A stretch of 57,287 nucleotides of DNA, from contig JARGFK010000001.1 of assembly GCA_029211065.1 (NCBI GenBank), forward strand, positions 101,265 through 158,551. The letters run 5' to 3'. The position numbers and the translations under genes are program-made. The DNA is from Desulfobacterales bacterium. GTDB lineage: Bacteria > Desulfobacterota > Desulfobacteria > Desulfobacterales > JARGFK01. Positions 1 through 57,287 of this stretch are shown here, piece by piece. Positions within the stretch are counted from its first letter, which is position 1; the number at the start of each line of letters is the position of its first letter. The notes beneath the pieces are model-generated. The model ran no database searches. It had not been told where the DNA came from and saw only the letters and a list, made by a program, of their open reading frames with translations.

Positions 1-1
1 A

Positions 2-1717
2 GACCTGGAGGGGGTGTTCTCCGGCGTTGATTTTTTAAGGGATTTCAATCTGGGCAGATCGATTTCCCTATCCGGCAAACGCATTGCGGTCATCGGCGGC
101 GGGAACGTCGCCATGGATACGGTGAGGACAGCCCTGCGCCTGGGCGCTAAAAAGCCCTTTATCATCTACCGCCGCAGCATCGAAGAGATGCCGGCCAATG
201 CAGAAGAGATCGAGGAATGCAGGGAAGAGGGGATTCAGCTCCTGACGCTGACGAGTCCGACGCGCATCATCGGAGAGGCCGGCAAGGTCATTGCCATCGA
301 GTGCTTGAAAATGAAACTGGCTGAACCGGATGCCAGCGGGCGCAGACGCCCGGTTGCCCGGCAGGGAACGGAATTTATCATTAAAGTGGACGGGGTTATC
401 CCCGCCATCGGCCAGGAATCCGACTGGTCCTGTCTGGGGCCGGAATGCGCCTGCACCCTTTCGGACTGGGGCACGATGAAAGTGGACCCGATCACCTTGC
501 AGACCGATGATCCGGATATTTTTGCAGGCGGCGATGCTGTCACTGGACCGAAAACGGTCATCGAAGCCATTGAAGCCGGCAAACAGGCGGCTGTTTCCAT
601 CGATCGGTTTATCCGCAGTGTCGACCTTCGCGAAAATCGCGATGTCCAATGGCCTGCGGCACTGAACATTCCCACCGAGGGATACGATCGCATTCCCCGC
701 AACCGCATGCCGCTGCAGAAGCCGGCCAAGCGGCGCAAAAACTTTTCCGAAGTTCAACTGGGTTTCACGGAAGCCCAAACCCTGGCGGAGGCCAAGCGGT
801 GCATTTCCTGCGGGATTTGTTCGGAATGTTACCGGTGCGCACAGGCCTGCAAGGCGGAAGCCGTCAATTTCAGACAAACGGACAGACCGGTCGATCTGGA
901 TGTGGGCGCTGTGATTCTGGCCACCGGGCTTGACCTTTACGATGTCTCTGCTCTGGCCGAATATGGCTGGGGCCAAATAGCCAATGTTATTACGGCCATG
1001 CAGTTTGAACGAATGATCTGCGCGTCCGGACCGACCCAGGGGCACCTGAAACGTCCGTCGGACGCAAAGGAGCCGAAAAAACTGGCCTTTATCCAGTGTG
1101 TGGCGTCTCGCGATGTCCGCCATCAAAAATATTGCTCGTCTGTCTGCTGCATGCATGCAACCAAGGAGGCTGTTCTGGCCCGGGAACATTACCCGCAGCT
1201 GTCTTCAACCATCTTTTATATGGATATGCGGGCGGTGGGAAAGGGGTTTCAGGAGTATATCCAAAGAGCCAAAAGTCAGTACGGAGTGGAATACATCCGT
1301 GCCCGACCGGGCCGGGTGACTGAAAACAGCACCAACCACAACCCGGTCATCCATTTCGAGGATACCGTCAACCGGAAACTGGATGCCCGTGAGTTTGACA
1401 TGGTCATTCTGGCCCAGGCGCTCATACCGAGTGTCGGCAACGCCGGGCTTGCCCAAAAACTGGGCATTGAAATCGACGATTACGGTTTCATCGTCAGCCC
1501 GCAGCAATTAAAGAACCCCTTTGGCACCTCCCGTGAAGGGATTTTCGGCTGCGGTTTCTGTCAGTCTCCCATGGACGTGCCCGATTCGGTTGTCCGGGCA
1601 TCGGCTGCAGCCGCCAAGGCGGCGGAAGTACTGGCAATGGGCGGTGTATCGTTTCAGTCGCCTGATAATATAATTCCAGCGCATAAAACCAGGGCATCAG
1701 GAAAAGGCGGGGATTAA
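2..1717 (+). CDS. GltD/NfnL-like plus HdrA-like FAD oxidoreductase (5' truncated by window edge)
   Basis: The frame is open from the first bases (D-L-E-G-V-F...), so the N-terminus lies outside the window; the GTG at 14 is an internal codon, not a convincing start. The first third has a nucleotide-binding motif GGGNVAMDTVRTALRLGA and the IGQESDW/GGDAVTGPKTVIEAIEAGK segments of glutamate-synthase small-subunit-like flavoproteins. It is followed by a cysteine-rich linker CISCGICSECYRC...C (nt 799-852), then a second flavoprotein half with the HdrA-type motif YCSSVCCMHATKEA and a terminal CQSPMDVPDSVVRASAAAAK. This is a GltD-HdrA type fusion that probably moves electrons between NAD(P)H or ferredoxin and the neighbouring Hdr/AOR proteins. 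The partner assignment is inference from gene order. Confidence 0.85.
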   Translation, partial: DLEGVFSGVDFLRDFNLGRSISLSGKRIAVIGGGNVAMDTVRTALRLGAKKPFIIYRRSIEEMPANAEEIEECREEGIQLLTLTSPTRIIGEAGKVIAIECLKMKLAEPDASGRRRPVARQGTEFIIKVDGVIPAIGQESDWSCLGPECACTLSDWGTMKVDPITLQTDDPDIFAGGDAVTGPKTVIEAIEAGKQAAVSIDRFIRSVDLRENRDVQWPAALNIPTEGYDRIPRNRMPLQKPAKRRKNFSEVQLGFTEAQTLAEAKRCISCGICSECYRCAQACKAEAVNFRQTDRPVDLDVGAVILATGLDLYDVSALAEYGWGQIANVITAMQFERMICASGPTQGHLKRPSDAKEPKKLAFIQCVASRDVRHQKYCSSVCCMHATKEAVLAREHYPQLSSTIFYMDMRAVGKGFQEYIQRAKSQYGVEYIRARPGRVTENSTNHNPVIHFEDTVNRKLDAREFDMVILAQALIPSVGNAGLAQKLGIEIDDYGFIVSPQQLKNPFGTSREGIFGCGFCQSPMDVPDSVVRASAAAAKAAEVLAMGGVSFQSPDNIIPAHKTRASGKGGD

Positions 1718-1719
1718 CT

Positions 1720-1785
1720 GGATTCGTCTTTGAATTTTGGTTATTGGAATTTGTTTGATATTTAGAATTTGACATTTGGTATTTC
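1720..1785. repeat. Low-complexity GAATTTG-type intergenic repeat
   Basis: The gap after the first flavoprotein is made of degenerate short units (GAATTTTGG, GGAATTTGTTTG, GAATTTGACATTTGG). The other strand reads as the CAAATTCCAAA type of intergenic repeat. A related but shorter stretch occurs at 45290-45345. No gene is seen here. Confidence 0.5.
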
Positions 1786-1878
1786 AATAAGTGAGGGGGA
1801 TTCCAATAAAGCAAATCTTCCAGGGGATAACCGAAGCCTGGCCTTCTGGATCAGAATTCATTAACCGGTTGGATTGTT

Positions 1879-3585
1879 ATGTCTCTTAAAATCGGCGTAT
1901 TTGTCTGCAATTGCGGAACCAATATCGGTGGTACGGTCAATGTGCCCGAGGTGGTAAGGTACGCCGAAACCTTGCCGGATGTCGTTTGCGCCCAGGGAAA
2001 TCTTTACACCTGCTCGGAGGACGGTCTATCGGCCATTCGTAAAAAGATCGAAGAGCAGGACCTTAACCGGGTGGTGGTGGCCTCCTGCACACCGCGGACC
2101 CATGAGCCTCTTTTTAAAAAAAACTGCGAGCTGGCGGGCCTCAACAAATATCTTTTTGAATTTGTCAATCTCAGGGAGCATTGCTCCTGGGTTCACCTGG
2201 GTCGGCCGGTTGAAGCTACCGCCAAGGCCAAGGACCTGGTTCGAATGGGTGTGGCCAAGGTCAGCCTGCTCACTGCCCAGCAGGATCAGTCTACAGCGGT
2301 AACGCCGGCCACACTGATTATCGGCGGTGGTATTTCAGGGGTTTCAGCGGCATTGACACTAGCGAATCAGGGCTATCGGGTAGAAGTTGTTGAAAAGAAA
2401 AAAAGACTGGGGGGGCTTTTACAGGATGTCAACACCCTTTTTCCGGCTGATGAACCCGCTGCCGGCCTGTTAACGCCCCTGATCGATGCGGTCTGTCAGC
2501 ATGACAACATCCACATTCACCTCCAGGCTGAGGTAAAGGCCGTAAAAGGATTTATCGGAAATTTCACTGCTGTGGTGCGGACCCATAAACAAACTGAAGA
2601 AATAAATATCGGCACCATCATTGTCGCTGTGGGTGCGGAAGAATTCAAGCCCAAAGGTTTCCTGGGATATGGCCGCTATGTAAATGTGGTCACCCAGCTT
2701 GAATTGGAGAGACGCCTTAATACTAAACATGACGGTTCTAAACAAGTCGTTATGATCAACTGTGTGGGCGCTCGAGACGAGAACCGTCCCTATTGCGGTC
2801 GATTCTGCTGCATCACGGCCATGAAGAACGCCAGCTTGATTAAGGCGGCGCATCCCGAAACCCGGGTGACTGTTTTGCAGCGGGACGTGATGGCATACGG
2901 AAAGATTTTTGAGGAATATTATCAGAAAGCGCTTTCCCTGGGGGTTCAATTCATCCGTTTCAGTAATGATAAGCCGCCCCGGATCACAGGTACGCAAAAG
3001 GCTGCCGACAAGGTAACGGTTTACCATGAACTGATGGGCAAAAAGCTGGTTCTGGAGACCGACCTGGTCGTTCTGACAACACCGCTGATCCCGGCAAAGG
3101 ATAACCGGCAGCTGTCCCGGATGTTAAAGGTGCCCATCGGCAATGAAGGTTTTTTTATGGAAGCCCATCAAAAGCTCCGGCCGGTGGAGTTCCCGGCCGA
3201 CGGCATTTTCATTGCGGGCTGTGCCCGGTTCCCTGCTGATATATCCGAATGTGTCGCCCAGGGGTTTGCAGCGGCGGCCAAAGCCGCGGTTCCCATGGCC
3301 CGCCGACAGGTGGTCACCGAAGCATTTACGTCTGAGGTCAACCCCCTGCGGTGTTCCGCCTGCGGCCGGTGTGTTGAGATTTGTCCCTTTAACGCGGTCG
3401 GCTGGGTTGAAGCCGGAAACGTTGAAGGCGATACGATTCAGATCGCCCGGGTGAATTCGGCCGAGTGCAAGGGCTGCGGATTATGCGTGGCGTCCTGTAT
3501 CAGCGGCGCCCTTCAATTGAAAGGATTTACGGACGAGCAGCTTCTGGCCATGGTAAATGCCGTCATGGAGGGGCATCGGGAGTAG
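1879..3585 (+). CDS. HdrA-like heterodisulfide reductase subunit A (FAD, multiple 4Fe-4S)
   Basis: 568 aa. The start SLKIGVFVCNCGTNIGG is typical of HdrA, followed by SCTPRTHEPLFKKNC, an FAD-binding GGGISGVSAALTLANQGY and the family Cys motif PYCGRFCCITAMKNA. The C-terminus carries two ferredoxin-type 4Fe-4S motifs: Cys492/495/498/502 and Cys530/533/536/540. HdrA proteins perform flavin-based electron bifurcation or transfer, normally with HdrB and HdrC. Here an HdrC-like protein follows, but no HdrB is present in the window. HdrA-like subunits also accompany AOR-type enzymes in benzoyl-CoA reductase (Bam) complexes, which fits the AOR gene downstream. ATG start; no strong Shine-Dalgarno sequence is evident. 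Confidence 0.92.
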   Translation: MSLKIGVFVCNCGTNIGGTVNVPEVVRYAETLPDVVCAQGNLYTCSEDGLSAIRKKIEEQDLNRVVVASCTPRTHEPLFKKNCELAGLNKYLFEFVNLREHCSWVHLGRPVEATAKAKDLVRMGVAKVSLLTAQQDQSTAVTPATLIIGGGISGVSAALTLANQGYRVEVVEKKKRLGGLLQDVNTLFPADEPAAGLLTPLIDAVCQHDNIHIHLQAEVKAVKGFIGNFTAVVRTHKQTEEINIGTIIVAVGAEEFKPKGFLGYGRYVNVVTQLELERRLNTKHDGSKQVVMINCVGARDENRPYCGRFCCITAMKNASLIKAAHPETRVTVLQRDVMAYGKIFEEYYQKALSLGVQFIRFSNDKPPRITGTQKAADKVTVYHELMGKKLVLETDLVVLTTPLIPAKDNRQLSRMLKVPIGNEGFFMEAHQKLRPVEFPADGIFIAGCARFPADISECVAQGFAAAAKAAVPMARRQVVTEAFTSEVNPLRCSACGRCVEICPFNAVGWVEAGNVEGDTIQIARVNSAECKGCGLCVASCISGALQLKGFTDEQLLAMVNAVMEGHRE

Positions 3586-3667
3586 GGGCAAGTAATTGAT
3601 GATTGCCGATTGACGATTGGAAAAATCTTTAAATCAACAATCAACAATCATAAATCAACAATCGGAA
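3586..3667 (+). repeat. GATTG element, copy 1
   Basis: It begins directly after the HdrA stop codon: GGGGCAAG, then the arm TTGATGATTGCCGATTGACG, a core AAAATCTTTAAATC and an inverted arm of AATCAAC/AATCATA units ending CAACAATCGG. It belongs to the 13-member family described in the findings. Confidence 0.8.
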
Positions 3668-3714
3668 ACCTATATATCTGAACACTTTATTTCAATGATT
3701 GAGGGTCGGTATCA

Positions 3715-4209
3715 GTGAAAGTGAAACACCCGGAACAAAAACCGGTTTTTGACCGGGACACCATCGCGAAGTTTACAAAAGACCACCGGCTGAACCTGTG
3801 TCTGGAGTGCGGCAAGTGCAATGCCCTCTGTCCCATGGTGAATCTTTACGGTCGATACGACTATGGCCGGTCCTCCCGGGCCATTGTGGAGCGGATTCTG
3901 TTTGAGCCGGACAAGATCGGCGATGAGGCCTTCTGGTTTTGCCTGACCTGCGAGGAATGCACCTTTTACTGCCCCAGCGGGGTCTTGTTCCAAAGCTTTA
4001 TGACGGCCCTGAGAAACGATATGCTGCAGCAGGGGCATCACCGCTTCGCGGTCATGTGTCCGGACTGCGGCGAGTACCTGATGCCCAAGAATGAAATGGA
4101 ATATCTGGTGAAACGGGGAAATCGCAAAGAGATAGAGGCGCTGCTGTCCACCTGTCCGCGCTGCAAGAAAAAGAAGTATATGGATACGCTTAAGCGGATG
4201 GCGCCCTAG
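3715..4209 (+). CDS. HdrC-like 4Fe-4S protein
   Basis: 164 aa from GTG at 3715, with GAGGG 9 nt upstream. Two 4Fe-4S motifs are visible: CLECGKCNALCP and CLTCEECTFYCP, the arrangement of HdrC and succinate-dehydrogenase-type Fe-S subunits. A C-terminal zinc-ribbon-like part follows (MCPDCGEY...TCPRCKKKK). The CCG domains of HdrB are absent. Its position between HdrA and the AOR suggests it is an electron-transfer subunit linking the two; that role is inferred. Confidence 0.85.
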   Translation: MKVKHPEQKPVFDRDTIAKFTKDHRLNLCLECGKCNALCPMVNLYGRYDYGRSSRAIVERILFEPDKIGDEAFWFCLTCEECTFYCPSGVLFQSFMTALRNDMLQQGHHRFAVMCPDCGEYLMPKNEMEYLVKRGNRKEIEALLSTCPRCKKKKYMDTLKRMAP

Positions 4210-4500
4210 ACGGGGGTCAGGGATCGGGGGTCAGTGACGAGTAAAAAGTGACGAGTGACGAGGGACGATTGTTGATTGGAAAAAACCTTTAAATCAAAAA
4301 TCAACAATCATATATCAACAATCGAATAACCCTTAAATCGAAAATCATCCATCGCAGAGCGTTAGGAAAGTAGACAGTAGGAAGTGGGAAAATGTGGCTA
4401 ACGGCTAAGGACTTACGGCTCAAGGGAAGAGGGGATGCGCTTTTTCCTTACGCCGTGCGCCCTGTGCCTTTCGCCCAGTCTATAAATCATCCTGCTAAAG
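4210..4500. repeat. Intergenic repeat mosaic (several families)
   Basis: This 350-base gap holds no gene. It contains, in order, GGGGTCAGGGATCGGGGGTC (4213-4232), a TGACGAGTGACGAG run, a GATTG element (about 4264-4355), GTAGACAGTAGGAAG, and an arm pair of the GGCTAA type (GGCTAACGGCTAAGG... to CCTTACGCCGTGCGCC, about 4400-4482). Each motif recurs elsewhere in the window. Confidence 0.7.
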
Positions 4501-4562
4501 GCAGAAAGTCATTAAGACAATAAAATATTAATGTTCTGAATCAATATTGAAAGGAGATAACC

Positions 4563-4835
4563 ATGGCAATCGAGAAAGATAAGATTTCGGCAGCGGAAAG
4601 CCTGCGAAATACACGGACCTACGGCAAGTTCAGATGCCATAACCCCAGCTGCATGGGGCGATTGGTGCCGACGGCCGGATCCCGACAGGTTAAATGTCCG
4701 GTTTGCGGCCTTGAATTCCGGGTGGCATGGATCCGGCCTGATTTTCCGCGGATCCGCGGGCCTGTCTGGGATGTCAATCGTAAGATCGCGCAAAAAGCAG
4801 CCGCAGAAAAGATACAGAAAAAGGAGGAAAGTTAA
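4563..4835 (+). CDS. Small zinc-ribbon-like protein upstream of AOR
   Basis: 90 aa, preceded by an excellent ribosome site (AAAGGAGATAACC-ATG). The core has C-x4-C and CPVC pairs (CHNPSC...KCPVCGLEF), as in a small zinc ribbon or rubredoxin-like knuckle. The tail is basic and helical (RKIAQKAAAEKIQKKEES). It ends one base before the AOR start codon, and its 3' end carries the AOR ribosome site (AAGGAGG), so the two are translationally linked. I do not recognise the family. A metal-binding accessory protein or small subunit for the AOR is plausible only from context. Confidence 0.75.
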   Translation: MAIEKDKISAAESLRNTRTYGKFRCHNPSCMGRLVPTAGSRQVKCPVCGLEFRVAWIRPDFPRIRGPVWDVNRKIAQKAAAEKIQKKEES

Positions 4836-4836
4836 A

Positions 4837-6777
4837 ATGGCATTAAATAGAAAGATTGCATATATCGATCTCAGCACCGGCAAGATTGAAACCAAACCGA
4901 TCCCGGTGGAGGTTCGCAGGAAATTTCTCGGCGGCAGGGGGTTGGATGCCTATCTGCTGTATAACCATACCAAAAAGGGTGTGGATTCGCTGGGACCGAA
5001 AAACACACTGATCGTCAGCGGCGGCATTTTGACGGCAACCTGTGCGTCGGCAACCGCCCGGACGCACGTGATGGCAAAATCTCCCCTGACCAACCTGCTG
5101 GGCAGCTGCAATATGGGCGGCTTCTTTGCGCCGGAACTGGCCTGGGCCGGTTTTCATCACCTGGTCATCAAGGGAAAGGCCAAAAAGCCCGTATACCTCT
5201 GGATTCATAACGGCGAAATCGAAATCAGAGATGCCGCCAGCCTCTGGGGGCTCACCACCACGGAAACCCAGTGGGCCATTCGCAAGGAGCTGGATGACGA
5301 GGATATCAAAAGTATGGTGATCGGTCCGGCCGGTGAAAATCTGGTTCGTTTTGCCAACGTCATGACGGGGATCAAGAATTCCGGCGGCAGGACCGGGATG
5401 GGGGCTGTGATGGGGTCTAAAAACCTCAAAGCGATTGCCGCCAGGGGAACCATGGACATCAAGATTGCCCATCCCATTGACGCCCTGGAGTTCAACAAGC
5501 GCTTTATCGACCAGATCACCAGCGCCAAGGTCAATCAAACCCAGGGGACCCTGGGAACGCCTTTTATCTGGGGCGCCACCAATTCCTGGGGCGGCGTCAG
5601 AACCCGTAATTTCCAGTACAATCAGTGCGAGTATGCCGATGATATCGAACCCGAGCGGATAGATGAAATCTGTACCGAAACCATGGGGCCGCATCACATG
5701 ACCGGCTGCTTCGGCTGTCAGGTGCACTGCCGCGCCAAGTATAAAATTCCCACAGGGCCGTATGCCGGAAAATATGATGAAGGTCCGGAATATACCTCCC
5801 AGGGTGCCTTCGGCGGCGAGCCCGATTGCAAAAGCGCCGAGACGGTCCTGACCGGCAACCATCTGGTGAACCAGTGGGGTGTGGACAACCTGGAAATCGG
5901 CAGCATCATTGCCTGGGCAATGGAGCTTTATGAACTGGGGATCCTCACGTCCAAGGACACGGATGGCCTGGAGTTGCGGTTCGGCAATGATGAGGCCCTG
6001 CTGGAGATGGTTCGCCGCATTTGCTTTCGGGAGGGCTGGCTGGGGGATACCCTGGCCGACGGCGGCATCCCGGCATCCGAGAAGATCGGGAAAAATTCGT
6101 TTGACTACCTCATCCAGGTCAAAGGGATGAACAACCTGCATTCGGACGAAAGAGCCACCCCGGGGCTGGCCCTGAATATCGCCACAGCTTCCCGGGGCTC
6201 CGATCATTTAAGAAGCAGGCCGGCCATTGACCTCTACCATCTGCCCGAAGCGGTCTTGCGAAAGATTTACAGCAATCCCGTTCCCTATGACGGTCCCTTA
6301 AGCTCGGAGCATACCGAATATATCGGCAAACCCTGGCAGGTTTTCTGGCAGGAGAATTGCTACATGGCGGTTGACTGTCTGGGAATATGCAAATATCACA
6401 CGACCTTTTTAGGGGCGACCCTGCCGAATTTCGAAGATTGGCCCAAGGTGCTGTACTACAATACCGGCCTGGAGTTCACACCCAAGGATATATGGGACAT
6501 CGCGGAGCGCTGCAATAATATAGAACGGCTGTTTAATCTGCGGGAGGGGCTGACCCGGGACGACTTGAAAAAGGGCGATACCCTCAACCATCGTTACTTT
6601 GATGAGCCCTGCCTGCGGGGGGCGCCGGATGTCATCGGCGCCAAAATCGACCGGAAAAAATTCAAGAAGATGGTTGATGAGTTTTACGTTCATCATGGTT
6701 GGGACAAAAACGGCGTACCCACGCCGGAAACATTGAAACGGCTGGGCCTGGACCAGGAACCGTCCCATCTATTATAA
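4837..6777 (+). CDS. Aldehyde:ferredoxin oxidoreductase family tungstoenzyme
   Basis: 646 aa from the ATG at 4837; an upstream in-frame ATG at 4711 lies inside the previous gene and is unlikely. Family features are clear: N-terminal IAYIDLSTGKIE and FLGGRGLDAYLL, the pterin-contact segment RTGMGAVMGSKNLKAIA, GPEYTSQGAFGGEPDC, and 4Fe-4S ligands Cys291/Cys294/Cys298 (CFGCQVHC) plus Cys518 (DCLGICKY). AOR-family enzymes interconvert aldehydes and carboxylates with ferredoxin. A divergent branch, BamB, reduces benzoyl-CoA. The HdrA, HdrC-like and ferredoxin neighbours resemble the partners of BamB, but substrate cannot be decided from sequence alone. Cytoplasmic; no signal peptide. Confidence 0.92.
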   Translation: MALNRKIAYIDLSTGKIETKPIPVEVRRKFLGGRGLDAYLLYNHTKKGVDSLGPKNTLIVSGGILTATCASATARTHVMAKSPLTNLLGSCNMGGFFAPELAWAGFHHLVIKGKAKKPVYLWIHNGEIEIRDAASLWGLTTTETQWAIRKELDDEDIKSMVIGPAGENLVRFANVMTGIKNSGGRTGMGAVMGSKNLKAIAARGTMDIKIAHPIDALEFNKRFIDQITSAKVNQTQGTLGTPFIWGATNSWGGVRTRNFQYNQCEYADDIEPERIDEICTETMGPHHMTGCFGCQVHCRAKYKIPTGPYAGKYDEGPEYTSQGAFGGEPDCKSAETVLTGNHLVNQWGVDNLEIGSIIAWAMELYELGILTSKDTDGLELRFGNDEALLEMVRRICFREGWLGDTLADGGIPASEKIGKNSFDYLIQVKGMNNLHSDERATPGLALNIATASRGSDHLRSRPAIDLYHLPEAVLRKIYSNPVPYDGPLSSEHTEYIGKPWQVFWQENCYMAVDCLGICKYHTTFLGATLPNFEDWPKVLYYNTGLEFTPKDIWDIAERCNNIERLFNLREGLTRDDLKKGDTLNHRYFDEPCLRGAPDVIGAKIDRKKFKKMVDEFYVHHGWDKNGVPTPETLKRLGLDQEPSHLL

Positions 6778-6796
6778 GTTTTTAAGGAGGAAGCCA

Positions 6797-7291
6797 ATGG
6801 AAAAAGTCCTGAAGATAGATTATCAGAAATGTACCGGCTGCCGGCTGTGCGAGCTGGTTTGTTCGGTATCCCACCACGGGGTTTCAAACCCTGCCCGCAG
6901 CCGCATCAAGGTAGTGAAATGGGAGGCCGAAGGCCTGTATGTCCCCATGACCTGTCAGCAGTGCGAAGATGCCCCCTGCATCAGTGTCTGCCCGGTAAAA
7001 GCGACGTCCCGCGACGAGAACGATGGGTTTGTGGTGATTGACTATGAAAAATGCATCGGCTGCCGGTCCTGCGTGACGGTTTGCCCGTTCGGCGCCAGGA
7101 ATTACAGTACCATTGACAAGGTGGTGTTGAAATGCGACCTGTGCGGCGGCGACCCGCAGTGCGCAAGATTCTGCGAGGTCAAGGCGGTTGATTTTATCAG
7201 TGCGGACCGACTGAGCCAGTCCAAGAAAAAGGATGCCGCCAAAAGGCTTTCAACCGCTCAGAAGGCGGCTGCCACCCTCTATCCGGAGTGA
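6797..7291 (+). CDS. Four-cluster ferredoxin-type electron-transfer protein (AOR partner)
   Basis: 164 aa, with AAGGAGG upstream of the ATG and 19 bases after the AOR stop. Four Cys groups are visible: CTGCRLCELVCS, CQQCEDAPCISVCP, CIGCRSCVTVCP and CDLCGGDPQCARFC. This is the layout of HydN/HycB/BamC-like subunits. It probably accepts electrons from the AOR and passes them to the Hdr-like flavoproteins encoded upstream. Confidence 0.88.
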   Translation: MEKVLKIDYQKCTGCRLCELVCSVSHHGVSNPARSRIKVVKWEAEGLYVPMTCQQCEDAPCISVCPVKATSRDENDGFVVIDYEKCIGCRSCVTVCPFGARNYSTIDKVVLKCDLCGGDPQCARFCEVKAVDFISADRLSQSKKKDAAKRLSTAQKAAATLYPE

Positions 7292-7495
7292 TAATGGCGG
7301 GCGAAATACAGAGCGGGTTTGAAAAAATAAATAATTTACTTGCATTTTATCTAAAGATGTGAATAATGTTCAAAAATCAATCAAGTCCTACGTTAAATAA
7401 GGTGGGACAGTTTCCTTCTGAAGGAACCATTCGTTTGCCGATGCGGCATCCTCCAGTTTGAGACATTGAAAAACTTAGGAAAGGAGGATGCGATT

Positions 7496-7696
7496 ATGGC
7501 GAATGGAACTGTAAAATGGTTTAACGATCGAAAAGGGTTCGGATTCATTGAGCAGGAAGATGGGCCGGATGTGTTTGTTCATCATTCCGGAATCAAGGCA
7601 GAAGGTTTTAAATCTCTCAATGAAGGCGACAAGGTTACCTTTGACATAGAGAAGGGACAAAAAGGTCCTTCCGCTGTGAATGTCACGGTGGTCTAA
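7496..7696 (+). CDS. Cold-shock domain protein (CspA family)
   Basis: 66 aa: [20 protein letters not shown], then DVFVHHSGI. These are the RNP1 (KGFGFI) and RNP2 (VFVHH) motifs of the single-stranded nucleic-acid-binding OB fold. The start at 7496 is set by AAAGGAGGATGCGATT just upstream; an in-frame ATG at 7466 would give a ten-residue extension absent from the family. The 204-base upstream gap holds no gene and may be a long 5' UTR, common for cold-shock mRNAs. A strong terminator follows. Confidence 0.95.
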
Positions 7697-7716
7697 TTAC
7701 GATTTCTGAAAAAAAG

Positions 7717-7757
7717 AGGGCATTCCTTCGAAAAGGAAGGAGTGCCCTTTGTTTTTT
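7717..7757 (+). terminator. Rho-independent terminator after the cold-shock gene
   Basis: A 13-bp stem AGGGCATTCCTTC / GAAGGAGTGCCCT has one G-U pair and a 6-nt loop (GAAAAG). It is followed directly by TTGTTTTTT and starts 20 bases after the stop codon. Confidence 0.93.
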
Positions 7758-8153
7758 CGATAAATCGGACGATGCATCGAGACGTTTGAAAAATGTTCTT
7801 TTGTTCAAGTTCAAGGACGGCGATTCCACCACGGCGGGAATGAAATAGCCCGCAGCAAGACTTATCGACGAGCTCAAGTCGAGTTGTTACGGGGCATCTG
7901 ATGCCATGCCGGACTTGAGGAGCCTGCCCCGCACCTTGATGCGGGGGCATCCAGTTTGTGTTTCTGGATTCCGGCATTCGCCGGAATGACGACTTGCGGC
8001 AAGCCGCGGGGAATTGGACCCAAAAGAGAATTAATCCCGCGAAACGCGGGCTTGAGTCTGACGCTGAAATCGAACAAAAGAGGGTGTTTGGCGAAGGTCC
8101 CGCCGGCGCTGAAGGTTAATGGATTAACCAAAGTACAAGTGAAAGGATTTTAA
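7758..8153. other. Gene-free spacer with several hairpins and a dRS3-like palindrome
   Basis: No credible gene is seen. Visible inverted repeats are CTCAAGTC (7872-7879) with GACTTGAG, CCCGCA-CCTTGA-TGCGGG (about 7928-7945), the palindrome ATTCCGGCATTCGCCGGAAT (7968-7987) and CCCGCG-AAA-CGCGGG (8036-8050). The third resembles the ATTCC-N-GGAAT dispersed repeats (dRS3-like) known from other proteobacteria. A long structured 5' UTR for the RRM gene is possible. Confidence 0.6.
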
Positions 8154-8435
8154 ATGAATATTTATGTGGGCAATTTATCCTACAACCTTAACGAGGACGG
8201 ACTAAAAGCCATGTTCGATGAGTTTGGCGAAGTTGAAAGCGCCAAAATTATCATGGACCGGTTTTCCGGCAGATCAAAAGGTTTTGGTTTCGTGGAGATG
8301 CCGAGCAATTCCGAAGCGGACCAGGCAATAAAGGCGTTAAACGGGAGACTCATCGAAGGGAAAAATATAAAAGTAAACCCGGCGAACCCGGGCGGCAAAC
8401 GTGCTAAAAAAACATTTAAACCGAGACGGTATTAA
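8154..8435 (+). CDS. RRM-type RNA-binding protein
   Basis: 93 aa. A single RNA recognition motif spans almost the whole protein: RNP2 is IYVGNL (residues 3-8) and RNP1 is KGFGFVEM. A basic glycine/lysine tail follows (GGKRAKKTFKPRRY). The ATG follows GAAAGGATTTTAA. Small stand-alone RRM proteins occur in cyanobacteria and deltaproteobacteria and are often cold-induced. Its position next to a cold-shock gene fits an RNA-chaperone role, but that is inference. Confidence 0.93.
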   Translation: MNIYVGNLSYNLNEDGLKAMFDEFGEVESAKIIMDRFSGRSKGFGFVEMPSNSEADQAIKALNGRLIEGKNIKVNPANPGGKRAKKTFKPRRY

Positions 8436-8527
8436 GGCCGCAAGCCGCAGTTCATATCAAAGCGAAGGGGTGCGAGGCTTCGGCCGTTGTCTGTTTTAAG
8501 GTTCAGATAGCGTTCGTGTTTGAGGTC

Positions 8528-8600
8528 TTTCTCTCAATGATTTGTGAGAAAGGGTTCAGGGTTCAAGGGCTCGCTGCTAGTCCTGAAACCCTTGAATCCA
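8528..8600 (+). repeat. Hairpin plus TTCAAGGG repeat, copy 1
   Basis: It starts with the hairpin TTTCTCTCAATGATTTGTGA-GAAA, then GGGTTCAGGGTTCAAGGG, a short core and the inverted arm CCTGAAACCCTTGAATCC. The same order of parts recurs at 32991-33074. The rest of the 8436-8676 gap shows nothing recognisable. Confidence 0.6.
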
Positions 8601-8676
8601 CTTCGCTAAGAATTTATTCGCAAAATTATAAAAATCCTTTTTTCATCCATCTCAGCCACCTGTCTATTCCATTTCA

Positions 8677-10089
8677 ATGGGCAACCCTATTTCCAAACCA
8701 AACCAAAAGATGGCGATCATCACCAGCTACTTTGCCGGGGAGACCTATGGGCTGCTGGGGCCCCAGTTGGCGGCAACGCTGATCGAGGCGCACACGCCTT
8801 ATGAGTGTATTGTCATCGCGGTTGCGCGCGAAGATGATAAAACGCTGCTCAAAGCCGCCTTGTCCGATTATTTTGGGAAAGAACGTCCCCTCATCGGTTT
8901 TTCCAGCCTGAGCGGACGCGAGGACCTCTTTGATTTTGCTAAAGATCTTACGGAAGAAGGCTGCTTTACTATTCTGGCCGGGCCCCAGGCGGATGTCGAC
9001 TTTAGCGGAGAAGTCGATTGCAGGGACTTTCCGCACCGTTTCCAGGGGCTTTCCGGGTATTTTTCCTGCGCGCTCCAGGGGCCGGCCGAAGCGTGTTTTC
9101 ATCTGCTGGCAGGGATGGATAACGATTGGCAGCGGGATGTTCCCGGACTTCTCACCATCGGCGCAGACGGCGCCGTCATTCGGGCTGCCCGACAGCCCTG
9201 GAATGAGAAATATTTTCAGACCGTTCGGTGGGATAATATCTACAGGCTGGAAAAGTCACAGATAATACCCCATCACGTCAGCAGCGCCCAGGTATTGCAG
9301 CAGATCGGATGTCCGTATGCCGCCGCCCGAAGATGGGTGGAAATAGACCATCCCGCATTTTTTAATAACCAAAAGGGGTTCAAGGCCGATGTGCTTTTAA
9401 AAGGGTGCAGTTTTTGCGACATTGCCGTGGACAAGGGCTTCCAGGGATCCTTTGGTCTGGAAACCGTCTTAAACCAGATTCAAGCTCTCCCGGCTGCAAA
9501 CGGCCGCAAAATACCGTTTGAGCTGATCAATGAAAATCCGCTTCCGGGACTCCTGCAGTTGCTCTATGAAGCTGAAAAGAATAAGATTCCGCTTTCGCGG
9601 ATCAACCTGATCATGCGGGCGGACTGGTTTCTGAAGGGATCCGAAATTCTGCCGAAGGTCCTGCTGAGGGCAAGGGATATGGGTATCCGCATCGTTCTGG
9701 CTTCGGTGGGATTTGAATCCTTTGATGATACGATTTTACGGAATCTGAATAAAGGCCTGACAATCGAAACGATTCTGAAAGCGGTATCCCTGATGCGCGG
9801 CCTCAAAGATGAATTTCCGGACGTATGGGGCTATACCCGGTCCGATGGCGCCAACCACGGGTTTATCCACCCGACGCCCTGGGACAGCGAAAAAACTTCT
9901 CAAAATATACAGGGGGTCATCGATCGCTACGATTTGGCCCCCGACATACTGCCCGATCACAGCACCCCGCTGATCATCCACCATGCCTCGGGCCTGGCCG
10001 ACTGGATTCGCGAAATTGAAAAAAAAGAAGTGGTTCAGTTCCGGCGCTATGGATCTATTATCGGATGGTGGCCTGAATCGCTTGATTAA
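8677..10089 (+). CDS. Radical-SAM-like protein with incomplete cluster motif
   Basis: 470 aa. The N-terminal 200 residues look like a B12-binding-type Rossmann domain (ATLIEAHTPYECIVIAV, LIGFSSLSG, TILAGPQADVD). The second half resembles the radical SAM barrel of B12-type enzymes (INLIMRADWF; IVLASVGFESFDD, then TILRNLNKGLTIE). The expected C-x3-C-x2-C is represented only by Cys244 and Cys247 (KGCSFCDIAVDKG); Leu240 occupies the first Cys position. Another Cys212 (IGCPYA) lies 32 residues upstream. Substrate unknown. No clear ribosome site precedes the ATG at 8677; an in-frame ATG at 8710 is an alternative start. Confidence 0.75.
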   Translation: MGNPISKPNQKMAIITSYFAGETYGLLGPQLAATLIEAHTPYECIVIAVAREDDKTLLKAALSDYFGKERPLIGFSSLSGREDLFDFAKDLTEEGCFTILAGPQADVDFSGEVDCRDFPHRFQGLSGYFSCALQGPAEACFHLLAGMDNDWQRDVPGLLTIGADGAVIRAARQPWNEKYFQTVRWDNIYRLEKSQIIPHHVSSAQVLQQIGCPYAAARRWVEIDHPAFFNNQKGFKADVLLKGCSFCDIAVDKGFQGSFGLETVLNQIQALPAANGRKIPFELINENPLPGLLQLLYEAEKNKIPLSRINLIMRADWFLKGSEILPKVLLRARDMGIRIVLASVGFESFDDTILRNLNKGLTIETILKAVSLMRGLKDEFPDVWGYTRSDGANHGFIHPTPWDSEKTSQNIQGVIDRYDLAPDILPDHSTPLIIHHASGLADWIREIEKKEVVQFRRYGSIIGWWPESLD

Positions 10090-10249
10090 TACCTTTACAA
10101 TGCGCATGAAAATTGTTACAAAATATAATATGTTAACATGTATCGGGGTGATCCTTTGGGAGACTTTCCGGAGGGGATTGGTCTGGTTCAGTCGGTAATA
10201 TTGCTGAAATTCAAGGTTGAATTCAGCAGAAAGTCTAAAGGTAAAATTC

Positions 10250-12049
10250 GTGAAAAAAGAAAGCATTACAAAACGACTCGCTCGTCTGGTGCATCAGGAG
10301 CCGGCGCTGGAATCCATTTTCCTTTCAACTGAGACGATTGAAATCAAACGAAGAAAAGTCAAGCGGTTTTTGTCGGACATGCTGGTGGCGACATTTGATG
10401 ACAACCCCAAGATTCCCCCGCTGGAATGGGTGCTGACCCGTGACGCCATCGGCGTATTCCGCAATATTTTGTCGGTCCGCAGTGAGCGCCTGGCCGGGTT
10501 CAGTTTCCTGAGATACGTGAACGCCATCTTAAAGGGGGAGGGACTTATGGATCAACCCGATCCGAGTCCCGGATTTTTTGCCGAATTTGAACACCTGCTT
10601 CGGGGGGTTGCAGGCAAAACCAAAATTTACCCCGATAAGTTTCCGGCATTCGCAAAACACGAAGGGCGCAAGGCCGCAAGATTAAGATCAGCCGATCTGT
10701 CGCGCATGGCCGCGTCTTCCGATGCGTTTATAGAACGGTATCCCCATGGACTGGACAAGGACGTGATTCGCAAAAGAATCAGCAACAAGGCCCGAATATT
10801 GAAACACTTCAATGCCACCGAGTTTGAATGGGATCAATGGAAGTGGCAGACCCGGCATATTGTCAGAGACGCCGAAACCTTAAACAGGCTCATCACCCTG
10901 TCGGATGAGGAGTATCAGGCTGTTAAACTGGCCCGGGAATATAAAATTCCCTTCGGCATTACGCCCTATTATCTGTCCTTGATGGATTTTCAATCAACCG
11001 ATGGAAACGACAGCGCGCTGAGGGCCCAGGTGATTCCAACGCTGCATTACGTCCGGACGATGAAGCAACAGAGGGATGCTTCCGAATGCTCAATGGATTT
11101 CATGCTCGAGCAGGATACGTCTCCCATCGACGGCATTACCCGTCGCTATCCCAAGATCGTCATTTTAAAACCCATAATGACCTGCCCGCAAATCTGCGTA
11201 TATTGCCAGCGCAACTGGGAAATTGAAGATGTGTATTCACCGGCCGCAGCCTTGTCAAAAGAAAAGCTGAAAAAGGCCATCGGATGGATTGCCGCTACGC
11301 CTGAAATCAGCGAGGTTCTTATCACCGGCGGCGACCCGTTTCTGATGTCCAGTGCCGGGATGGAAAACCTGCTCTACAGGCTGTCGCGCATCAAACATGT
11401 TGAACGAATCCGGATCGGCACCCGCACATTGGTGACGATGCCCCAGCGCATTACCGATTCGCTGGTGCGGGATATCAATCATTTCCATCATCCCGGCAAG
11501 CGTGAAATCATTATTGTGACCCATTTCGAGCATCCCTACGAAATTTCGCCCCAGGCAATGGAGGCGGTTCAAAAATTTCGCCGTTCCGGAATCGAAGTGA
11601 ATAACCAGCTTGTATATACATTTTACAACTCCAGAAAATTCGAAGCCGCTGCCCTGCGCCACAAACTGCGTTTAGTGGGCGTGACGCCTTACTATACCTT
11701 TAACACGAAAGGCAAAGACGAAACAGACGATTACCGGGTGCCGATTGCACGGCTGCTGCAGGAGCAGCAGGAGGAAGCCCGCCTCCTGCCGGGGACCGAC
11801 CGAACCGATGAAATAGTTTTCAATGTCCCCGGGCTGGGCAAAAACTACCTGCGGGCAACCCAGCACCATGATGTTATTTCCATCCTGCCCAATGGCCGCA
11901 GAGTCTATGAATTTCATCCCTGGGAAAAGCAATTGTCGCTGGCCGACACCTATGTATACACGGATGTATCGATTTGTGACTATCTTAAAAGGCTGAAGGG
12001 ACGAGGCGAGAATCCGTCAGACTACCGGACGATCTGGTATTATTACTAA
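10250..12049 (+). CDS. KamA-family radical SAM protein (lysine/glutamate 2,3-aminomutase-like)
   Basis: 599 aa from GTG at 10250, chosen because AAAGG lies 8 nt upstream; a TTG at 10217 gives 11 more residues but lacks such a site. The radical SAM motif is Cys312-PQI-Cys316-VY-Cys319. It is followed by the KamA signatures LITGGDPFLMS, RIGTRTLVTMPQRIT and VTHFEHPYEIS. A VPGLGKN segment sits where aminomutases carry the PLP-lysine motif PGGGGK. The family rearranges amino acids with SAM, PLP and a 4Fe-4S cluster. The protein is much longer than classic KamA (about 400 aa), owing mainly to some 190 extra N-terminal residues. Substrate unknown. Confidence 0.85.
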   Translation: MKKESITKRLARLVHQEPALESIFLSTETIEIKRRKVKRFLSDMLVATFDDNPKIPPLEWVLTRDAIGVFRNILSVRSERLAGFSFLRYVNAILKGEGLMDQPDPSPGFFAEFEHLLRGVAGKTKIYPDKFPAFAKHEGRKAARLRSADLSRMAASSDAFIERYPHGLDKDVIRKRISNKARILKHFNATEFEWDQWKWQTRHIVRDAETLNRLITLSDEEYQAVKLAREYKIPFGITPYYLSLMDFQSTDGNDSALRAQVIPTLHYVRTMKQQRDASECSMDFMLEQDTSPIDGITRRYPKIVILKPIMTCPQICVYCQRNWEIEDVYSPAAALSKEKLKKAIGWIAATPEISEVLITGGDPFLMSSAGMENLLYRLSRIKHVERIRIGTRTLVTMPQRITDSLVRDINHFHHPGKREIIIVTHFEHPYEISPQAMEAVQKFRRSGIEVNNQLVYTFYNSRKFEAAALRHKLRLVGVTPYYTFNTKGKDETDDYRVPIARLLQEQQEEARLLPGTDRTDEIVFNVPGLGKNYLRATQHHDVISILPNGRRVYEFHPWEKQLSLADTYVYTDVSICDYLKRLKGRGENPSDYRTIWYYY

Positions 12050-12068
12050 AGGCTGAAGGGGGCGAGGT

Positions 12069-12194
12069 ATTGATGATTGGCGATTGGTGATTGACGATTG
12101 ATGATTGGTGATTGGTGATTGGAAAAATCTTTAAATCAAAAATCATCAATCATATATCAACTGTCGGATAACCCTTGAGTCGTAAAGCATCAAT
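12069..12194 (+). repeat. GATTG element, copy 3 (expanded left arm)
   Basis: The left arm has about seven GATTG units (TGATGATTGGCGATTGGTGA, then more), the core is GGAAAAATCTTTAAATC and the inverted arm is AATCATCAATCATATATCAA. The right side continues with a second core-like piece (GGATAACCCTTGAGTCG). It fills the gap between the KamA-like gene and the broken flavoprotein. Confidence 0.8.
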
Positions 12195-12206
12195 ATTTTT
12201 AAAACC

Positions 12207-12914
12207 ATGACAAAAGCAGATCCTGAAATAAAAGCGGATGTAGTCATCATCGGAGCCGGCCTGGCCGGGATGACGGCGGCCTATAGTGCGCATGAGCAGG
12301 GCGCCGGGGTCGTACTGGTGGACAGGGGCGCCATCGGCACCGGCACCAATTCCGCCATGTCAAACGGGCGCTTTGCGGGACCGACGGCCGATTACAGCAT
12401 CGCACGGTTCATTCAGGACATCCGCCAAACCGGCCGGGGTATCAATTCGGAAAAGATGGTGCATCAGGTGGCTGCTGAAGCGCCGTCGGCGTTTAGACAC
12501 CTGCAATCCATCGGGCTTGAACTGGACGTTTTTTACGACCATTATTTTTACAAAAGCTCCCGTCCGGATGTGATGCGGGGTACAAGCCTTACCAGAAAAA
12601 TGGCGCAAATACTCCGCTCCCTGGAACGGGTCCGGATGGTAACCGGGTTCTATGCCACGGATATTTTAAAATCTGAAAGCGGCGTTGCCGGGGTTCAAGG
12701 CTTTGACGCAAACGGTAGACCCCTGTCGCTTGCCGCTCCGGCCGTTGTTCTGGCAACCGGCGGCGGCGGGGCCGTCTATCTCCGCAATGACAACCAGAAA
12801 AGCATGATGGGGCAGGGCTATTATCTGGCGGCTAAAGCAGGCCTTGAATTGTGGGATATGGAGTTTGTTCAATTCTACCCCATTGTTCTGGCGGAACCGC
12901 GGGTTTCGTGCTGA
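12207..12914 (+). pseudogene. Truncated FAD-binding oxidoreductase (succinate dehydrogenase/fumarate reductase flavoprotein type)
   Basis: 235 aa with a clear N-terminal dinucleotide fold (VVIIGAGLAGMTAAYSAHEQ), then TGTNSAMSNGRFAG and LATGGGGAVYLRND, the layout of the fumarate-reductase/L-aspartate-oxidase flavoprotein superfamily. Members are usually about 500 residues or longer; this frame stops right after MEFVQFYPIVLAEP, at the point where the cap domain should continue. The next recognisable sequence, 12 bases on, is the structured repeat at 12926. No remnant of the C-terminal half lies beyond it, so the gene was cut by a deletion or recombination at the repeat rather than by simple insertion. 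It is unlikely to be functional. Confidence 0.8.
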
Positions 12915-12925
12915 AAAGAAAGGAC

Positions 12926-13168
12926 TGAACCGCAAAGGCGCAAAGGACGCGAAGTTATTTGTCCGAACCGGGTGCCAGCCGGAAAAGAACGGTCGGCCAC
13001 GGTTCGGACAAAGATGCCCGTTTTAGAGATACACTTAAGCGTAGTTCTGAGGAGAAACACCGGCGCAATGATCTGCCACCCAGGGCGTTGGCCTTATTGC
13101 TGATAGTTTCACCCGATCAGCAAAAAATCCAAAAACCTCTTTGCGTCCTTCGCGCCTTTGCGGTTCAA
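12926..13168 (+). repeat. GAACCGC structured element, full copy 1
   Basis: Inverted termini: TGAACCGCAAAGGCGCAAAG at the left, CTTCGCGCCTTTGCGGTTCA at the right. Internally there is a first hairpin (GTCCGAACCG ... CGGTTCGGAC), a middle section with GATGCCCGTTTTAGAGA, and a weak second hairpin. It matches the copies at 48639 and 49557 in the same orientation. It directly follows the truncated flavoprotein. Confidence 0.85.
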
Positions 13169-13200
13169 ATTTTATGCTCTTCAGAAAATCGCGCAACGCT

Positions 13201-14043
13201 CTATTCTCCCGGTTTGATCCATTCTTCAGGCTTGCGATACGCCAGGGTGATTTCCTTTAGCTTTTCCTTTTGCTCCAGGTAACGGGCTTTCATCTGCAGC
13301 AGCCATTCTTTATGATGCAAGGCCTCTTCCTTGCTTAAAAAAAGTTCATGCCCGCTTTTGTGGATCTTGAAAACCGGTCCGCCCATCTCCAGGCGGATGG
13401 TCCCCGGATTGCTGCACAGCAGGCAATGAACCCGATCATCTCCCAGAAAGCGAAATGTATCGCCGCCGCACAAGGGGCAAAAGGGTCTTTCTTTGCCCGT
13501 CGCCGGTGCAAAGAGGGCCGTGGATAGAGCCTTGGCAGCTTCAATGTTCTCCCGGTTTAAAAAGACCTCGCCGGGCAGGGCACCATAACAGACTCGGGTT
13601 TGTTTGATTTCCGTTAAGGCCATCTTTAAAAAATTCTGGATCCCAAGAAGCGTATGCCCTTCTTTGCCGGGAATTCCGGCGATGGCGACACCCACAGCCG
13701 GTTTTCCCCACAACCTGTCGATATGGGCATAAAAGGCGAGACCCCTGTCAAGCAGCCGTTTTAAACTTGCGTTGGCGCCCAGAAAATATGTGGGGGCAGC
13801 CACAATCAAAGCGTCGGCTTCAACAATGGCGTCCAGTACCCGTTGAAAATCATCCTGCTGGACGCATTTTTCTTCCTTGAACAAGCAGGCGTAACATCCA
13901 CGGCAGGGCAGCAGGTTGAATTCAGTGAGGCGCAGCAGGCGCAATTCATGGGGCACTGTTATTTGGCGGCCGATTTCCTTCACCATGATTTCGCAGTTAC
14001 CCAGTTTTCGCGGCGATCCGATTATTCCCAGAATTTTTTTCAT
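13201..14043 (-). CDS. Flavodoxin-fold NAD(P)H-dependent FMN reductase with C-terminal zinc-ribbon extension
   Basis: 280 aa, starting at the ATG at 14043 after GGAGG; longer in-frame starts lack family similarity. The N-terminus MKKILGIIGSPRKLGN is the FMN-phosphate loop of the NADPH-dependent FMN reductase/iron-sulfur flavoprotein group, followed by the cysteine cluster CRGCYACLFKEEKC and ALIVAAPTYFLGANASLK. The C-terminal part has a zinc-ribbon-like FCPLCGG...HCLLCSNPG and a basic helical tail. It probably carries FMN and possibly an Fe-S cluster in an anaerobic redox role. It is transcribed opposite to both neighbours. Confidence 0.87.
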   Translation of the reverse strand: MKKILGIIGSPRKLGNCEIMVKEIGRQITVPHELRLLRLTEFNLLPCRGCYACLFKEEKCVQQDDFQRVLDAIVEADALIVAAPTYFLGANASLKRLLDRGLAFYAHIDRLWGKPAVGVAIAGIPGKEGHTLLGIQNFLKMALTEIKQTRVCYGALPGEVFLNRENIEAAKALSTALFAPATGKERPFCPLCGGDTFRFLGDDRVHCLLCSNPGTIRLEMGGPVFKIHKSGHELFLSKEEALHHKEWLLQMKARYLEQKEKLKEITLAYRKPEEWIKPGE

Positions 14044-14126
14044 GCTGCCTCCGGTGATGGTGGGTTCAATTTGTATTTTCAGTGGTATTATCACAACAGG
14101 GTTTATTTTTCCAATTAATAGAAACA

Positions 14127-14228
14127 TTTGAACCGCAAAGGCGCCAAGGACGCAAGTATTGCTCCACAGAACCGCACTTCAGCAGGTCTAAAAAATGGCA
14201 TTTTTGCCCGAACCGAAGGTGGCCATTA
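14127..14228 (+). repeat. GAACCGC structured element, left half only
   Basis: It begins TTTGAACCGCAAAGGCGCCA and runs to CCCGAACCGAAGGTGGCC, where a reversed GATTG element takes over. The right half of the usual element is missing. Confidence 0.7.
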
Positions 14229-14230
14229 AT

Positions 14231-14313
14231 TCCCGATTGTTGATCTATGATTGATGATTTTCGATTTAAGGGCGTTTCCAATCGTCAATCATCAATCGCC
14301 AATCATCAATGAC
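14231..14313 (-). repeat. GATTG element, inverted copy
   Basis: It reads in reverse: CCGATTGTTGATCTATGATT, core TTTAAGGGCGTTTCC, then arm CAATCGTCAATCATCAATCG. It is joined directly to the broken end of the GAACCGC element. The bases from 14314 to 14400 are further short repeats (AACTCGTCACTG, CCCGCTCCCTGACATCC) with no gene. Confidence 0.8.
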
Positions 14314-14515
14314 TTACCTCCGATCCCGATCTCCAGGCCATTGAACCTGCAACCCGCAACTCGTCACTGTTCTTTTTTCCTGAACCCCGCTCCCTGACAT
14401 CCGACCCTATTCTATATTTTTTTATCGACGAAGCCGATGCAAGTATGCTAAGAGTGACATAATTACCAACCATAAATTTCCTGTGTTTTATTAATAATCG
14501 AAAGGAGAACAGCAA

Positions 14516-14983
14516 ATGGAGTTTAATAGTATTCAAGACATTCTTGATTTTGCCATCAGCAAAGAAAAAGAAGCGGCTGCTTTTTATACTGAGGCCGGTA
14601 AAGAAGAGTCCATGTCCGGCGCGAAAGAAATGCTGAAGGAATTTGCCCAGGAAGAGCGGAAGCATCAAACCCTCCTCGAAGAATTCAAGAAAAAGGGGTT
14701 TGCCCCGGGCATTTCCGATTATAAATTCAAATGGATCACAGATATTAAACGCAGCAATTATATTGTAGATATGGAATACCGCAAAGGAATGCCTTACAAT
14801 GAGCTTCTGATGCTGGCCATGAAGCGTGAAGAAAAAGCCCTGGCACTCTATAATGAGATGCAGCTCAAGGCCGAAACCCCTGAAGGCAAAAAACTTTTTA
14901 AGATGCTCTGCCAGGAAGAGGCCAAACACAAACTGTCCCTTGAAACGATGTATGACGACTACATGGCCCAGATGGGGGATTAG
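14516..14983 (+). CDS. Rubrerythrin-like ferritin-family protein (no rubredoxin domain)
   Basis: 155 aa after AAAGGAGAACAGCAA-ATG. The diiron carboxylate pattern of a four-helix ferritin-like domain is visible: E-K-E-A-A-A-F-Y in helix 1, QEERKHQTLLEE in helix 2, MKREEKALALYNEM in helix 3 and QEEAKHKLSLE in helix 4. The C-terminal rubredoxin domain of classic rubrerythrin is absent. The likely role is peroxide reduction or iron handling under oxidative stress in an anaerobe. Cytoplasmic. Confidence 0.92.
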   Translation: MEFNSIQDILDFAISKEKEAAAFYTEAGKEESMSGAKEMLKEFAQEERKHQTLLEEFKKKGFAPGISDYKFKWITDIKRSNYIVDMEYRKGMPYNELLMLAMKREEKALALYNEMQLKAETPEGKKLFKMLCQEEAKHKLSLETMYDDYMAQMGD

Positions 14984-15021
14984 AACCGTCCGCTGTGGAA
15001 TCACCGCAGTGTTTGTCTGTT

Positions 15022-15121
15022 TTATACCGCTTTCCATAATAAAGTTCCGAAACAATGAATTGCGGTATAAGCGGTTGTAGAAGCAACCTTTGGGATAATG
15101 GAACGTTTTTTTGACAACCGC
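15022..15121. promoter_or_regulatory. Nested inverted repeats upstream of the YtfJ-like gene
   Basis: TTATACCGC (15022-15030) is complemented exactly by GCGGTATAA (15062-15070). The adjoining GCGGTTGT (15071-15078) is complemented by ACAACCGC (15114-15121). Either pair could form, so this may be a structured leader or an operator pair. No function is established. Confidence 0.45.
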
Positions 15122-15214
15122 TATAACCGACGGACCAGTATAAAAGAAAAATACTTAGAACAACGGGAATCGTCAGTCTCAACAGCTATCAAGCATAATA
15201 AAGGGAGGGAGACC

Positions 15215-15739
15215 ATGAAAAGGATATTTTTCGTGTTGGCTGCCGTTTTTTTGGTGTTTGGTGCGACGGCCCAGTCAGAAGAACTCAAAGCGGATATGCA
15301 GGCTTCAAACTGGTCGTTTCCGGATGCGGACGGCAAGGCGTTTACCATGGATTCCTGGGCCGGCAAAGTTCTGGTGGTGAACTATGTGGATCCGGACGAA
15401 TCGGATCTGAACGAACACTTTACCGACGCGCTGAAAAAAGCCAAAGACGACGGCCGGCTGAAAGAGGAAACCTACAAAGGCATCGGTATTGCCGACTGCG
15501 CTGCGACCTGGAAGCCGGACTTCGCTATTCGGGCCATTGCCGGCCGCAAGGCCAAAAAGTATAATACCGTCATCCTGTTTGACTACGATGCCAGCCTGCG
15601 CAAGGCCTGGGGACTGGCCGAGGATACGGCCAATGTGGTCATTCTGGACAAAAACCGGGTCGCCCGTGCCGTTATCAAAGCGCGGGTTCCGGACGATCTG
15701 GTGGATAAACTGGTAAAGCTGGTGATTGAGCTGCAGTAA
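15215..15739 (+). CDS. Exported YtfJ-like thioredoxin-fold protein
   Basis: 174 aa from the ATG at 15215, preceded by AAGGGAGGGAGACC; an upstream in-frame ATG at 15098 would bury the signal peptide. Residues 1-20 form a signal peptide (MKRIFFVLAAVFLVFGATAQ). The mature part shows a thioredoxin-like pattern (WAGKVLVVNYVDPDE ... ANVVILDKNRVARAV) shared with the YtfJ family, but no CxxC active-site pair. The single Cys lies in IADCAATW. It is probably periplasmic; the molecular role of YtfJ proteins is not settled. Confidence 0.8.
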   Translation: MKRIFFVLAAVFLVFGATAQSEELKADMQASNWSFPDADGKAFTMDSWAGKVLVVNYVDPDESDLNEHFTDALKKAKDDGRLKEETYKGIGIADCAATWKPDFAIRAIAGRKAKKYNTVILFDYDASLRKAWGLAEDTANVVILDKNRVARAVIKARVPDDLVDKLVKLVIELQ

Positions 15740-15745
15740 CTGATT

Positions 15746-15927
15746 AGGTGTTTAGGCTGAAGACTGAAGGCCGCAACCGACGGGAATAATGGTTTTCAGA
15801 CTTATACTGTCAGTTGCCGGTTGTTTGTTGTCCATTGAAGATCCGGCCACGGAAGACGGACCACCGACGACGGACCTTTTCCGCCTTCATCTTCCTTCAG
15901 CCTTCGGTCTTCGGTCTTCAGCCTATT
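15746..15927. repeat. CTGAAG/CTTCAG inverted-arm element
   Basis: The outer ends are TTTAGGCTGAAGACTGAAGG and CGGTCTTCGGTCTTCAGCCT, inverted copies of one another made of 8-9 nt units. They surround a core with other short repeats (GTTGCCGGTTGTTTGTTGTC and its ACCGACGACGGACC-like complement). It fills the convergent gap between the YtfJ-like gene and leuA. Confidence 0.75.
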
Positions 15928-15941
15928 TCCCTGTTCTTCCC

Positions 15942-17480
15942 CTACAGGCTTTCATCCGCAACCACCGGATGCGCCTTGAGGTATTCGAGCCGGTTCAGAC
16001 CGTTGATGTAGGCCTTGGCACTGGCGGTTATGATATCAGGGTCTGCGCCTTTGCCGAGTGCCAGCAGGCCATTCTCTCTCAGGCGCACCGTGACTTCTCC
16101 CATTGCATCGGTACCGCCGGTGAGGGCGCTGACCGAAAATCTCAACAATTCTGAGCCCGTATCGGTCAGTTTTGCGATGGTGTTGTAAACCGCGTCAATG
16201 GGGCCGTTGCCGTACCCGGCGCCTTTGACGGAGCGATCTTTGATTAAAAGTTTCACGCTGGCCATTGGCAGAACCGTCGTTCCGCTGATGACATGCAGGT
16301 ATTCCAGCCGAAAGATATCGGCGGTTCGCAGAATCCCTTCTGCCACTATAACTTCCAGATCTTCATCCACCACATGTTTTTTCTTGTCCGCCAGTTCCTT
16401 GAATTTTACAAAAACCAGTTGAACCTCTTCGTCGGAAAGATCGTATCCCAGGTCTTTGAGGTGTTCGCGCAGGGCGTGGCGACCGGAATGTTTGCCGAGG
16501 ATCATCTTGTTCTTGCTGAGTCCGATGGTTTCCGGCTTCATGATTTCGTAGGTCATGGGGTTTTTCAAGACGCCGTCCTGATGAATTCCGGCTTCATGGG
16601 CAAACGCATTGGCGCCGACAATCGCCTTGTTGGGCTGCACGATGATGCCGGTGATCATGCTCACCAGCCGGCTGGTGTGGTAAATCTGGTCTGTCCGGAT
16701 GCCGGTGGTAACCGGAAGAAAATTCGGCCGGGTATGAAGGGCCATGACCACTTCTTCCAGAGAGGTATTGCCGGCCCTTTCGCCGATGCCGTTGATGGTG
16801 ACTTCGGCCTGCCGGGCGCCGGCATTGATGGCCGCGATGGTATTGGCCGTAGCCAGGCCGAGATCGTTATGGCAGTGAACGCTTAAAACAGCCTTGTGGA
16901 TGTTGGGCGTATGGGTCATGACATATTTAACAAGGCTTTCGAATTCCTGGGGAATGGCATACCCGACGGTATCCGGCAGGTTGACGGTTGTGGCGCCGGC
17001 TTCAATGGCCGCTTCGAATACCTTGCACAGAAAGTCCCGGTCGCTGCGGGAGCCGTCCTCGGCTGAAAATTCAATATTTTCTGTGAGGGATTTGGCGTAC
17101 CTGACGGACTCCACCGCCTTTTTGACCACCTCATCCCTGGACATTTTCAACTTGTATGTCATGTGGATGTCCGAGGTGGCGATGAAGGTATGGATGCGTG
17201 GTTTGGCTGCGTTACGAATCGCTTGCCAGGCCCGGTCGATGTCTTCTCTGGAAGTGCGCGCCAGACCGGCTATTTCGATTCCTTTTATTTTATTTGCGAT
17301 GGATGAGACCGCATCAAAATCACCTTCGGATGCAGCCGGAAAACCGGCTTCCAGCACATCCACCCCCAGTTTTTCCATCTGGGAGGCCAGTCGCAGTTTT
17401 TCAGCGGTGTTCATGCTGGCGCCGGGGGATTGCTCGCCGTCCCGCAGGGTCGTGTCGAAAATAATTACTTTGTCGCTCAT
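15942..17480 (-). CDS. leuA: 2-isopropylmalate synthase
   Basis: 512 aa, ATG at 17480 after AAGGAGCAAATAAC. The N-terminal TIM barrel starts VIIFDTTLRDGEQSPGASMN, with the metal-binding motif SVHCHNDLGLATANT and VTINGIGERAGNTSLEE. The C-terminal allosteric LeuA dimer domain includes LPMASVKLLIKDRS and GNGPIDAVYNTIAKLT. It condenses 2-oxoisovalerate with acetyl-CoA, the first leucine-specific step, and is normally feedback inhibited by leucine. It is the last gene of the ilv/cim/leu series. leuB, leuC and leuD are not in the window. Confidence 0.97.
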   Translation of the reverse strand: MSDKVIIFDTTLRDGEQSPGASMNTAEKLRLASQMEKLGVDVLEAGFPAASEGDFDAVSSIANKIKGIEIAGLARTSREDIDRAWQAIRNAAKPRIHTFIATSDIHMTYKLKMSRDEVVKKAVESVRYAKSLTENIEFSAEDGSRSDRDFLCKVFEAAIEAGATTVNLPDTVGYAIPQEFESLVKYVMTHTPNIHKAVLSVHCHNDLGLATANTIAAINAGARQAEVTINGIGERAGNTSLEEVVMALHTRPNFLPVTTGIRTDQIYHTSRLVSMITGIIVQPNKAIVGANAFAHEAGIHQDGVLKNPMTYEIMKPETIGLSKNKMILGKHSGRHALREHLKDLGYDLSDEEVQLVFVKFKELADKKKHVVDEDLEVIVAEGILRTADIFRLEYLHVISGTTVLPMASVKLLIKDRSVKGAGYGNGPIDAVYNTIAKLTDTGSELLRFSVSALTGGTDAMGEVTVRLRENGLLALGKGADPDIITASAKAYINGLNRLEYLKAHPVVADESL

Positions 17481-17802
17481 GTTATTTGCTCCTTATGATG
17501 TCCGTTGCCTGTTGTCCCTTGTCAGTCGTCCGTTGTCCGTAGAGCTTTAACCGCCCGTTCGCTTGGCTCCCTCAAGACGCAAAGGACGCGAAGATTTTTG
17601 GCCGTATCGGGTAGCCGGCCGAAAGAGCCTGGCCGGCATACGATCCGGCCAAAGCTGTCCGTTTCAATCCAAATAAACCAGAGAAACCAAGAACAACGGA
17701 CCGCGGACCTTGCTTCCCAATCGCCAATCAACAATCAAAAATAACCAATCCGACCCGCCACGGATCACGGACATCGGACAATAAACAATTGACCTTCAAT
17801 CT
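17481..17802. repeat. Repeat mosaic between leuA and cimA
   Basis: No gene is seen in these 322 bases. From left: TGTCCGTTGCCTGTTGTCCC and TCGTCCGTTGTCCG units; a diverged GAACCGC-element fragment (about 17551-17700, with AAGACGCAAAGGACGCGAAG); a GATTG-family scrap (CAATCGCCAATCAACAATC); an ATCACGGACATCGGACAAT run; and a CTTCAG arm that runs into the end of cimA. Confidence 0.65.
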
Positions 17803-19431
17803 TCAGCCTTCGGTCTTCAGCCTATTTGGCTGTTCTTTCCCGGCCGATAGTTTATAATGGAAGCTGTCTGCCAGCGCCTGCCAGCTTGCTTCGATGATAT
17901 CTTCGGATACGCCGATGGTGCTCCAGATGTTATCCTGGTCCCGGGATGCGATAATCACCCGGACCTTGGCAGCGGTTCCATCCCTTCCGTCGATGACGCG
18001 AACCTTGAAATCGACCAGTTGCATGCTGTCGAGATGGGGGTAAAACTTATCCAGCGCCTTGCGCAGGGCGTTGTCCAGGGCGCTGACAGGTCCGCTGCCT
18101 TCGGCGGCGGTGATTTCCTCCTGGCCCTCAACTGAAATCTTGATGGTTGCATGGGCTGAACAGGGTTTGTCCTTGTCCTTTTCAATGGTGACCCTGAAGG
18201 ACTCCAGTTCAAAAAGGGGTTGGAACTGTTTCGTAAACTTTTCTACCAGAATCTTAAACGACCCATCGGCCACATCAAACTGGAACCCCTGCTGTTCCAG
18301 TTTTTTAATTTCCGAGACAATGCGGCTGCTGTCAAATCCGTTGGCGCCGAGTTCAACCCCCAGTTCTTTGGCTTTATATTCGATATTGCTTTTACCGGAA
18401 AGGTCTGAAATCAGCACACGGCGCTCATTTCCGACGTCTTCAGGGGTCATGTGCTCGTATGCCATGGGGATTTTCATGATGGCATTCACATGAATGCCGC
18501 CTTTATGGGCAAACGCGCTGTTGCCGACAAACGGTCGCGTGGTCAGGGGGATCATGTTGGCGGTCTCGCTGACAAAACGGGATATTTTTTTCAGTTTTAC
18601 CAGATTTTCCGGTGTAACGCAGGGCCGATTCATTTTTAAGGAAAGAATCGGAATGATCGACGTCAGGTCGGCATTGCCGCACCTTTCGCCGTAACCGTTG
18701 ATGGTGCCTTGGACCATTACCGCGCCGGCCCGTACCGCAGTGATCGAATTGGCCACCGCCAACCCGCAGTCATTATGGGCGTGGATGCCGATTTTGATTG
18801 GCAGCGGCCTGTTCGGTTCTAAACGGAAATAATCACGCAAAGCGTTTTCGACTTCATTGATAGTCGCTTTTATTTCAAAAGGGAGCGTCCCGCCATTGGT
18901 GTCGCACAATACAACGGTGTCGGCGCCGCCCTTGAGCGCGGCAAAGACGGTTTCTACGGCGTAATCACGGTTGCCTTTAAACCCGTCGAAAAAATGCTCC
19001 GCATCGTAGATGACATCACGGTCCTGTTGCTTTAAATAACCGATCGTCTCTTTAATCATGGCCAGGTTTTCATCCAGCGAATTGTACATGACCTGTTCGA
19101 CGTGCAGGTCCCAGCTTTTACCGAATATGGTGATGGCCGGGGTGTCGCTTTTGATCAGTTCCGTCAGGTTTTGATCGTCTTCCGGGTGAATGCCCGGTTT
19201 TCGGGTGGAACCGAAGGCCGTTAATTTGGCGTTTTTCAACTCGGCCTTTTTCGCCAGTTTAAAAAACTGCTTGTCCCGGGGATTGGAACCCGGCCAGCCA
19301 CCTTCTATGTAATGAATCCCCAGGTCATCCAGCCGTTGAGCGATCCTGATTTTTTCTTCCGCGCTGAAATTGATGTTTTCACCCTGGGTGCCGTCTCTTA
19401 AGGTGGTGTCGTACAGCAGTATCGGTTCCAT
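17803..19431 (-). CDS. cimA: (R)-citramalate synthase
   Basis: 542 aa from the ATG at 19431; an in-frame ATG at 19464 is the alternative. It is a LeuA-like barrel (LYDTTLRDGTQGENINFS, IHAHNDCGLAVANSI, GTINGYGERCGNADL) with the citramalate-synthase feature HYIEGGWPGSNPRD and a C-terminal LeuA dimer domain. It makes citramalate from pyruvate and acetyl-CoA, opening the threonine-independent isoleucine route. Its location inside the ilv block supports this. The last residues (NRLKTEG) and the stop codon are encoded by a CTGAAG intergenic repeat. Confidence 0.93.
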   Translation of the reverse strand: MEPILLYDTTLRDGTQGENINFSAEEKIRIAQRLDDLGIHYIEGGWPGSNPRDKQFFKLAKKAELKNAKLTAFGSTRKPGIHPEDDQNLTELIKSDTPAITIFGKSWDLHVEQVMYNSLDENLAMIKETIGYLKQQDRDVIYDAEHFFDGFKGNRDYAVETVFAALKGGADTVVLCDTNGGTLPFEIKATINEVENALRDYFRLEPNRPLPIKIGIHAHNDCGLAVANSITAVRAGAVMVQGTINGYGERCGNADLTSIIPILSLKMNRPCVTPENLVKLKKISRFVSETANMIPLTTRPFVGNSAFAHKGGIHVNAIMKIPMAYEHMTPEDVGNERRVLISDLSGKSNIEYKAKELGVELGANGFDSSRIVSEIKKLEQQGFQFDVADGSFKILVEKFTKQFQPLFELESFRVTIEKDKDKPCSAHATIKISVEGQEEITAAEGSGPVSALDNALRKALDKFYPHLDSMQLVDFKVRVIDGRDGTAAKVRVIIASRDQDNIWSTIGVSEDIIEASWQALADSFHYKLSAGKEQPNRLKTEG

Positions 19432-19508
19432 CTCGTTTATCTCTCCAAGTTGTTTGAGATTCATTTGCCGGTCTTGCGTTCCGGCGCGAAGCTAAAAAAG
19501 AAGCAAGC

Positions 19509-19755
19509 TGAACCGCGAAGACGCAAAGTGCGCAAAGGGTTTGTTTTATTTTTCTTCCTGACCGGGTGATACGATCAGGAAGAAGGCAATTGCCCTGCGG
19601 GGCAGACCGTTTGGCCAGTGTTACGCCACAGAACCGCGCGTAAGCATATCTTTAAAACGGTCATCTTTGCGCGAACCGATAGGCGGCCGTTTTCTTTCGG
19701 CCGGCTGCCCGATTCGCGCAAAAACCTTTGCGTTCTTTGCGCCTTTGCGGTTCAA
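19509..19755 (-). repeat. GAACCGC structured element, full copy, reversed
   Basis: Inverted ends: CTGAACCGCGAAGACGCAAA and CTTTGCGCCTTTGCGGTTCA. The internal order is reversed relative to the 12926, 48639 and 49557 copies: the TCTTCCTGA...TCAGGAAGA hairpin comes first, then CCACAGAACCGCGCG, then the CGAACCG/CGGCCG hairpin. It fills the cimA-ilvC gap. Confidence 0.83.
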
Positions 19756-19759
19756 TCCA

Positions 19760-20815
19760 TTAGTATTTCTTCCGATTTTCCGGCCGCAGGGCCCGCACGG
19801 CAGCACCGGCCCGCCACATTTCGGAATTTCTTAAGGTGGTCAGTTCCTTTTGCAGCTTTTCACGGTAATCGGCCGCGCTGTTTACTTCCAGTACCCGTTT
19901 GCATTCGGCGCCTGAAGCGACCCGATCATAGAGCGCATTGAACACCGGCGCCACCGCATCCCGGAATTTCGGCGCCCAGTCCAGCGCTCCCCGCTGGGCG
20001 GTGGCGCTGCAGTTTGCGTACATCCAGTCCATACCGTTTTCCGCTACCAGCAGGATCAGGCTCTGGGTCAGCTCTTCCACGGTTTCATTAAACGCTTCAC
20101 TGGGGGTGTGGCCGTGTTTGCGCAGCAGCCCGTATTGGGCTTCCATCACACCCGCCAGACAGCCCATCAACACACCGCGTTCTCCGGTCAGGTCGCTGAA
20201 GACTTCTTTTTCAAATGTCGTTGGAAACAGATATCCCGACCCGATGGCGATCCCCAGGGCGATGGTGCGTTCCTTGGCCTTTCCGGTATAATCCTGGTGA
20301 ATGGCAAAGCTGGAGTTAAGACCGCTGCCTTCCAAAAAGTTTGTGCGCAGGGTGGTTCCGGAACCTTTGGGGGCGACCAGGATGACATCGACAAAATCCG
20401 GCGGGATGATGCCGGTCTGGTCTTTGTACGTAATTGAAAACCCATGGGAAAAGTAAAGTGCATCCCCTTTATTCAGACATTTTTTTATCTGCGGCCAGGT
20501 GGCCTTCTGGCCGGCATCCGACAGCAGGTTTTGGATGACCGTTCCTTTTTTTGCGGCTTCTTCAATGGGAAAAAGTGTTTTGCCCGGCACAAAGCCGTCT
20601 GCCACGGCACGGTCCCAGGATTTGCTTTTTTCGCGCTGTCCCACAATAACGTTAATGCCGTTGTCCCTCAGGTTCTGAGACTGCCCGGGACCCTGGACGC
20701 CATATCCCAGCACCGCCACCGTTTCATTTTTCAATACCTCCCGGGCACGGTCCAGGGGGAATTCCTCTGCTGTGATGACTTCTTCCAATACGCCGCCAAA
20801 ATCAATAGTTGCCAT
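19760..20815 (-). CDS. ilvC: Ketol-acid reductoisomerase
   Basis: 351 aa, ATG at 20815 with GAGGATATTTTAC upstream. The NADPH fold has VAVLGYGVQGPGQSQNLRDN with GQREKSKSW as the cofactor loop, and the metal/substrate part has FSDLTGERGVLMGCLAGVME and HTPSEAFNETVEELTQSL. The GVQGPGQ variant of the usual GSQGHAH loop marks a distinct subgroup of the enzyme. It converts acetolactate or acetohydroxybutyrate to the dihydroxy acids in valine and isoleucine synthesis. It lies downstream of ilvH in the same direction. Confidence 0.97.
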   Translation of the reverse strand: MATIDFGGVLEEVITAEEFPLDRAREVLKNETVAVLGYGVQGPGQSQNLRDNGINVIVGQREKSKSWDRAVADGFVPGKTLFPIEEAAKKGTVIQNLLSDAGQKATWPQIKKCLNKGDALYFSHGFSITYKDQTGIIPPDFVDVILVAPKGSGTTLRTNFLEGSGLNSSFAIHQDYTGKAKERTIALGIAIGSGYLFPTTFEKEVFSDLTGERGVLMGCLAGVMEAQYGLLRKHGHTPSEAFNETVEELTQSLILLVAENGMDWMYANCSATAQRGALDWAPKFRDAVAPVFNALYDRVASGAECKRVLEVNSAADYREKLQKELTTLRNSEMWRAGAAVRALRPENRKKY

Positions 20816-20877
20816 GTAAAATATCCTCCTCAGTTAATATGTTTGTAGTCCAAATCCGTTAATATAAAGATCAGGTT

Positions 20878-21004
20878 ATTAGGCTGAAGGCTGAAGGATA
20901 ATTTTAACTTCAGTTCCTACTGCCTACTGCCCAATCGTCTCTTGTCACTATTTACTTGTTACTCGTCGCAATCCTTTTAACCTTCAGCCTATCCACCTTC
21001 AGCC
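20878..21004. repeat. CTGAAG/CTTCAG inverted-arm element with nested units
   Basis: Left arm ATTAGGCTGAAGGCTGAAGG, right arm CCTTCAGCCTATCCACCTTC-AGCC. The core contains CTACTGCCTACTGCC and ACTTGTTACTCGTCG units seen elsewhere. It separates ilvC from ilvH within the operon. Confidence 0.7.
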
Positions 21005-21009
21005 TTATT

Positions 21010-21498
21010 CTATTTGGGTTCGCGGTACAGTGCGATGATGCCTGTTTTTGCGATTTCCTTTATCCCGATGGGCTTGAGCAGGCTCATTATCGCCGCCAGT
21101 TTCCCTTCATCGCCGGTTATCTCAATGGTGTAATGCTCCAGCCCCACATCCACCACCTTGCATCGAAATATATCGACGATCCTTAAAATTTCAGCGCGAT
21201 TCTCGGGTTTGGCTTTTACTTTAATCAGTGCCATTTCCCTTTCAACATACGCGGTGCCGGTGAGTTCGTGCACCTTAATGACATTGATCAGCTTATTGAG
21301 CTGCTTATTGATCTGCTCGATTCCCAGGGTGTTGGCTTTGGTGACTATCGTGATCCGGGACACCAAAGGCTCCGTGGTTTCGGCTACGCAGAGACTCTCT
21401 ATATTGTAGCCTCGGCCGCTGAAGAGTCCTGCGATTCTGGAAAGCACGCCCGGTTGATTGTCCACAAGAATTGAAAGCACGTGTTTTTCTGCTGTCAT
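21010..21498 (-). CDS. ilvH: Acetolactate synthase small (regulatory) subunit
   Basis: 162 aa. The N-terminal ACT domain is clear: HVLSILVDNQPGVLSRIAGL, then FSGRGYNIESLCVAET and LVSRITIV. A C-terminal domain includes IVDIFRCKVVDVG. It binds the catalytic subunit encoded just upstream and confers activity and valine sensitivity. About 50 bases separate it from ilvB. Confidence 0.96.
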   Translation of the reverse strand: MTAEKHVLSILVDNQPGVLSRIAGLFSGRGYNIESLCVAETTEPLVSRITIVTKANTLGIEQINKQLNKLINVIKVHELTGTAYVEREMALIKVKAKPENRAEILRIVDIFRCKVVDVGLEHYTIEITGDEGKLAAIMSLLKPIGIKEIAKTGIIALYREPK

Positions 21499-21548
21499 TT
21501 TATAATCCTTTTCTTATTAGTCCTTCGTTACTCGTCCCTCATCTCTCT

Positions 21549-23234
21549 TCACACCAGCAGCATTTCCGTAATCGGCGCACCGGCGGGTACCATCGGATAG
21601 ACGCACTCTTCTCTTTCAATGACAAAATCCATGATAACGGTTTTAGGTGAAAAAAGACCTTCCCTGAGAACCGCTTCAACCTCTTCCGGTTTTTGGGCCC
21701 TTAAGCCGACGGCGCCATAAGCCTCGGCCAGTTTCACAAAATCAGGGGCATGCTCCACAAGGGTGCAGGCGTAGCGTTTTTCGTAGAAAAATTCCTGCCA
21801 CTGTCTCACCATGCCGAGAAATCCATTGTTTAGAATAACGATTTTAACCGGCAGGCAGTACTGAACGGCCGTTGCCATCTCCTGGATGTTCATCTGGATG
21901 CTGGCGTCTCCGGCAATATCGACCACCAGTTTGTCCGGAAAGGCGATTTGGGCGCCGATGGCGGCAGGGAGTCCGAAGCCCATGGCGCCGAGCCCGCCGG
22001 ATGTGAGAAGGTGCTGGGGGTTGTCGAAATGATAGTATTGCGCGGCCCACATCTGGTTCTGGCCGACTTCGGTGGAAATAATCGCATCGCCCCGGGTCAG
22101 TTCATACAGTTTTTCAACCACGTATTGGGGTTTGATGACAGCGCCCTGCTGATAGGCAAAGGGCTGGGTCTTTTTCCAATCTTCAATCTGATCCAGCCAG
22201 ATTTTTCGTTTTTTTTGAACATCACTCAGATCCGTTTCATCCAGGAGTTTGTTCAGATGGGTCAGGGTGATCTTACAGTCTCCCACAACCGGGACGGCAA
22301 CCGGTATGTTTTTACGGATGGATGTCGGGTCGATGTCGATATGGACAATCTTGGCATGGGGCGTAAACGTATCGGTTTTGCCCGTAACGCGGTCGTCAAA
22401 CCGGACGCCCACGGCAATCATCAGGTCACATTTGCCGGAGGAGGTGTTGGCCCGGTAGGTTCCATGCATGCCGATCATTCCCATGCACAAAGGATCCGAA
22501 CCCGGGAAGGCGCCCATGCCCATCAGGGAGGTCGTCACCGGGATCTGGGTTTTTCGCGCCAGTTCCGTCAGCTCCCGGGCGGCCTTGGAGAGAAGGACGC
22601 CGCCGCCGGCAAAAATAATGGGCCGTTTGGCTTCCCGTATCAGCTCCACCACCTTATGCAGCTGTTTCATGTTGGGATTGTAGGTGGGGTTGTAGGAACG
22701 CAGCTTTACCGTTTTGGGCGCTTTATATTCAATGGTGTTCTGGACGACGTTTTTGGGAATATCGACTAAAACCGGTCCGGGTCGTCCGGAGCTGGCAATA
22801 AAAAAAGCTTCTTTGATGGTTTGCGCCAGCTCTTCGGTTGAATTGACCAGATAATTGTGCTTGGTGCAGGGACGAGTGATGCCGACGATGTCCACCTCCT
22901 GAAAGGCGTCGTTTCCGATAAGATGGGAAGGAACCTGACCGGTGATGATAACGACCGGAATGGAGTCCATGAAGGCGTTGGCGATACCGGTGATGGTATT
23001 GGTGGCGCCGGGGCCGGATGTCACCAGGCAGACACCGACCCGGCCGCTGGCGCGGGCGTATCCGTCGGCGGCATGAATGGCCCCCTGCTCATGGCGGACA
23101 AAAATGTGCCGCAAATCGCTTCTCAACAGTTCGTCGTAAATATCAATAACACAACCGCCGGGATAACCGAAGATGGTGTCAACCCCTTCGTCCTTCAGTG
23201 TTTTCAGTAAAATCTGTGCACCTGTTAATTTCAT
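21549..23234 (-). CDS. ilvB: Acetolactate synthase large (catalytic) subunit
   Basis: 561 aa, ATG at 23234 after AAGGAACAGATT. Thiamine-diphosphate enzyme features: FVRHEQGAIHAADGYARASG with the catalytic Glu, GVCLVTSGPGATNTITGIAN, and the ThDP/Mg motif GDASIQMNIQEMATAV...LNNG. It makes acetolactate from two pyruvates, or acetohydroxybutyrate from pyruvate plus 2-oxobutyrate supplied by the CimA route. Confidence 0.97.
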   Translation of the reverse strand: MKLTGAQILLKTLKDEGVDTIFGYPGGCVIDIYDELLRSDLRHIFVRHEQGAIHAADGYARASGRVGVCLVTSGPGATNTITGIANAFMDSIPVVIITGQVPSHLIGNDAFQEVDIVGITRPCTKHNYLVNSTEELAQTIKEAFFIASSGRPGPVLVDIPKNVVQNTIEYKAPKTVKLRSYNPTYNPNMKQLHKVVELIREAKRPIIFAGGGVLLSKAARELTELARKTQIPVTTSLMGMGAFPGSDPLCMGMIGMHGTYRANTSSGKCDLMIAVGVRFDDRVTGKTDTFTPHAKIVHIDIDPTSIRKNIPVAVPVVGDCKITLTHLNKLLDETDLSDVQKKRKIWLDQIEDWKKTQPFAYQQGAVIKPQYVVEKLYELTRGDAIISTEVGQNQMWAAQYYHFDNPQHLLTSGGLGAMGFGLPAAIGAQIAFPDKLVVDIAGDASIQMNIQEMATAVQYCLPVKIVILNNGFLGMVRQWQEFFYEKRYACTLVEHAPDFVKLAEAYGAVGLRAQKPEEVEAVLREGLFSPKTVIMDFVIEREECVYPMVPAGAPITEMLLV

Positions 23235-23325
23235 AATCTGTTCCTTATTGTTAATGTGACTCGTAAATTAAACGATCCATAACTCATGGTTGAGCTTCCA
23301 GGCATATCGGCTGACGGTCAAAAGT

Positions 23326-23390
23326 TGCTTGTCCTTGCCGACTGCCAACTGCTAACTGCCTACTGCCTACTGCTTACTGCCTACTTCTCT
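23326..23390. repeat. CTACTGCC tandem repeat
   Basis: Units run CTTGCCGACTGCCAACTGCT, AACTGCCTACTGCCTACTGC, TTACTGCCTACTTC. It lies in the 171-base ilvD-ilvB gap. Related units occur at 20918, and inverted at 4370 and 51531. Confidence 0.7.
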
Positions 23391-23405
23391 GACCCCCGGT
23401 TCCCG

Positions 23406-25076
23406 CTATTTCAACACCGCCCCCTTGCTGCCGGACGAAACCATCCGGGCATATCGGGCCATATATCCGTGGGTGATTTTGGGTTCCGGCGGCGACCAGG
23501 CGGCCAGTCGGTCCTTTATTTCCTGGTCGGATAGTTTCAGGGTTATTGTTTTTGCAGGAATGTCGATGGCTATCCGGTCCCCCTCTTGGACGATGGCGAT
23601 GGGGCCGCCCTGCATGGCTTCCGGTGATATGTGGCCGATGGAAGCGCCGCGGGAGCCGCCGGAAAAACGACCGTCGGTAATCAGGGCCACATGGGCATCC
23701 ATCCCCATGCCGGCAATGGCTGCCGTGGGGCTCAGCATTTCCTGCATTCCCGGCCCGCCCATCGGTCCTTCATACCGGACCACCAGTACATCTCCTTTTT
23801 TAATTTTACCGCCCATGATGGCCTGGCTGACCGCCTCCTCAGAATCAAACACACGCGCCGGGCCTTCATGCCGCAGCATTTCCGGCAATACCGCGGATTG
23901 CTTCACCACGCACCCCTGGGGCGCCAGGTTGCCGAAAAGAATCGCCAGGCCGCCTTCGGCATGGTAGGGATTGTCCAGCGAATGAATAACGTCGGCATCC
24001 AGCACTTTAACGTTTTGAATGTTTTCGGCAACACTGGCGCCGGTCACGGTCAAACAGTCCGTGTGGATCAGGCCGCTTTCGGAAAGCACCTTGATGACGG
24101 CGGGTACGCCGCCGGCCCGGTTTAAATCCTCCAGATGGTGCCGGCCGCCCGGGCTCATGGAACAGAGGTGCGGCGTTTCCCGGCTGACTTCATTGATCAG
24201 ATTCAGGTCCATGCTGAAGTGCGCTTCATCGGCCAGCGCCGTCAGGTGCAAAACCGTATTGGTGGAGCACCCCAGGGCCATGTCCACACGCAGGGCGTTT
24301 TTAAAGGCCTTGTCCGTCAGAATTTTTGAGGGGGTGATCCCCCTGTTAAACAGGTCCAAAATCCGCATGCCGGCTTCTTTGGCCAAACGCAGCCGGGCGG
24401 ACATGACCGCCGGGATGGTGCCGTTGCCGGGCAGGGCCAGGCCGATGGCTTCGGACAGGCAGTTCATGGAGTTGGCGGTAAACATTCCGGCGCAGGACCC
24501 GCAGGTGGGGCAGGCGGCGTCTTCGTAAGCAGCCAGCTCCGTTTCGGTCATTTTGCCGGAACGAACGGCGCCGACGCATTCAAACACCGTAATCAGATCG
24601 ATTTTCTTGCCGTGGGGCTTCCCGGGTTCGGTTCCGGCCAGCATGGGGCCGCCGCTGATGACGATACTGGGCAGATCCAGCCGGGCGGCCGCCATCAACA
24701 TCCCGGGAACGATCTTGTCGCAGTTGGGAACCAGTACCAGGGCGTCAAATGCGTGCGCCACTGCCATGACTTCGATGGAATCGGCAATCAATTCGCGGCT
24801 GCCGAGCACATATTTCATGCCGACATGATTCATGGCGATGCCGTCACAGATGCCGATGGTCCCGAACTCGATGGGTGTTCCGCCTGCCATGTAAATGCCG
24901 GCCTTGACGGCATCAACGATTTGATTCAGATGGGAATGGCCCGGTATGATCTGATTGGCTGAATTGGCGATGCCGATGAGCGGGCGCTCTATTTCAGCGT
25001 CGGTATAGCCGATCGCTTTGAAAAGGGAACGATGGGGAGCTCTTTCAACGCCTTTTTTGACACTGTCGCTTTTCAT
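23406..25076 (-). CDS. ilvD: Dihydroxy-acid dehydratase
   Basis: 556 aa, ATG at 25076 after AGGAGGTTTTAAA. Fe-S ligand motifs are present: [12 protein letters not shown] and [20 protein letters not shown]; the C-terminal [19 protein letters not shown] is diagnostic. It dehydrates dihydroxy acids to 2-oxoisovalerate and 3-methyl-2-oxovalerate. It is the first structural gene after the attenuator at 25092-25256, so its transcription should set the level of the whole ilv/cim/leu series. Confidence 0.97.
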
Positions 25077-25091
25077 TTTTAAAACCTCCTG

Positions 25092-25132
25092 AAAAAAAAA
25101 CCGTTATCAGTTTTGGGCTGATAACGGTTTTA
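25092..25132 (-). terminator. Attenuator (terminator) hairpin of the ilv operon
   Basis: On the minus strand AACCGTTATCAG pairs with CTGATAACGGTT across an 8-nt loop, and a run of at least nine U follows (A-run 25092-25100 on the plus strand). It ends about 15 bases before the ilvD start codon, after the leader peptide gene. The upstream strand of this stem (25116-25127) can instead pair with 25161-25172, which overlaps the leader stop codon. Confidence 0.93.
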
Positions 25133-25160
25133 TTAAGTGATGATGAGATTTGGTTTTAGG

Positions 25161-25239
25161 CCATTATCAACCCTGTGCCTCGTAGTTGGGAAGTACACCG
25201 ACTACGAGGAGAATAATTAGGCTAATAAGGTTGATAAGG
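25161..25239 (-). promoter_or_regulatory. Alternative pairing segments 1 and 2 of the ilv attenuator
   Basis: Segment 1 (minus-strand CCTTATCAACC, 25229-25239) pairs with segment 2 (GGTTGATAATGG, 25161-25172). Segment 2 also pairs along 12 bases, with two G-U pairs, with segment 3 (CCGTTATCAGCC, 25116-25127), which is part of the terminator stem. Thus 1:2 plus 3:4 terminates, and 2:3 antiterminates. A further internal stem CTCGTAGT/ACTACGAG lies in the leader codons. Confidence 0.85.
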
Positions 25240-25256
25240 GCCGGTCCGGTTCTCAT
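25167..25256 (-). CDS. Branched-chain amino acid leader peptide (ilvL-like)
   Basis: A 29-codon frame on the minus strand reads MRTGPALINLISLIILLVVG, then VLPNYEAQG and a TGA stop. Thirteen of the 29 residues are Leu, Ile or Val, all between residues 7 and 22. This is the composition expected of a ribosome-stalling leader for an operon making all three amino acids. A weak ribosome site (TTGGAT) precedes the ATG. The stop codon lies inside the antiterminator segment, so a ribosome that finishes the leader blocks antitermination. Confidence 0.88.
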   Translation of the reverse strand: MRTGPALINLISLIILLVVGVLPNYEAQG

Positions 25257-25285
25257 TTTTATATCCAAAATTGTTTTAAGAATAA

Positions 25286-25317
25286 ATTTTATTAAATGAA
25301 TTTAATGCGTTTGTCAA
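25286..25317 (-). promoter_or_regulatory. Probable promoter of the ilv operon
   Basis: A perfect minus-strand TTGACA (25312-25317) lies about 56 bases before the leader ATG, followed by an AT-rich tract TTTAATAAAATTT holding possible -10 boxes (TAATAA at 17 nt spacing, TAAAAT at 20 nt). The exact -10 box is uncertain. Confidence 0.55.
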
Positions 25318-25373
25318 GGTTTATTTAGCAGGCCGAAAAAAATCAGACATATGGGCTGAAAGGGGGAGTAAGG

Positions 25374-25457
25374 AATTGATGATTTGTGATTGTTGATTGG
25401 CGATTGGAAAACCTTATATCACAAATCAACAATCAACAATCAACAATCAACAATCAG
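25374..25457 (+). repeat. GATTG element with expanded right arm
   Basis: Left arm TTGATGATTTGTGATTGTTG, then a short core and a nearly perfect tandem of AATCAAC units (CACAAATCAACAATCAACAA and onward to CAATCAG). The tandem purity suggests recent unit expansion. It lies between the ilv leader and the 3' end of topA. Confidence 0.8.
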
Positions 25458-25477
25458 AGCTTCCCAGCATTTGGCCA

Positions 25478-27757
25478 TTACTCGTCACTTTTTTTCTGCT
25501 TATACCCGCAGCCTTCTTTCAGGCAGATGTAGTAGTCGCCCTGTTTTTTGCTGGATTTCTCAACCAGCATCCCGGCGCCGCACGTAAGGCATTGACGCGC
25601 AACCGGTTTATCCCAGATCGCAAAGGTGCAGTCGGGAAAACGGCTGCAGCCGTAAAAGATTTTGCCGCGTCTTGATTTCTTTTCCAGCAAGTGACCGTCG
25701 CAGCCCGCCTGGGGGCAAATGATGCCGGTATCCTGGCCGTTTCCATTGGCATTCAGGGATTGGGCGTTTTTACAATCCGGGTAGCCGCTGCAGGCCAAAA
25801 ACCGGCCGAATTTGCCCTGTTTCACCACCATCGCTTTGCCGCATTTTTCACAGATCTTGTCCGTTGCTTCCGTTTCGGCAACTTCGACGGGTTGGATCAT
25901 CCCTTTTTCATCCCGGGTGTAGTCGCTGGAATAGGTGCAATCCGGGTAGCCGCTGCAGGCCAGGAAATGTCCATTTTTTCCGACTTTGATATGAAGCGCC
26001 TTGCTGCATTGCGGACAGGCCAGTCCCGTGGAAAAACCAACGCCTTTGACGCTGAGCATATCCGTAGCGGCCGCATCGATTTTTTCTTTAAAAGGTTCGT
26101 AAAACCTTCCTATAAGCGCTGTTGCATCAGCTTTGGCAGACTCGACACGGTCGAGGTCTTCCTCCATTTTAGCCGTAAACTCCACGTCCAGCAGGTCGGG
26201 AAAACTTTCCACCAGCAGATCGTTGACAATAAAGCCGAGTTCCGTCGGCCTGAAATACCCTTTCAGCAGTTCCACGTAGCCCTTTTCCCGGATGGTGGAT
26301 AAGATGGCGGCATAGGTGCTGGGGCGCCCGATTCCGTTTTCCTCAAGCTCCTTGACCAGGGAGGCCTCGGAAAATCTGGGGGGCGGGAGCGTGAAGTGCT
26401 GTTTGGGCTCAAGTTTATCTATCTTCAGAATCGTACCGGGCGTGAGGGGCGGCAGCGTTTCTTTTTTATTTTCATTTTCAATATCATCATCGGCGGAGCG
26501 GTACAGGGTCATGAATCCTTGAAATTTTACGGTTGAGCCGCTGGCATTAAAGCGGTAAGGGCCGGCTTTAATGGAAACGGAATTCTGATCGATGAGGGCT
26601 TCCTTCATCTGGGAGGCGACAAATCGCTGCCAGATCAGACGGTATAACGCCATCTGATCCTTGGAAAGAAAGGCGGAAACATCATCGGGGGTATGCAGAA
26701 CCGATGTGGGCCGGATGGCTTCATGGGCGTCCTGGACTTTTTTGCGGTTTTTGAAAAATCTGGGTTTATCCATCACATATTCGGCCCCGAACCGCTTGCG
26801 GATCAGCTTGAGCGCTTCCTGGGCTGCTTCAGCCGCAATCCGGGTTGAATCGGTGCGCATATAGGTGATCAGCCCCACCGGCTCGCCCGGCCCCAGATCG
26901 ATGCCTTCATAGAGCTGCTGGGCGATGACCATGGTTTTTTTGGCGGTAAATCCGAGCTTTCGAATGCTTTCCTGCTGAAGCTTGCTGGTGGTAAACGGCG
27001 GCAGGGGATTTCTCTTGACGGTTTTCTTCAAGACCCTGTCTACAATCAGCTGATGATCCGCCAGTTCTTTCAAGACCGCATCGGCCTCCTGTCCATTGCC
27101 GATGCGAATTTTTTTATCGCCTTTTTTGACCAGTTTGGCCGTAAAGGGGGGCGGCACGTCGCCCTCAAGGTGGGCGGTAATCGACCAGTACTCTTCCGGA
27201 TTAAAGGCCTGAATGGCCCGCTCCCTGTCACAGATGATGCGTACGGACACCGACTGAACACGCCCGGCGCTGAGTCCGCCTTTAACTTTGCGCCACAGCA
27301 GGGGAGACAGTTGATATCCCACCAACCGGTCAAGAATCCGGCGGGCCTGCTGGGCCTCGTATTTGTGGGGGTGCAGCTCTTCGGGTGCGGCGATGGCGGC
27401 CTTGATGGCATTGGGGGTGAGTTCATGAAACAGAACCCGGTGGAACCGCCGGTCTTTCTTCTTCAGGATTTCAGCGGTATGCCAGGCAATGGCTTCTCCT
27501 TCCCGGTCCGGGTCCGCCGCCAGATAAATGTCGACAGCGTTTCCGGCCGCTTTCTTTAATGCGGAGATGACTTTTTGTTTGCCGGGAATGCTGACATATT
27601 TGGGTTTAAATCCGGCTTCGATATCTATACCCATCTCGTTGGACGGCAGATCCTTGATATGTCCGATGGTTGCGGCAATGTTATAGCCGCTGCCCAGATA
27701 CTTTTTTATGGTTCTTACCTTTGTCGGTGATTCAACAACAACCAGTGGTTTTGTCAC
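25478..27757 (-). CDS. topA: DNA topoisomerase I
   Basis: 759 aa. TOPRIM start KPLVVVESPTKVRTIKKYLG with the DPDREGEAIAWH acidic motif; active-site tyrosine in GLITYMRTDSTRIA. The C-terminus has four zinc-ribbon repeats: CPQCSKALHIKVGKNG, CEKCGKAMVVKQGKFG, CPQAGCDGHLLEKKS and CLTCGAGMLVEKSS. It relaxes negative supercoils. Its start overlaps the end of dprA by 4 bp, a pairing common across bacteria. Confidence 0.98.
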   Translation of the reverse strand: MTKPLVVVESPTKVRTIKKYLGSGYNIAATIGHIKDLPSNEMGIDIEAGFKPKYVSIPGKQKVISALKKAAGNAVDIYLAADPDREGEAIAWHTAEILKKKDRRFHRVLFHELTPNAIKAAIAAPEELHPHKYEAQQARRILDRLVGYQLSPLLWRKVKGGLSAGRVQSVSVRIICDRERAIQAFNPEEYWSITAHLEGDVPPPFTAKLVKKGDKKIRIGNGQEADAVLKELADHQLIVDRVLKKTVKRNPLPPFTTSKLQQESIRKLGFTAKKTMVIAQQLYEGIDLGPGEPVGLITYMRTDSTRIAAEAAQEALKLIRKRFGAEYVMDKPRFFKNRKKVQDAHEAIRPTSVLHTPDDVSAFLSKDQMALYRLIWQRFVASQMKEALIDQNSVSIKAGPYRFNASGSTVKFQGFMTLYRSADDDIENENKKETLPPLTPGTILKIDKLEPKQHFTLPPPRFSEASLVKELEENGIGRPSTYAAILSTIREKGYVELLKGYFRPTELGFIVNDLLVESFPDLLDVEFTAKMEEDLDRVESAKADATALIGRFYEPFKEKIDAAATDMLSVKGVGFSTGLACPQCSKALHIKVGKNGHFLACSGYPDCTYSSDYTRDEKGMIQPVEVAETEATDKICEKCGKAMVVKQGKFGRFLACSGYPDCKNAQSLNANGNGQDTGIICPQAGCDGHLLEKKSRRGKIFYGCSRFPDCTFAIWDKPVARQCLTCGAGMLVEKSSKKQGDYYICLKEGCGYKQKKSDE

Positions 27758-28878
27758 GATAGGTCCTCTTTTGAAAAATATTTTCCCGGAAATTGCTGGA
27801 CGATGCCCATCAACTCGAGCTTCAGCAGAATACCGGCCGCTTTTCCGGGCTTCATGGAAAGCTTGCGCACCAGGTCGTCGATGTGAAGCGGGTACGGCTC
27901 CAGAGCGCTGAAAACCCCGTATTCTTCGGCTGACAGCTTCGGTAATTGCGGAGCGGCCGGTTCGGCGGACATCTTGGCGGAAGCTGCCGGCGGATTTGAT
28001 AAATGCGGCAGCTCTTCAACGATGTCCTGGGCATGCTCCACCAGTTTCGCCCCCTGTTTGATCAATCCATGGGTGCCGGTGCTTTTAAAAGACTGGATGC
28101 TTCCCGGCACGGCAAAGACGTCTCTGCCCTGCTCAGCCGCCAGGCGCGCCGTTATCAGTGAACCGCTTCTCAGTGTCGCTTCCACGATAACCGTGCCGTA
28201 GGCGATACCGCTGATGATCCGGTTGCGCACGGGAAAGTGATGCGCATCCGGTCCCGCCAGTGGAGAAAATTCTGAAACAACCGCGCCGTTTTCGGCAATC
28301 CGACCGGCCAGTTTTCGATTCTCCGGCGGGTAGATATTTTCAAGACCGCTTCCCAAAACCGCAATGGTTCTGCCCGCACCCATCAGCGCGCCTTCATGGG
28401 CGGCCGTGTCAATCCCCTTGGCCATGCCGCTGACAATGGTAAATCCCAACGACGCCAGGTCGGCGCACAGTTTGCGGGTTGTGGATAGGCCGTAGCGGGT
28501 GGCATTTCTGGATCCGACAACGGCCAGGGGTTTGGGATCATCCTGCAGGCTGCCGGAGACGAACAGAAATGGGGGCGGGTCCGGAATTTCGCGCAGCAGG
28601 CGGGGGTAGCCGCTGTCCGCCATTGTGATTATGCCGAAACCTTTCGCCATCGCCAGATCAAAATCCCGCCGGGCCGAATCGGGTGTTTGATGCTGCCGGA
28701 TCGACCGGACCAGACGGGGCGACATGCCGTCCACCTGCAGCAGCTCTTCCGAAGTTGCCTGGAATACCCGCTCGGGTGAATCAAGGCGGTCGATCAGCCG
28801 TTTAATCAGAAGATTTCCAATGCCCGCAACGCTCTTGAGTGCAAACCACGGCAGAATTTTTTCGGGATGATGCATCAT
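27754..28878 (-). CDS. dprA: DNA-processing protein DprA/Smf
   Basis: 374 aa. An N-terminal helix-hairpin-helix/SAM-like region (AGIGNLLIKRLIDRL) precedes the Rossmann-like DprA core: VGSRNATRYGLSTTRKL, FTIVSGMAKGIDTAAHEGAL, GSGLENIYPPENR, HFPVRNRIISG. A C-terminal winged helix (HIDDLVRKLSMKPGKAAGIL) completes it. DprA loads RecA on incoming single-stranded DNA in transformation; its role in non-competent bacteria is less clear. It is translationally coupled to topA. Confidence 0.96.
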   Translation of the reverse strand: MMHHPEKILPWFALKSVAGIGNLLIKRLIDRLDSPERVFQATSEELLQVDGMSPRLVRSIRQHQTPDSARRDFDLAMAKGFGIITMADSGYPRLLREIPDPPPFLFVSGSLQDDPKPLAVVGSRNATRYGLSTTRKLCADLASLGFTIVSGMAKGIDTAAHEGALMGAGRTIAVLGSGLENIYPPENRKLAGRIAENGAVVSEFSPLAGPDAHHFPVRNRIISGIAYGTVIVEATLRSGSLITARLAAEQGRDVFAVPGSIQSFKSTGTHGLIKQGAKLVEHAQDIVEELPHLSNPPAASAKMSAEPAAPQLPKLSAEEYGVFSALEPYPLHIDDLVRKLSMKPGKAAGILLKLELMGIVQQFPGKYFSKEDLS

Positions 28879-28922
28879 GAAAAAATTATTCGCATAGAAC
28901 AGAATTTTGGGCTATCGACTGA

Positions 28923-29963
28923 TTATCTTTTCCGGGAGCGTTCCTGCCAGGCGATGAGTATGGGGCTGGCAACATATACCGAAGAGTAAGTCCCCACCAC
29001 AATGCCGATTGTCATGGCAAATGCAAAATCATGAATAATACCGCCCCCCAAAATGAGCAGTGCGATCACGACAAACAGGGTGGTCAACGCCGTCAGGATG
29101 GTCCGGCTGAGCGTTTCATTGACGCTGCGGTTAATGATGACCGACATGGGACTCTTGCTGAGCTTTCTTAAATTTTCACGGATACGGTCAAACACAATAA
29201 TGGTGTCATTTAAGGAATAGCCGATAATGGTGAGCAACGCCGCGATAATCGGCAGGGTAAACTCCTTGCCGGTGATGGAAAATATGCCCACGGTAATGAT
29301 CACGTCATGAATCAGCGCCACAATGGCGCCCATGGCGTATTTTAAATTCAGCAGCCAGAAGAGAAGCAGCGTCACCCCCAGCGCCACCAGAATGAGAAAC
29401 GGGATGCTGACCTTGAATAGAGACAGAAAATAAACAGCACCCATCAGGGCAACCGCCATCAGGCCGGTGAGTATCCATTTGAATTCAAAACGGCCGGAGA
29501 TGTATATCGCAATAAACAACAGGGCGTAAAATATCGCAAAGAGCGCTTTCTGGCGCAGGTCTTTACCAACCTGGGGCCCTACCATTTCCATGCGGCGGAT
29601 TTCAGCGGCGCCGCCGGTGGCGTCTGCCAGAGATTTCTGAATTTTATCGGAAAATCCTTCGGCGGCTGCCACCGACAGATCGGTGCGGATCAGATATTCA
29701 TTGTCTTTTTTGTCCCCGAAATGCTGGACGGAAACGTTGTCGATGGCAAGGGTATCCAGGCCGGACTTGATGTTTTTGGTGCTGGCCGGCGCTTGAAATT
29801 TTACCTGAATGACCGTACCGCCGGCAAAATCAATGCCGTATTTGGGCCCGCCGTGCAGCAGCAGAGAGGCGATACTGATCAGTATCAGGGCCAGTGACAG
29901 GCCGTAGGCAAATTTTCTTTTGCCGACAAAGTCGATATTGATATCGGATTTAATAAACTGCAT
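28923..29963 (-). CDS. secF: Protein translocase subunit SecF
   Basis: 346 aa from the ATG at 29963, with AAGGATTGATTTC upstream; an upstream in-frame start lacks family similarity. It has a first membrane helix (LALILISIASLLL), the periplasmic P1-type segment beginning GPKYGIDFAGGTVIQVKF, and five further helices with SLNDTIIVFDRIREN. With SecD it drives late stages of Sec export using the proton-motive force. It follows secD by 53 bases. Confidence 0.97.
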   Translation of the reverse strand: MQFIKSDINIDFVGKRKFAYGLSLALILISIASLLLHGGPKYGIDFAGGTVIQVKFQAPASTKNIKSGLDTLAIDNVSVQHFGDKKDNEYLIRTDLSVAAAEGFSDKIQKSLADATGGAAEIRRMEMVGPQVGKDLRQKALFAIFYALLFIAIYISGRFEFKWILTGLMAVALMGAVYFLSLFKVSIPFLILVALGVTLLLFWLLNLKYAMGAIVALIHDVIITVGIFSITGKEFTLPIIAALLTIIGYSLNDTIIVFDRIRENLRKLSKSPMSVIINRSVNETLSRTILTALTTLFVVIALLILGGGIIHDFAFAMTIGIVVGTYSSVYVASPILIAWQERSRKR

Positions 29964-30016
29964 GAAATCAATCCTTAATGAATGTTCGCGCAAACATGAA
30001 AGCGCTTGGGAAATGT

Positions 30017-31594
30017 TTAGATGCTTAACTGCTTTATCTTTCGATTCATCAGTAAATGGTCAAATATCAGCCGGGACACGACCAGGGCCGTAAAGACGCT
30101 TGAAACCACACCCAAACTGAGGGTCACGGCAAATCCTTTGATCGGACCGGTGCCGAACTGAAACAGCACCAGGGCTGCGATCAGGGTGGTGATGTTGGCG
30201 TCCAGGATCGTCAAGGCAGCCCGGTTAAATCCCGCATCCACCGATGCCCGCGGCGTTTTACCGAGGGCGAGTTCTTCGCGGATGCGTTCAAATATGAGCA
30301 CATTGGCATCCACGGCCATGCCGATGGTCAGGATGATGCCCGCAATGCCCGGCAGGGTCAGGGTCGCCTGAAAGGCGGCCAGGCCGCCGGCAACCAGGAC
30401 GAGGTTGAGCAGCAGCGCGAAATCGGCGATCAGGCCGGCGCCCTTGTAGTAGATCGCCATGAAAAGGACGACGACCAGGCCGCCGATGAGCATGGCAATC
30501 AATCCTTTGCGGATGGAATCGGTTCCCAGTGACGGTCCCACGGTCCTCTCTTCAATGATGTTAACCGGGGCCGGCAATGCGCCCGCTCTCAAGACGATGG
30601 CCAGGTCACGGGCGGTTTCGGCCGTAAAGTTGCCGGTAATCCGGGCGGCGCCGCCGCTGATTTTTTCCTGAATGACCGGAGCGGAATATACCTTGTTGTC
30701 TAATATGATGGCCAAGCGCTTTTTCACATTTTCTTCGGTGATTCTCTCAAAAATCCGAGCGCCTTTTTTGTCGAAGTCTATGGAAACATAAGGTTCATTG
30801 AACTGGGAGTCGATCTGGACCTTGGCGTCGGTCAGATAGGCGCCGGTCAGGAGGGTTCGTTTTTTTATCAGGTAGGGCGTTTTAATCTCCCGCAGGGTTT
30901 CGGTGTCAATTGTAATTTGATAGAGCAGCTCGCTCCCCGCAGGAATATCCCCTTTTAGCGCGGCCTCGACATCGTGGCCTTCATCCAGCAGTTTGAATTC
31001 GAGCAGGGCGGTTTTCCCGATCAGCGCCTTGGCCCGCTGGGTGTCCGTGATGCCCGGGAGCTGGATCAGAATCCGATTTTCCCCCTGGTTGCGGATATCG
31101 GGTTCGTTAACGCCGAATTGATCGATGCGGTTGCGGATGGTCTCAAGGGCCTGTTCGGCCGCCAGGAGCCGGATCCCATCGCTTTCTTTTTCGGGCAGAT
31201 CCATGGCGATGTCAAGGACGTCGTCCCGGACCATTTTTGAAAGAATGCGGAGGTCTTTAAAATCCTTGTCCAGCAGCTTCTCAAATTTTTCGATATTTTC
31301 CTGCCCGTTGATTTTGGCCGAGATAGTCGTGCCGCCGACACGGTCTATGGCTGTGTAGCGGATCCGCTCATCCCGCAGGCTGGTCCGCAGCTCCTGTGCG
31401 ATACGCTCAACAGTGCTTTCCACCGCTTTGATGGTATCCACTTCTAAAACCAGGTGCATGCCGCCCTGCAGGTCCAGGCCCAGGTTGATTTTTTTATATG
31501 GCCACAGCGCCGGTTGGAATGTCGGCAGGATATAGACAATGGCAACGACGGTTATGATGAGAACAAATACCATTCTCCACGAGATCTTTTTCAA
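30017..31594 (-). CDS. secD: Protein translocase subunit SecD
   Basis: 525 aa. N-terminal helix, then KINLGLDLQGGMHLVLEVDT, a large periplasmic domain, and six C-terminal helices including ILTIGMAVDANVLIFERIRE. Typical length. It is the middle gene of yajC-secD-secF. Confidence 0.98.
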   Translation of the reverse strand: MKKISWRMVFVLIITVVAIVYILPTFQPALWPYKKINLGLDLQGGMHLVLEVDTIKAVESTVERIAQELRTSLRDERIRYTAIDRVGGTTISAKINGQENIEKFEKLLDKDFKDLRILSKMVRDDVLDIAMDLPEKESDGIRLLAAEQALETIRNRIDQFGVNEPDIRNQGENRILIQLPGITDTQRAKALIGKTALLEFKLLDEGHDVEAALKGDIPAGSELLYQITIDTETLREIKTPYLIKKRTLLTGAYLTDAKVQIDSQFNEPYVSIDFDKKGARIFERITEENVKKRLAIILDNKVYSAPVIQEKISGGAARITGNFTAETARDLAIVLRAGALPAPVNIIEERTVGPSLGTDSIRKGLIAMLIGGLVVVLFMAIYYKGAGLIADFALLLNLVLVAGGLAAFQATLTLPGIAGIILTIGMAVDANVLIFERIREELALGKTPRASVDAGFNRAALTILDANITTLIAALVLFQFGTGPIKGFAVTLSLGVVSSVFTALVVSRLIFDHLLMNRKIKQLSI

Positions 31595-31686
31595 TGATCA
31601 GTTCCTTTCTGATATATAAAAGCCCCGGAGAAAGCAACAGGCTGATGGTTAGAAACAATCAGACCGGTTCTATGGGGCTTCAGACG

Positions 31687-32049
31687 TTATTTCGCCTTTT
31701 CCGACTCGGCCTTGTCGTCTTTGGGGGCTGCCGGCGGCGCAGTCGTCTGGGTCAGTGCCATCACATTGGCGCGATTCACTTTTACGCGGACCTTTTCGGC
31801 TATTTCCACTGTCAAGGTCGTGTCGCTGCTTCCGGTGATGCGGCCATGGATGCCGCCGCTGGTAATAATACGGTCTCCCTTTTTAAGGCTGCTGATCATT
31901 TCGCGGTGCTGTTTGGTCTTTTTCTGCTGGGGTCGAATCAGCAGAAAATAAAATATGGCGAACATCAGAATCAGCGGTAAGAAAGCTGAAAATCCGCCGC
32001 CCTGACCACCGGCAGCACCTTGACCCAATGCATATGCGATACCTGTCAA
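31687..32049 (-). CDS. yajC: Preprotein translocase subunit YajC
   Basis: 120 aa from TTG at 32049, which lies 7 nt after GGAGG. A single membrane helix (LILMFAIFYFLLIRPQQKK) is followed by the YajC signature MISSLKKGDRIITSGGIHGR. An alanine/lysine-rich tail ends the protein. It is an accessory subunit of SecDF-YajC. A good promoter lies upstream at 32143-32171. Confidence 0.95.
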   Translation of the reverse strand: MTGIAYALGQGAAGGQGGGFSAFLPLILMFAIFYFLLIRPQQKKTKQHREMISSLKKGDRIITSGGIHGRITGSSDTTLTVEIAEKVRVKVNRANVMALTQTTAPPAAPKDDKAESEKAK

Positions 32050-32142
32050 AATATAACCTCCTGTCCTTTATTTAAATTAAATCGTTATAAAATTTGCCGC
32101 TATTTAATGTCGCGTTCCAAAAACGCGTTTGAAAATGGGGCT

Positions 32143-32171
32143 GATATACTTTAAATGACGGCGAACGTCAA
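32143..32171 (-). promoter_or_regulatory. Sigma-70-type promoter for yajC-secD-secF
   Basis: Minus-strand TTGACG, a 17-nt spacer, then TATATC. It lies about 95 bases upstream of the yajC start codon. The leader RNA includes a small CGCGTT/AACGCG hairpin (32111-32127). Confidence 0.65.
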
Positions 32172-32188
32172 ATAATTCTTCAATTTAT

Positions 32189-32965
32189 TTACTGGTTGGC
32201 CGGAATCCAGAGTGTATCCCCGTCGAATTGAATCCGGTTGACGCGATCGTAATCGATCCCGTCCAGCAGCGTGAACACCTGCCTCATTTTAAAAACAACG
32301 ATTTTGCTCAGCGGATGGATCAGGTTTAAATTCGCATCAATTTTGCTTTCCCGGAGATTGTAAATATAAACCATGTTTTCAGAAAATTTCAGCAATTTTC
32401 CAACGCCGGAACTGATGCCTTTGCGGTCCGGCTCATCGGCCAGCGGCGACAAGGCGATCCCCCTGTGGTCGAAGTAGTCTTTTAAAAACTGAAAGTGAAT
32501 GTTCCAGATATTGTCGCCCGGCAGAACAATATAAATTCCATAAAACTCTTGTGTTGCGGCGGACGCTTTCGCGCCCCCGGTCGGCCGGGGGGGGGCGATT
32601 TCTTTTTCAACGATTTTGCCCTGTTCAAGTTTGATCTTGTCTATAATTTCCTGCATGGAGACGGTTGATTCGCCGACCTTGATGGACTCCTCCGGCTTTG
32701 CAATCATATCCAGTCCTTTGTCGATGCCGTATACATCCTTGCGCTGCTGCATCAGCGCTTTGAGTTCGGCATCCTTATCGATCCGGGCATAATCCAGAAC
32801 CGCGGGCGGCTGCGGCGCCACCACTGCCGGTGCGGCCGCCTTTCCGGCGACGGGGACTTCTTTGTTCTGGCGCCATAACCGGATGCCGATGATGAGTACC
32901 GCTATTAAGATGATGCCCACCACCACCACGCCGATAAGCTTGTCGAGCCGGTCGATGTTTTTCAT
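32189..32965 (-). CDS. Membrane-anchored LysM-like protein of unknown function
   Basis: 258 aa from the ATG at 32965, preceded by GAGGGACTGCC. One N-terminal membrane helix (IGVVVVGIILIAVLIIGIRL) is followed by an Ala/Pro-rich linker, a helical segment (residues about 75-135) and a C-terminal domain. That domain has the LysM-like opening YGIYIVLPGDNIWNIHFQFL and closes with FDGDTLWIPANQ. The topology suggests an inner-membrane protein with an extracytoplasmic domain that may touch peptidoglycan. I do not recognise the family. It lies between rng and yajC, with its own spacing from both. Confidence 0.75.
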   Translation of the reverse strand: MKNIDRLDKLIGVVVVGIILIAVLIIGIRLWRQNKEVPVAGKAAAPAVVAPQPPAVLDYARIDKDAELKALMQQRKDVYGIDKGLDMIAKPEESIKVGESTVSMQEIIDKIKLEQGKIVEKEIAPPRPTGGAKASAATQEFYGIYIVLPGDNIWNIHFQFLKDYFDHRGIALSPLADEPDRKGISSGVGKLLKFSENMVYIYNLRESKIDANLNLIHPLSKIVVFKMRQVFTLLDGIDYDRVNRIQFDGDTLWIPANQ

Positions 32966-32990
32966 GGCAGTCCCTCGCAGGTAATTTGGT

Positions 32991-33074
32991 TCTTCTCCCA
33001 ATTATTTGGGAGAAAGGGGCCAAGGATTCAAGGGCTCAAGGGCTCAAGTGCTTATTTTCATTTCACTTGAATCC
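32991..33074 (+). repeat. Hairpin plus TTCAAGGG repeat, copy 2
   Basis: Same order of parts as at 8528-8600: hairpin TTCTCCCAATTATTTGGGAG-AA, then GGATTCAAGGGCTCAAGGGC units, a short core and inverted CACTTGAATCC. Here the neighbouring genes run on the opposite strand. Confidence 0.65.
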
Positions 33075-33108
33075 TATCAAGATCATCAACTAATTTGAAA
33101 ATGATCTT

Positions 33109-34572
33109 TTATTTTTGACAGATGATTTCGCTGTTTCCCGGGATCAACGCGCTGTCGGCCTCTATGGTGATGCTTAAGTCCCGCCGGATTTCCAGGTCCA
33201 GTATTTCCTTCCTTTTCTTATTCAACAGGTAGCCGGCGACAGCCGTCGGTACAATTCCTTTGACGCTGGAAATATCATCCTTGAGTGTTTCCATGCGCAG
33301 TTTGCGCAAAAAGTTCAGGCTCAATGCTTCGATGGAAGGTGTCATCCCCTTGCCGAGACAGTATTGGCAGGATTCCAGGCTGCCGAATTCAATGGACGGC
33401 CGGATGCGCTGCCGGGACATCTCCAGAAGCCCGAATTTGGAGATCTTGCCGACCTTCGTGCGGGCCTTGTCGGCTTTTAAATGGTTTTTAAAAGTGCGCT
33501 CGACCTCCGCCTTGTGTTTGGAATCTCTCATGTCAATAAAGTCCAGTACGATCAGGCCGCCCCAGTCTCTTAACCGTAATTGCCGGGCGATTTCTTCGGC
33601 GGCTTCGAGATTTGTCTGATAAGCGGTCTGTTCGATGCTTTTTTGATGGGTGGATTTGCCGGAATTGACATCAACGGAAACCAGCGCTTCGGTTTGCTGA
33701 ATGACGATGGAACCGCCCGATTTTAACTGAACCCGGCTTTCAAAAATAGATGCGATCTGATCTTCCAACTGGTGCTTGGTGAAAATCGGTTTGTCCCCTT
33801 TATACAGTTTGACGATCTGGGTGTGTTTGGGGGATATGAGTTTAACAAAGTCCCTGACCTCCTGATAAATAAAGGGATCGTCGATAAGAATTTCGGTGAC
33901 GTCGGGGTGAAAGTAGTCCCGAATGGATCGCAGGGAAAGGTTTCTTTCTTTGTAGAGAAGCGCAGGCGCCTTCTCATCGATTCCTTTTTTTTTGATGTCC
34001 TTCCAAAGCCGCAGGAGATAGTTCAGATCCTTTGTCAAAAGCGATTTGGTGCAGTCCGACCCGGCCGTTCGGACGATAACACCGAATCCTTCCGGTACTT
34101 TTAAATTATCGATCATCTCCTTGATCCGGCTGCGTTCGGGTTCGTCTTCGATTTTACGGGAGATTCCCCGGGTTTTGCTGCCCGGCATCAAGACCACGAA
34201 CCGGCCCGGCAGCGATATGAACGTGGTCAGCATCGCCCCTTTTTTCATGACCGGATCTTTTGTAACCTGTACCAGCAGTTCCTGGCCGCGTTTCACGATT
34301 TTTTGAATCGATCGATCACCGGACTGGATGTCCTGGAAATAATCACTGTGAATTTCGTGCAGCTGTAAAAAACCGTGCCGGTCGGTGCCATAGTCGACAA
34401 ACGCGGCCTGGAGGCTGGGCTCCGCGCGGGATATGATTCCCTTATATATATTGCCGTGGATGATTTCTTTGGCAGCGCTTTCAATATGAAATTGATCCAG
34501 CTTGCTGTCTTTCACGCTGGCAATTCTGCATTCTTCAGGATCAACGGCATTGATCAGTATTTTATAGCTCAT
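33109..34572 (-). CDS. rng: Ribonuclease G/E family endoribonuclease
   Basis: 487 aa. An S1 domain near the N-terminus (GNIYKGIISRAEPSLQAAFV, then DYGTDRHGFL) precedes the catalytic core with metal-binding aspartates in VSVDVNSGKST and LDFIDMRDSKHK. The zinc-link motif is CQYCLGKGMTPS. RNase E's long C-terminal scaffold is absent, so RNase G is the better name. It processes rRNA and mRNA 5' ends. It is divergent from leuS. Confidence 0.95.
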   Translation of the reverse strand: MSYKILINAVDPEECRIASVKDSKLDQFHIESAAKEIIHGNIYKGIISRAEPSLQAAFVDYGTDRHGFLQLHEIHSDYFQDIQSGDRSIQKIVKRGQELLVQVTKDPVMKKGAMLTTFISLPGRFVVLMPGSKTRGISRKIEDEPERSRIKEMIDNLKVPEGFGVIVRTAGSDCTKSLLTKDLNYLLRLWKDIKKKGIDEKAPALLYKERNLSLRSIRDYFHPDVTEILIDDPFIYQEVRDFVKLISPKHTQIVKLYKGDKPIFTKHQLEDQIASIFESRVQLKSGGSIVIQQTEALVSVDVNSGKSTHQKSIEQTAYQTNLEAAEEIARQLRLRDWGGLIVLDFIDMRDSKHKAEVERTFKNHLKADKARTKVGKISKFGLLEMSRQRIRPSIEFGSLESCQYCLGKGMTPSIEALSLNFLRKLRMETLKDDISSVKGIVPTAVAGYLLNKKRKEILDLEIRRDLSITIEADSALIPGNSEIICQK

Positions 34573-34720
34573 AAAGTTAGGTTTCCTATATTTAGTCCTG
34601 AAAAACCTGGTCCTCTGGGTCAGGATTCTTTACTATTATGTTTTACCTGCACCTTAAATATGAAATCGGTCTATACAAGTCAAATGATTTTTGCTGTAAT
34701 ATCTTGATATTTGCATGGTA

Positions 34721-34750
34721 TTGTGACAAATAAATAAGTTCCGCTATAGA
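34721..34750 (+). promoter_or_regulatory. Possible leuS promoter
   Basis: TTGTGA, an 18-nt spacer and TATAGA, ending 35 bases before the leuS start codon. No T-box consensus is visible in this 212-base divergent gap. Confidence 0.4.
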
Positions 34751-34784
34751 AGTGATTGGGGAACGATTCTGGAGGACATCAGGA

Positions 34785-37388
34785 ATGGATCAAAAGTACG
34801 ACCCGAAACGGGTTGAATCTAAATGGCAATCTCACTGGGAAAAAACCGGGCTGTTCCGGGTCACGGAAGATCCGGACCGGGAAAAATTTTATCTGCTTGA
34901 AATGTTTCCGTATCCATCCGGCAAGATTCACATGGGGCATGTGCGAAACTATACCATCGGGGATGTGGTGGCGCGCTACAAGCATATGCGGGGGTTTAAT
35001 GTGCTGCACCCCATGGGCTGGGACGCTTTCGGGATGCCCGCGGAAAACGCGGCCATCGCCAACAATACCCATCCGGCCAGATGGACCTATGAAAATATTG
35101 ATACCATGCGGGCGCAGCTCAAGCGGATGGGGTTCAGCTACGACTGGGACCGGGAAATCGCAACCTGCAAGCCCGCGTACTACCGCTGGGAGCAGTGGCT
35201 TTTCCTGAAGATGTTTGAAAAGGGAATGGCCTATCGCAAGGAGTCCTTTGTAAACTGGTGCGAACCCTGCCAGACAGTGCTTGCCAACGAGCAGGTCGAA
35301 GCGGGGATGTGCTGGCGCTGCGGCCGTGCGGTTCGTCAGAAAAAACTCTGGCAGTGGTTTTTCCGGATTACGGACTATGCCGATGATCTGCTGGTCTATT
35401 GCGACAAACTGCCCGGCTGGCCCGATAAAGTCATTGCCATGCAGAAAAACTGGATCGGAAAGAGCCATGGCGCCGAGATTCGTTTTTCCATTGAAAATCC
35501 CCCGGCGGACGCGGAGCGGACGATCTCTGTTTTTACCACCCGCCAGGATACGGTGTTCGGCGCGACCTTCATGTGTCTGGCGCCGGAGCACCCCCTGGTG
35601 ACCCAGTTGGCCAAAGGGACTGCCCAGGAAGCGGCGGTCAACAGCTTTGTCGAACGGATGGCCCTGTCGGATCGGTCCAGCAAGGCGGTGGAAACCTACG
35701 AAAAGGAAGGCGTGTTTACCGGTGCTTACTGCATCAATCCCCTCAGCGGGCGCCGGATGCCGATTTATACCGCCAATTTCGCCCTGATGGAATACGGCAC
35801 CGGCGCGGTCATGTCGGTGCCGGCCCACGATCAGCGCGACTTTGATTTTGCTAAAAAGTACGGCCTCGACATCATTGTCGTGGTAGCGCCGCCGGACAGT
35901 GATCTTGATCCGGCCGCCATGGCCGCAGCCTATGCCGGGGAGGGAACCATGGTGAATTCCGGCCGCTTTGACGGCATGAAAAACGTCCAGACACTTGATG
36001 AAATTGCAGCCCACCTTGAAGCCAACGGTCTGGGTAAGAAAACCGTCAGTTTCAGATTAAAAGACTGGGGGATTTCCCGGCAGCGCTATTGGGGCGCACC
36101 GATTCCCATCGTGCATTGCCGGGATTGCGGCATTGTGCCGGTTCCGGAGGACGAACTCCCGGTGGTCCTGCCTGAAACCGTCAGCCTGCTGGAAGGCGGG
36201 CGCTCGCCCCTGCCGGTTCTGGAACACTTTCAGAAAACGGCCTGCCCGAAATGCGGCCGCAGCGATGCGAAACGGGAAACCGACACCATGGATACGTTTG
36301 TGGAGTCATCCTGGTATTTTGAACGCTATTGCAGTCCGCACCATGAGCGGGGGATGTTTTCCAAAAGCGCGGTGGATTACTGGATGCCGGTGGATCAGTA
36401 TATCGGGGGGGTTGAACATGCCATTCTGCACCTGCTTTATTCCCGCTACTATACCCGGGTGCTGCACGATTTCGGGTTGATAGGGGTCAAGGAACCGTTT
36501 ACCCGGCTGTTGACCCAGGGGATGGTTTGCAAGGAAACCCTGTCCTGCCCGGAGCACGGTTTTCTCTTTTCCGGCGAGGTTTCCGGCAACGATAATGAGC
36601 GCCGCTGCAGCAAATGCGGCAAATCCGTTGTCGAGGGCCGTGTTGAAAAGATGTCCAAGTCCAAAAAAAATGTCATCGATCCCAACCAGCTGCTGGACAG
36701 ATACGGTGCGGACACCACCCGGCTCTTCTGCCTCTTTGCCGCGCCCCCGGAAAGGGATCTGGAATGGAGCGAACAGGGAGTGGACGGCGGGTATCGATTT
36801 TTAAACCGGGTCTGGCGCCTGGCTTTCACCTGGATGGACAGCGTTAAGGATCGGACCGCGTTTAGCGGCAATCCGGATGAATTGGAAGAACCCGTGAAGG
36901 GGGTGTATAAAAAAACCCATGAAGCCATCCGCAGGGTCACCGGCGACATAGAAGACCGGTTTCATTTCAACACGGCCATCAGCGCTGTCATGGAGCTGGT
37001 CAATACCATGTACACCATCGACGAGGGGTGCAGTCTCCCGGAAAAAGAAAGCGTCATGCGGTTCGCCATGGAAGCGACCGTATTGTTGCTGTCACCGATT
37101 GTTCCCCATTTTAGCGAGGAAATCTGGGCGGCCCTGGGCCATACGACCAGTGTTTTTTCGGCGAGATGGCCGCTTTATCGGCAGGATGCGCTGGAAAAGG
37201 ACGAGTTGATCATCGTGGTTCAGGTGAATGGAAAACTCCGCTCCCGTTTTCAGGTGAGCGCAGATACCGATGAAAAAATCATTCAAACCATGGCGCTGGC
37301 GGATGAGCGTGTTCAGAAGTTCATCGGGGACGCCCCTGTCAAAAAAGTGATTGTGGTGCAAAAGAAACTGGTGAATATTGTAATATAA
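34785..37388 (+). CDS. leuS: Leucyl-tRNA synthetase
   Basis: 867 aa from the ATG at 34785, after GGAGGACATCAGGA. Class I signature [20 protein letters not shown] (HIGH variant HMGH) and [12 protein letters not shown] (KMSKS). The CP1 editing domain is present ([20 protein letters not shown]). A zinc-type cluster is seen at [12 protein letters not shown]. Full length for a bacterial LeuRS. It charges tRNA-Leu. Confidence 0.98.
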
Positions 37389-37540
37389 GTAACGGCGAAA
37401 GGCTAAAGGCGCACGGCGCAAGGGCAGGGGGAAAGCGATTGATGATTGGCGATGGACGATTGAAAAAAACCCTTAGATCGAAAATCATCAATCATATATC
37501 AACGATCGGGAAAGCGTGGCCGGCTGCGGTTCAAAAGTTT
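37389..37540. repeat. Repeat block after leuS (GGCTAA arm, GATTG element, GAACCGC scrap)
   Basis: AACGGCGAAAGGCTAAAGGC opens the block. A GATTG element (37421-37510) follows, starting GGGCAGGGGGAAAGCGATTG. Its right end (CAACGATCGGGAAAGC) is fused to GTGGCCGGCTGCGGTTC, an internal piece of the GAACCGC element. Confidence 0.75.
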
Positions 37541-37586
37541 TATCGTCCCGGCGCAACAGAGGGGATTTTGTCCGGAGAAATGACGA

Positions 37587-38237
37587 GTGATGAATGAAAT
37601 GACGGAAAAGCAGGCGCAGGGACAATCGGTATTGCGCGGTCCGTACACGGCGGCAACCTTAACCTTCAGCCTTCGGTCTTCAGCCTTCGGTCTCCATCCT
37701 TTGGTCTTCAGTCTTCAGCCTTCAGCCTTCAGCCTAAGGAACTGGATATGGGGTGCTCTGGTGGCTGCCGTCGTGCTGCTTTCAGCCTGCGGCTATCGAT
37801 TTTCGGGCAGCGGGAGCCTTCCTGCCGGAATTGGGCGGGTTTTCATCTCTGTCTTGGACAACCGGACGGCCGAGACCGGTTTGGGAAACACCCTTACCGG
37901 TGATCTCAGGTATGAATTTATCCGCTACAAGCGGAACGCGAACCTGGACGAGGCCGATGCCGTCCTTTCCGGAACGGTCAAGTCCTTACGGGTGGAAACC
38001 ATATCCCGCAGCGGGCAGTACAGTTCGCCGGAAAGACGGGTAACCGTTTCCGTTGATTTAAAGCTGACCGATCGAAGCGGCAGGGTTGTGTGGGTTGTGG
38101 AAGGACTCGCCGATAGTGAAAGCTATCGCGTTGATTCCGACGACCAGATAACGAACGTCAACAAACGCACGGCCGTATCAGCGCTGTCCAAACGGCTGTC
38201 TGAAAACATTTATTATCGATTGACCGAGGATTTTTAA
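37587..38237 (+). CDS. lptE: LPS-assembly lipoprotein LptE
   Basis: 216 aa as drawn. The lipoprotein signal is internal: NWIWGALVAAVVLLSAC with lipobox LSAC, then the LptE/RlpB-like domain (YRFSGSGSLPAGIGRVFISV ... RVTVSVDLKLTDRSGRVVW). Start is uncertain: GTG 37587 or ATG 37590 follow GGAG, but then about 50 residues precede the membrane helix. Much of that stretch (SLRSSAFGLHPLVFSLQPSA) is translated CTTCAG repeat. A TTG within the repeat could be the true start. LptE plugs LptD in the outer membrane. The gene overlaps rpsT by 4 bp, tail to tail. Confidence 0.82.
   Translation: MMNEMTEKQAQGQSVLRGPYTAATLTFSLRSSAFGLHPLVFSLQPSAFSLRNWIWGALVAAVVLLSACGYRFSGSGSLPAGIGRVFISVLDNRTAETGLGNTLTGDLRYEFIRYKRNANLDEADAVLSGTVKSLRVETISRSGQYSSPERRVTVSVDLKLTDRSGRVVWVVEGLADSESYRVDSDDQITNVNKRTAVSALSKRLSENIYYRLTEDF
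37661..37738 (+). repeat. CTTCAG tandem repeat at the lptE 5' end
   Basis: Units AACCTTCAGCCTTCGGTCTT, CAGCCTTCGGTCTCC, TTTGGTCTTCAGTCTTCAGC and CTTCAGCCTTCAGCCTAAGG run straight into the lptE signal-peptide codons, in frame. Confidence 0.8.
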
Positions 38238-38503
38238 CTGGTCGCTATGCGGTTGACGCGTCTGGCAAGACGGGAAATTTTACGGGCGGCCGTGTTTTTG
38301 TGAATAACCCCTTTTTTAGACGCTTTGTCAATCTTCGATTTTGCAGTGTTCAGTTCTTTGACGGCTTCTGCTTTAGGTCTTTCGGCAATGGACTGGCGTG
38401 TTGCCTTGATAATGTTCTTAACGCCGGTCTTGACCGCCTTGTTGCAATCGTGCTGCTTGGCATTCTGACGCGCACGTTTGATTTCGGATTTATGATTTGC
38501 CAA
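38234..38503 (-). CDS. rpsT: 30S ribosomal protein S20
   Basis: 89 aa, very basic: MANHKSEIKRARQNAKQHDC, then TAKSKIDKASKKGVIHKNTA and ARRVNRIATS. This is the full S20 family pattern. The start follows AAGGAGAGCACC. A possible TTGACA promoter lies upstream at 38551-38579. It binds 16S rRNA early in 30S assembly. Confidence 0.98.
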   Translation of the reverse strand: MANHKSEIKRARQNAKQHDCNKAVKTGVKNIIKATRQSIAERPKAEAVKELNTAKSKIDKASKKGVIHKNTAARKISRLARRVNRIATS

Positions 38504-38550
38504 TGGTGCTCTCCTTATGTGTTAATATGCGATTTTCCTCAAAGTTATTT

Positions 38551-38579
38551 TAAATAAATTATTACGGTTTTGATGTCAA
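38551..38579 (-). promoter_or_regulatory. Possible rpsT promoter
   Basis: Minus-strand TTGACA (38574-38579), a 17-nt spacer and TATTTA within an AT-rich tract, 48 bases before the rpsT start. It lies 10 bases from the divergent murJ start codon. Confidence 0.5.
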
Positions 38580-38588
38580 GTAGTTTTT

Positions 38589-40160
38589 ATGTCTGAAAAT
38601 ATCCGTGTAACCAAAGCAGCCGGTGTTGTCGGGGCCGCCACATTATTAAGCCGGATTTTCGGTTTTATCCGGGATGTGGTAATGGCCTGGTTTTTCGGCG
38701 CCGGATTTGCGTCCGATGCTTTTTTTGTGGCCTTCCGCATTCCCAATCTGCTCCGGCGCCTCCTGGCAGAGGGGTCTTTAAGCATCGCTTTCATTCCGGT
38801 TTTTACGGACCATCTCACCCGCAATGGAAAAGAAGATGCCTTTCTGATGGCGCGGGCGGCGCTGCGAATGATATCCGTATTGCTGGCCGTGGTTGCCGTT
38901 TTGGGCATACTGCTGTCCCCGCTGATCGTTCGCATCGTCGGTGTCGGGTTTGCGGATTCGCCTGAGAAGCTGGCCCTGACAGTGACCCTGACCCGGATCA
39001 TGTTCCCTTATATTTTTTTCATCGGGCTGGTGGCGCTATGTATGGGGATTCTGAATGTACTGGGTCACTTTGCCGCGCCGGCGCTGGCGCCGGTTTTTTT
39101 AAACATCGCCATGATCGGGTCGGTCTTTCTGATTTCACCCCATCTGGATGAGCCGATCATCGGACTGGCCGTGGGGGTGCTCATCGGCGGCGCCCTGCAG
39201 CTGCTGCTGCAGATTCCATTTCTAATACGCAAAGGTCTCCGTTTCTGGCAGAAGGCCGGCATGTATCATCCCGGACTCAAACAGGTCGGTGTGTTGATGC
39301 TCCCCACCGTTTTCGGCGCTGCGGTCTACCAGATCAATATCCTGGTCGGCACCCTGCTGGCCTCACTACTGCCGGAGGGGAGCGTTTCCTATCTGTACTA
39401 TGCCGACCGGCTGGTTGAATTTCCCCTGGGTATTTTTGCCATTGCCACAGCCACGGCTGTTTTACCCAGCCTTTCGCGCCAGGCGGCCGCCCGGGAATTC
39501 GAGGCGCTGCGAAACACCTTTGGTTATGCCGTGAACCTGGTCTCCTATATCACGATTCCCGCCATGGTCGGCCTGATCGTCTTGCGGGAGCCCATTGTTG
39601 CGTTGCTGTTCCAGCGCGGGGCGTTTGACGCGGAAACCGTCCGGTTGACGGCGGTCGCCCTTTTGTATTATGCGGTGGGCCTGTGGGCGTTTTCCGCCGT
39701 CAGAATTGTGGTTTCGACCTTTTATGCCCTCCAGGACACCAAAACGCCGGTTCGCATGGCGGCGATTTCCGTTGTTGCCAATATTGTCTTGAGTGTTATT
39801 TTAATGCAGTGGCTTCGGCATGGCGGCCTGGCCCTGGCGACATCCCTGGCTTCCATGGTAAATTTGGCGCTCTTGCTGAAAGCCTTGCGGGGTCGGCTGG
39901 GCAGCCTGGGGTGGCAAGGCGTCCGGCTTTCGATAATCAAGACCGCTGTTTGCTCTACCGCCATGGGCTTGACGGTCTGGGGGGTGGCCCTGGCTGCCAT
40001 TCCGGCCGAGGGGGGCAGCACCACGCGTCTGTTGTTGGGCCTGCTGATCACCATCGGCGCCGGCCTGGTCAGTTACGGTGTTTTTTCTTATCTGACAAGA
40101 ATCCCGGAGTTTGAAACGGTGTTGTCTATGATGGGAAAAAGGGCCGGCAAAAAGGGGTAG
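38589..40160 (+). CDS. murJ: Lipid II flippase MurJ
   Basis: 523 aa with about 14 predicted hydrophobic helices. N-terminal MurJ signature: VVGAATLLSRIFGFIRDVVM, then FFGAGFASDAFFVAFRIPNL and LRRLLAEGSLSIAFIPVF, all characteristic. It flips the peptidoglycan precursor lipid II across the inner membrane. No clear ribosome site precedes the ATG. Confidence 0.97.
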   Translation: MSENIRVTKAAGVVGAATLLSRIFGFIRDVVMAWFFGAGFASDAFFVAFRIPNLLRRLLAEGSLSIAFIPVFTDHLTRNGKEDAFLMARAALRMISVLLAVVAVLGILLSPLIVRIVGVGFADSPEKLALTVTLTRIMFPYIFFIGLVALCMGILNVLGHFAAPALAPVFLNIAMIGSVFLISPHLDEPIIGLAVGVLIGGALQLLLQIPFLIRKGLRFWQKAGMYHPGLKQVGVLMLPTVFGAAVYQINILVGTLLASLLPEGSVSYLYYADRLVEFPLGIFAIATATAVLPSLSRQAAAREFEALRNTFGYAVNLVSYITIPAMVGLIVLREPIVALLFQRGAFDAETVRLTAVALLYYAVGLWAFSAVRIVVSTFYALQDTKTPVRMAAISVVANIVLSVILMQWLRHGGLALATSLASMVNLALLLKALRGRLGSLGWQGVRLSIIKTAVCSTAMGLTVWGVALAAIPAEGGSTTRLLLGLLITIGAGLVSYGVFSYLTRIPEFETVLSMMGKRAGKKG

Positions 40161-40283
40161 GGGGCAGGGGCAAGTCATTGGTGATTGGCGATTGATGATT
40201 GACGATTGACGATTGAAAAAAAACTTAAATCGAAAATCATCAATTCAAGAACCCTTTGCGTTTTTTGCGCCTTTGCGGTTCAA
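40161..40283 (+). repeat. GATTG element fused to a GAACCGC right end
   Basis: It starts right after the murJ stop with GGGGCAGGGGCAAGTCATTG, continues with GATTG units and core, and its right arm is cut at AAATCATCAATTC, where CAAGAACCCTTTGCG...GCGGTTCAAA, the right terminus of the other family, takes over. Confidence 0.78.
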
Positions 40284-40349
40284 ATGTTTCCACGCTTCGG
40301 CTTAGTAGATGTTGTATAAGAATAATGTTCTTTAGGCCCCGACGGTCAG

Positions 40350-40655
40350 ATGAATACCCGAAATAAAATATTGTTGTCATTCGCCATACTGGCTCTCTTT
40401 TCAATGCTGCTCTTTATCGTATTTAATGAATACGGATTGGCGGATTTCCGTCTGCTCAAACAGGATCGGGACCGGCTGCTGCAAAAAAACGCGCAACTGG
40501 AACAGGAAAACCTTTCGCTGTACCGCCAGATCGACCGGCTGAAGAACGACCTTAAATTTATCGAGAGTGTTGCCCGTCAGGAGCTCGGAATGGTGGGAAA
40601 AGACGAGGTTGTTTTTAAACTTAAAAAGCCTGAAAAGGATAAAAAAGATGAATGA
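40350..40655 (+). CDS. ftsB: Septum formation initiator FtsB/DivIC-like protein
   Basis: 101 aa. A short cytoplasmic start and one membrane helix (ILLSFAILALFSMLLFIVF) are followed by a coiled coil (LLKQDRDRLLQKNAQLEQEN) and the conserved ESVARQELGMVGKDEVVF end. FtsB/DivIC works with FtsL and FtsQ in the divisome. It overlaps the next gene by 8 bp. Confidence 0.88.
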   Translation: MNTRNKILLSFAILALFSMLLFIVFNEYGLADFRLLKQDRDRLLQKNAQLEQENLSLYRQIDRLKNDLKFIESVARQELGMVGKDEVVFKLKKPEKDKKDE

Positions 40656-40944
40656 TAGCGCCTTTTATACCGCTACCATGGCAAAGGTTTATGCCGACCA
40701 GGGGTATTTTGAGAAATCCGCGGAAATTTATCGGCATCTGCTGAAACTGGAACCCCACCGGCAGGAGCTCAAGGCGGCCCTGCTCGAAGTGGAGCAGAAA
40801 GTTAAAGCGGAAACGAAAATGCATTCCCGGGATCTTACACCTTTGTTCGAAAAGTGGATTGATCTTCTGCTGCGGCGCCGTAATCTGCAAAAACTAAAAA
40901 AACTCCAAAATACAACTTTCAATCAAACCCAAAAGCGTGTATGA
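40648..40944 (+). CDS. Small TPR-like protein downstream of ftsB
   Basis: 98 aa from the ATG at 40648, overlapping ftsB. Residues 6-36 (YTATMAKVYADQGYFEKSAE, then IYRHLLKLEPHRQEL) match one tetratricopeptide repeat; the rest is helical and basic. It is soluble, with no signal. The function is unknown; the overlap implies co-translation with ftsB and perhaps a divisome or scaffold role. Confidence 0.72.
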   Translation: MNDSAFYTATMAKVYADQGYFEKSAEIYRHLLKLEPHRQELKAALLEVEQKVKAETKMHSRDLTPLFEKWIDLLLRRRNLQKLKKLQNTTFNQTQKRV

Positions 40945-41044
40945 TATTTTTCATATGTTGTGTGTTACCAAGTAGTTGATTATGATTTCGAAGGTTAAGT
41001 CGTCGGGACGTATGTCAAGGGTCTCTCGAGAAGGAGGATGGGTT

Positions 41045-41545
41045 ATGGAACGAACAGGGCAGAGAAGCTGGTGGTTGATAGGGGTTGGGGTGGCAATTGT
41101 TGTGCTGGTCATGGGCGGCTGCGCCGGTTCCAAGATCAAAGGGGGGGAATCCGCCCCTTCCGCCAAGAAAGACAAGGGGCCTGTACCGCTGTACTATGAT
41201 TTCGGTGATGTTTTGGTGCCGAGTGAATTGAAGGTCGACAAGGATGCCTCCTTTGTGTTCCGGACGCCGGGATTTTCAGCCGGGGTGATGGCGTTGACGG
41301 GAAGGGTGGAGATCAACTCCCTCATCAATTTCTTTTACAACAACATGACCAAAGACAATTGGAAGCTCATCAGCTATTTCAAATCCCGTCGGACCCTCAT
41401 GCTGTTCAACAAGGAAAACCGCTGGTGCGCGATCAATATTACGGAGGGAGATTTCACTACCTATACGGAAATATGGGTTTCTCCCACCACGATGGAAACC
41501 GGTTCCGGGGCGGCGCACGGCGCCGGCAGCGGCCTGTTGAAATAG
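41045..41545 (+). CDS. Uncharacterised lipoprotein
   Basis: 166 aa from the ATG at 41045, with GAAGGAGGATGGGTT upstream. Signal peptide WWLIGVGVAIVVLVMGGC with lipobox VMGGC. The mature domain (PLYYDFGDVLVPSELKVDKD ... FFYNNMTKDNWKLISYFKSR) resembles small lipoproteins found beside coaBC in deltaproteobacteria. I do not recognise a functional name. It lies 9 bases before coaBC. Confidence 0.8.
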   Translation: MERTGQRSWWLIGVGVAIVVLVMGGCAGSKIKGGESAPSAKKDKGPVPLYYDFGDVLVPSELKVDKDASFVFRTPGFSAGVMALTGRVEINSLINFFYNNMTKDNWKLISYFKSRRTLMLFNKENRWCAINITEGDFTTYTEIWVSPTTMETGSGAAHGAGSGLLK

Positions 41546-41554
41546 GAGCAGACC

Positions 41555-42745
41555 GTGATTCAAAATAAAACGATTATTCTGGGTGTTTCCGGGGGGATTG
41601 CGGCTTATAAAAGCGTTGAACTGCTGCGACTGCTCACCGGGGCGGGCGCAACCGTGCGGGTGGTGATGACCCGGAACGCCCAATGGTTTGTGGGGCCGAT
41701 GACATTTAAAGCCTTGTCCGGTCAACCCGTCTGCACCGGCCTTTTCGAAGACGACGGGGACGCTTCCATCCGGCATATCGACTGGGCCCGGGAGGCGGAT
41801 GCCGTCATCATTGCGCCGGCAACCGCCAATATTATCGCCAAGCTTGCCAACGGCATCGCCGATGACGCCCTCAGCACCCTGCTGCTGGCGGTGACGGCGC
41901 CGGTCTTTGTCTGTCCAGCCATGAACACGCATATGTTCGATAGCAGGCCGGTTCAGCTGAATCTGGAACGGCTCAGAGAGATGGGATATACCGTTATGGC
42001 GCCGGCCAGCGGCCATCTGGCCTGCGGCACCACCGGTCCCGGACGCCTGCCGGACCCGGCACTGATTCTCGACCGGCTGATCAGCGGCCTGACGCCCAAG
42101 GATTTTCAGGGGAAGCGGGTCCTGGTAACCGCCGGGCCGACATACGAAGCCATGGACCCGGTAAGGTTTATCGGCAACCCGTCTTCGGGAAAAATGGGAT
42201 ACGCCATTGCCAGGGCCGCCGAACAGCGCGGGGCTGAAGTAACTCTTGTCAGCGGTCCGTCCCATTTGCCGGATCCGCTCAATATGGCGACGGTCCGGGT
42301 CCGTTCGGCCGGGGAAATGGCATCGGCCGTTTTTGAGTATGCGGACCGCATGGACGTCATCATCAAGGCGGCGGCTGTTTCCGACTACCGCCCCATTGAG
42401 ATAGCGGCAAACAAGATTAAAAAAGACAAAGATGAACTGCGCCTGACCCTGACCAAAAACCAGGACATTCTCCGCGCCCTGGGTCGGATGAAAAAGAAGC
42501 AGGTCCTGGTCGGCTTTGCGGCTGAAACCGAAGACTTAAAAAAGAATGCCGAAAAAAAACTCATCGAAAAAAATTGTGATATCATCGTGGCCAATCTGGT
42601 GGGACATTCCCATTCCGGATTCGGGTCCGATACCAACCAGGTCACCCTGTTTTTTAAAGACGGCCGTGTTGAATCCCTTGACACCATGGAAAAGGAATCG
42701 GTTGCCCGGATTCTGCTGGACCGGGTCAAGGAGCGGTTTTCCTGA
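41555..42745 (+). CDS. coaBC: Bifunctional phosphopantothenoylcysteine decarboxylase/phosphopantothenate-cysteine ligase
   Basis: 396 aa from GTG at 41555, after TAGGAGCAGACC. The N-terminal CoaC flavoprotein part has LGVSGGIAAYKSVELLRLL, PAMNTHMF and SGHLACGTTGPGRL. The C-terminal CoaB part has LVTAGPTYEAMDPVRFIGNP, then SSGKMGYAIA and KIKKDKDELRLTLTKNQDIL. It performs two steps of coenzyme A synthesis. Confidence 0.97.
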   Translation: MIQNKTIILGVSGGIAAYKSVELLRLLTGAGATVRVVMTRNAQWFVGPMTFKALSGQPVCTGLFEDDGDASIRHIDWAREADAVIIAPATANIIAKLANGIADDALSTLLLAVTAPVFVCPAMNTHMFDSRPVQLNLERLREMGYTVMAPASGHLACGTTGPGRLPDPALILDRLISGLTPKDFQGKRVLVTAGPTYEAMDPVRFIGNPSSGKMGYAIARAAEQRGAEVTLVSGPSHLPDPLNMATVRVRSAGEMASAVFEYADRMDVIIKAAAVSDYRPIEIAANKIKKDKDELRLTLTKNQDILRALGRMKKKQVLVGFAAETEDLKKNAEKKLIEKNCDIIVANLVGHSHSGFGSDTNQVTLFFKDGRVESLDTMEKESVARILLDRVKERFS

Positions 42746-42777
42746 TAATCCGGCAGGCACCGGCCAACTAAATCCTT

Positions 42778-42899
42778 TCACCGCCCGCTTCGCTCGAGAC
42801 GCAGAGGCCGCAGAGAAAAGAATAATCTGTTGCTTTTCGACCTCTCAGCGAAAAGCAACAGAAAAATAACCTTTGCGAGCCTTGCGCCTTTGCGGTGAA
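42778..42899. repeat. Diverged GAACCGC-type element
   Basis: It starts CACCGCCCGCTTCGCTCGAG and ACGCAGAGGCCGCAG, has a short AAAAGCAACAG/CTGTTGCTTTTC inner hairpin, and ends CTTGCGCCTTTGCGGTGAAA. It is shorter and more diverged than the main family. Confidence 0.6.
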
Positions 42900-42967
42900 A
42901 TTAAAATAAAATTACCCTCTTTTGGAGGGCGTGTAGTATTTACTGTGGAACGATTACACGGGAAAAA

Positions 42968-43687
42968 ATGACTGTAGAAATAGGACCGAACAGAGAAGAT
43001 CTGAACACCGTTGTGACGGAAATCGGCCATACCCTGCGGTTTATGGCCCGGAGCGGTTGCCGCGGTTTTGACCCCTCCCCGCAATGCCTGGCCGCCATTG
43101 CTGCATGGGGAAATCCCTCCGCCGGGAGTGGGGAAACCCTCGCGGAGATCCGCACGGACCTGGGCGATTGCCGACGCTGCGGGCTGGCGGCCGGCCGCAG
43201 CCATATTGTGTTCGGTTCCGGACATCCCCAGGCAAGGCTGGTATTTGTCGGCGAAGGACCGGGCCATGAGGAGGATCAGCAGGGGGAGCCCTTTGTCGGC
43301 GCCGCCGGGCAACTCCTGACAAAGATCATCCAGGCCATGAAGCTCAGCCGTAAAGACGTTTATATCTGTAACATCGTCAAATGCCGACCGCCCGGCAACC
43401 GAAATCCGGCGCCGGATGAAATCGCAGCCTGCTCGCCTTTTTTGGAGCGTCAGATCGCTGCCATTAAACCCAAGCTTATCTGTGCCCTGGGGACATTTGC
43501 CGCGCAAACCCTGCTGGCGACAAATATTCCCATTTCCAAACTGCGTGGATCGTTTTATCCTTACCGCGGCGTCAGGGTGCTGCCGACCTACCACCCTGCC
43601 TTTTTGCTGCGGAACCCGGAACGGAAACGGGACGTCTGGGAGGATGTCCAGAAGCTGATGCGGGAACTGGAAGGGACGGGGGATTGA
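42968..43687 (+). CDS. Family 4 uracil-DNA glycosylase (4Fe-4S)
   Basis: 239 aa. After a 65-residue variable region come the family 4 motifs: [38 protein letters not shown] (uracil pocket GEGPG), [17 protein letters not shown] and [13 protein letters not shown]. Cysteines in the first and third motifs, plus AACSPFL, are placed to hold a 4Fe-4S cluster. It removes uracil from DNA. Its last residue and TGA stop (GGATTGA) are read from a GATTG-type repeat unit. Confidence 0.93.
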
Positions 43688-43899
43688 CGATTGACAAGTA
43701 GGCGGTGGCAAGTCATTGATGATTGGCGATTGGTGATTGACGATTGGAAACGCCCTTAAATCGAAAATCATCAATCATAGATCAACAATCGGAAAATTAT
43801 CAAACCCCTTTGCGTCCTTCGCGCCCCTGTCGAATCGTAGCTTTAGCGAAGCCTGACCTGTCGGGTCGTAGCTTTAGCGAAGACTGATTTGCGATTCAA
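43683..43899 (+). repeat. GATTG element fused to a GAACCGC right-end variant
   Basis: The GATTG part (43683-43792) begins in the glycosylase stop codon, and its CAACAATCGG end joins AAATTATCAAACCCCTTTGC. The second part ends with two copies of TCGTAGCTTTAGCGAAG in tandem and GATTTGCGATTCAA. Confidence 0.78.
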
Positions 43900-43981
43900 T
43901 AGTGCTGCTGTTTCAGCAAACCGGACTTCTGATTTCCGAAAATTGATTGTTAAAAATTCAAATAAGGTTTATATTAACCTC

Positions 43982-45271
43982 ATGAAACCGATTAAACTTT
44001 TATATATGCTGTTTGCCGTCGCCCTGGTGCTGCTGGGCGGTCCGGAAACGGGTTTTACCCGACAACCGGAAGTTTATGTCATCCGTGTGTCCAGCGCCAT
44101 CAGTCCGGGCACGGCCGATTATCTCAAAAAAGGGATTCTCCAGGCGGCCGAAGACCAGGCTGCGCTGATTATTATAGAGCTGGATACGCCCGGAGGGCTG
44201 GCGGAATCCATGCGCAACATTGAAATGGCCATACTCGGCAGCCTTGTACCGGTGGCGGTCTATGTGGCGCCGGCCGGGGCCAGGGCCGCTTCGGCCGGTG
44301 TCATGATCACCATGGCGGCCGATATTGCCGCCATGGCGCCGGGGACCAATATCGGTGCGGCCCATCCGGTGGGGATCGGCGGCAAAAAAATTGACAAGAC
44401 CATGGCGGACAAAGTCGTCAACGACATGGTGGCGCACGCAAAAAGCGTGGCTGAAAAACGGGGCCGCAATGCCGCCTGGGTCGAAAAAGCCATCCGGGAA
44501 AGCGTATCGGTTACGGAAACCGAAGCGCTCAAGGAAAATATTATCGATGTGATCGCCACTGATATGGACGACCTCATCCGTCAGATTAACGGCCGTACGA
44601 TTTCCGGCAAGGGTGTTTTAAAACTGGACGGCGCCAAAACAACCGTTCTGGAAGAAGGCCTGCGCACTAAGATCCTGAAAACCATCAGCGATCCCAATAT
44701 CGCCTATATCCTGATGATGATCGGCATCGCCGGAATTTATTTCGAACTGTCGCATCCCGGCGCGATATTTCCGGGGGTGATCGGCGCGGTTTCTCTGGTG
44801 CTGGCTTTTTTTGCCTTCCAGACGCTTCCGGTCAACTATGCCGGGTTTCTCCTGATCCTGCTGGCGGTGGTGTTTTTCATCATGGAAATGAAGATCACCA
44901 GCTACGGGCTTCTCAGCGTGGCCGGTGTGTTGTCATTTCTGCTGGGCTCCATCATGCTGTTTGAAGGGGCCAGCCCTGAATTGCGGGTAGCCTGGCGCGT
45001 GATGCTGCCAACCCTGGCGCTGGTGTGCGGCTTTTTTGTCGTGGTGGCAGGTCTTGTTTTCAAGTCCCAGACATCCCGGCCGCGGACCGGCTCAGAGGGT
45101 CTGGTGGGTGAGACCGGTGTGGTCAAGGAAAGGCTTGAGCCCGAGGGCAAGGTTCAGGTGCATGGCGAGCTGTGGAAAGCGCGTTCGGCCGAACCGATAG
45201 GGATCGGTGTCAGCGTGCGGGTTGTGAAAGTGGAGAATCTGATCATAGAGGTTGAACCGCTGAAGGGCTGA
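43982..45271 (+). CDS. nfeD: NfeD family membrane serine protease (long form)
   Basis: 429 aa from the ATG at 43982. Signal/membrane start ([14 protein letters not shown]), then a ClpP-type protease domain: [40 protein letters not shown] with the catalytic Ser, and a Lys in the [16 protein letters not shown] region. Four to five membrane helices and a C-terminal OB-fold domain ([20 protein letters not shown]) follow. Long NfeD proteins pair with slipins; the slipin gene is next. Confidence 0.93.
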
Positions 45272-45362
45272 AGCCTATGTCCGAAGCACGAAATCCGAAA
45301 CAATATTTAATGGCCAAAATTCAAATGATCCAAACAATAGACGTATCTTAAAGGAGATTGCC

Positions 45363-46118
45363 ATGTATACAACCATAGCCATTGTCATACTGGTTGCGCT
45401 GTTTTTATCGTCGGCCATACGGATTTTAAATGAATATGAACGCGGCGTCATATTCAGACTGGGCCGGGTGATCAAGGCCAAAGGCCCGGGGCTGATCATC
45501 CTGATCCCGGTGGTTGATAAAATCGTCAAGGTCAGTTTGCGTCTGGTGGCCATGGACGTGGATCCCCAGGACGTGATTACCCGCGACAATGTGTCCGTGA
45601 AGGTCAATGCCGTTATTTATTTTCGGGTCGTCGATCCGGTCAAGGCGGTGATAGAGGTTGAAAATTATCAATACGCCATGTCCCAGCTGGCACAGACGAC
45701 CTTGCGAAGCGTGTGCGGCCAGGCGGAGTTGGATGAGCTGCTGGCAGCCAGGGAAAAAATAAATGCCGAACTCCAGGAGATCCTCGACACGCATACCGAT
45801 CCGTGGGGGATCAAAGTCGCCACAGTGGAGCTCAAACACATCGACCTTCCCCAGGAGATGCAGCGGGCCATGGCCAAGCAGGCGGAAGCCGAAAGGGAAC
45901 GGCGGGCCAAAGTGATCAATGCCGAAGGTGAATTTCAGGCGGCGGCAAAACTGGCGGAAGCCGCTGAAATTATCCAGGCGCATCCCATGGCCCTGCAGCT
46001 TCGGTATCTGCAGACCATGCGGGAAATGTCGGCCGAGAAAAATACCACCACGATTTTTCCCTTTCCGATGGATCTGTTTCGTCCCCTGTTGAAGCTGATG
46101 GATGAAAAGGCAAAATAA
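45363..46118 (+). CDS. Slipin/stomatin-like SPFH membrane protein
   Basis: 251 aa. One N-terminal membrane helix ([18 protein letters not shown]), then the SPFH/band-7 domain: [61 protein letters not shown] coiled-coil alanine/glutamate-rich region ([20 protein letters not shown]) follows. It scaffolds membrane microdomains and is a likely partner or substrate regulator of NfeD. The ATG follows AAAGGAGATTGCC. Confidence 0.95.
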
Positions 46119-46142
46119 GGGTTCAGGGTAAAAAATAATGGG

Positions 46143-46282
46143 CGCATGGCTAAAGGCTTACGGCTCAGGGGTAAGAAATAATACACAGAAGGTTGCGTCT
46201 AAGGCTGAGGTTGAGAAGGTGACTGAATCTTAACCTCAACCGCAACTTGCCATGGGCCGTTCGCCTTGTGCCGTAGGCCCTG
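46143..46282. repeat. GGCTAA-arm element with nested TTGAGGTT hairpin
   Basis: Outer arms GCATGGCTAAAGGCTTACGG and GCCGTTCGCCTTGTGCCGTA-GGCCC. The inner inverted pair is GCTGAGGTTGAGA / TCTTAACCTCAACC. Bases 46283-46487 hold no recognisable gene. Confidence 0.65.
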
Positions 46283-46487
46283 TTCTGCTATTGACAAGAC
46301 ATCCATTTAGTGGCATTCATTGGCGTACCCCAGACCGTTGTTTATGCGGTGCGTTTATAACAACAAGGCGGCGGCTTTATAGCTTCCGCTTGTGTTTTTT
46401 ATCTAAGGATCATATCCGGAATAGCCGACGGTCCGATTCTGCTTCTTTATAATCGGTTACGTCACGTGGAAAGGAGACCAACTGAAT

Positions 46488-46820
46488 ATGGCTGGAAAGA
46501 AGAAAAAAGAGGTAAAAGAAAAACCGTTGGAGAAAATAACGGTTAAGGAATTGCGCGAAATTGCAAAAGAAATCCCTGAAATTACCGGCGTCCACGGGAT
46601 GAACAAGACGGAGCTGTATGACGCCGTTCGAAAGGCAAGGGGATTTGCGGACAAGCCGGTTAAGATAAAGGCCGACACCTCGGTGCGCAGCATTAAAAAG
46701 AAGATTCGGGCGATGAAGACCGTGCGCCAGGAGGCCCTTGAAGCCGATGACAGAAAAAAGGCGGTGGTATATCGCCGGCGGATTTCCCGACTCAAGAAAA
46801 AAACCCGCAGGCCGGCATAA
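46488..46820 (+). CDS. Small Rho_N-domain protein
   Basis: 110 aa after GGAAAGGAGACCAACTGAAT. Residues about 15-50 (LEKITVKELREIAKEIPEIT, then GVHGMNKTELYDAVR) form the Rho termination factor N-terminal (SAP-like) fold. The remainder is highly basic and helical (KKKIRAMKTVRQEAL...RRRISRLKKKTRRPA). A nucleic-acid-binding protein is likely; the specific function is unknown. Confidence 0.85.
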   Translation: MAGKKKKEVKEKPLEKITVKELREIAKEIPEITGVHGMNKTELYDAVRKARGFADKPVKIKADTSVRSIKKKIRAMKTVRQEALEADDRKKAVVYRRRISRLKKKTRRPA

Positions 46821-46870
46821 AAGGACAGGGTGTCAGGGATCGGGGTTCAGCAAAAAAAGCTGAAGGGTAA

Positions 46871-47040
46871 TAATTGATGACTGATGATTGGCGATTGACG
46901 ATTGGCGATTGGTGATTGACGATTGGAAACGCCCTTAAATCAACAATCATCAATCATAGATCAACAATCTGAAAAACCCCTTGGCGTCCTTTGCGCCCCT
47001 GTCGGGTCGTAGCTTTAGCGAAGCCTGATTTGCGGTTCAA
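46871..47040 (+). repeat. GATTG element fused to a GAACCGC right-end variant
   Basis: The GATTG part is 46871-46970, with six units in the left arm. Its right end CAACAATCTG joins AAAAACCCCTTGGCGTCCTT and continues with CGGGTCGTAGCTTTAGCGAA to GCGGTTCAA. It matches the fusion at 43683 in layout. Confidence 0.8.
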
Positions 47041-47077
47041 ATGATTCTATCTTTATGATTGTAGTGGCAGGCGTAAT

Positions 47078-47665
47078 GTGATCGATCCATCCTCCATGGC
47101 CTTTGATATCGATGATGTCGTGGCCGACACCATGTCTTTGTTTCTGGAGATCGCCCGGCACGACTACCGGTTGGATCGGTACCGGCATGCGGACATCACC
47201 AGCTACATGGTGGAGGATTGCATCGATATCGACAAAGGGATTTTAGAGGCCATATTCAGCCGGATCGTCGAGGGTAATTTTTCGATCCCTTTATTGCCGC
47301 TGACAGGCGCGCCGGAAGTTCTTTCCCGGCTTTCCCGCTATCACCGGCCGCTTCTTTTTGTCACGGCCCGCCCCAGCCTGGACTCCATTTTAGATTGGAT
47401 CGAAGGGATTCTGCCCCTCGACCGGACCTGTATCGATATTGTGGCCACCGGGGCATTCGACGCTAAAGCGGATGTGCTGGTAAACCGGAATATTTCCTTT
47501 TTTGTAGAGGATCGACTGGAAACCTGCTACACCCTTGAGGCCGCAGGGGTAACGCCGATCCTTTTCAAGCGGCCCTGGAATCGAAAGGCGCATCCCTTTA
47601 CCGAGGTCGGCAGTTGGAGCGAGCTTGAAGAAATGATCGATTTTTATCCCATGGGACCCATATGA
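47078..47665 (+). CDS. HAD-superfamily hydrolase-like protein
   Basis: 195 aa from GTG at 47078 (AGG 6 nt upstream); ATG 47096 is an alternative. HAD motif I is AFDIDDVVADTM (DxD type); LLFVTARPS resembles motif II, and FFVEDRLETCYTLEAAGVTP resembles motif IV. It resembles 5'(3')-nucleotidase/YqaB-type proteins of unknown substrate. It overlaps the start of xerC by 4 bp. Confidence 0.83.
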   Translation: MIDPSSMAFDIDDVVADTMSLFLEIARHDYRLDRYRHADITSYMVEDCIDIDKGILEAIFSRIVEGNFSIPLLPLTGAPEVLSRLSRYHRPLLFVTARPSLDSILDWIEGILPLDRTCIDIVATGAFDAKADVLVNRNISFFVEDRLETCYTLEAAGVTPILFKRPWNRKAHPFTEVGSWSELEEMIDFYPMGPI

Positions 47666-48612
47666 GTGCAGCCCTCCTGGAAACTTTGATCCGATCTTTT
47701 GTGGAGTCGCTTTCCACGGAGAAAGCCTATTCCCAAAACACCTGCCGTGCGTATCTGCATGACCTGCAGGAATTTTCGGCTTTTGTTGCCAAAAAACGGC
47801 TCCAGGGTGGGCATCCGAATGGGGCGGAGGCGAAGGTCAGCGCCTGCCGGGTGGACGGCTTGATGATCAGGGAATTCCTGGGCGTTTTGCACAAGAAAAA
47901 TCAAAAAGCCACTGTGGCGCGCAAGCTGTCGGCGGTTCGGTCATTTTTCAGGTATATAGTGAAACACGGCGCTTTGCAGGAAAATCCGGTTGATTCGGTC
48001 TTGACGCCGAAGCAGGACAAGACCATACCGGTCTACCTGCCGGTGGACGACATGTTTCGCCTGCTCGATTCAATCACGACCGATACCCTCCTGGGTATGA
48101 GGAATCGTGCGATCTTTGAGACGCTCTATTCTTGCGGTTTGCGGGTTTCGGAAATTGCCGGTATGAATTTTTCGGATGTGGACTTCAATGCAGGTGTCGT
48201 TCGTGTTTTCGGCAAAGGCAACAAGGAGCGAATCGTCCCCATCGGGCAAAAAGCCGGTGAAGCCGTCCGGGCTTATCGGGACCGGCTCAAGGCGGAAAGC
48301 GGTGCAAAGACCGGCAGGGGTTGGCTGGACAAGGACGGCCCCCTGTTTTTGAATAAAAACTATGGCCGTCTGACGGCCCGGTCTATCGCGCGGATACTGG
48401 ATAAAACAGCGCTGGCATGCGGCATCGCAACACCGGTTTCGCCGCACGCCCTGCGCCATTCCTTTGCGACCCATCTGCTGGATGCCGGCGCTGATTTGCG
48501 GGTGGTGCAGGAACTGCTGGGGCACAAAAGCCTGTCCACCACCCAGAAGTACACCCATGTCAGCATCGACCGCCTCATGGAAACATACGACAAAGCGCAT
48601 CCGCGAAAGTGA
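47662..48612 (+). CDS. xerC: Tyrosine recombinase XerC
   Basis: 316 aa. SAM-like N-terminal core-binding domain (FVESLSTEKAYSQNTCRAYL), then the catalytic domain with Arg in YSCGLRVSEIAGM, HALRHSFATHLLDAGADLRV, LLGHKSLSTTQKYTHV with the nucleophilic Tyr. Together with XerD it resolves chromosome dimers at dif. Its place before hslVU is a common bacterial arrangement. Confidence 0.95.
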   Translation: MSAALLETLIRSFVESLSTEKAYSQNTCRAYLHDLQEFSAFVAKKRLQGGHPNGAEAKVSACRVDGLMIREFLGVLHKKNQKATVARKLSAVRSFFRYIVKHGALQENPVDSVLTPKQDKTIPVYLPVDDMFRLLDSITTDTLLGMRNRAIFETLYSCGLRVSEIAGMNFSDVDFNAGVVRVFGKGNKERIVPIGQKAGEAVRAYRDRLKAESGAKTGRGWLDKDGPLFLNKNYGRLTARSIARILDKTALACGIATPVSPHALRHSFATHLLDAGADLRVVQELLGHKSLSTTQKYTHVSIDRLMETYDKAHPRK

Positions 48613-48638
48613 GCAGTGACGGGCAACCGATTTAGTGA

Positions 48639-48883
48639 TGAACCGCAAAGGCGCAAAGGGCGCGAAGGCTTTTGTCCGAACCGGGTGCCGGCCGGAAAAG
48701 CATGGCCGCCTGCGGTTCGGGCAAAGATGCCCGTTTTAGCGACATGTTTAAAAACGGTTCTGCGGCGTAAAACCGGCGGAATAAATTGCCCCGCAGGGCG
48801 TTAGACTTCTTCCGGATCGTTACACCCGATCCGGAAGAAAATTTAAACAAACCCTTTGCGTCTTTTGCGCCTTTGCGGTTCAA
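48639..48883 (+). repeat. GAACCGC structured element, full copy upstream of hslV
   Basis: Ends TGAACCGCAAAGGCGCAAAG and TTTTGCGCCTTTGCGGTTCA. Inner hairpin 1: CCGAACCGGGTGCCGGCC with GCCGCCTGCGGTTCGGGC. Inner hairpin 2: CTTCTTCCGGATCG with CGATCCGGAAGAA. Nearly identical to the copy at 49557-49832, so hslV lies between direct repeats. Confidence 0.92.
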
Positions 48884-48994
48884 TTATTTTTTTTCGTTCC
48901 ATCGCTTCAGCGCGGGAAAGGACGACTTACAACAGGCCACAAAGGGTGAATACAAAGAAAACAAAAACCGTTTAACGGTAGCGAGGTTCAGAAG

Positions 48995-49543
48995 ATGAAC
49001 GGCGTTCAATCAACAAGCTTTCACGGCACCACGATCCTGGCGGTGCGGCACCGGGGCAAGGTCGTGGTTGCCGGCGACGGCCAGGTGACCCTTAACAACA
49101 CCATCGTTAAACATCAGGCCCGCAAAGTTCGCCGGTTGTACAACGAGAAGATTATCGTGGGGTTTGCCGGAGCCACCGCCGACGCGCTCAACCTCTTTGA
49201 CCGCCTGGAAACCAAACTGGAGCGGTACAACGGCAATTTAACCCGGAGCGCCGTTGAGTTGGCCAGGGACTGGCGAACGGATAAATACCTGCGCCGACTC
49301 GAAGCCATCATGATCGCCGTGGACCACTCCATCACTTTTTTGATTTCCGGAAACGGCGATGTGATTGAACCGGACGACAAGGTTATCGCCATCGGTTCGG
49401 GCGCAATGGCGGCCCGGGCCGCAGCAACCGCCTTGTTGAAATATGCCGACCTGGAGGCAGTCGAGATCGCACGGCAGGCCATGGAGATCGCGGCCTCTTT
49501 GTGCATCTACACGAACAATGTGATCACGGTGGAAGAACTGTAA
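48995..49543 (+). CDS. hslV: ATP-dependent protease peptidase subunit HslV
   Basis: 182 aa, GAGG 8 nt upstream. The N-terminal propeptide [11 protein letters not shown] precedes the catalytic threonine of [40 protein letters not shown] and [19 protein letters not shown] are family hallmarks. It forms the proteolytic rings of HslUV; the ATPase hslU follows after a structured repeat. Confidence 0.97.
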
Positions 49544-49556
49544 GAAGCAGCAGGGA

Positions 49557-49832
49557 TGAACCGCAAAGGCGCAAAGGGCGCGAAGGCTTTTGCCCGAACC
49601 GGGTGCCGACCGGAAAAGCATGGCCGGCTGCGGTTCGGGCAAAGAGGCCCGTTTTAGAGACATGTTTAAACACGGTTCTGTGGCGCAAAACCGGCGGAAT
49701 GATCTGCCCCGCAGGGCGTTGGCCTTCTTCCGGATCGATACACCCGATCCGGAAGAAAATTTAAGCAACCCCTTGGCGTCCTTCGCGCCCCTGTCGGGTC
49801 GTAGCTTTAGCGAAGCCTGATTTGCGGTTTAA
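49557..49832 (+). repeat. GAACCGC structured element, full copy between hslV and hslU
   Basis: Same parts as the 48639 copy with few differences. Its right end is the variant GCGCCCCTGTCGGGTCGTAG, then CTTTAGCGAAG and TTTGCGGTTTAA, which is also found at 43802 and 46974. The rest of the 468-base hslV-hslU gap (49833-50011) shows GACGGACGACGGACAACC and a GGGTCGAATGACCC palindrome, but no gene. Confidence 0.92.
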
Positions 49833-50011
49833 TTGTTTTATTGTCCCAGCGCTCCGGCGCGGGAACGGACGACGGACAACCTCTCGGCTGTAAGCCCTTC
49901 GGTCATGAACCTCAGGGTCGAATGACCCAAAGCCGAATGGCAGGCAACCGACAATATGTTTTTAATATTCGGCAGAATCAAAAAACGAATACATAGAGAT
50001 CAACGAACATC

Positions 50012-51385
50012 ATGAGCGAACTGAAACCATTTGAAATCGTCATAGAACTGGATAAATACATCATCGGGCAGCATAAAGCCAAACGGTCGGTTGCCATTGC
50101 TCTGCGCAACCGCTGGCGGCGGCAGCAGGTCGATCCGGACCTGCGGGATGAAATTGCGCCCAAAAATATTATCCTGATCGGCCCCACCGGGGTCGGCAAA
50201 ACCGAGATCTCCCGGCGCCTGTCGCGACTGGCGGACGCCCCCTTCATCAAGATCGAAGCCTCGAAGTTTACCGAAGTCGGCTATGTGGGGCGCGATGTGG
50301 AATCCATGATCCGGGACATCACCGAACTGTCGGTCAATATGGTTAAGTCCAGGGAGCAGGAAGCGGTCAGGGACAAGGCCCGGGCCATCGCGGAAGAAAG
50401 GGTGTTGGACCTGCTGCTACCCAAAACGCCGGCATCCGGGGCGGCGAGACCGGACGGGGCGGCCGCAATGCAGGCTGAAGCTGCGCTGCCGCCGCCGAAC
50501 GACGGCCACGCCACCCGCGAAAAGCTGCGCGAAATGTTGCGGGCCGGCAAACTCGACAACCGCTACATCGATCTGGAGGTGTCTGAACGGGCCATGCCGG
50601 TAGTTGAAATATTTTCAAATGTCGGCATGGAGGAAATGGGAATAAACTTCAAGGATATGTTCAACAACCTGATGCCCAAAGCCACTAAAAAGCGCAAGGT
50701 CAAGGTGCCCGAAGCGCTGGAGATTATGGCCCAGGAGGAATCCCAGAACCTGGTGGACATGGACAAGGTCGTCAGCCAGGCCGTCGAAAAGGTGGAGCAG
50801 TCCGGGATCATATTTCTGGATGAAATCGATAAGATCGCCGGCAGCAACGGCGGGCACGGACCGGATGTTTCCCGCGAAGGGGTCCAGCGGGATCTGCTGC
50901 CCATCGTGGAAGGCTCTACGGTCACCACCAAGTACGGACCGGTCAGGACCGATCATATCCTGTTTATCGCCTCGGGCGCTTTTCACATTGCCAAGCCGTC
51001 GGACCTGATACCGGAGATGCAGGGCCGCTTTCCCATTCGGGTCGAGCTCGACTCCCTTGACCGCAGCGACTTCGTCAGGATTTTGACCGAACCCAAAAAT
51101 GCCCTGCTGCTGCAGTACATTGCGCTCTTGCGGACCGAAGGCGTCGATGTGGGATTTGAAGACGCTGCCGTTGAAAGGATCGCAGCGATTGCCGAAGAGG
51201 TCAACAACGCCACCGAAAACATCGGCGCGCGGCGGCTGCATACCATCATGGAGTGCCTGCTGGAAGACATTCTGTTTGAAGCGCCGGATATGGCTGAAAA
51301 GAAAATCGTCATCGATGAAGCGTTTGTGAACAATAAATTAAAAGATATCAAGGACGATGAGGACCTGAGCCGGTATATATTGTAA
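50012..51385 (+). CDS. hslU: ATP-dependent protease ATPase subunit HslU
   Basis: 457 aa. Walker A in [20 protein letters not shown], the HslU signature [20 protein letters not shown], an intermediate I domain (about residues 110-230) and Walker [21 protein letters not shown]. The C-terminus EDLSRYIL is the conserved tail that inserts into HslV. It unfolds substrates for HslV. Confidence 0.98.
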
Positions 51386-51766
51386 ATAAGGCTGAAGGTA
51401 GGTAGGCTGAAGGGGTTATCAATAGATGATTGGCGATTGGTGATGGATGATTGGAAACGCCCTTAAATCGAAAATCATCAATCAAAGATCAACAATCGGA
51501 TAAGAATGGCCGAAGACAGAAGGTTGAGAAAAAGTAGGCAGCAGGGAGTAAGCATTAGGCAGAGAAAGGCCACGGCGCAAGGCTAAAGGCTTACGGCTAA
51601 GGGGAAGAAACAATGGGTTTGTTTTCCGTGCGCCCTGCGCCTTTTACCGTACGCCGGATTTTATGACTTCTGACCCCCGATCCCCGACCCCTTTGCGGTC
51701 TGGAAGGTTGAATACGGGAAGGTAATAAACATTTTTTCTAAATGACAATATGAAGCAGGTGAAACA
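51386..51766. repeat. Repeat mosaic between hslU and argB
   Basis: No gene is seen. From left: CTGAAG units (51390-51412), a GATTG element (51421-51499), CAGGGAGTAAGCATTAGGCA of the inverted CTACTGCC type, a GGCTAA-arm pair (CGCAAGGCTAAAGGC to CGTGCGCCCTGCGCC, about 51568-51658) and CTGACCCCCGATCCCCGACC. Confidence 0.75.
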
Positions 51767-52642
51767 ATGACCCCCAATGTGGCCGACATACTCATCGAGG
51801 CGCTGCCGTATATCCGCCGCTTTTACGGAATGACCATTGTGATCAAATACGGCGGGCATGCCATGGTGGACGAGCAGTTGAAGGAGGACTTCGCCCGGGA
51901 CATTACCCTGATGAAATTTATCGGTTTGAACCCCGTGGTGGTCCACGGCGGCGGCCCCCAGATCAACCAGGTGCTGGAGCAGATGGGCATCAGCCCCAAA
52001 TTTGTGCGGGGCATGCGGCTCACGGATCAGGCCACCATGGATGTGGTGGAGATGGTCCTGGGCGGCAAGATCAATAAGGCCATCGTGGCCCAGATCAACC
52101 AGCAGGGCGGCAAGGCGGTGGGCCTGAGCGGCAAGGACGGCGGACTGATCCTGGCACAGAAGCTTCACATCATCCATCAGACCGAAGTGGACAAACCCCC
52201 GGAAATTATTGATCCCGGCCTGGTGGGTGAGGTGACCCAGATCAATCCGGCCATCATCAATACGCTGACCCAGCAGGGATTCATTCCCATCATTGCGCCG
52301 GTGGGCGTCGGCAGCGCCGGGGAAACCTTTAATATCAACGCCGATCTGGTGGCCAGCAAGGTCGCCATGTCGTTGAACGCCGGCCGGTTGATCTTTATGA
52401 CGGATGTGGACGGTGTGCTGGACGTTAAAGGCGCGTTGATTTCATCCATTGATGCCGCCGGCGCCGAAGAGATGCTCCGGAAAACCATCATCACCGGCGG
52501 GATGATTCCAAAAATTGAGTGCGCCCTGGGGGCGGTAAAGTGCGGAGTCGAAAAAGTCCACATCATCAACGGCAAAAAGCGGCATGCGCTCCTGCTGGAG
52601 CTTTTTACCGACAAAGGCATCGGCACGGAAGTGAAGCAGTAG
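51767..52642 (+). CDS. argB: Acetylglutamate kinase
   Basis: 291 aa, AGGTG 6 nt upstream. Amino-acid kinase fold: [62 protein letters not shown]. It phosphorylates N-acetylglutamate, the second arginine step, and often is the arginine-inhibited enzyme. It is followed by argD and argF. Confidence 0.98.
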
Positions 52643-52649
52643 AAAGAGT

Positions 52650-52885
52650 AATTGATGATTGGCGATTGGTGATTGACGATTGGAAACGCCCTTAAATCGA
52701 AAATCATCAATCATATATCAACAATCGGAAAAGAAGATGCCTGCTATGAGACATGCTTAAGCGTGGCCCTGGGGAGTAAATCCGCGCAGCATACTGTCCC
52801 GCAGGGCGTTAGCCTTCTTCCGGATCGTTTTACCCGATCAGGAAGAAAATGAAACCCTTTGCGTCCTTTGCGACTTTGCGGTTAA
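52650..52885 (+). repeat. GATTG element fused to the right half of a GAACCGC element
   Basis: The GATTG part is 52650-52728. Its CAACAATCGG end joins AAAAGAAGATGCCTGCTATG, and the second part then continues through the CTTCTTCCGGATCG hairpin to GCGACTTTGCGGTTAA. The junction is the same as at 55668. Confidence 0.85.
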
Positions 52886-52963
52886 GTTGCTTTTTCGGAT
52901 CGAATAACCACGAACCGAAGCAGCGGTGAATCGACCCTAAAAATTGAGAGAAAGCGAAAGACC

Positions 52964-54151
52964 ATGAACACCGAGACCATCAAGACAGCCGACACGGTAA
53001 TGGCCAAAACCTATAAGCGGTTTCCCATTGCCGTCACCCGGGGCAAAGGATGCACCCTCTGGGATGAAACCGGCAAGGCCTATACCGATTTTGTATCCGG
53101 CATTGCCGTGTGCAACCTGGGCCATGCCCATCCGCGGGTGGCCGAGGCGCTCTGCCGGCAGGCCGACATGCTTTGGCATGTCTCCAACCTCTACTATACC
53201 CGGCCCCAGACGGATCTGGCCTCCTGGTTGACGGCGCACAGTTTTGCCGACCGGGCTTTTTTCTGCAACAGCGGTGCCGAAGCCAACGAGGCGGCCATCA
53301 AGCTGGCCCGCAAGTATTTCAGCGAAAAGGGCGACGCCGGCCGCTTTCGCATCATTTCCATGGAAAAATCGTTTCACGGACGCACCATGGCGACCCTGTC
53401 GGCTACGGGCCAGGATAAAATCAAGAAAGGGTTCGATCCGGTTCTGCCGGGGTTTGACTTTGTCCCGTATAACGATCCGGACGCCCTGCGGAACAGAATC
53501 GACGCTTCCACCTGCGCGGTGATCCTCGAACCGCTCCAGGGCGAAGGCGGTGTGTGTTGTCCGGACCAGCAGTATTTAAAGACTGTTCGTGAAATCTGTG
53601 ATGAGGCCGGCGCACTTCTTATTTTTGACGAAATCCAGACCGGCATCGGGCGGACCGGCACACTCTTCGCCTATGAACATTTCGGGGTGGCGCCGGACAT
53701 CATGACCCTGGCCAAGGCCCTGGCCAACGGCCTGCCCATCGGTGCCATGCTGGCCACGGAAAAGGTCGCTGCCGCGTTCGGTCCGGGCTCGCACGCTTCC
53801 ACCTTCGGCGGCACGCCCATTGTAACGGCCGCCGCCCTGGCCGTGCTCAAAACCATTACGGAAGAGGCCGTGCTGGAGCATTGCAGCCGGATCGGCGTGT
53901 ATTTTAGAGAAAAACTCAACACCCTCAGAGAGCGCCATGATGTCATTGTGGATGTCAGGGGGATGGGGCTGCTGCTGGGCATCAAGCTTAAAATCGACGG
54001 CGCCCCGGTGGTTGATAAATGCATGGAGAAGGGGTTCTTAATCAATTGCATTCAGGACACGATTTTACGGTTCATTCCGCCCTTGATCATCGAAAAAGAC
54101 GCAGTCGACGCCCTGGTGGCGTGCCTGGATGAAATTTTCAGTGAAAAATAG
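52964..54151 (+). CDS. argD: Acetylornithine aminotransferase
   Basis: 395 aa. Class III PLP aminotransferase: FVSGIAVCNLGHAHPRVAEA, FCNSGAEANEAAIKLARKY, LIFDEIQTGIGRTGTLFAYE and the PLP-lysine motif TLAKALANGLPIGAML. It makes N-acetylornithine from the semialdehyde. Its stop codon (TAG) is also the first base group of the repeat arm that follows. Confidence 0.97.
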   Translation: MNTETIKTADTVMAKTYKRFPIAVTRGKGCTLWDETGKAYTDFVSGIAVCNLGHAHPRVAEALCRQADMLWHVSNLYYTRPQTDLASWLTAHSFADRAFFCNSGAEANEAAIKLARKYFSEKGDAGRFRIISMEKSFHGRTMATLSATGQDKIKKGFDPVLPGFDFVPYNDPDALRNRIDASTCAVILEPLQGEGGVCCPDQQYLKTVREICDEAGALLIFDEIQTGIGRTGTLFAYEHFGVAPDIMTLAKALANGLPIGAMLATEKVAAAFGPGSHASTFGGTPIVTAAALAVLKTITEEAVLEHCSRIGVYFREKLNTLRERHDVIVDVRGMGLLLGIKLKIDGAPVVDKCMEKGFLINCIQDTILRFIPPLIIEKDAVDALVACLDEIFSEK

Positions 54152-54186
54152 CTGATAAGCTATTAAGCTGATAAGCTGATAATGGC
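54149..54186 (+). repeat. Left arm of the four-helix-bundle element
   Basis: Tandem units TAGCTGATAAGCTATTAAGC and TGATAAGCTGATAATGG. It is an inverted match of the right arm at 54570-54642 (CAGCTTATCAGCTC, CAACAGCTA). It starts within the argD stop codon. Confidence 0.85.
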
Positions 54187-54194
54187 TAAAAACA

Positions 54195-54569
54195 ATGGGT
54201 TTGGATGATAAAAACATATTTACCTTTCAGGATTTGACCGTATGGCAAAAAGCGGTTCAGTTTGCTGAAAGGGTTATCCAATTTATTGACGAGTTTGATA
54301 GACCTCGTAAACATTATCGTTTAATAGAACAGCTTGAGTCGGCAAGTACCAGTGTGGCAATGAATATTGCCGAAGGCAAGGGACGTCAAACCACTAAAGA
54401 GTTTATCCAGTTTTTATATATAGCCAGAGGATCATTGTTTGAAGTGATCACTCTCCTTGAAATTATGAACAAGGCAGCGTGGATAGAAAAGAAAAAAGTG
54501 GTAGAATTTAACAAGATGGGTTTAGAGCTGACGAAAATGATTAATGCACTAATAAAATCCATGAAATAA
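54195..54569 (+). CDS. Four-helix-bundle protein (S23/23S rRNA intervening-sequence protein family)
   Basis: 124 aa. The family pattern is clear: FQDLTVWQKAVQFAERVIQF, then YRLIEQLESASTSVAMNIAE, GKGRQTTKEFIQFLYIARGS and LFEVITLLEIMN. These proteins were first found in 23S rRNA intervening sequences and are related to the Avd accessory proteins of diversity-generating retroelements; their biochemical function is unknown. The gene is visibly richer in A/T than argD and argF and splits that operon. It is framed on both sides by inverted arms of short tandem units, so it looks like cargo of a mobile or transposed element. No good ribosome site precedes ATG 54195. Confidence 0.9.
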   Translation: MGLDDKNIFTFQDLTVWQKAVQFAERVIQFIDEFDRPRKHYRLIEQLESASTSVAMNIAEGKGRQTTKEFIQFLYIARGSLFEVITLLEIMNKAAWIEKKKVVEFNKMGLELTKMINALIKSMK

Positions 54570-54642
54570 TATCAGCTCAACAGCTCAACAGCCAACAGCT
54601 TATCAGCTCAACAGCCAACAGCTCAACAGCTCAACAGCTAAA
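54570..54642 (+). repeat. Right arm of the four-helix-bundle element
   Basis: Eight to nine units: ATATCAGCTCAACAGCTCAA, CAGCCAACAGCTTATCAGCT and CAACAGCTCAACAGCTA. It ends 6 bases before the argF ribosome site. Confidence 0.87.
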
Positions 54643-54658
54643 TCTTTGGAGATTTATT

Positions 54659-55594
54659 TTGAAAAAAGACATCTTAACATTGTTGGATCTGGAAAAAAAA
54701 GACTTTGACCGGCTCTTTAAACGGGCAGCCGAACTGAAAAAGCGCCACCAGCAGGGGCGCCTGGATATGCCGTTGAAAGCCAAAACCCTCGGTCTTGTTT
54801 TCGACAAGCACTCCACCCGTACGCGCCTGTCCTTTGAGGCGGCCATGGCGCAGCTGGGGGGAAACTCTATTTTTATCAGCGCCCGGGACACCCAGATGGC
54901 CCGGTCCGAGCCGGTGCGGGACACCGCCCGGGTACTTTCCAGATACCTGGATTGCCTGGCGATCCGGACGTATTCCCAGGACCTGCTGCAGGAGTTTGCC
55001 GAATTTTCATCCATCCCGGTCATCAACGCGCTGACCGATATGTATCATCCCTGTCAGGTGTTGAGCGACCTGATGACCATAGTTGAATTTAAAAAGGGTT
55101 ACGCCGGCGTCAACATCGTCTGGGTCGGGGACGGCAACAATGTGTCGCATTCATGGATCAACGCGGCGGCGGTATTGGATCTTAACCTGGTGCTGGCCTG
55201 CCCGGAAGGGTATTATCCGGACGAGCGGGTCTTGAAAAAAACGCTCCTCCTGAAAACCGGCCGGATCCAGGTTACCTCCGACCCGGTAAAGGCCGTCAGG
55301 GACGCCGACGTGATATATACGGATGTATGGGCCAGCATGGGCAAGGAAAGTGAATCCGCTTCCCGCAAGCGCGCGTTTGCCGCGTTTCAGGTCAACAGCA
55401 CCCTTATGAAAAAAGCGCCCAAAGATGCCATTGTCATGCACTGCCTCCCGGCGCACCGCGGCGAAGAAATCAGCAACTCGGTTCTGGAAGGGCCGGCCTC
55501 GGTTGTCTGGGACCAGTCGGAAAACAAGATGCACATGCACAAGGCGATCCTGGAAACCCTGATGGGCGTATGGGGCAGGGGGAAAAGCGATTGA
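54659..55594 (+). CDS. argF: Ornithine carbamoyltransferase
   Basis: 311 aa from TTG at 54659, 7 nt after GGAG. Carbamoyl-phosphate motif KHSTRTRLSFEAAMAQLGG, then HPCQVLSDLMTI, ornithine motif VGDGNNVSHSW and MHCLPAHRGEEISNSV. It makes citrulline. The last residues (GRGKSD) and the TGA stop come from the edge of a GATTG element; the same GGCAGGGGGAAAAGCGATTG border follows leuS as non-coding DNA. Confidence 0.96.
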   Translation: MKKDILTLLDLEKKDFDRLFKRAAELKKRHQQGRLDMPLKAKTLGLVFDKHSTRTRLSFEAAMAQLGGNSIFISARDTQMARSEPVRDTARVLSRYLDCLAIRTYSQDLLQEFAEFSSIPVINALTDMYHPCQVLSDLMTIVEFKKGYAGVNIVWVGDGNNVSHSWINAAAVLDLNLVLACPEGYYPDERVLKKTLLLKTGRIQVTSDPVKAVRDADVIYTDVWASMGKESESASRKRAFAAFQVNSTLMKKAPKDAIVMHCLPAHRGEEISNSVLEGPASVVWDQSENKMHMHKAILETLMGVWGRGKSD

Positions 55595-55834
55595 TGATTG
55601 GCGATGGACGATGGACGATTGGAAACGCCCTTAAATCGAAAAGCATCAATCAAAGATCAACAATCGGAAAAGAAGATGCCCATTTTAGAGACATGCTTAA
55701 ACGCGGTCCTGTGGAACAAAACTATCGCAATGCGCTGTCCTGTCGGGCATGGTTGTGTATCGAGCCCTGCATCTTTCCTGCAGGGTCGGTACAAATCAAA
55801 AACCCTTTGAGTCCTTCGCGTCTTTGCGGTTCAA
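55577..55834 (+). repeat. GATTG element fused to the right half of a GAACCGC element
   Basis: The GATTG part (55577-55668) starts inside argF. Its CAACAATCGG end joins AAAAGAAGATGCCCATTTTA as at 52729. The second part has a CCTGCATCTTTCCTGCAGG inner hairpin and ends CGTCTTTGCGGTTCAAA. CTTCAG units follow at 55850-55876. Confidence 0.85.
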
Positions 55835-55883
55835 ATGTTCATCTTTTTTTCCTTCAGTCTTCAACCTTCAGCCTTATTTTTTC

Positions 55884-55927
55884 TTGACATAACTCCCTAA
55901 TTATTCTAAATGTTCATGTCATGAACA
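55884..55927 (+). promoter_or_regulatory. Promoter and operator palindrome at the MarR-like gene
   Basis: TTGACA (55884-55889) is followed by an AT-rich -10 region (CTAAAT/TAAATG, 16-17 nt away). The perfect palindrome TGTTCATG-T-CATGAACA (55911-55927) covers the -10 end, the likely transcription start and the ATG at 55921. No ribosome site is seen, so the mRNA may be leaderless. Binding of the regulator here would shut off its own gene. Confidence 0.65.
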
Positions 55928-56307
55928 ATGATTACCAGCAGGAGATCCGATATCGGCTGCTCAAGATTCTGAACCGCAACCCCAATTTCACCCAGCGGGA
56001 AATGGCCAGAGAAATGGGAATCAGCCTGGGAAAGGTCAATTTCTGCCTGGCCGAGCTGGCCAAAAAGGGTTTCATCAGAATCAACCGCTTTAAGGACTCC
56101 GAAAATAAACTGCAATACCTTTACAAACTGACCCCCAGCGGTCTGGAGGCCAAAGCCGGCCTGACCGTAAGCTTTTTAAAGCGCAAAATATCTGAATACA
56201 ATGAGATCAAAAACCAGATTCGCGAACTGGCCCGGGAAGCAAATGTAGCGGAGCCTTTGGATCTGGCCCAGGACGAAATGCCGGATGAAGCCGGCCGGGT
56301 TTTCTGA
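55921..56307 (+). CDS. MarR/winged-helix family regulator (EPS-associated type)
   Basis: 128 aa. Winged helix: YRLLKILNRNPNFTQREMAR, EMGISLGKVNFCLAELAKKG, FIRINRFKDS, then a C-terminal helix (SFLKRKISEYNEIKNQIREL). It matches the small MarR-like regulators often found at exopolysaccharide loci. The window ends before any such locus could be seen. The start codon lies inside a perfect palindrome. Confidence 0.87.
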   Translation: MNNDYQQEIRYRLLKILNRNPNFTQREMAREMGISLGKVNFCLAELAKKGFIRINRFKDSENKLQYLYKLTPSGLEAKAGLTVSFLKRKISEYNEIKNQIRELAREANVAEPLDLAQDEMPDEAGRVF

Positions 56308-56321
56308 ACCGCAACGAGCGC

Positions 56322-56356
56322 ATTCCCCGTCCCGCCCTGGCGGGACTGCAGGGAAT
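56322..56356. repeat. Nested palindrome (dRS3-like) after the MarR-like gene
   Basis: Outer ATTCCC ... GGGAAT encloses GTCCCGC-CCTG-GCGGGAC. There is no U-run, so it is a weak terminator at best. It resembles the ATTCC/GGAAT palindrome at 7968. Confidence 0.55.
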
Positions 56357-56533
56357 CTTCAATCTCGTTTTCACCATATATACAAATTATTAATAATTAA
56401 AATAAGTTAAACTGGTTTTGGCCGCTGAACCCAGAAGGCGGAGCTGTCTAAACATCCCGGTAAATGAAATAAAATGAGACGGAATAGTGGGTATGCACTT
56501 TACTCAACCGACCACATGGTGTAGTATGCGGTT

Positions 56534-56945
56534 ATGGAGGAGCCAAGACACCCTGTTGCTGGCATCGATTATCCTAAAACATTCCAAGAATTTGATGAAT
56601 GGTTTAGCAGCGACGATGCCTGCATTGATTATATCGCTAAACTTCGATGGCCGAGAGGCTTCTGTTGCCCCTGTGGGGACATTACGGAGAAACCATCTTT
56701 GACAGGACGTGGTCTCTTTCTTTGCAGAAAATGTAAACGACAAACCTCCATTACTTCTGGAACGTTGTTTCATAAAACGCACAAGCCACTTCGGACTTGG
56801 TTTTTTGCCATGTGGTTTGTGACAAGTCAAAAGCATGGAACCAGCGCTCTTGGTTTGCAAAGAGTTCTCGGGCTTGGAAGTTACAATACTGCGTGGACTT
56901 GGCTTCATAAATTGCGTCGTGCCATGGTACGTCCTGGACGGGACC
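56534..56945 (+). pseudogene. IS1595-type transposase, interrupted
   Basis: The frame opens with a zinc-ribbon N-terminal domain (CCPCGDITEKPSLTGRGLFL, then CRKCKRQTSITSGTLFHKTH) and continues FFAMWFVTSQKHG ... LGSYNTAWTWLHKLRRAMVR PGRD, as in IS1595-family transposases. Family similarity stops near 56945, before the DDE catalytic domain, and the frame then runs through reverse-strand IS256 sequence. The gene was broken by that insertion. Confidence 0.85.
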
Positions 56946-56982
56946 AATTGACGAGATATTGTCAAGAGTTGTGTATGAAGGA

Positions 56983-57287
56983 TCAGGCGGCGATCCGTGA
57001 TTCTTCAATGCCATTGACAAATTGTACTCCTCTGATTACTTCCGCCAGGCGTTGAGGATGGTAGAGACGAATCCATCTTTTCTGCGCACACTGGCAGAGT
57101 TTAAATGCCATCGTGATAACCGTCTGGGCTGAAAAGCAGCCTCGGACTTTATCAGTTCGTAATCGGACCGTAGCAAATGTCGACTCGATCGGGTTGGTGG
57201 TACGAATATGCCTCCAATGCTCGGCTGGGAAGTCGTAAAAGGTCAGTAACTGCTCACGATCCTTTTCCAGACATTCGGCCGCTTTGG
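56983..57287 (-). mobile_element. IS256-family transposase, C-terminal part (5' end outside window)
   Basis: Read on the minus strand from the window edge, the frame gives KAAECLEKDREQLLTFYDFP, then TTNPIESTFATVRLRTDKVR, GCFSAQTVITMAFKLCQ and QKRWIRLYHPQRLAEVIRG, ending ESRIAA-stop at 56983. The NPIE segment is the conserved C-terminal motif of IS256/mutator transposases and carries the catalytic Glu. The element's end lies about 56945-56955, inside the IS1595 gene. Confidence 0.9.

Follow-up and report, generated by a model that had tools for sequence, protein, structure and literature searches.

A probable leader-peptide transcription attenuator upstream of the ilvD-ilvB-ilvH-ilvC-cimA-leuA genes of a Desulfobacterales bacterium

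Described branched-chain attenuators and the leader upstream of ilvD

In the attenuators of the enteric ilvGMEDA, leu and ilvBN operons, a branched-chain leader peptide is combined with mutually exclusive 1:2, 2:3 and 3:4 pairings and a U-run. All three are named as attenuators in PMC1183508. The element described here resembles them in its leader codons, its exclusive pairings, its U-run and the branched-chain genes downstream. However, it comes from another bacterial group, one attenuator would stand before ilv, cimA and leuA genes together, and the element matches no Rfam leader family.

The ilvB-II, ilvB-OMG and Actinobacterial ilvB leaders have a branched-chain-rich upstream ORF before ilvB, and attenuation has been proposed for them (PMC10272879; PMC1262725); they precede ilvB, whereas the first gene of the operon studied here is ilvD. 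The ilvB-OMG leaders, reported from various phyla, may overlap the ilvB-type relatives described below. The ilvD motif WRC-18-2 is a structured RNA upstream of ilvD, sometimes with a terminator (PMC8632094); it was described there from Veillonella exclusively and as a weak riboswitch candidate. No published branched-chain attenuator in Desulfobacterota was among the matches listed in open papers, and an earlier mention is possible in Vitreschak 2004 and Lopatovskaya 2010. The mechanism is classical; the family in this phylum has neither an Rfam match nor a listed precedent.

The stretch analysed (the window) comprises 57,287 nucleotides of contig JARGFK010000001.1 of a Desulfobacterales bacterium. 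The element occupies minus-strand positions 25317-25076, between topA (25478-27757, same strand) and ilvD (Table 1). ORF reading confirmed the 29-codon leader frame of the initial annotation, in which 13 of the 16 residues 7 to 22 are Leu, Ile or Val; this short ORF is enriched in codons for the products of the operon. Its UGA stop codon (25169-25167) lies inside segment 2, as had been noted. A predicted intrinsic terminator is found between leader and first gene. The terminator first described there is present with its run of nine T (25100-25092), although its stem (25131-25097) has 14 pairs by terminator scan instead of 12. The antiterminator pairing of 25172-25161 with 25127-25116 has the 12 pairs claimed, two of them G-U, and is mutually exclusive with the terminator. 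The protector does pair with segment 2, over a slightly longer stretch than proposed (25242-25229 with 25172-25159). The inner hairpin within the leader ORF is possibly a pause hairpin. The folding check that had been suggested gave -66.2 kcal/mol for minus-strand 25290-25076, with z = -7.25 and an energy equalled by 0 of 200 shuffles.

Table 1. Positions of the leader element and of the genes downstream, in window coordinates
Feature	Position	Strand	Evidence or remark
-35-like TTGACA, presumed leader promoter	25312..25317	-	sequence reading
Weak -10 TAATAA, 17 bases past TTGACA	25294-25289	-	sequence reading
Leader peptide ORF, 29 codons, MRTGPALINLISLIILLVVGVLPNYEAQG	25167..25256	-	ORF reading
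Segment 1 (protector), GGCCCTTATCAACC, within leader codons	25229..25242	-	fold and pairing in relatives
Inner hairpin CCTCGTAGT / ACTACGAGG, inside leader ORF	25178..25209	-	fold; 74.6% of cells paired
Segment 2, GGGTTGATAATGGCC, common to protector and antiterminator	25159..25173	-	fold, alignment, covariation
Segment 3, terminator 5' arm and antiterminator 3' arm	25115..25131	-	2:3 covariation
Segment 4, terminator 3' arm, then nine-U run	25092..25110	-	3:4 covariation, terminator scan
ilvD, dihydroxy-acid dehydratase	23406..25076	-	TIGR00110, 790 bits; AGGAGG at 25090-25085
ilvB, acetolactate synthase large subunit	21549..23234	-	TIGR00118, 839 bits
ilvH, acetolactate synthase small subunit	21010..21498	-	TIGR00119, 203 bits
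ilvC, ketol-acid reductoisomerase	19760..20815	-	TIGR00465, 306 bits
cimA, citramalate synthase	17803..19464	-	TIGR00977, 722 bits (cut-off 450)
leuA, 2-isopropylmalate synthase	15942..17480	-	TIGR00973, 724 bits

The most probable reading, to which we assign a probability of about 0.93, is that this is a ribosome-mediated (leader peptide) transcription attenuator of the ilvD-ilvB-ilvH-ilvC-cimA-leuA operon. The initial annotation had proposed a four-segment Leu/Ile/Val attenuator before this six-gene series, and gene identification, conserved gene order, a conserved leader and covariation all uphold it.

Short repeats, TTGATTGTTGAT, occupy 25369-25466, between topA and the presumed leader promoter; their sub-threshold microRNA-like Rfam matches were taken as chance. 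A leucyl-tRNA synthetase gene, leuS (34752-37388, plus strand), is encoded on the opposite strand, some 9.4 kb away from the leader.

Gene content, recurrence and reach of the element within the order

Each of the six genes exceeds the cut-off of at least one NCBIfam equivalog. The genome also encodes a threonine ammonia-lyase, possibly a biosynthetic one, on another contig, C149 (434 bits against a TIGR01127 cut-off of 379). The proposal that CimA replaces threonine deaminase is therefore not supported; CimA may instead act in addition to that enzyme. The claim that one sensor covers Ile, Val and Leu synthesis was also too strong, as two leuC-type genes are found on other contigs of the same genome and none of leuB, leuC, leuD and ilvE is among the 20 window ORFs scanned with NCBIfam. 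Since leuC-type genes lie elsewhere, the operon covers only parts of the pathways: the first Leu step, the citramalate step and the steps that Ile and Val share.

Recurrence was assessed in 122 regions upstream of ilvD, one from the window, 12 from named loci and 109 from genomes within the order; 120 are distinct, L008 being identical to L177, and L006 (HyVt-363) to L138, a genome of the searched order. The nearest named IlvD matches, at 74% identity, belong to Desulfobacterales and Desulfobacteraceae genomes. In 111 of the 122 regions, an ORF contained 9 or more Leu/Ile/Val within 16 residues, and a T-run hairpin followed all 111 leaders, L127 being doubtful (probably a wrong leader or terminator). 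No leader was found directly before ilvD in the other 11 (L008, L010, L011, L016, L017, L122, L155, L165, L177, L182, L185), four of which (L010, L011, L016, L017) carry names that do not say Desulfobacterales. A joint leader and terminator detector was applied to the 120 regions with a length of 250 bases or more and recognized 107; among 4096 control windows taken out of these loci it recognized 6, and among 1200 dinucleotide shuffles 2. Testing for the leader only was less specific (110/120 against 147/4096 and 83/1200, respectively). The leader-terminator arrangement is no chance pattern.

With covariance model R1, the element was detected in 252 of 291 genomes of the order (E <= 1e-5), and in 162 of the 173 with a completeness of 90% or more and a contamination of 5% or less. 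Among the 63 attenuator loci with more than 8.5 kb of downstream sequence, the order was exactly ilvD-ilvB-ilvH-ilvC-cimA-leuA in 53; eight had the same set with ilvC moved or not found, and two had other arrangements. Two genomes with cimA upstream of ilvD (G252, G192) have the leader before cimA instead; in three others where cimA is also upstream of ilvD (G275, G137, G063), a leader was looked for and not found.

How far control would extend along the operon is a separate question. Four of its five gene pairs are separated by gaps of 171, 194, 295 and 322 bases, and conserved gene order alone suggests that the six genes may be co-transcribed across them. The gaps would also suit an attenuator acting mainly on ilvD-ilvB-ilvH, with cimA and leuA under promoters of their own in the 295- and 322-base gaps, and internal starts are compatible with promoter-like scans. 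We regard this as unlikely, though deserving of attention, given that the full gene order is retained in 53/63 loci, that terminator-like sites are at background (19 found against 18.3 expected in the region, both strands) and that the cimA-leuA gap has only a weak minus-strand terminator-like site. Nor does the genome contain a second element detectable by R1, which found the leader at 147 bits, the opposite-strand shadow of the same hairpin and two matches with E > 3.

Pairing, coding signatures and ribosome position

The comparison of leaders proposed in the initial annotation revealed compensatory changes in both terminator and antiterminator. In alignment A1 (72 of the 111 leaders, less than 78% identical, including the doubtful L127), where relatedness among sequences inflates covariation measures, 97.3% of cells were paired in the 3:4 terminator, with changes on both sides in 5 of 11 pairs, and 93.1% in the 2:3 antiterminator, with such changes in 7 of 13. 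Cells changed on both sides numbered 47 for 3:4 (18.0 in shuffles) and 20 for 2:3 (3.3 in shuffles), each reached by 0 of 500 shuffles. Sliding one partner by 1-3 columns lowered pairing to 20-60% for 2:3 and 16-46% for 3:4. Pairing in the 1:2 protector amounted to 76.7% of cells. The count of both-side-changed cells exceeded all 500 column shuffles in all four helices, whereas the number of pairs with both-side changes was reached by 75/500 shuffles for 1:2 and 158/500 for the inner hairpin, and the number of pair types in 2:3 by 35/500. When arms were swapped between species, 2:3 weakened from -20.8 to -18.1 kcal/mol and 1:2 from -24.8 to -22.1 kcal/mol, the own pairing beating the mean swap in 92 and 76 of 111 leaders, respectively.

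Strong conservation of both sequence and structure in the terminator and in segment 2 could be explained by a bound ligand, and the hairpins might then belong to a metabolite-, tRNA- or protein-sensing element (riboswitch, T-box or target of an RNA-binding protein) in which the leader ORF is incidental. However, three-way complementarity by itself would constrain the sequence, the Leu/Ile/Val-rich ORF recurs in 111 of 122 regions, and its composition shifts with operon content. Rfam leader, T-box and riboswitch families were rejected, with no window match above the gathering cut-off; the 19 sub-threshold matches in 24900-25500 (E <= 5) include none of these families, and across 20 related loci only two tRNAs reach gathering score. 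A sensing element of this kind is very improbable.

The leaders also carry signatures of coding sequence. Between nearest neighbours, indels were a multiple of three in 68 of 131 cases in the leader coding part, against 39 of 136 in the spacer. Leu codons have moved from CUG to CUU, CUC and CUA: CUG makes up 7% of them in leaders and 40% in ilvD, and CUA 15% and 3%, respectively. In E. coli, CUA was described as the most suitable leu control codon and CUG as less optimal (PMC1183508). If that argument transfers to this group, the codon choice observed here is in line with it; base-pairing needs may be a partial cause of the bias. A Shine-Dalgarno-like motif was present in only 34 of 111 leaders. 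Of 109 relatives, 89 have a promoter-like pair (9/12 matches) no more than 110 bases from the leader, against 341 of 1090 shuffles. Anatomy, conservation, covariation, coding signature and gene content are the parts of the attenuator model that were established directly.

These promoter data bear on a further explanation, in which the hairpin is an ordinary intrinsic terminator of the topA-ilvD interval, the hydrophobic ORF is unrelated to it and ilvD has a separate promoter downstream. A terminator is to be expected there, as topA lies upstream in the same direction, and the promoter-scan listing of the window region lacks the presumed leader promoter. Even so, this explanation is hardly credible: a TTGACA is present upstream of the leader, in the interval from topA to the terminator, and in 90 of 111 relatives it occurs exactly, 20-90 bases ahead of the leader start; the mutually exclusive antiterminator covaries; and the 15 bases from the end of the U-run (25092) to the ilvD start leave so little room that a promoter past the terminator was rejected.

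For the attenuator, we infer leader translation, ribosome stalling, premature termination and co-transcription of the six genes as the remaining parts of the model. With ample charged Leu-, Ile- and Val-tRNA, the ribosome would reach the stop codon inside segment 2 and block that segment; the 3:4 terminator would then form and RNA polymerase would halt before ilvD. Scarcity of one of the three amino acids would stall the ribosome among the sensor codons, covering segment 1 or beyond it, leaving segment 2 free to pair with segment 3, and transcription would go on. If the leader were untranslated, segment 1 could pair with segment 2, and the terminator would form.

Folding models with the ribosome placed at these positions are largely consistent with such a scheme. 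For the window leader, a modelled stall on any of 12 Leu/Ile/Val codons allowed 2:3 to form with 13 expected pairs, the RNA being cut before segment 4. A ribosome modelled at the stop codon is predicted to mask segment 2, with 3:4 paired (13.6) and 2:3 not. Across the 111 leaders, 2:3 formed upon a modelled stall in 110, segment 4 being absent so that competition by the terminator lies outside the model; with the ribosome at the stop, 3:4 had at least 8 expected pairs in 110 and 2:3 fewer than 2 in 88. Modelled without a ribosome, 1:2 beat 2:3 in only 28 of the 111; in the window leader it did so clearly (26.5 against 0.2 expected pairs).

Relatives and sensor composition across Desulfobacterota

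R1 matched 46 of 395 genomes drawn from the phylum (E <= 0.01), some of these being weak matches that are either chance-like or aromatic leaders. Forty contexts were fetched and 30 annotated, leaving aside L237 (no leader found), L248 (a short leader, later restored for composition counts), L254, L272 and L274 (aromatic), and L268-L271 and L273 (taken as chance). Alignment A2 holds 28 of the 30 annotated non-order leaders, the near-copies L253 and L265 being left out. Model R2, built only from leaders outside the order, matched 47 phylum genomes (E <= 0.001), 15 inside the order and 32 outside, and recovers the window leader with E 9.6e-12. Outside the order, the element is followed by cimA, cimA-leuA, leuA, ilvB-ilvH(-ilvC) or ilvD-ilvB, and once by an acyl-CoA dehydrogenase gene.

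For composition, leaders could be assigned to 47 of 48 loci; L245 had its leader shortened by automatic start choice, and L317, L318, L320 and L321, from 20 further regions, were kept out of the counts. A leader before cimA was looked for in L318, L320 and L321 and not found. Mean numbers of Ile/Leu/Val per leader were 7.7/2.0/1.4 before cimA only (n=20), 5.9/9.5/3.4 before cimA-leuA (n=11), 5.2/2.7/3.7 with ilvB first (n=6), 6.6/4.6/3.2 with ilvD first (n=5) and 4.0/6.7/5.7 with leuA first (n=3), and 5.9/4.9/4.0 in the 111 ilvD leaders of the order set. The Leu fraction was 0.15 for cimA only (n=18; L319 and L322, where ilvD follows cimA, left out) against 0.51 for cimA-leuA (n=11), with a p of 1.2e-4 that ignores relatedness. 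With relatedness likewise ignored, the Val fraction was 0.09 for cimA only, 0.28 with ilvB first and 0.27 in the 111. Within single genomes, the ilvB leader had more Val than the cimA or cimA-leuA leader in G323 (6 against 0), G662 (9 against 1) and G467 (4 against 1).

There are real exceptions. In G642, Val is absent from the ilvB leader and occurs once in the cimA leader; in G660, the ilvB leader has a single Val. In G534 and G492, the leaders before leuA are rich in Val (four Leu, seven Val) and no Leu-richer than the cimA leaders of these genomes, which have 6 and 5 Leu. L245 has a Leu-rich leader before cimA and no leuA within the fetched stretch, L267 has a leader with four Leu, and Val is also common in cimA-leuA leaders. 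Leader composition often tracks operon content, with Ile prominent in most loci with cimA only, and Ile plus Leu before cimA-leuA; as similarity to the models was the basis on which these loci were selected, this is to be taken as suggestive only.

Somewhat short of even odds, we tentatively propose that one attenuator chassis runs through Desulfobacterota, in which mainly the sensor codons would be re-programmed upon operon rearrangement. The core of this chassis would be the shared segment 2 and the terminator, GATAATG ... CCGUUAUCAG ... CUGAUAACGG. Its sensors might be Ile runs before cimA, a zone of Ile and then one of Leu before cimA-leuA, more Val before several ilvB operons, and mixed Leu/Ile/Val codons before the operon in the window. 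The family offers many natural variants on one scaffold, in a phylum without a listed branched-chain attenuator precedent. A sensor composition that often tracks operon content would allow the weighing of inputs by multi-amino-acid attenuators, and the choice of particular synonymous codons, to be tested by comparison. The covariance models can be used for annotating such operons and may reveal unrecognised genes of the same regulon.

Several leaders of related type were noted along the way. A branched-chain-type leader, MNNNYANIIIIIRAIGIALSLLPVIMGIQRKPPDLIM, at position 138 of L247 (G592), precedes acyl-CoA dehydrogenase and electron transfer flavoprotein genes (335-1477 and 1553-2314), which are not known branched-chain biosynthetic genes. 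A marine biofilm genome (L070:4838-4978) has the leader MNFNRHIDHIILWISLIILLVDRREGAV before ilvD, followed by ilvB, ilvH, ilvC and cimA, with an R1 E of 0.00042. Leaders of a similar type with different hairpins precede ilvB in Oligosphaera ethanolica and in a Verrucomicrobia, a Christensenella and a Clostridiales genome (L040, L061, L041 and L079, respectively); they match R1 weakly (E 0.0013 to 0.48), and R2 matches three of the four. Tyr/Phe-rich leaders with terminators also occur in Desulfobacterota (YYFFYY in L254, YYYFYYY in L272, YYFYY in L274) and are probable aromatic attenuators: that of L254 lies before a shikimate kinase-like gene (below its cut-offs) and chorismate synthase, as does that of L274, judged by sequence only, and that of L272 precedes DAHP synthase.
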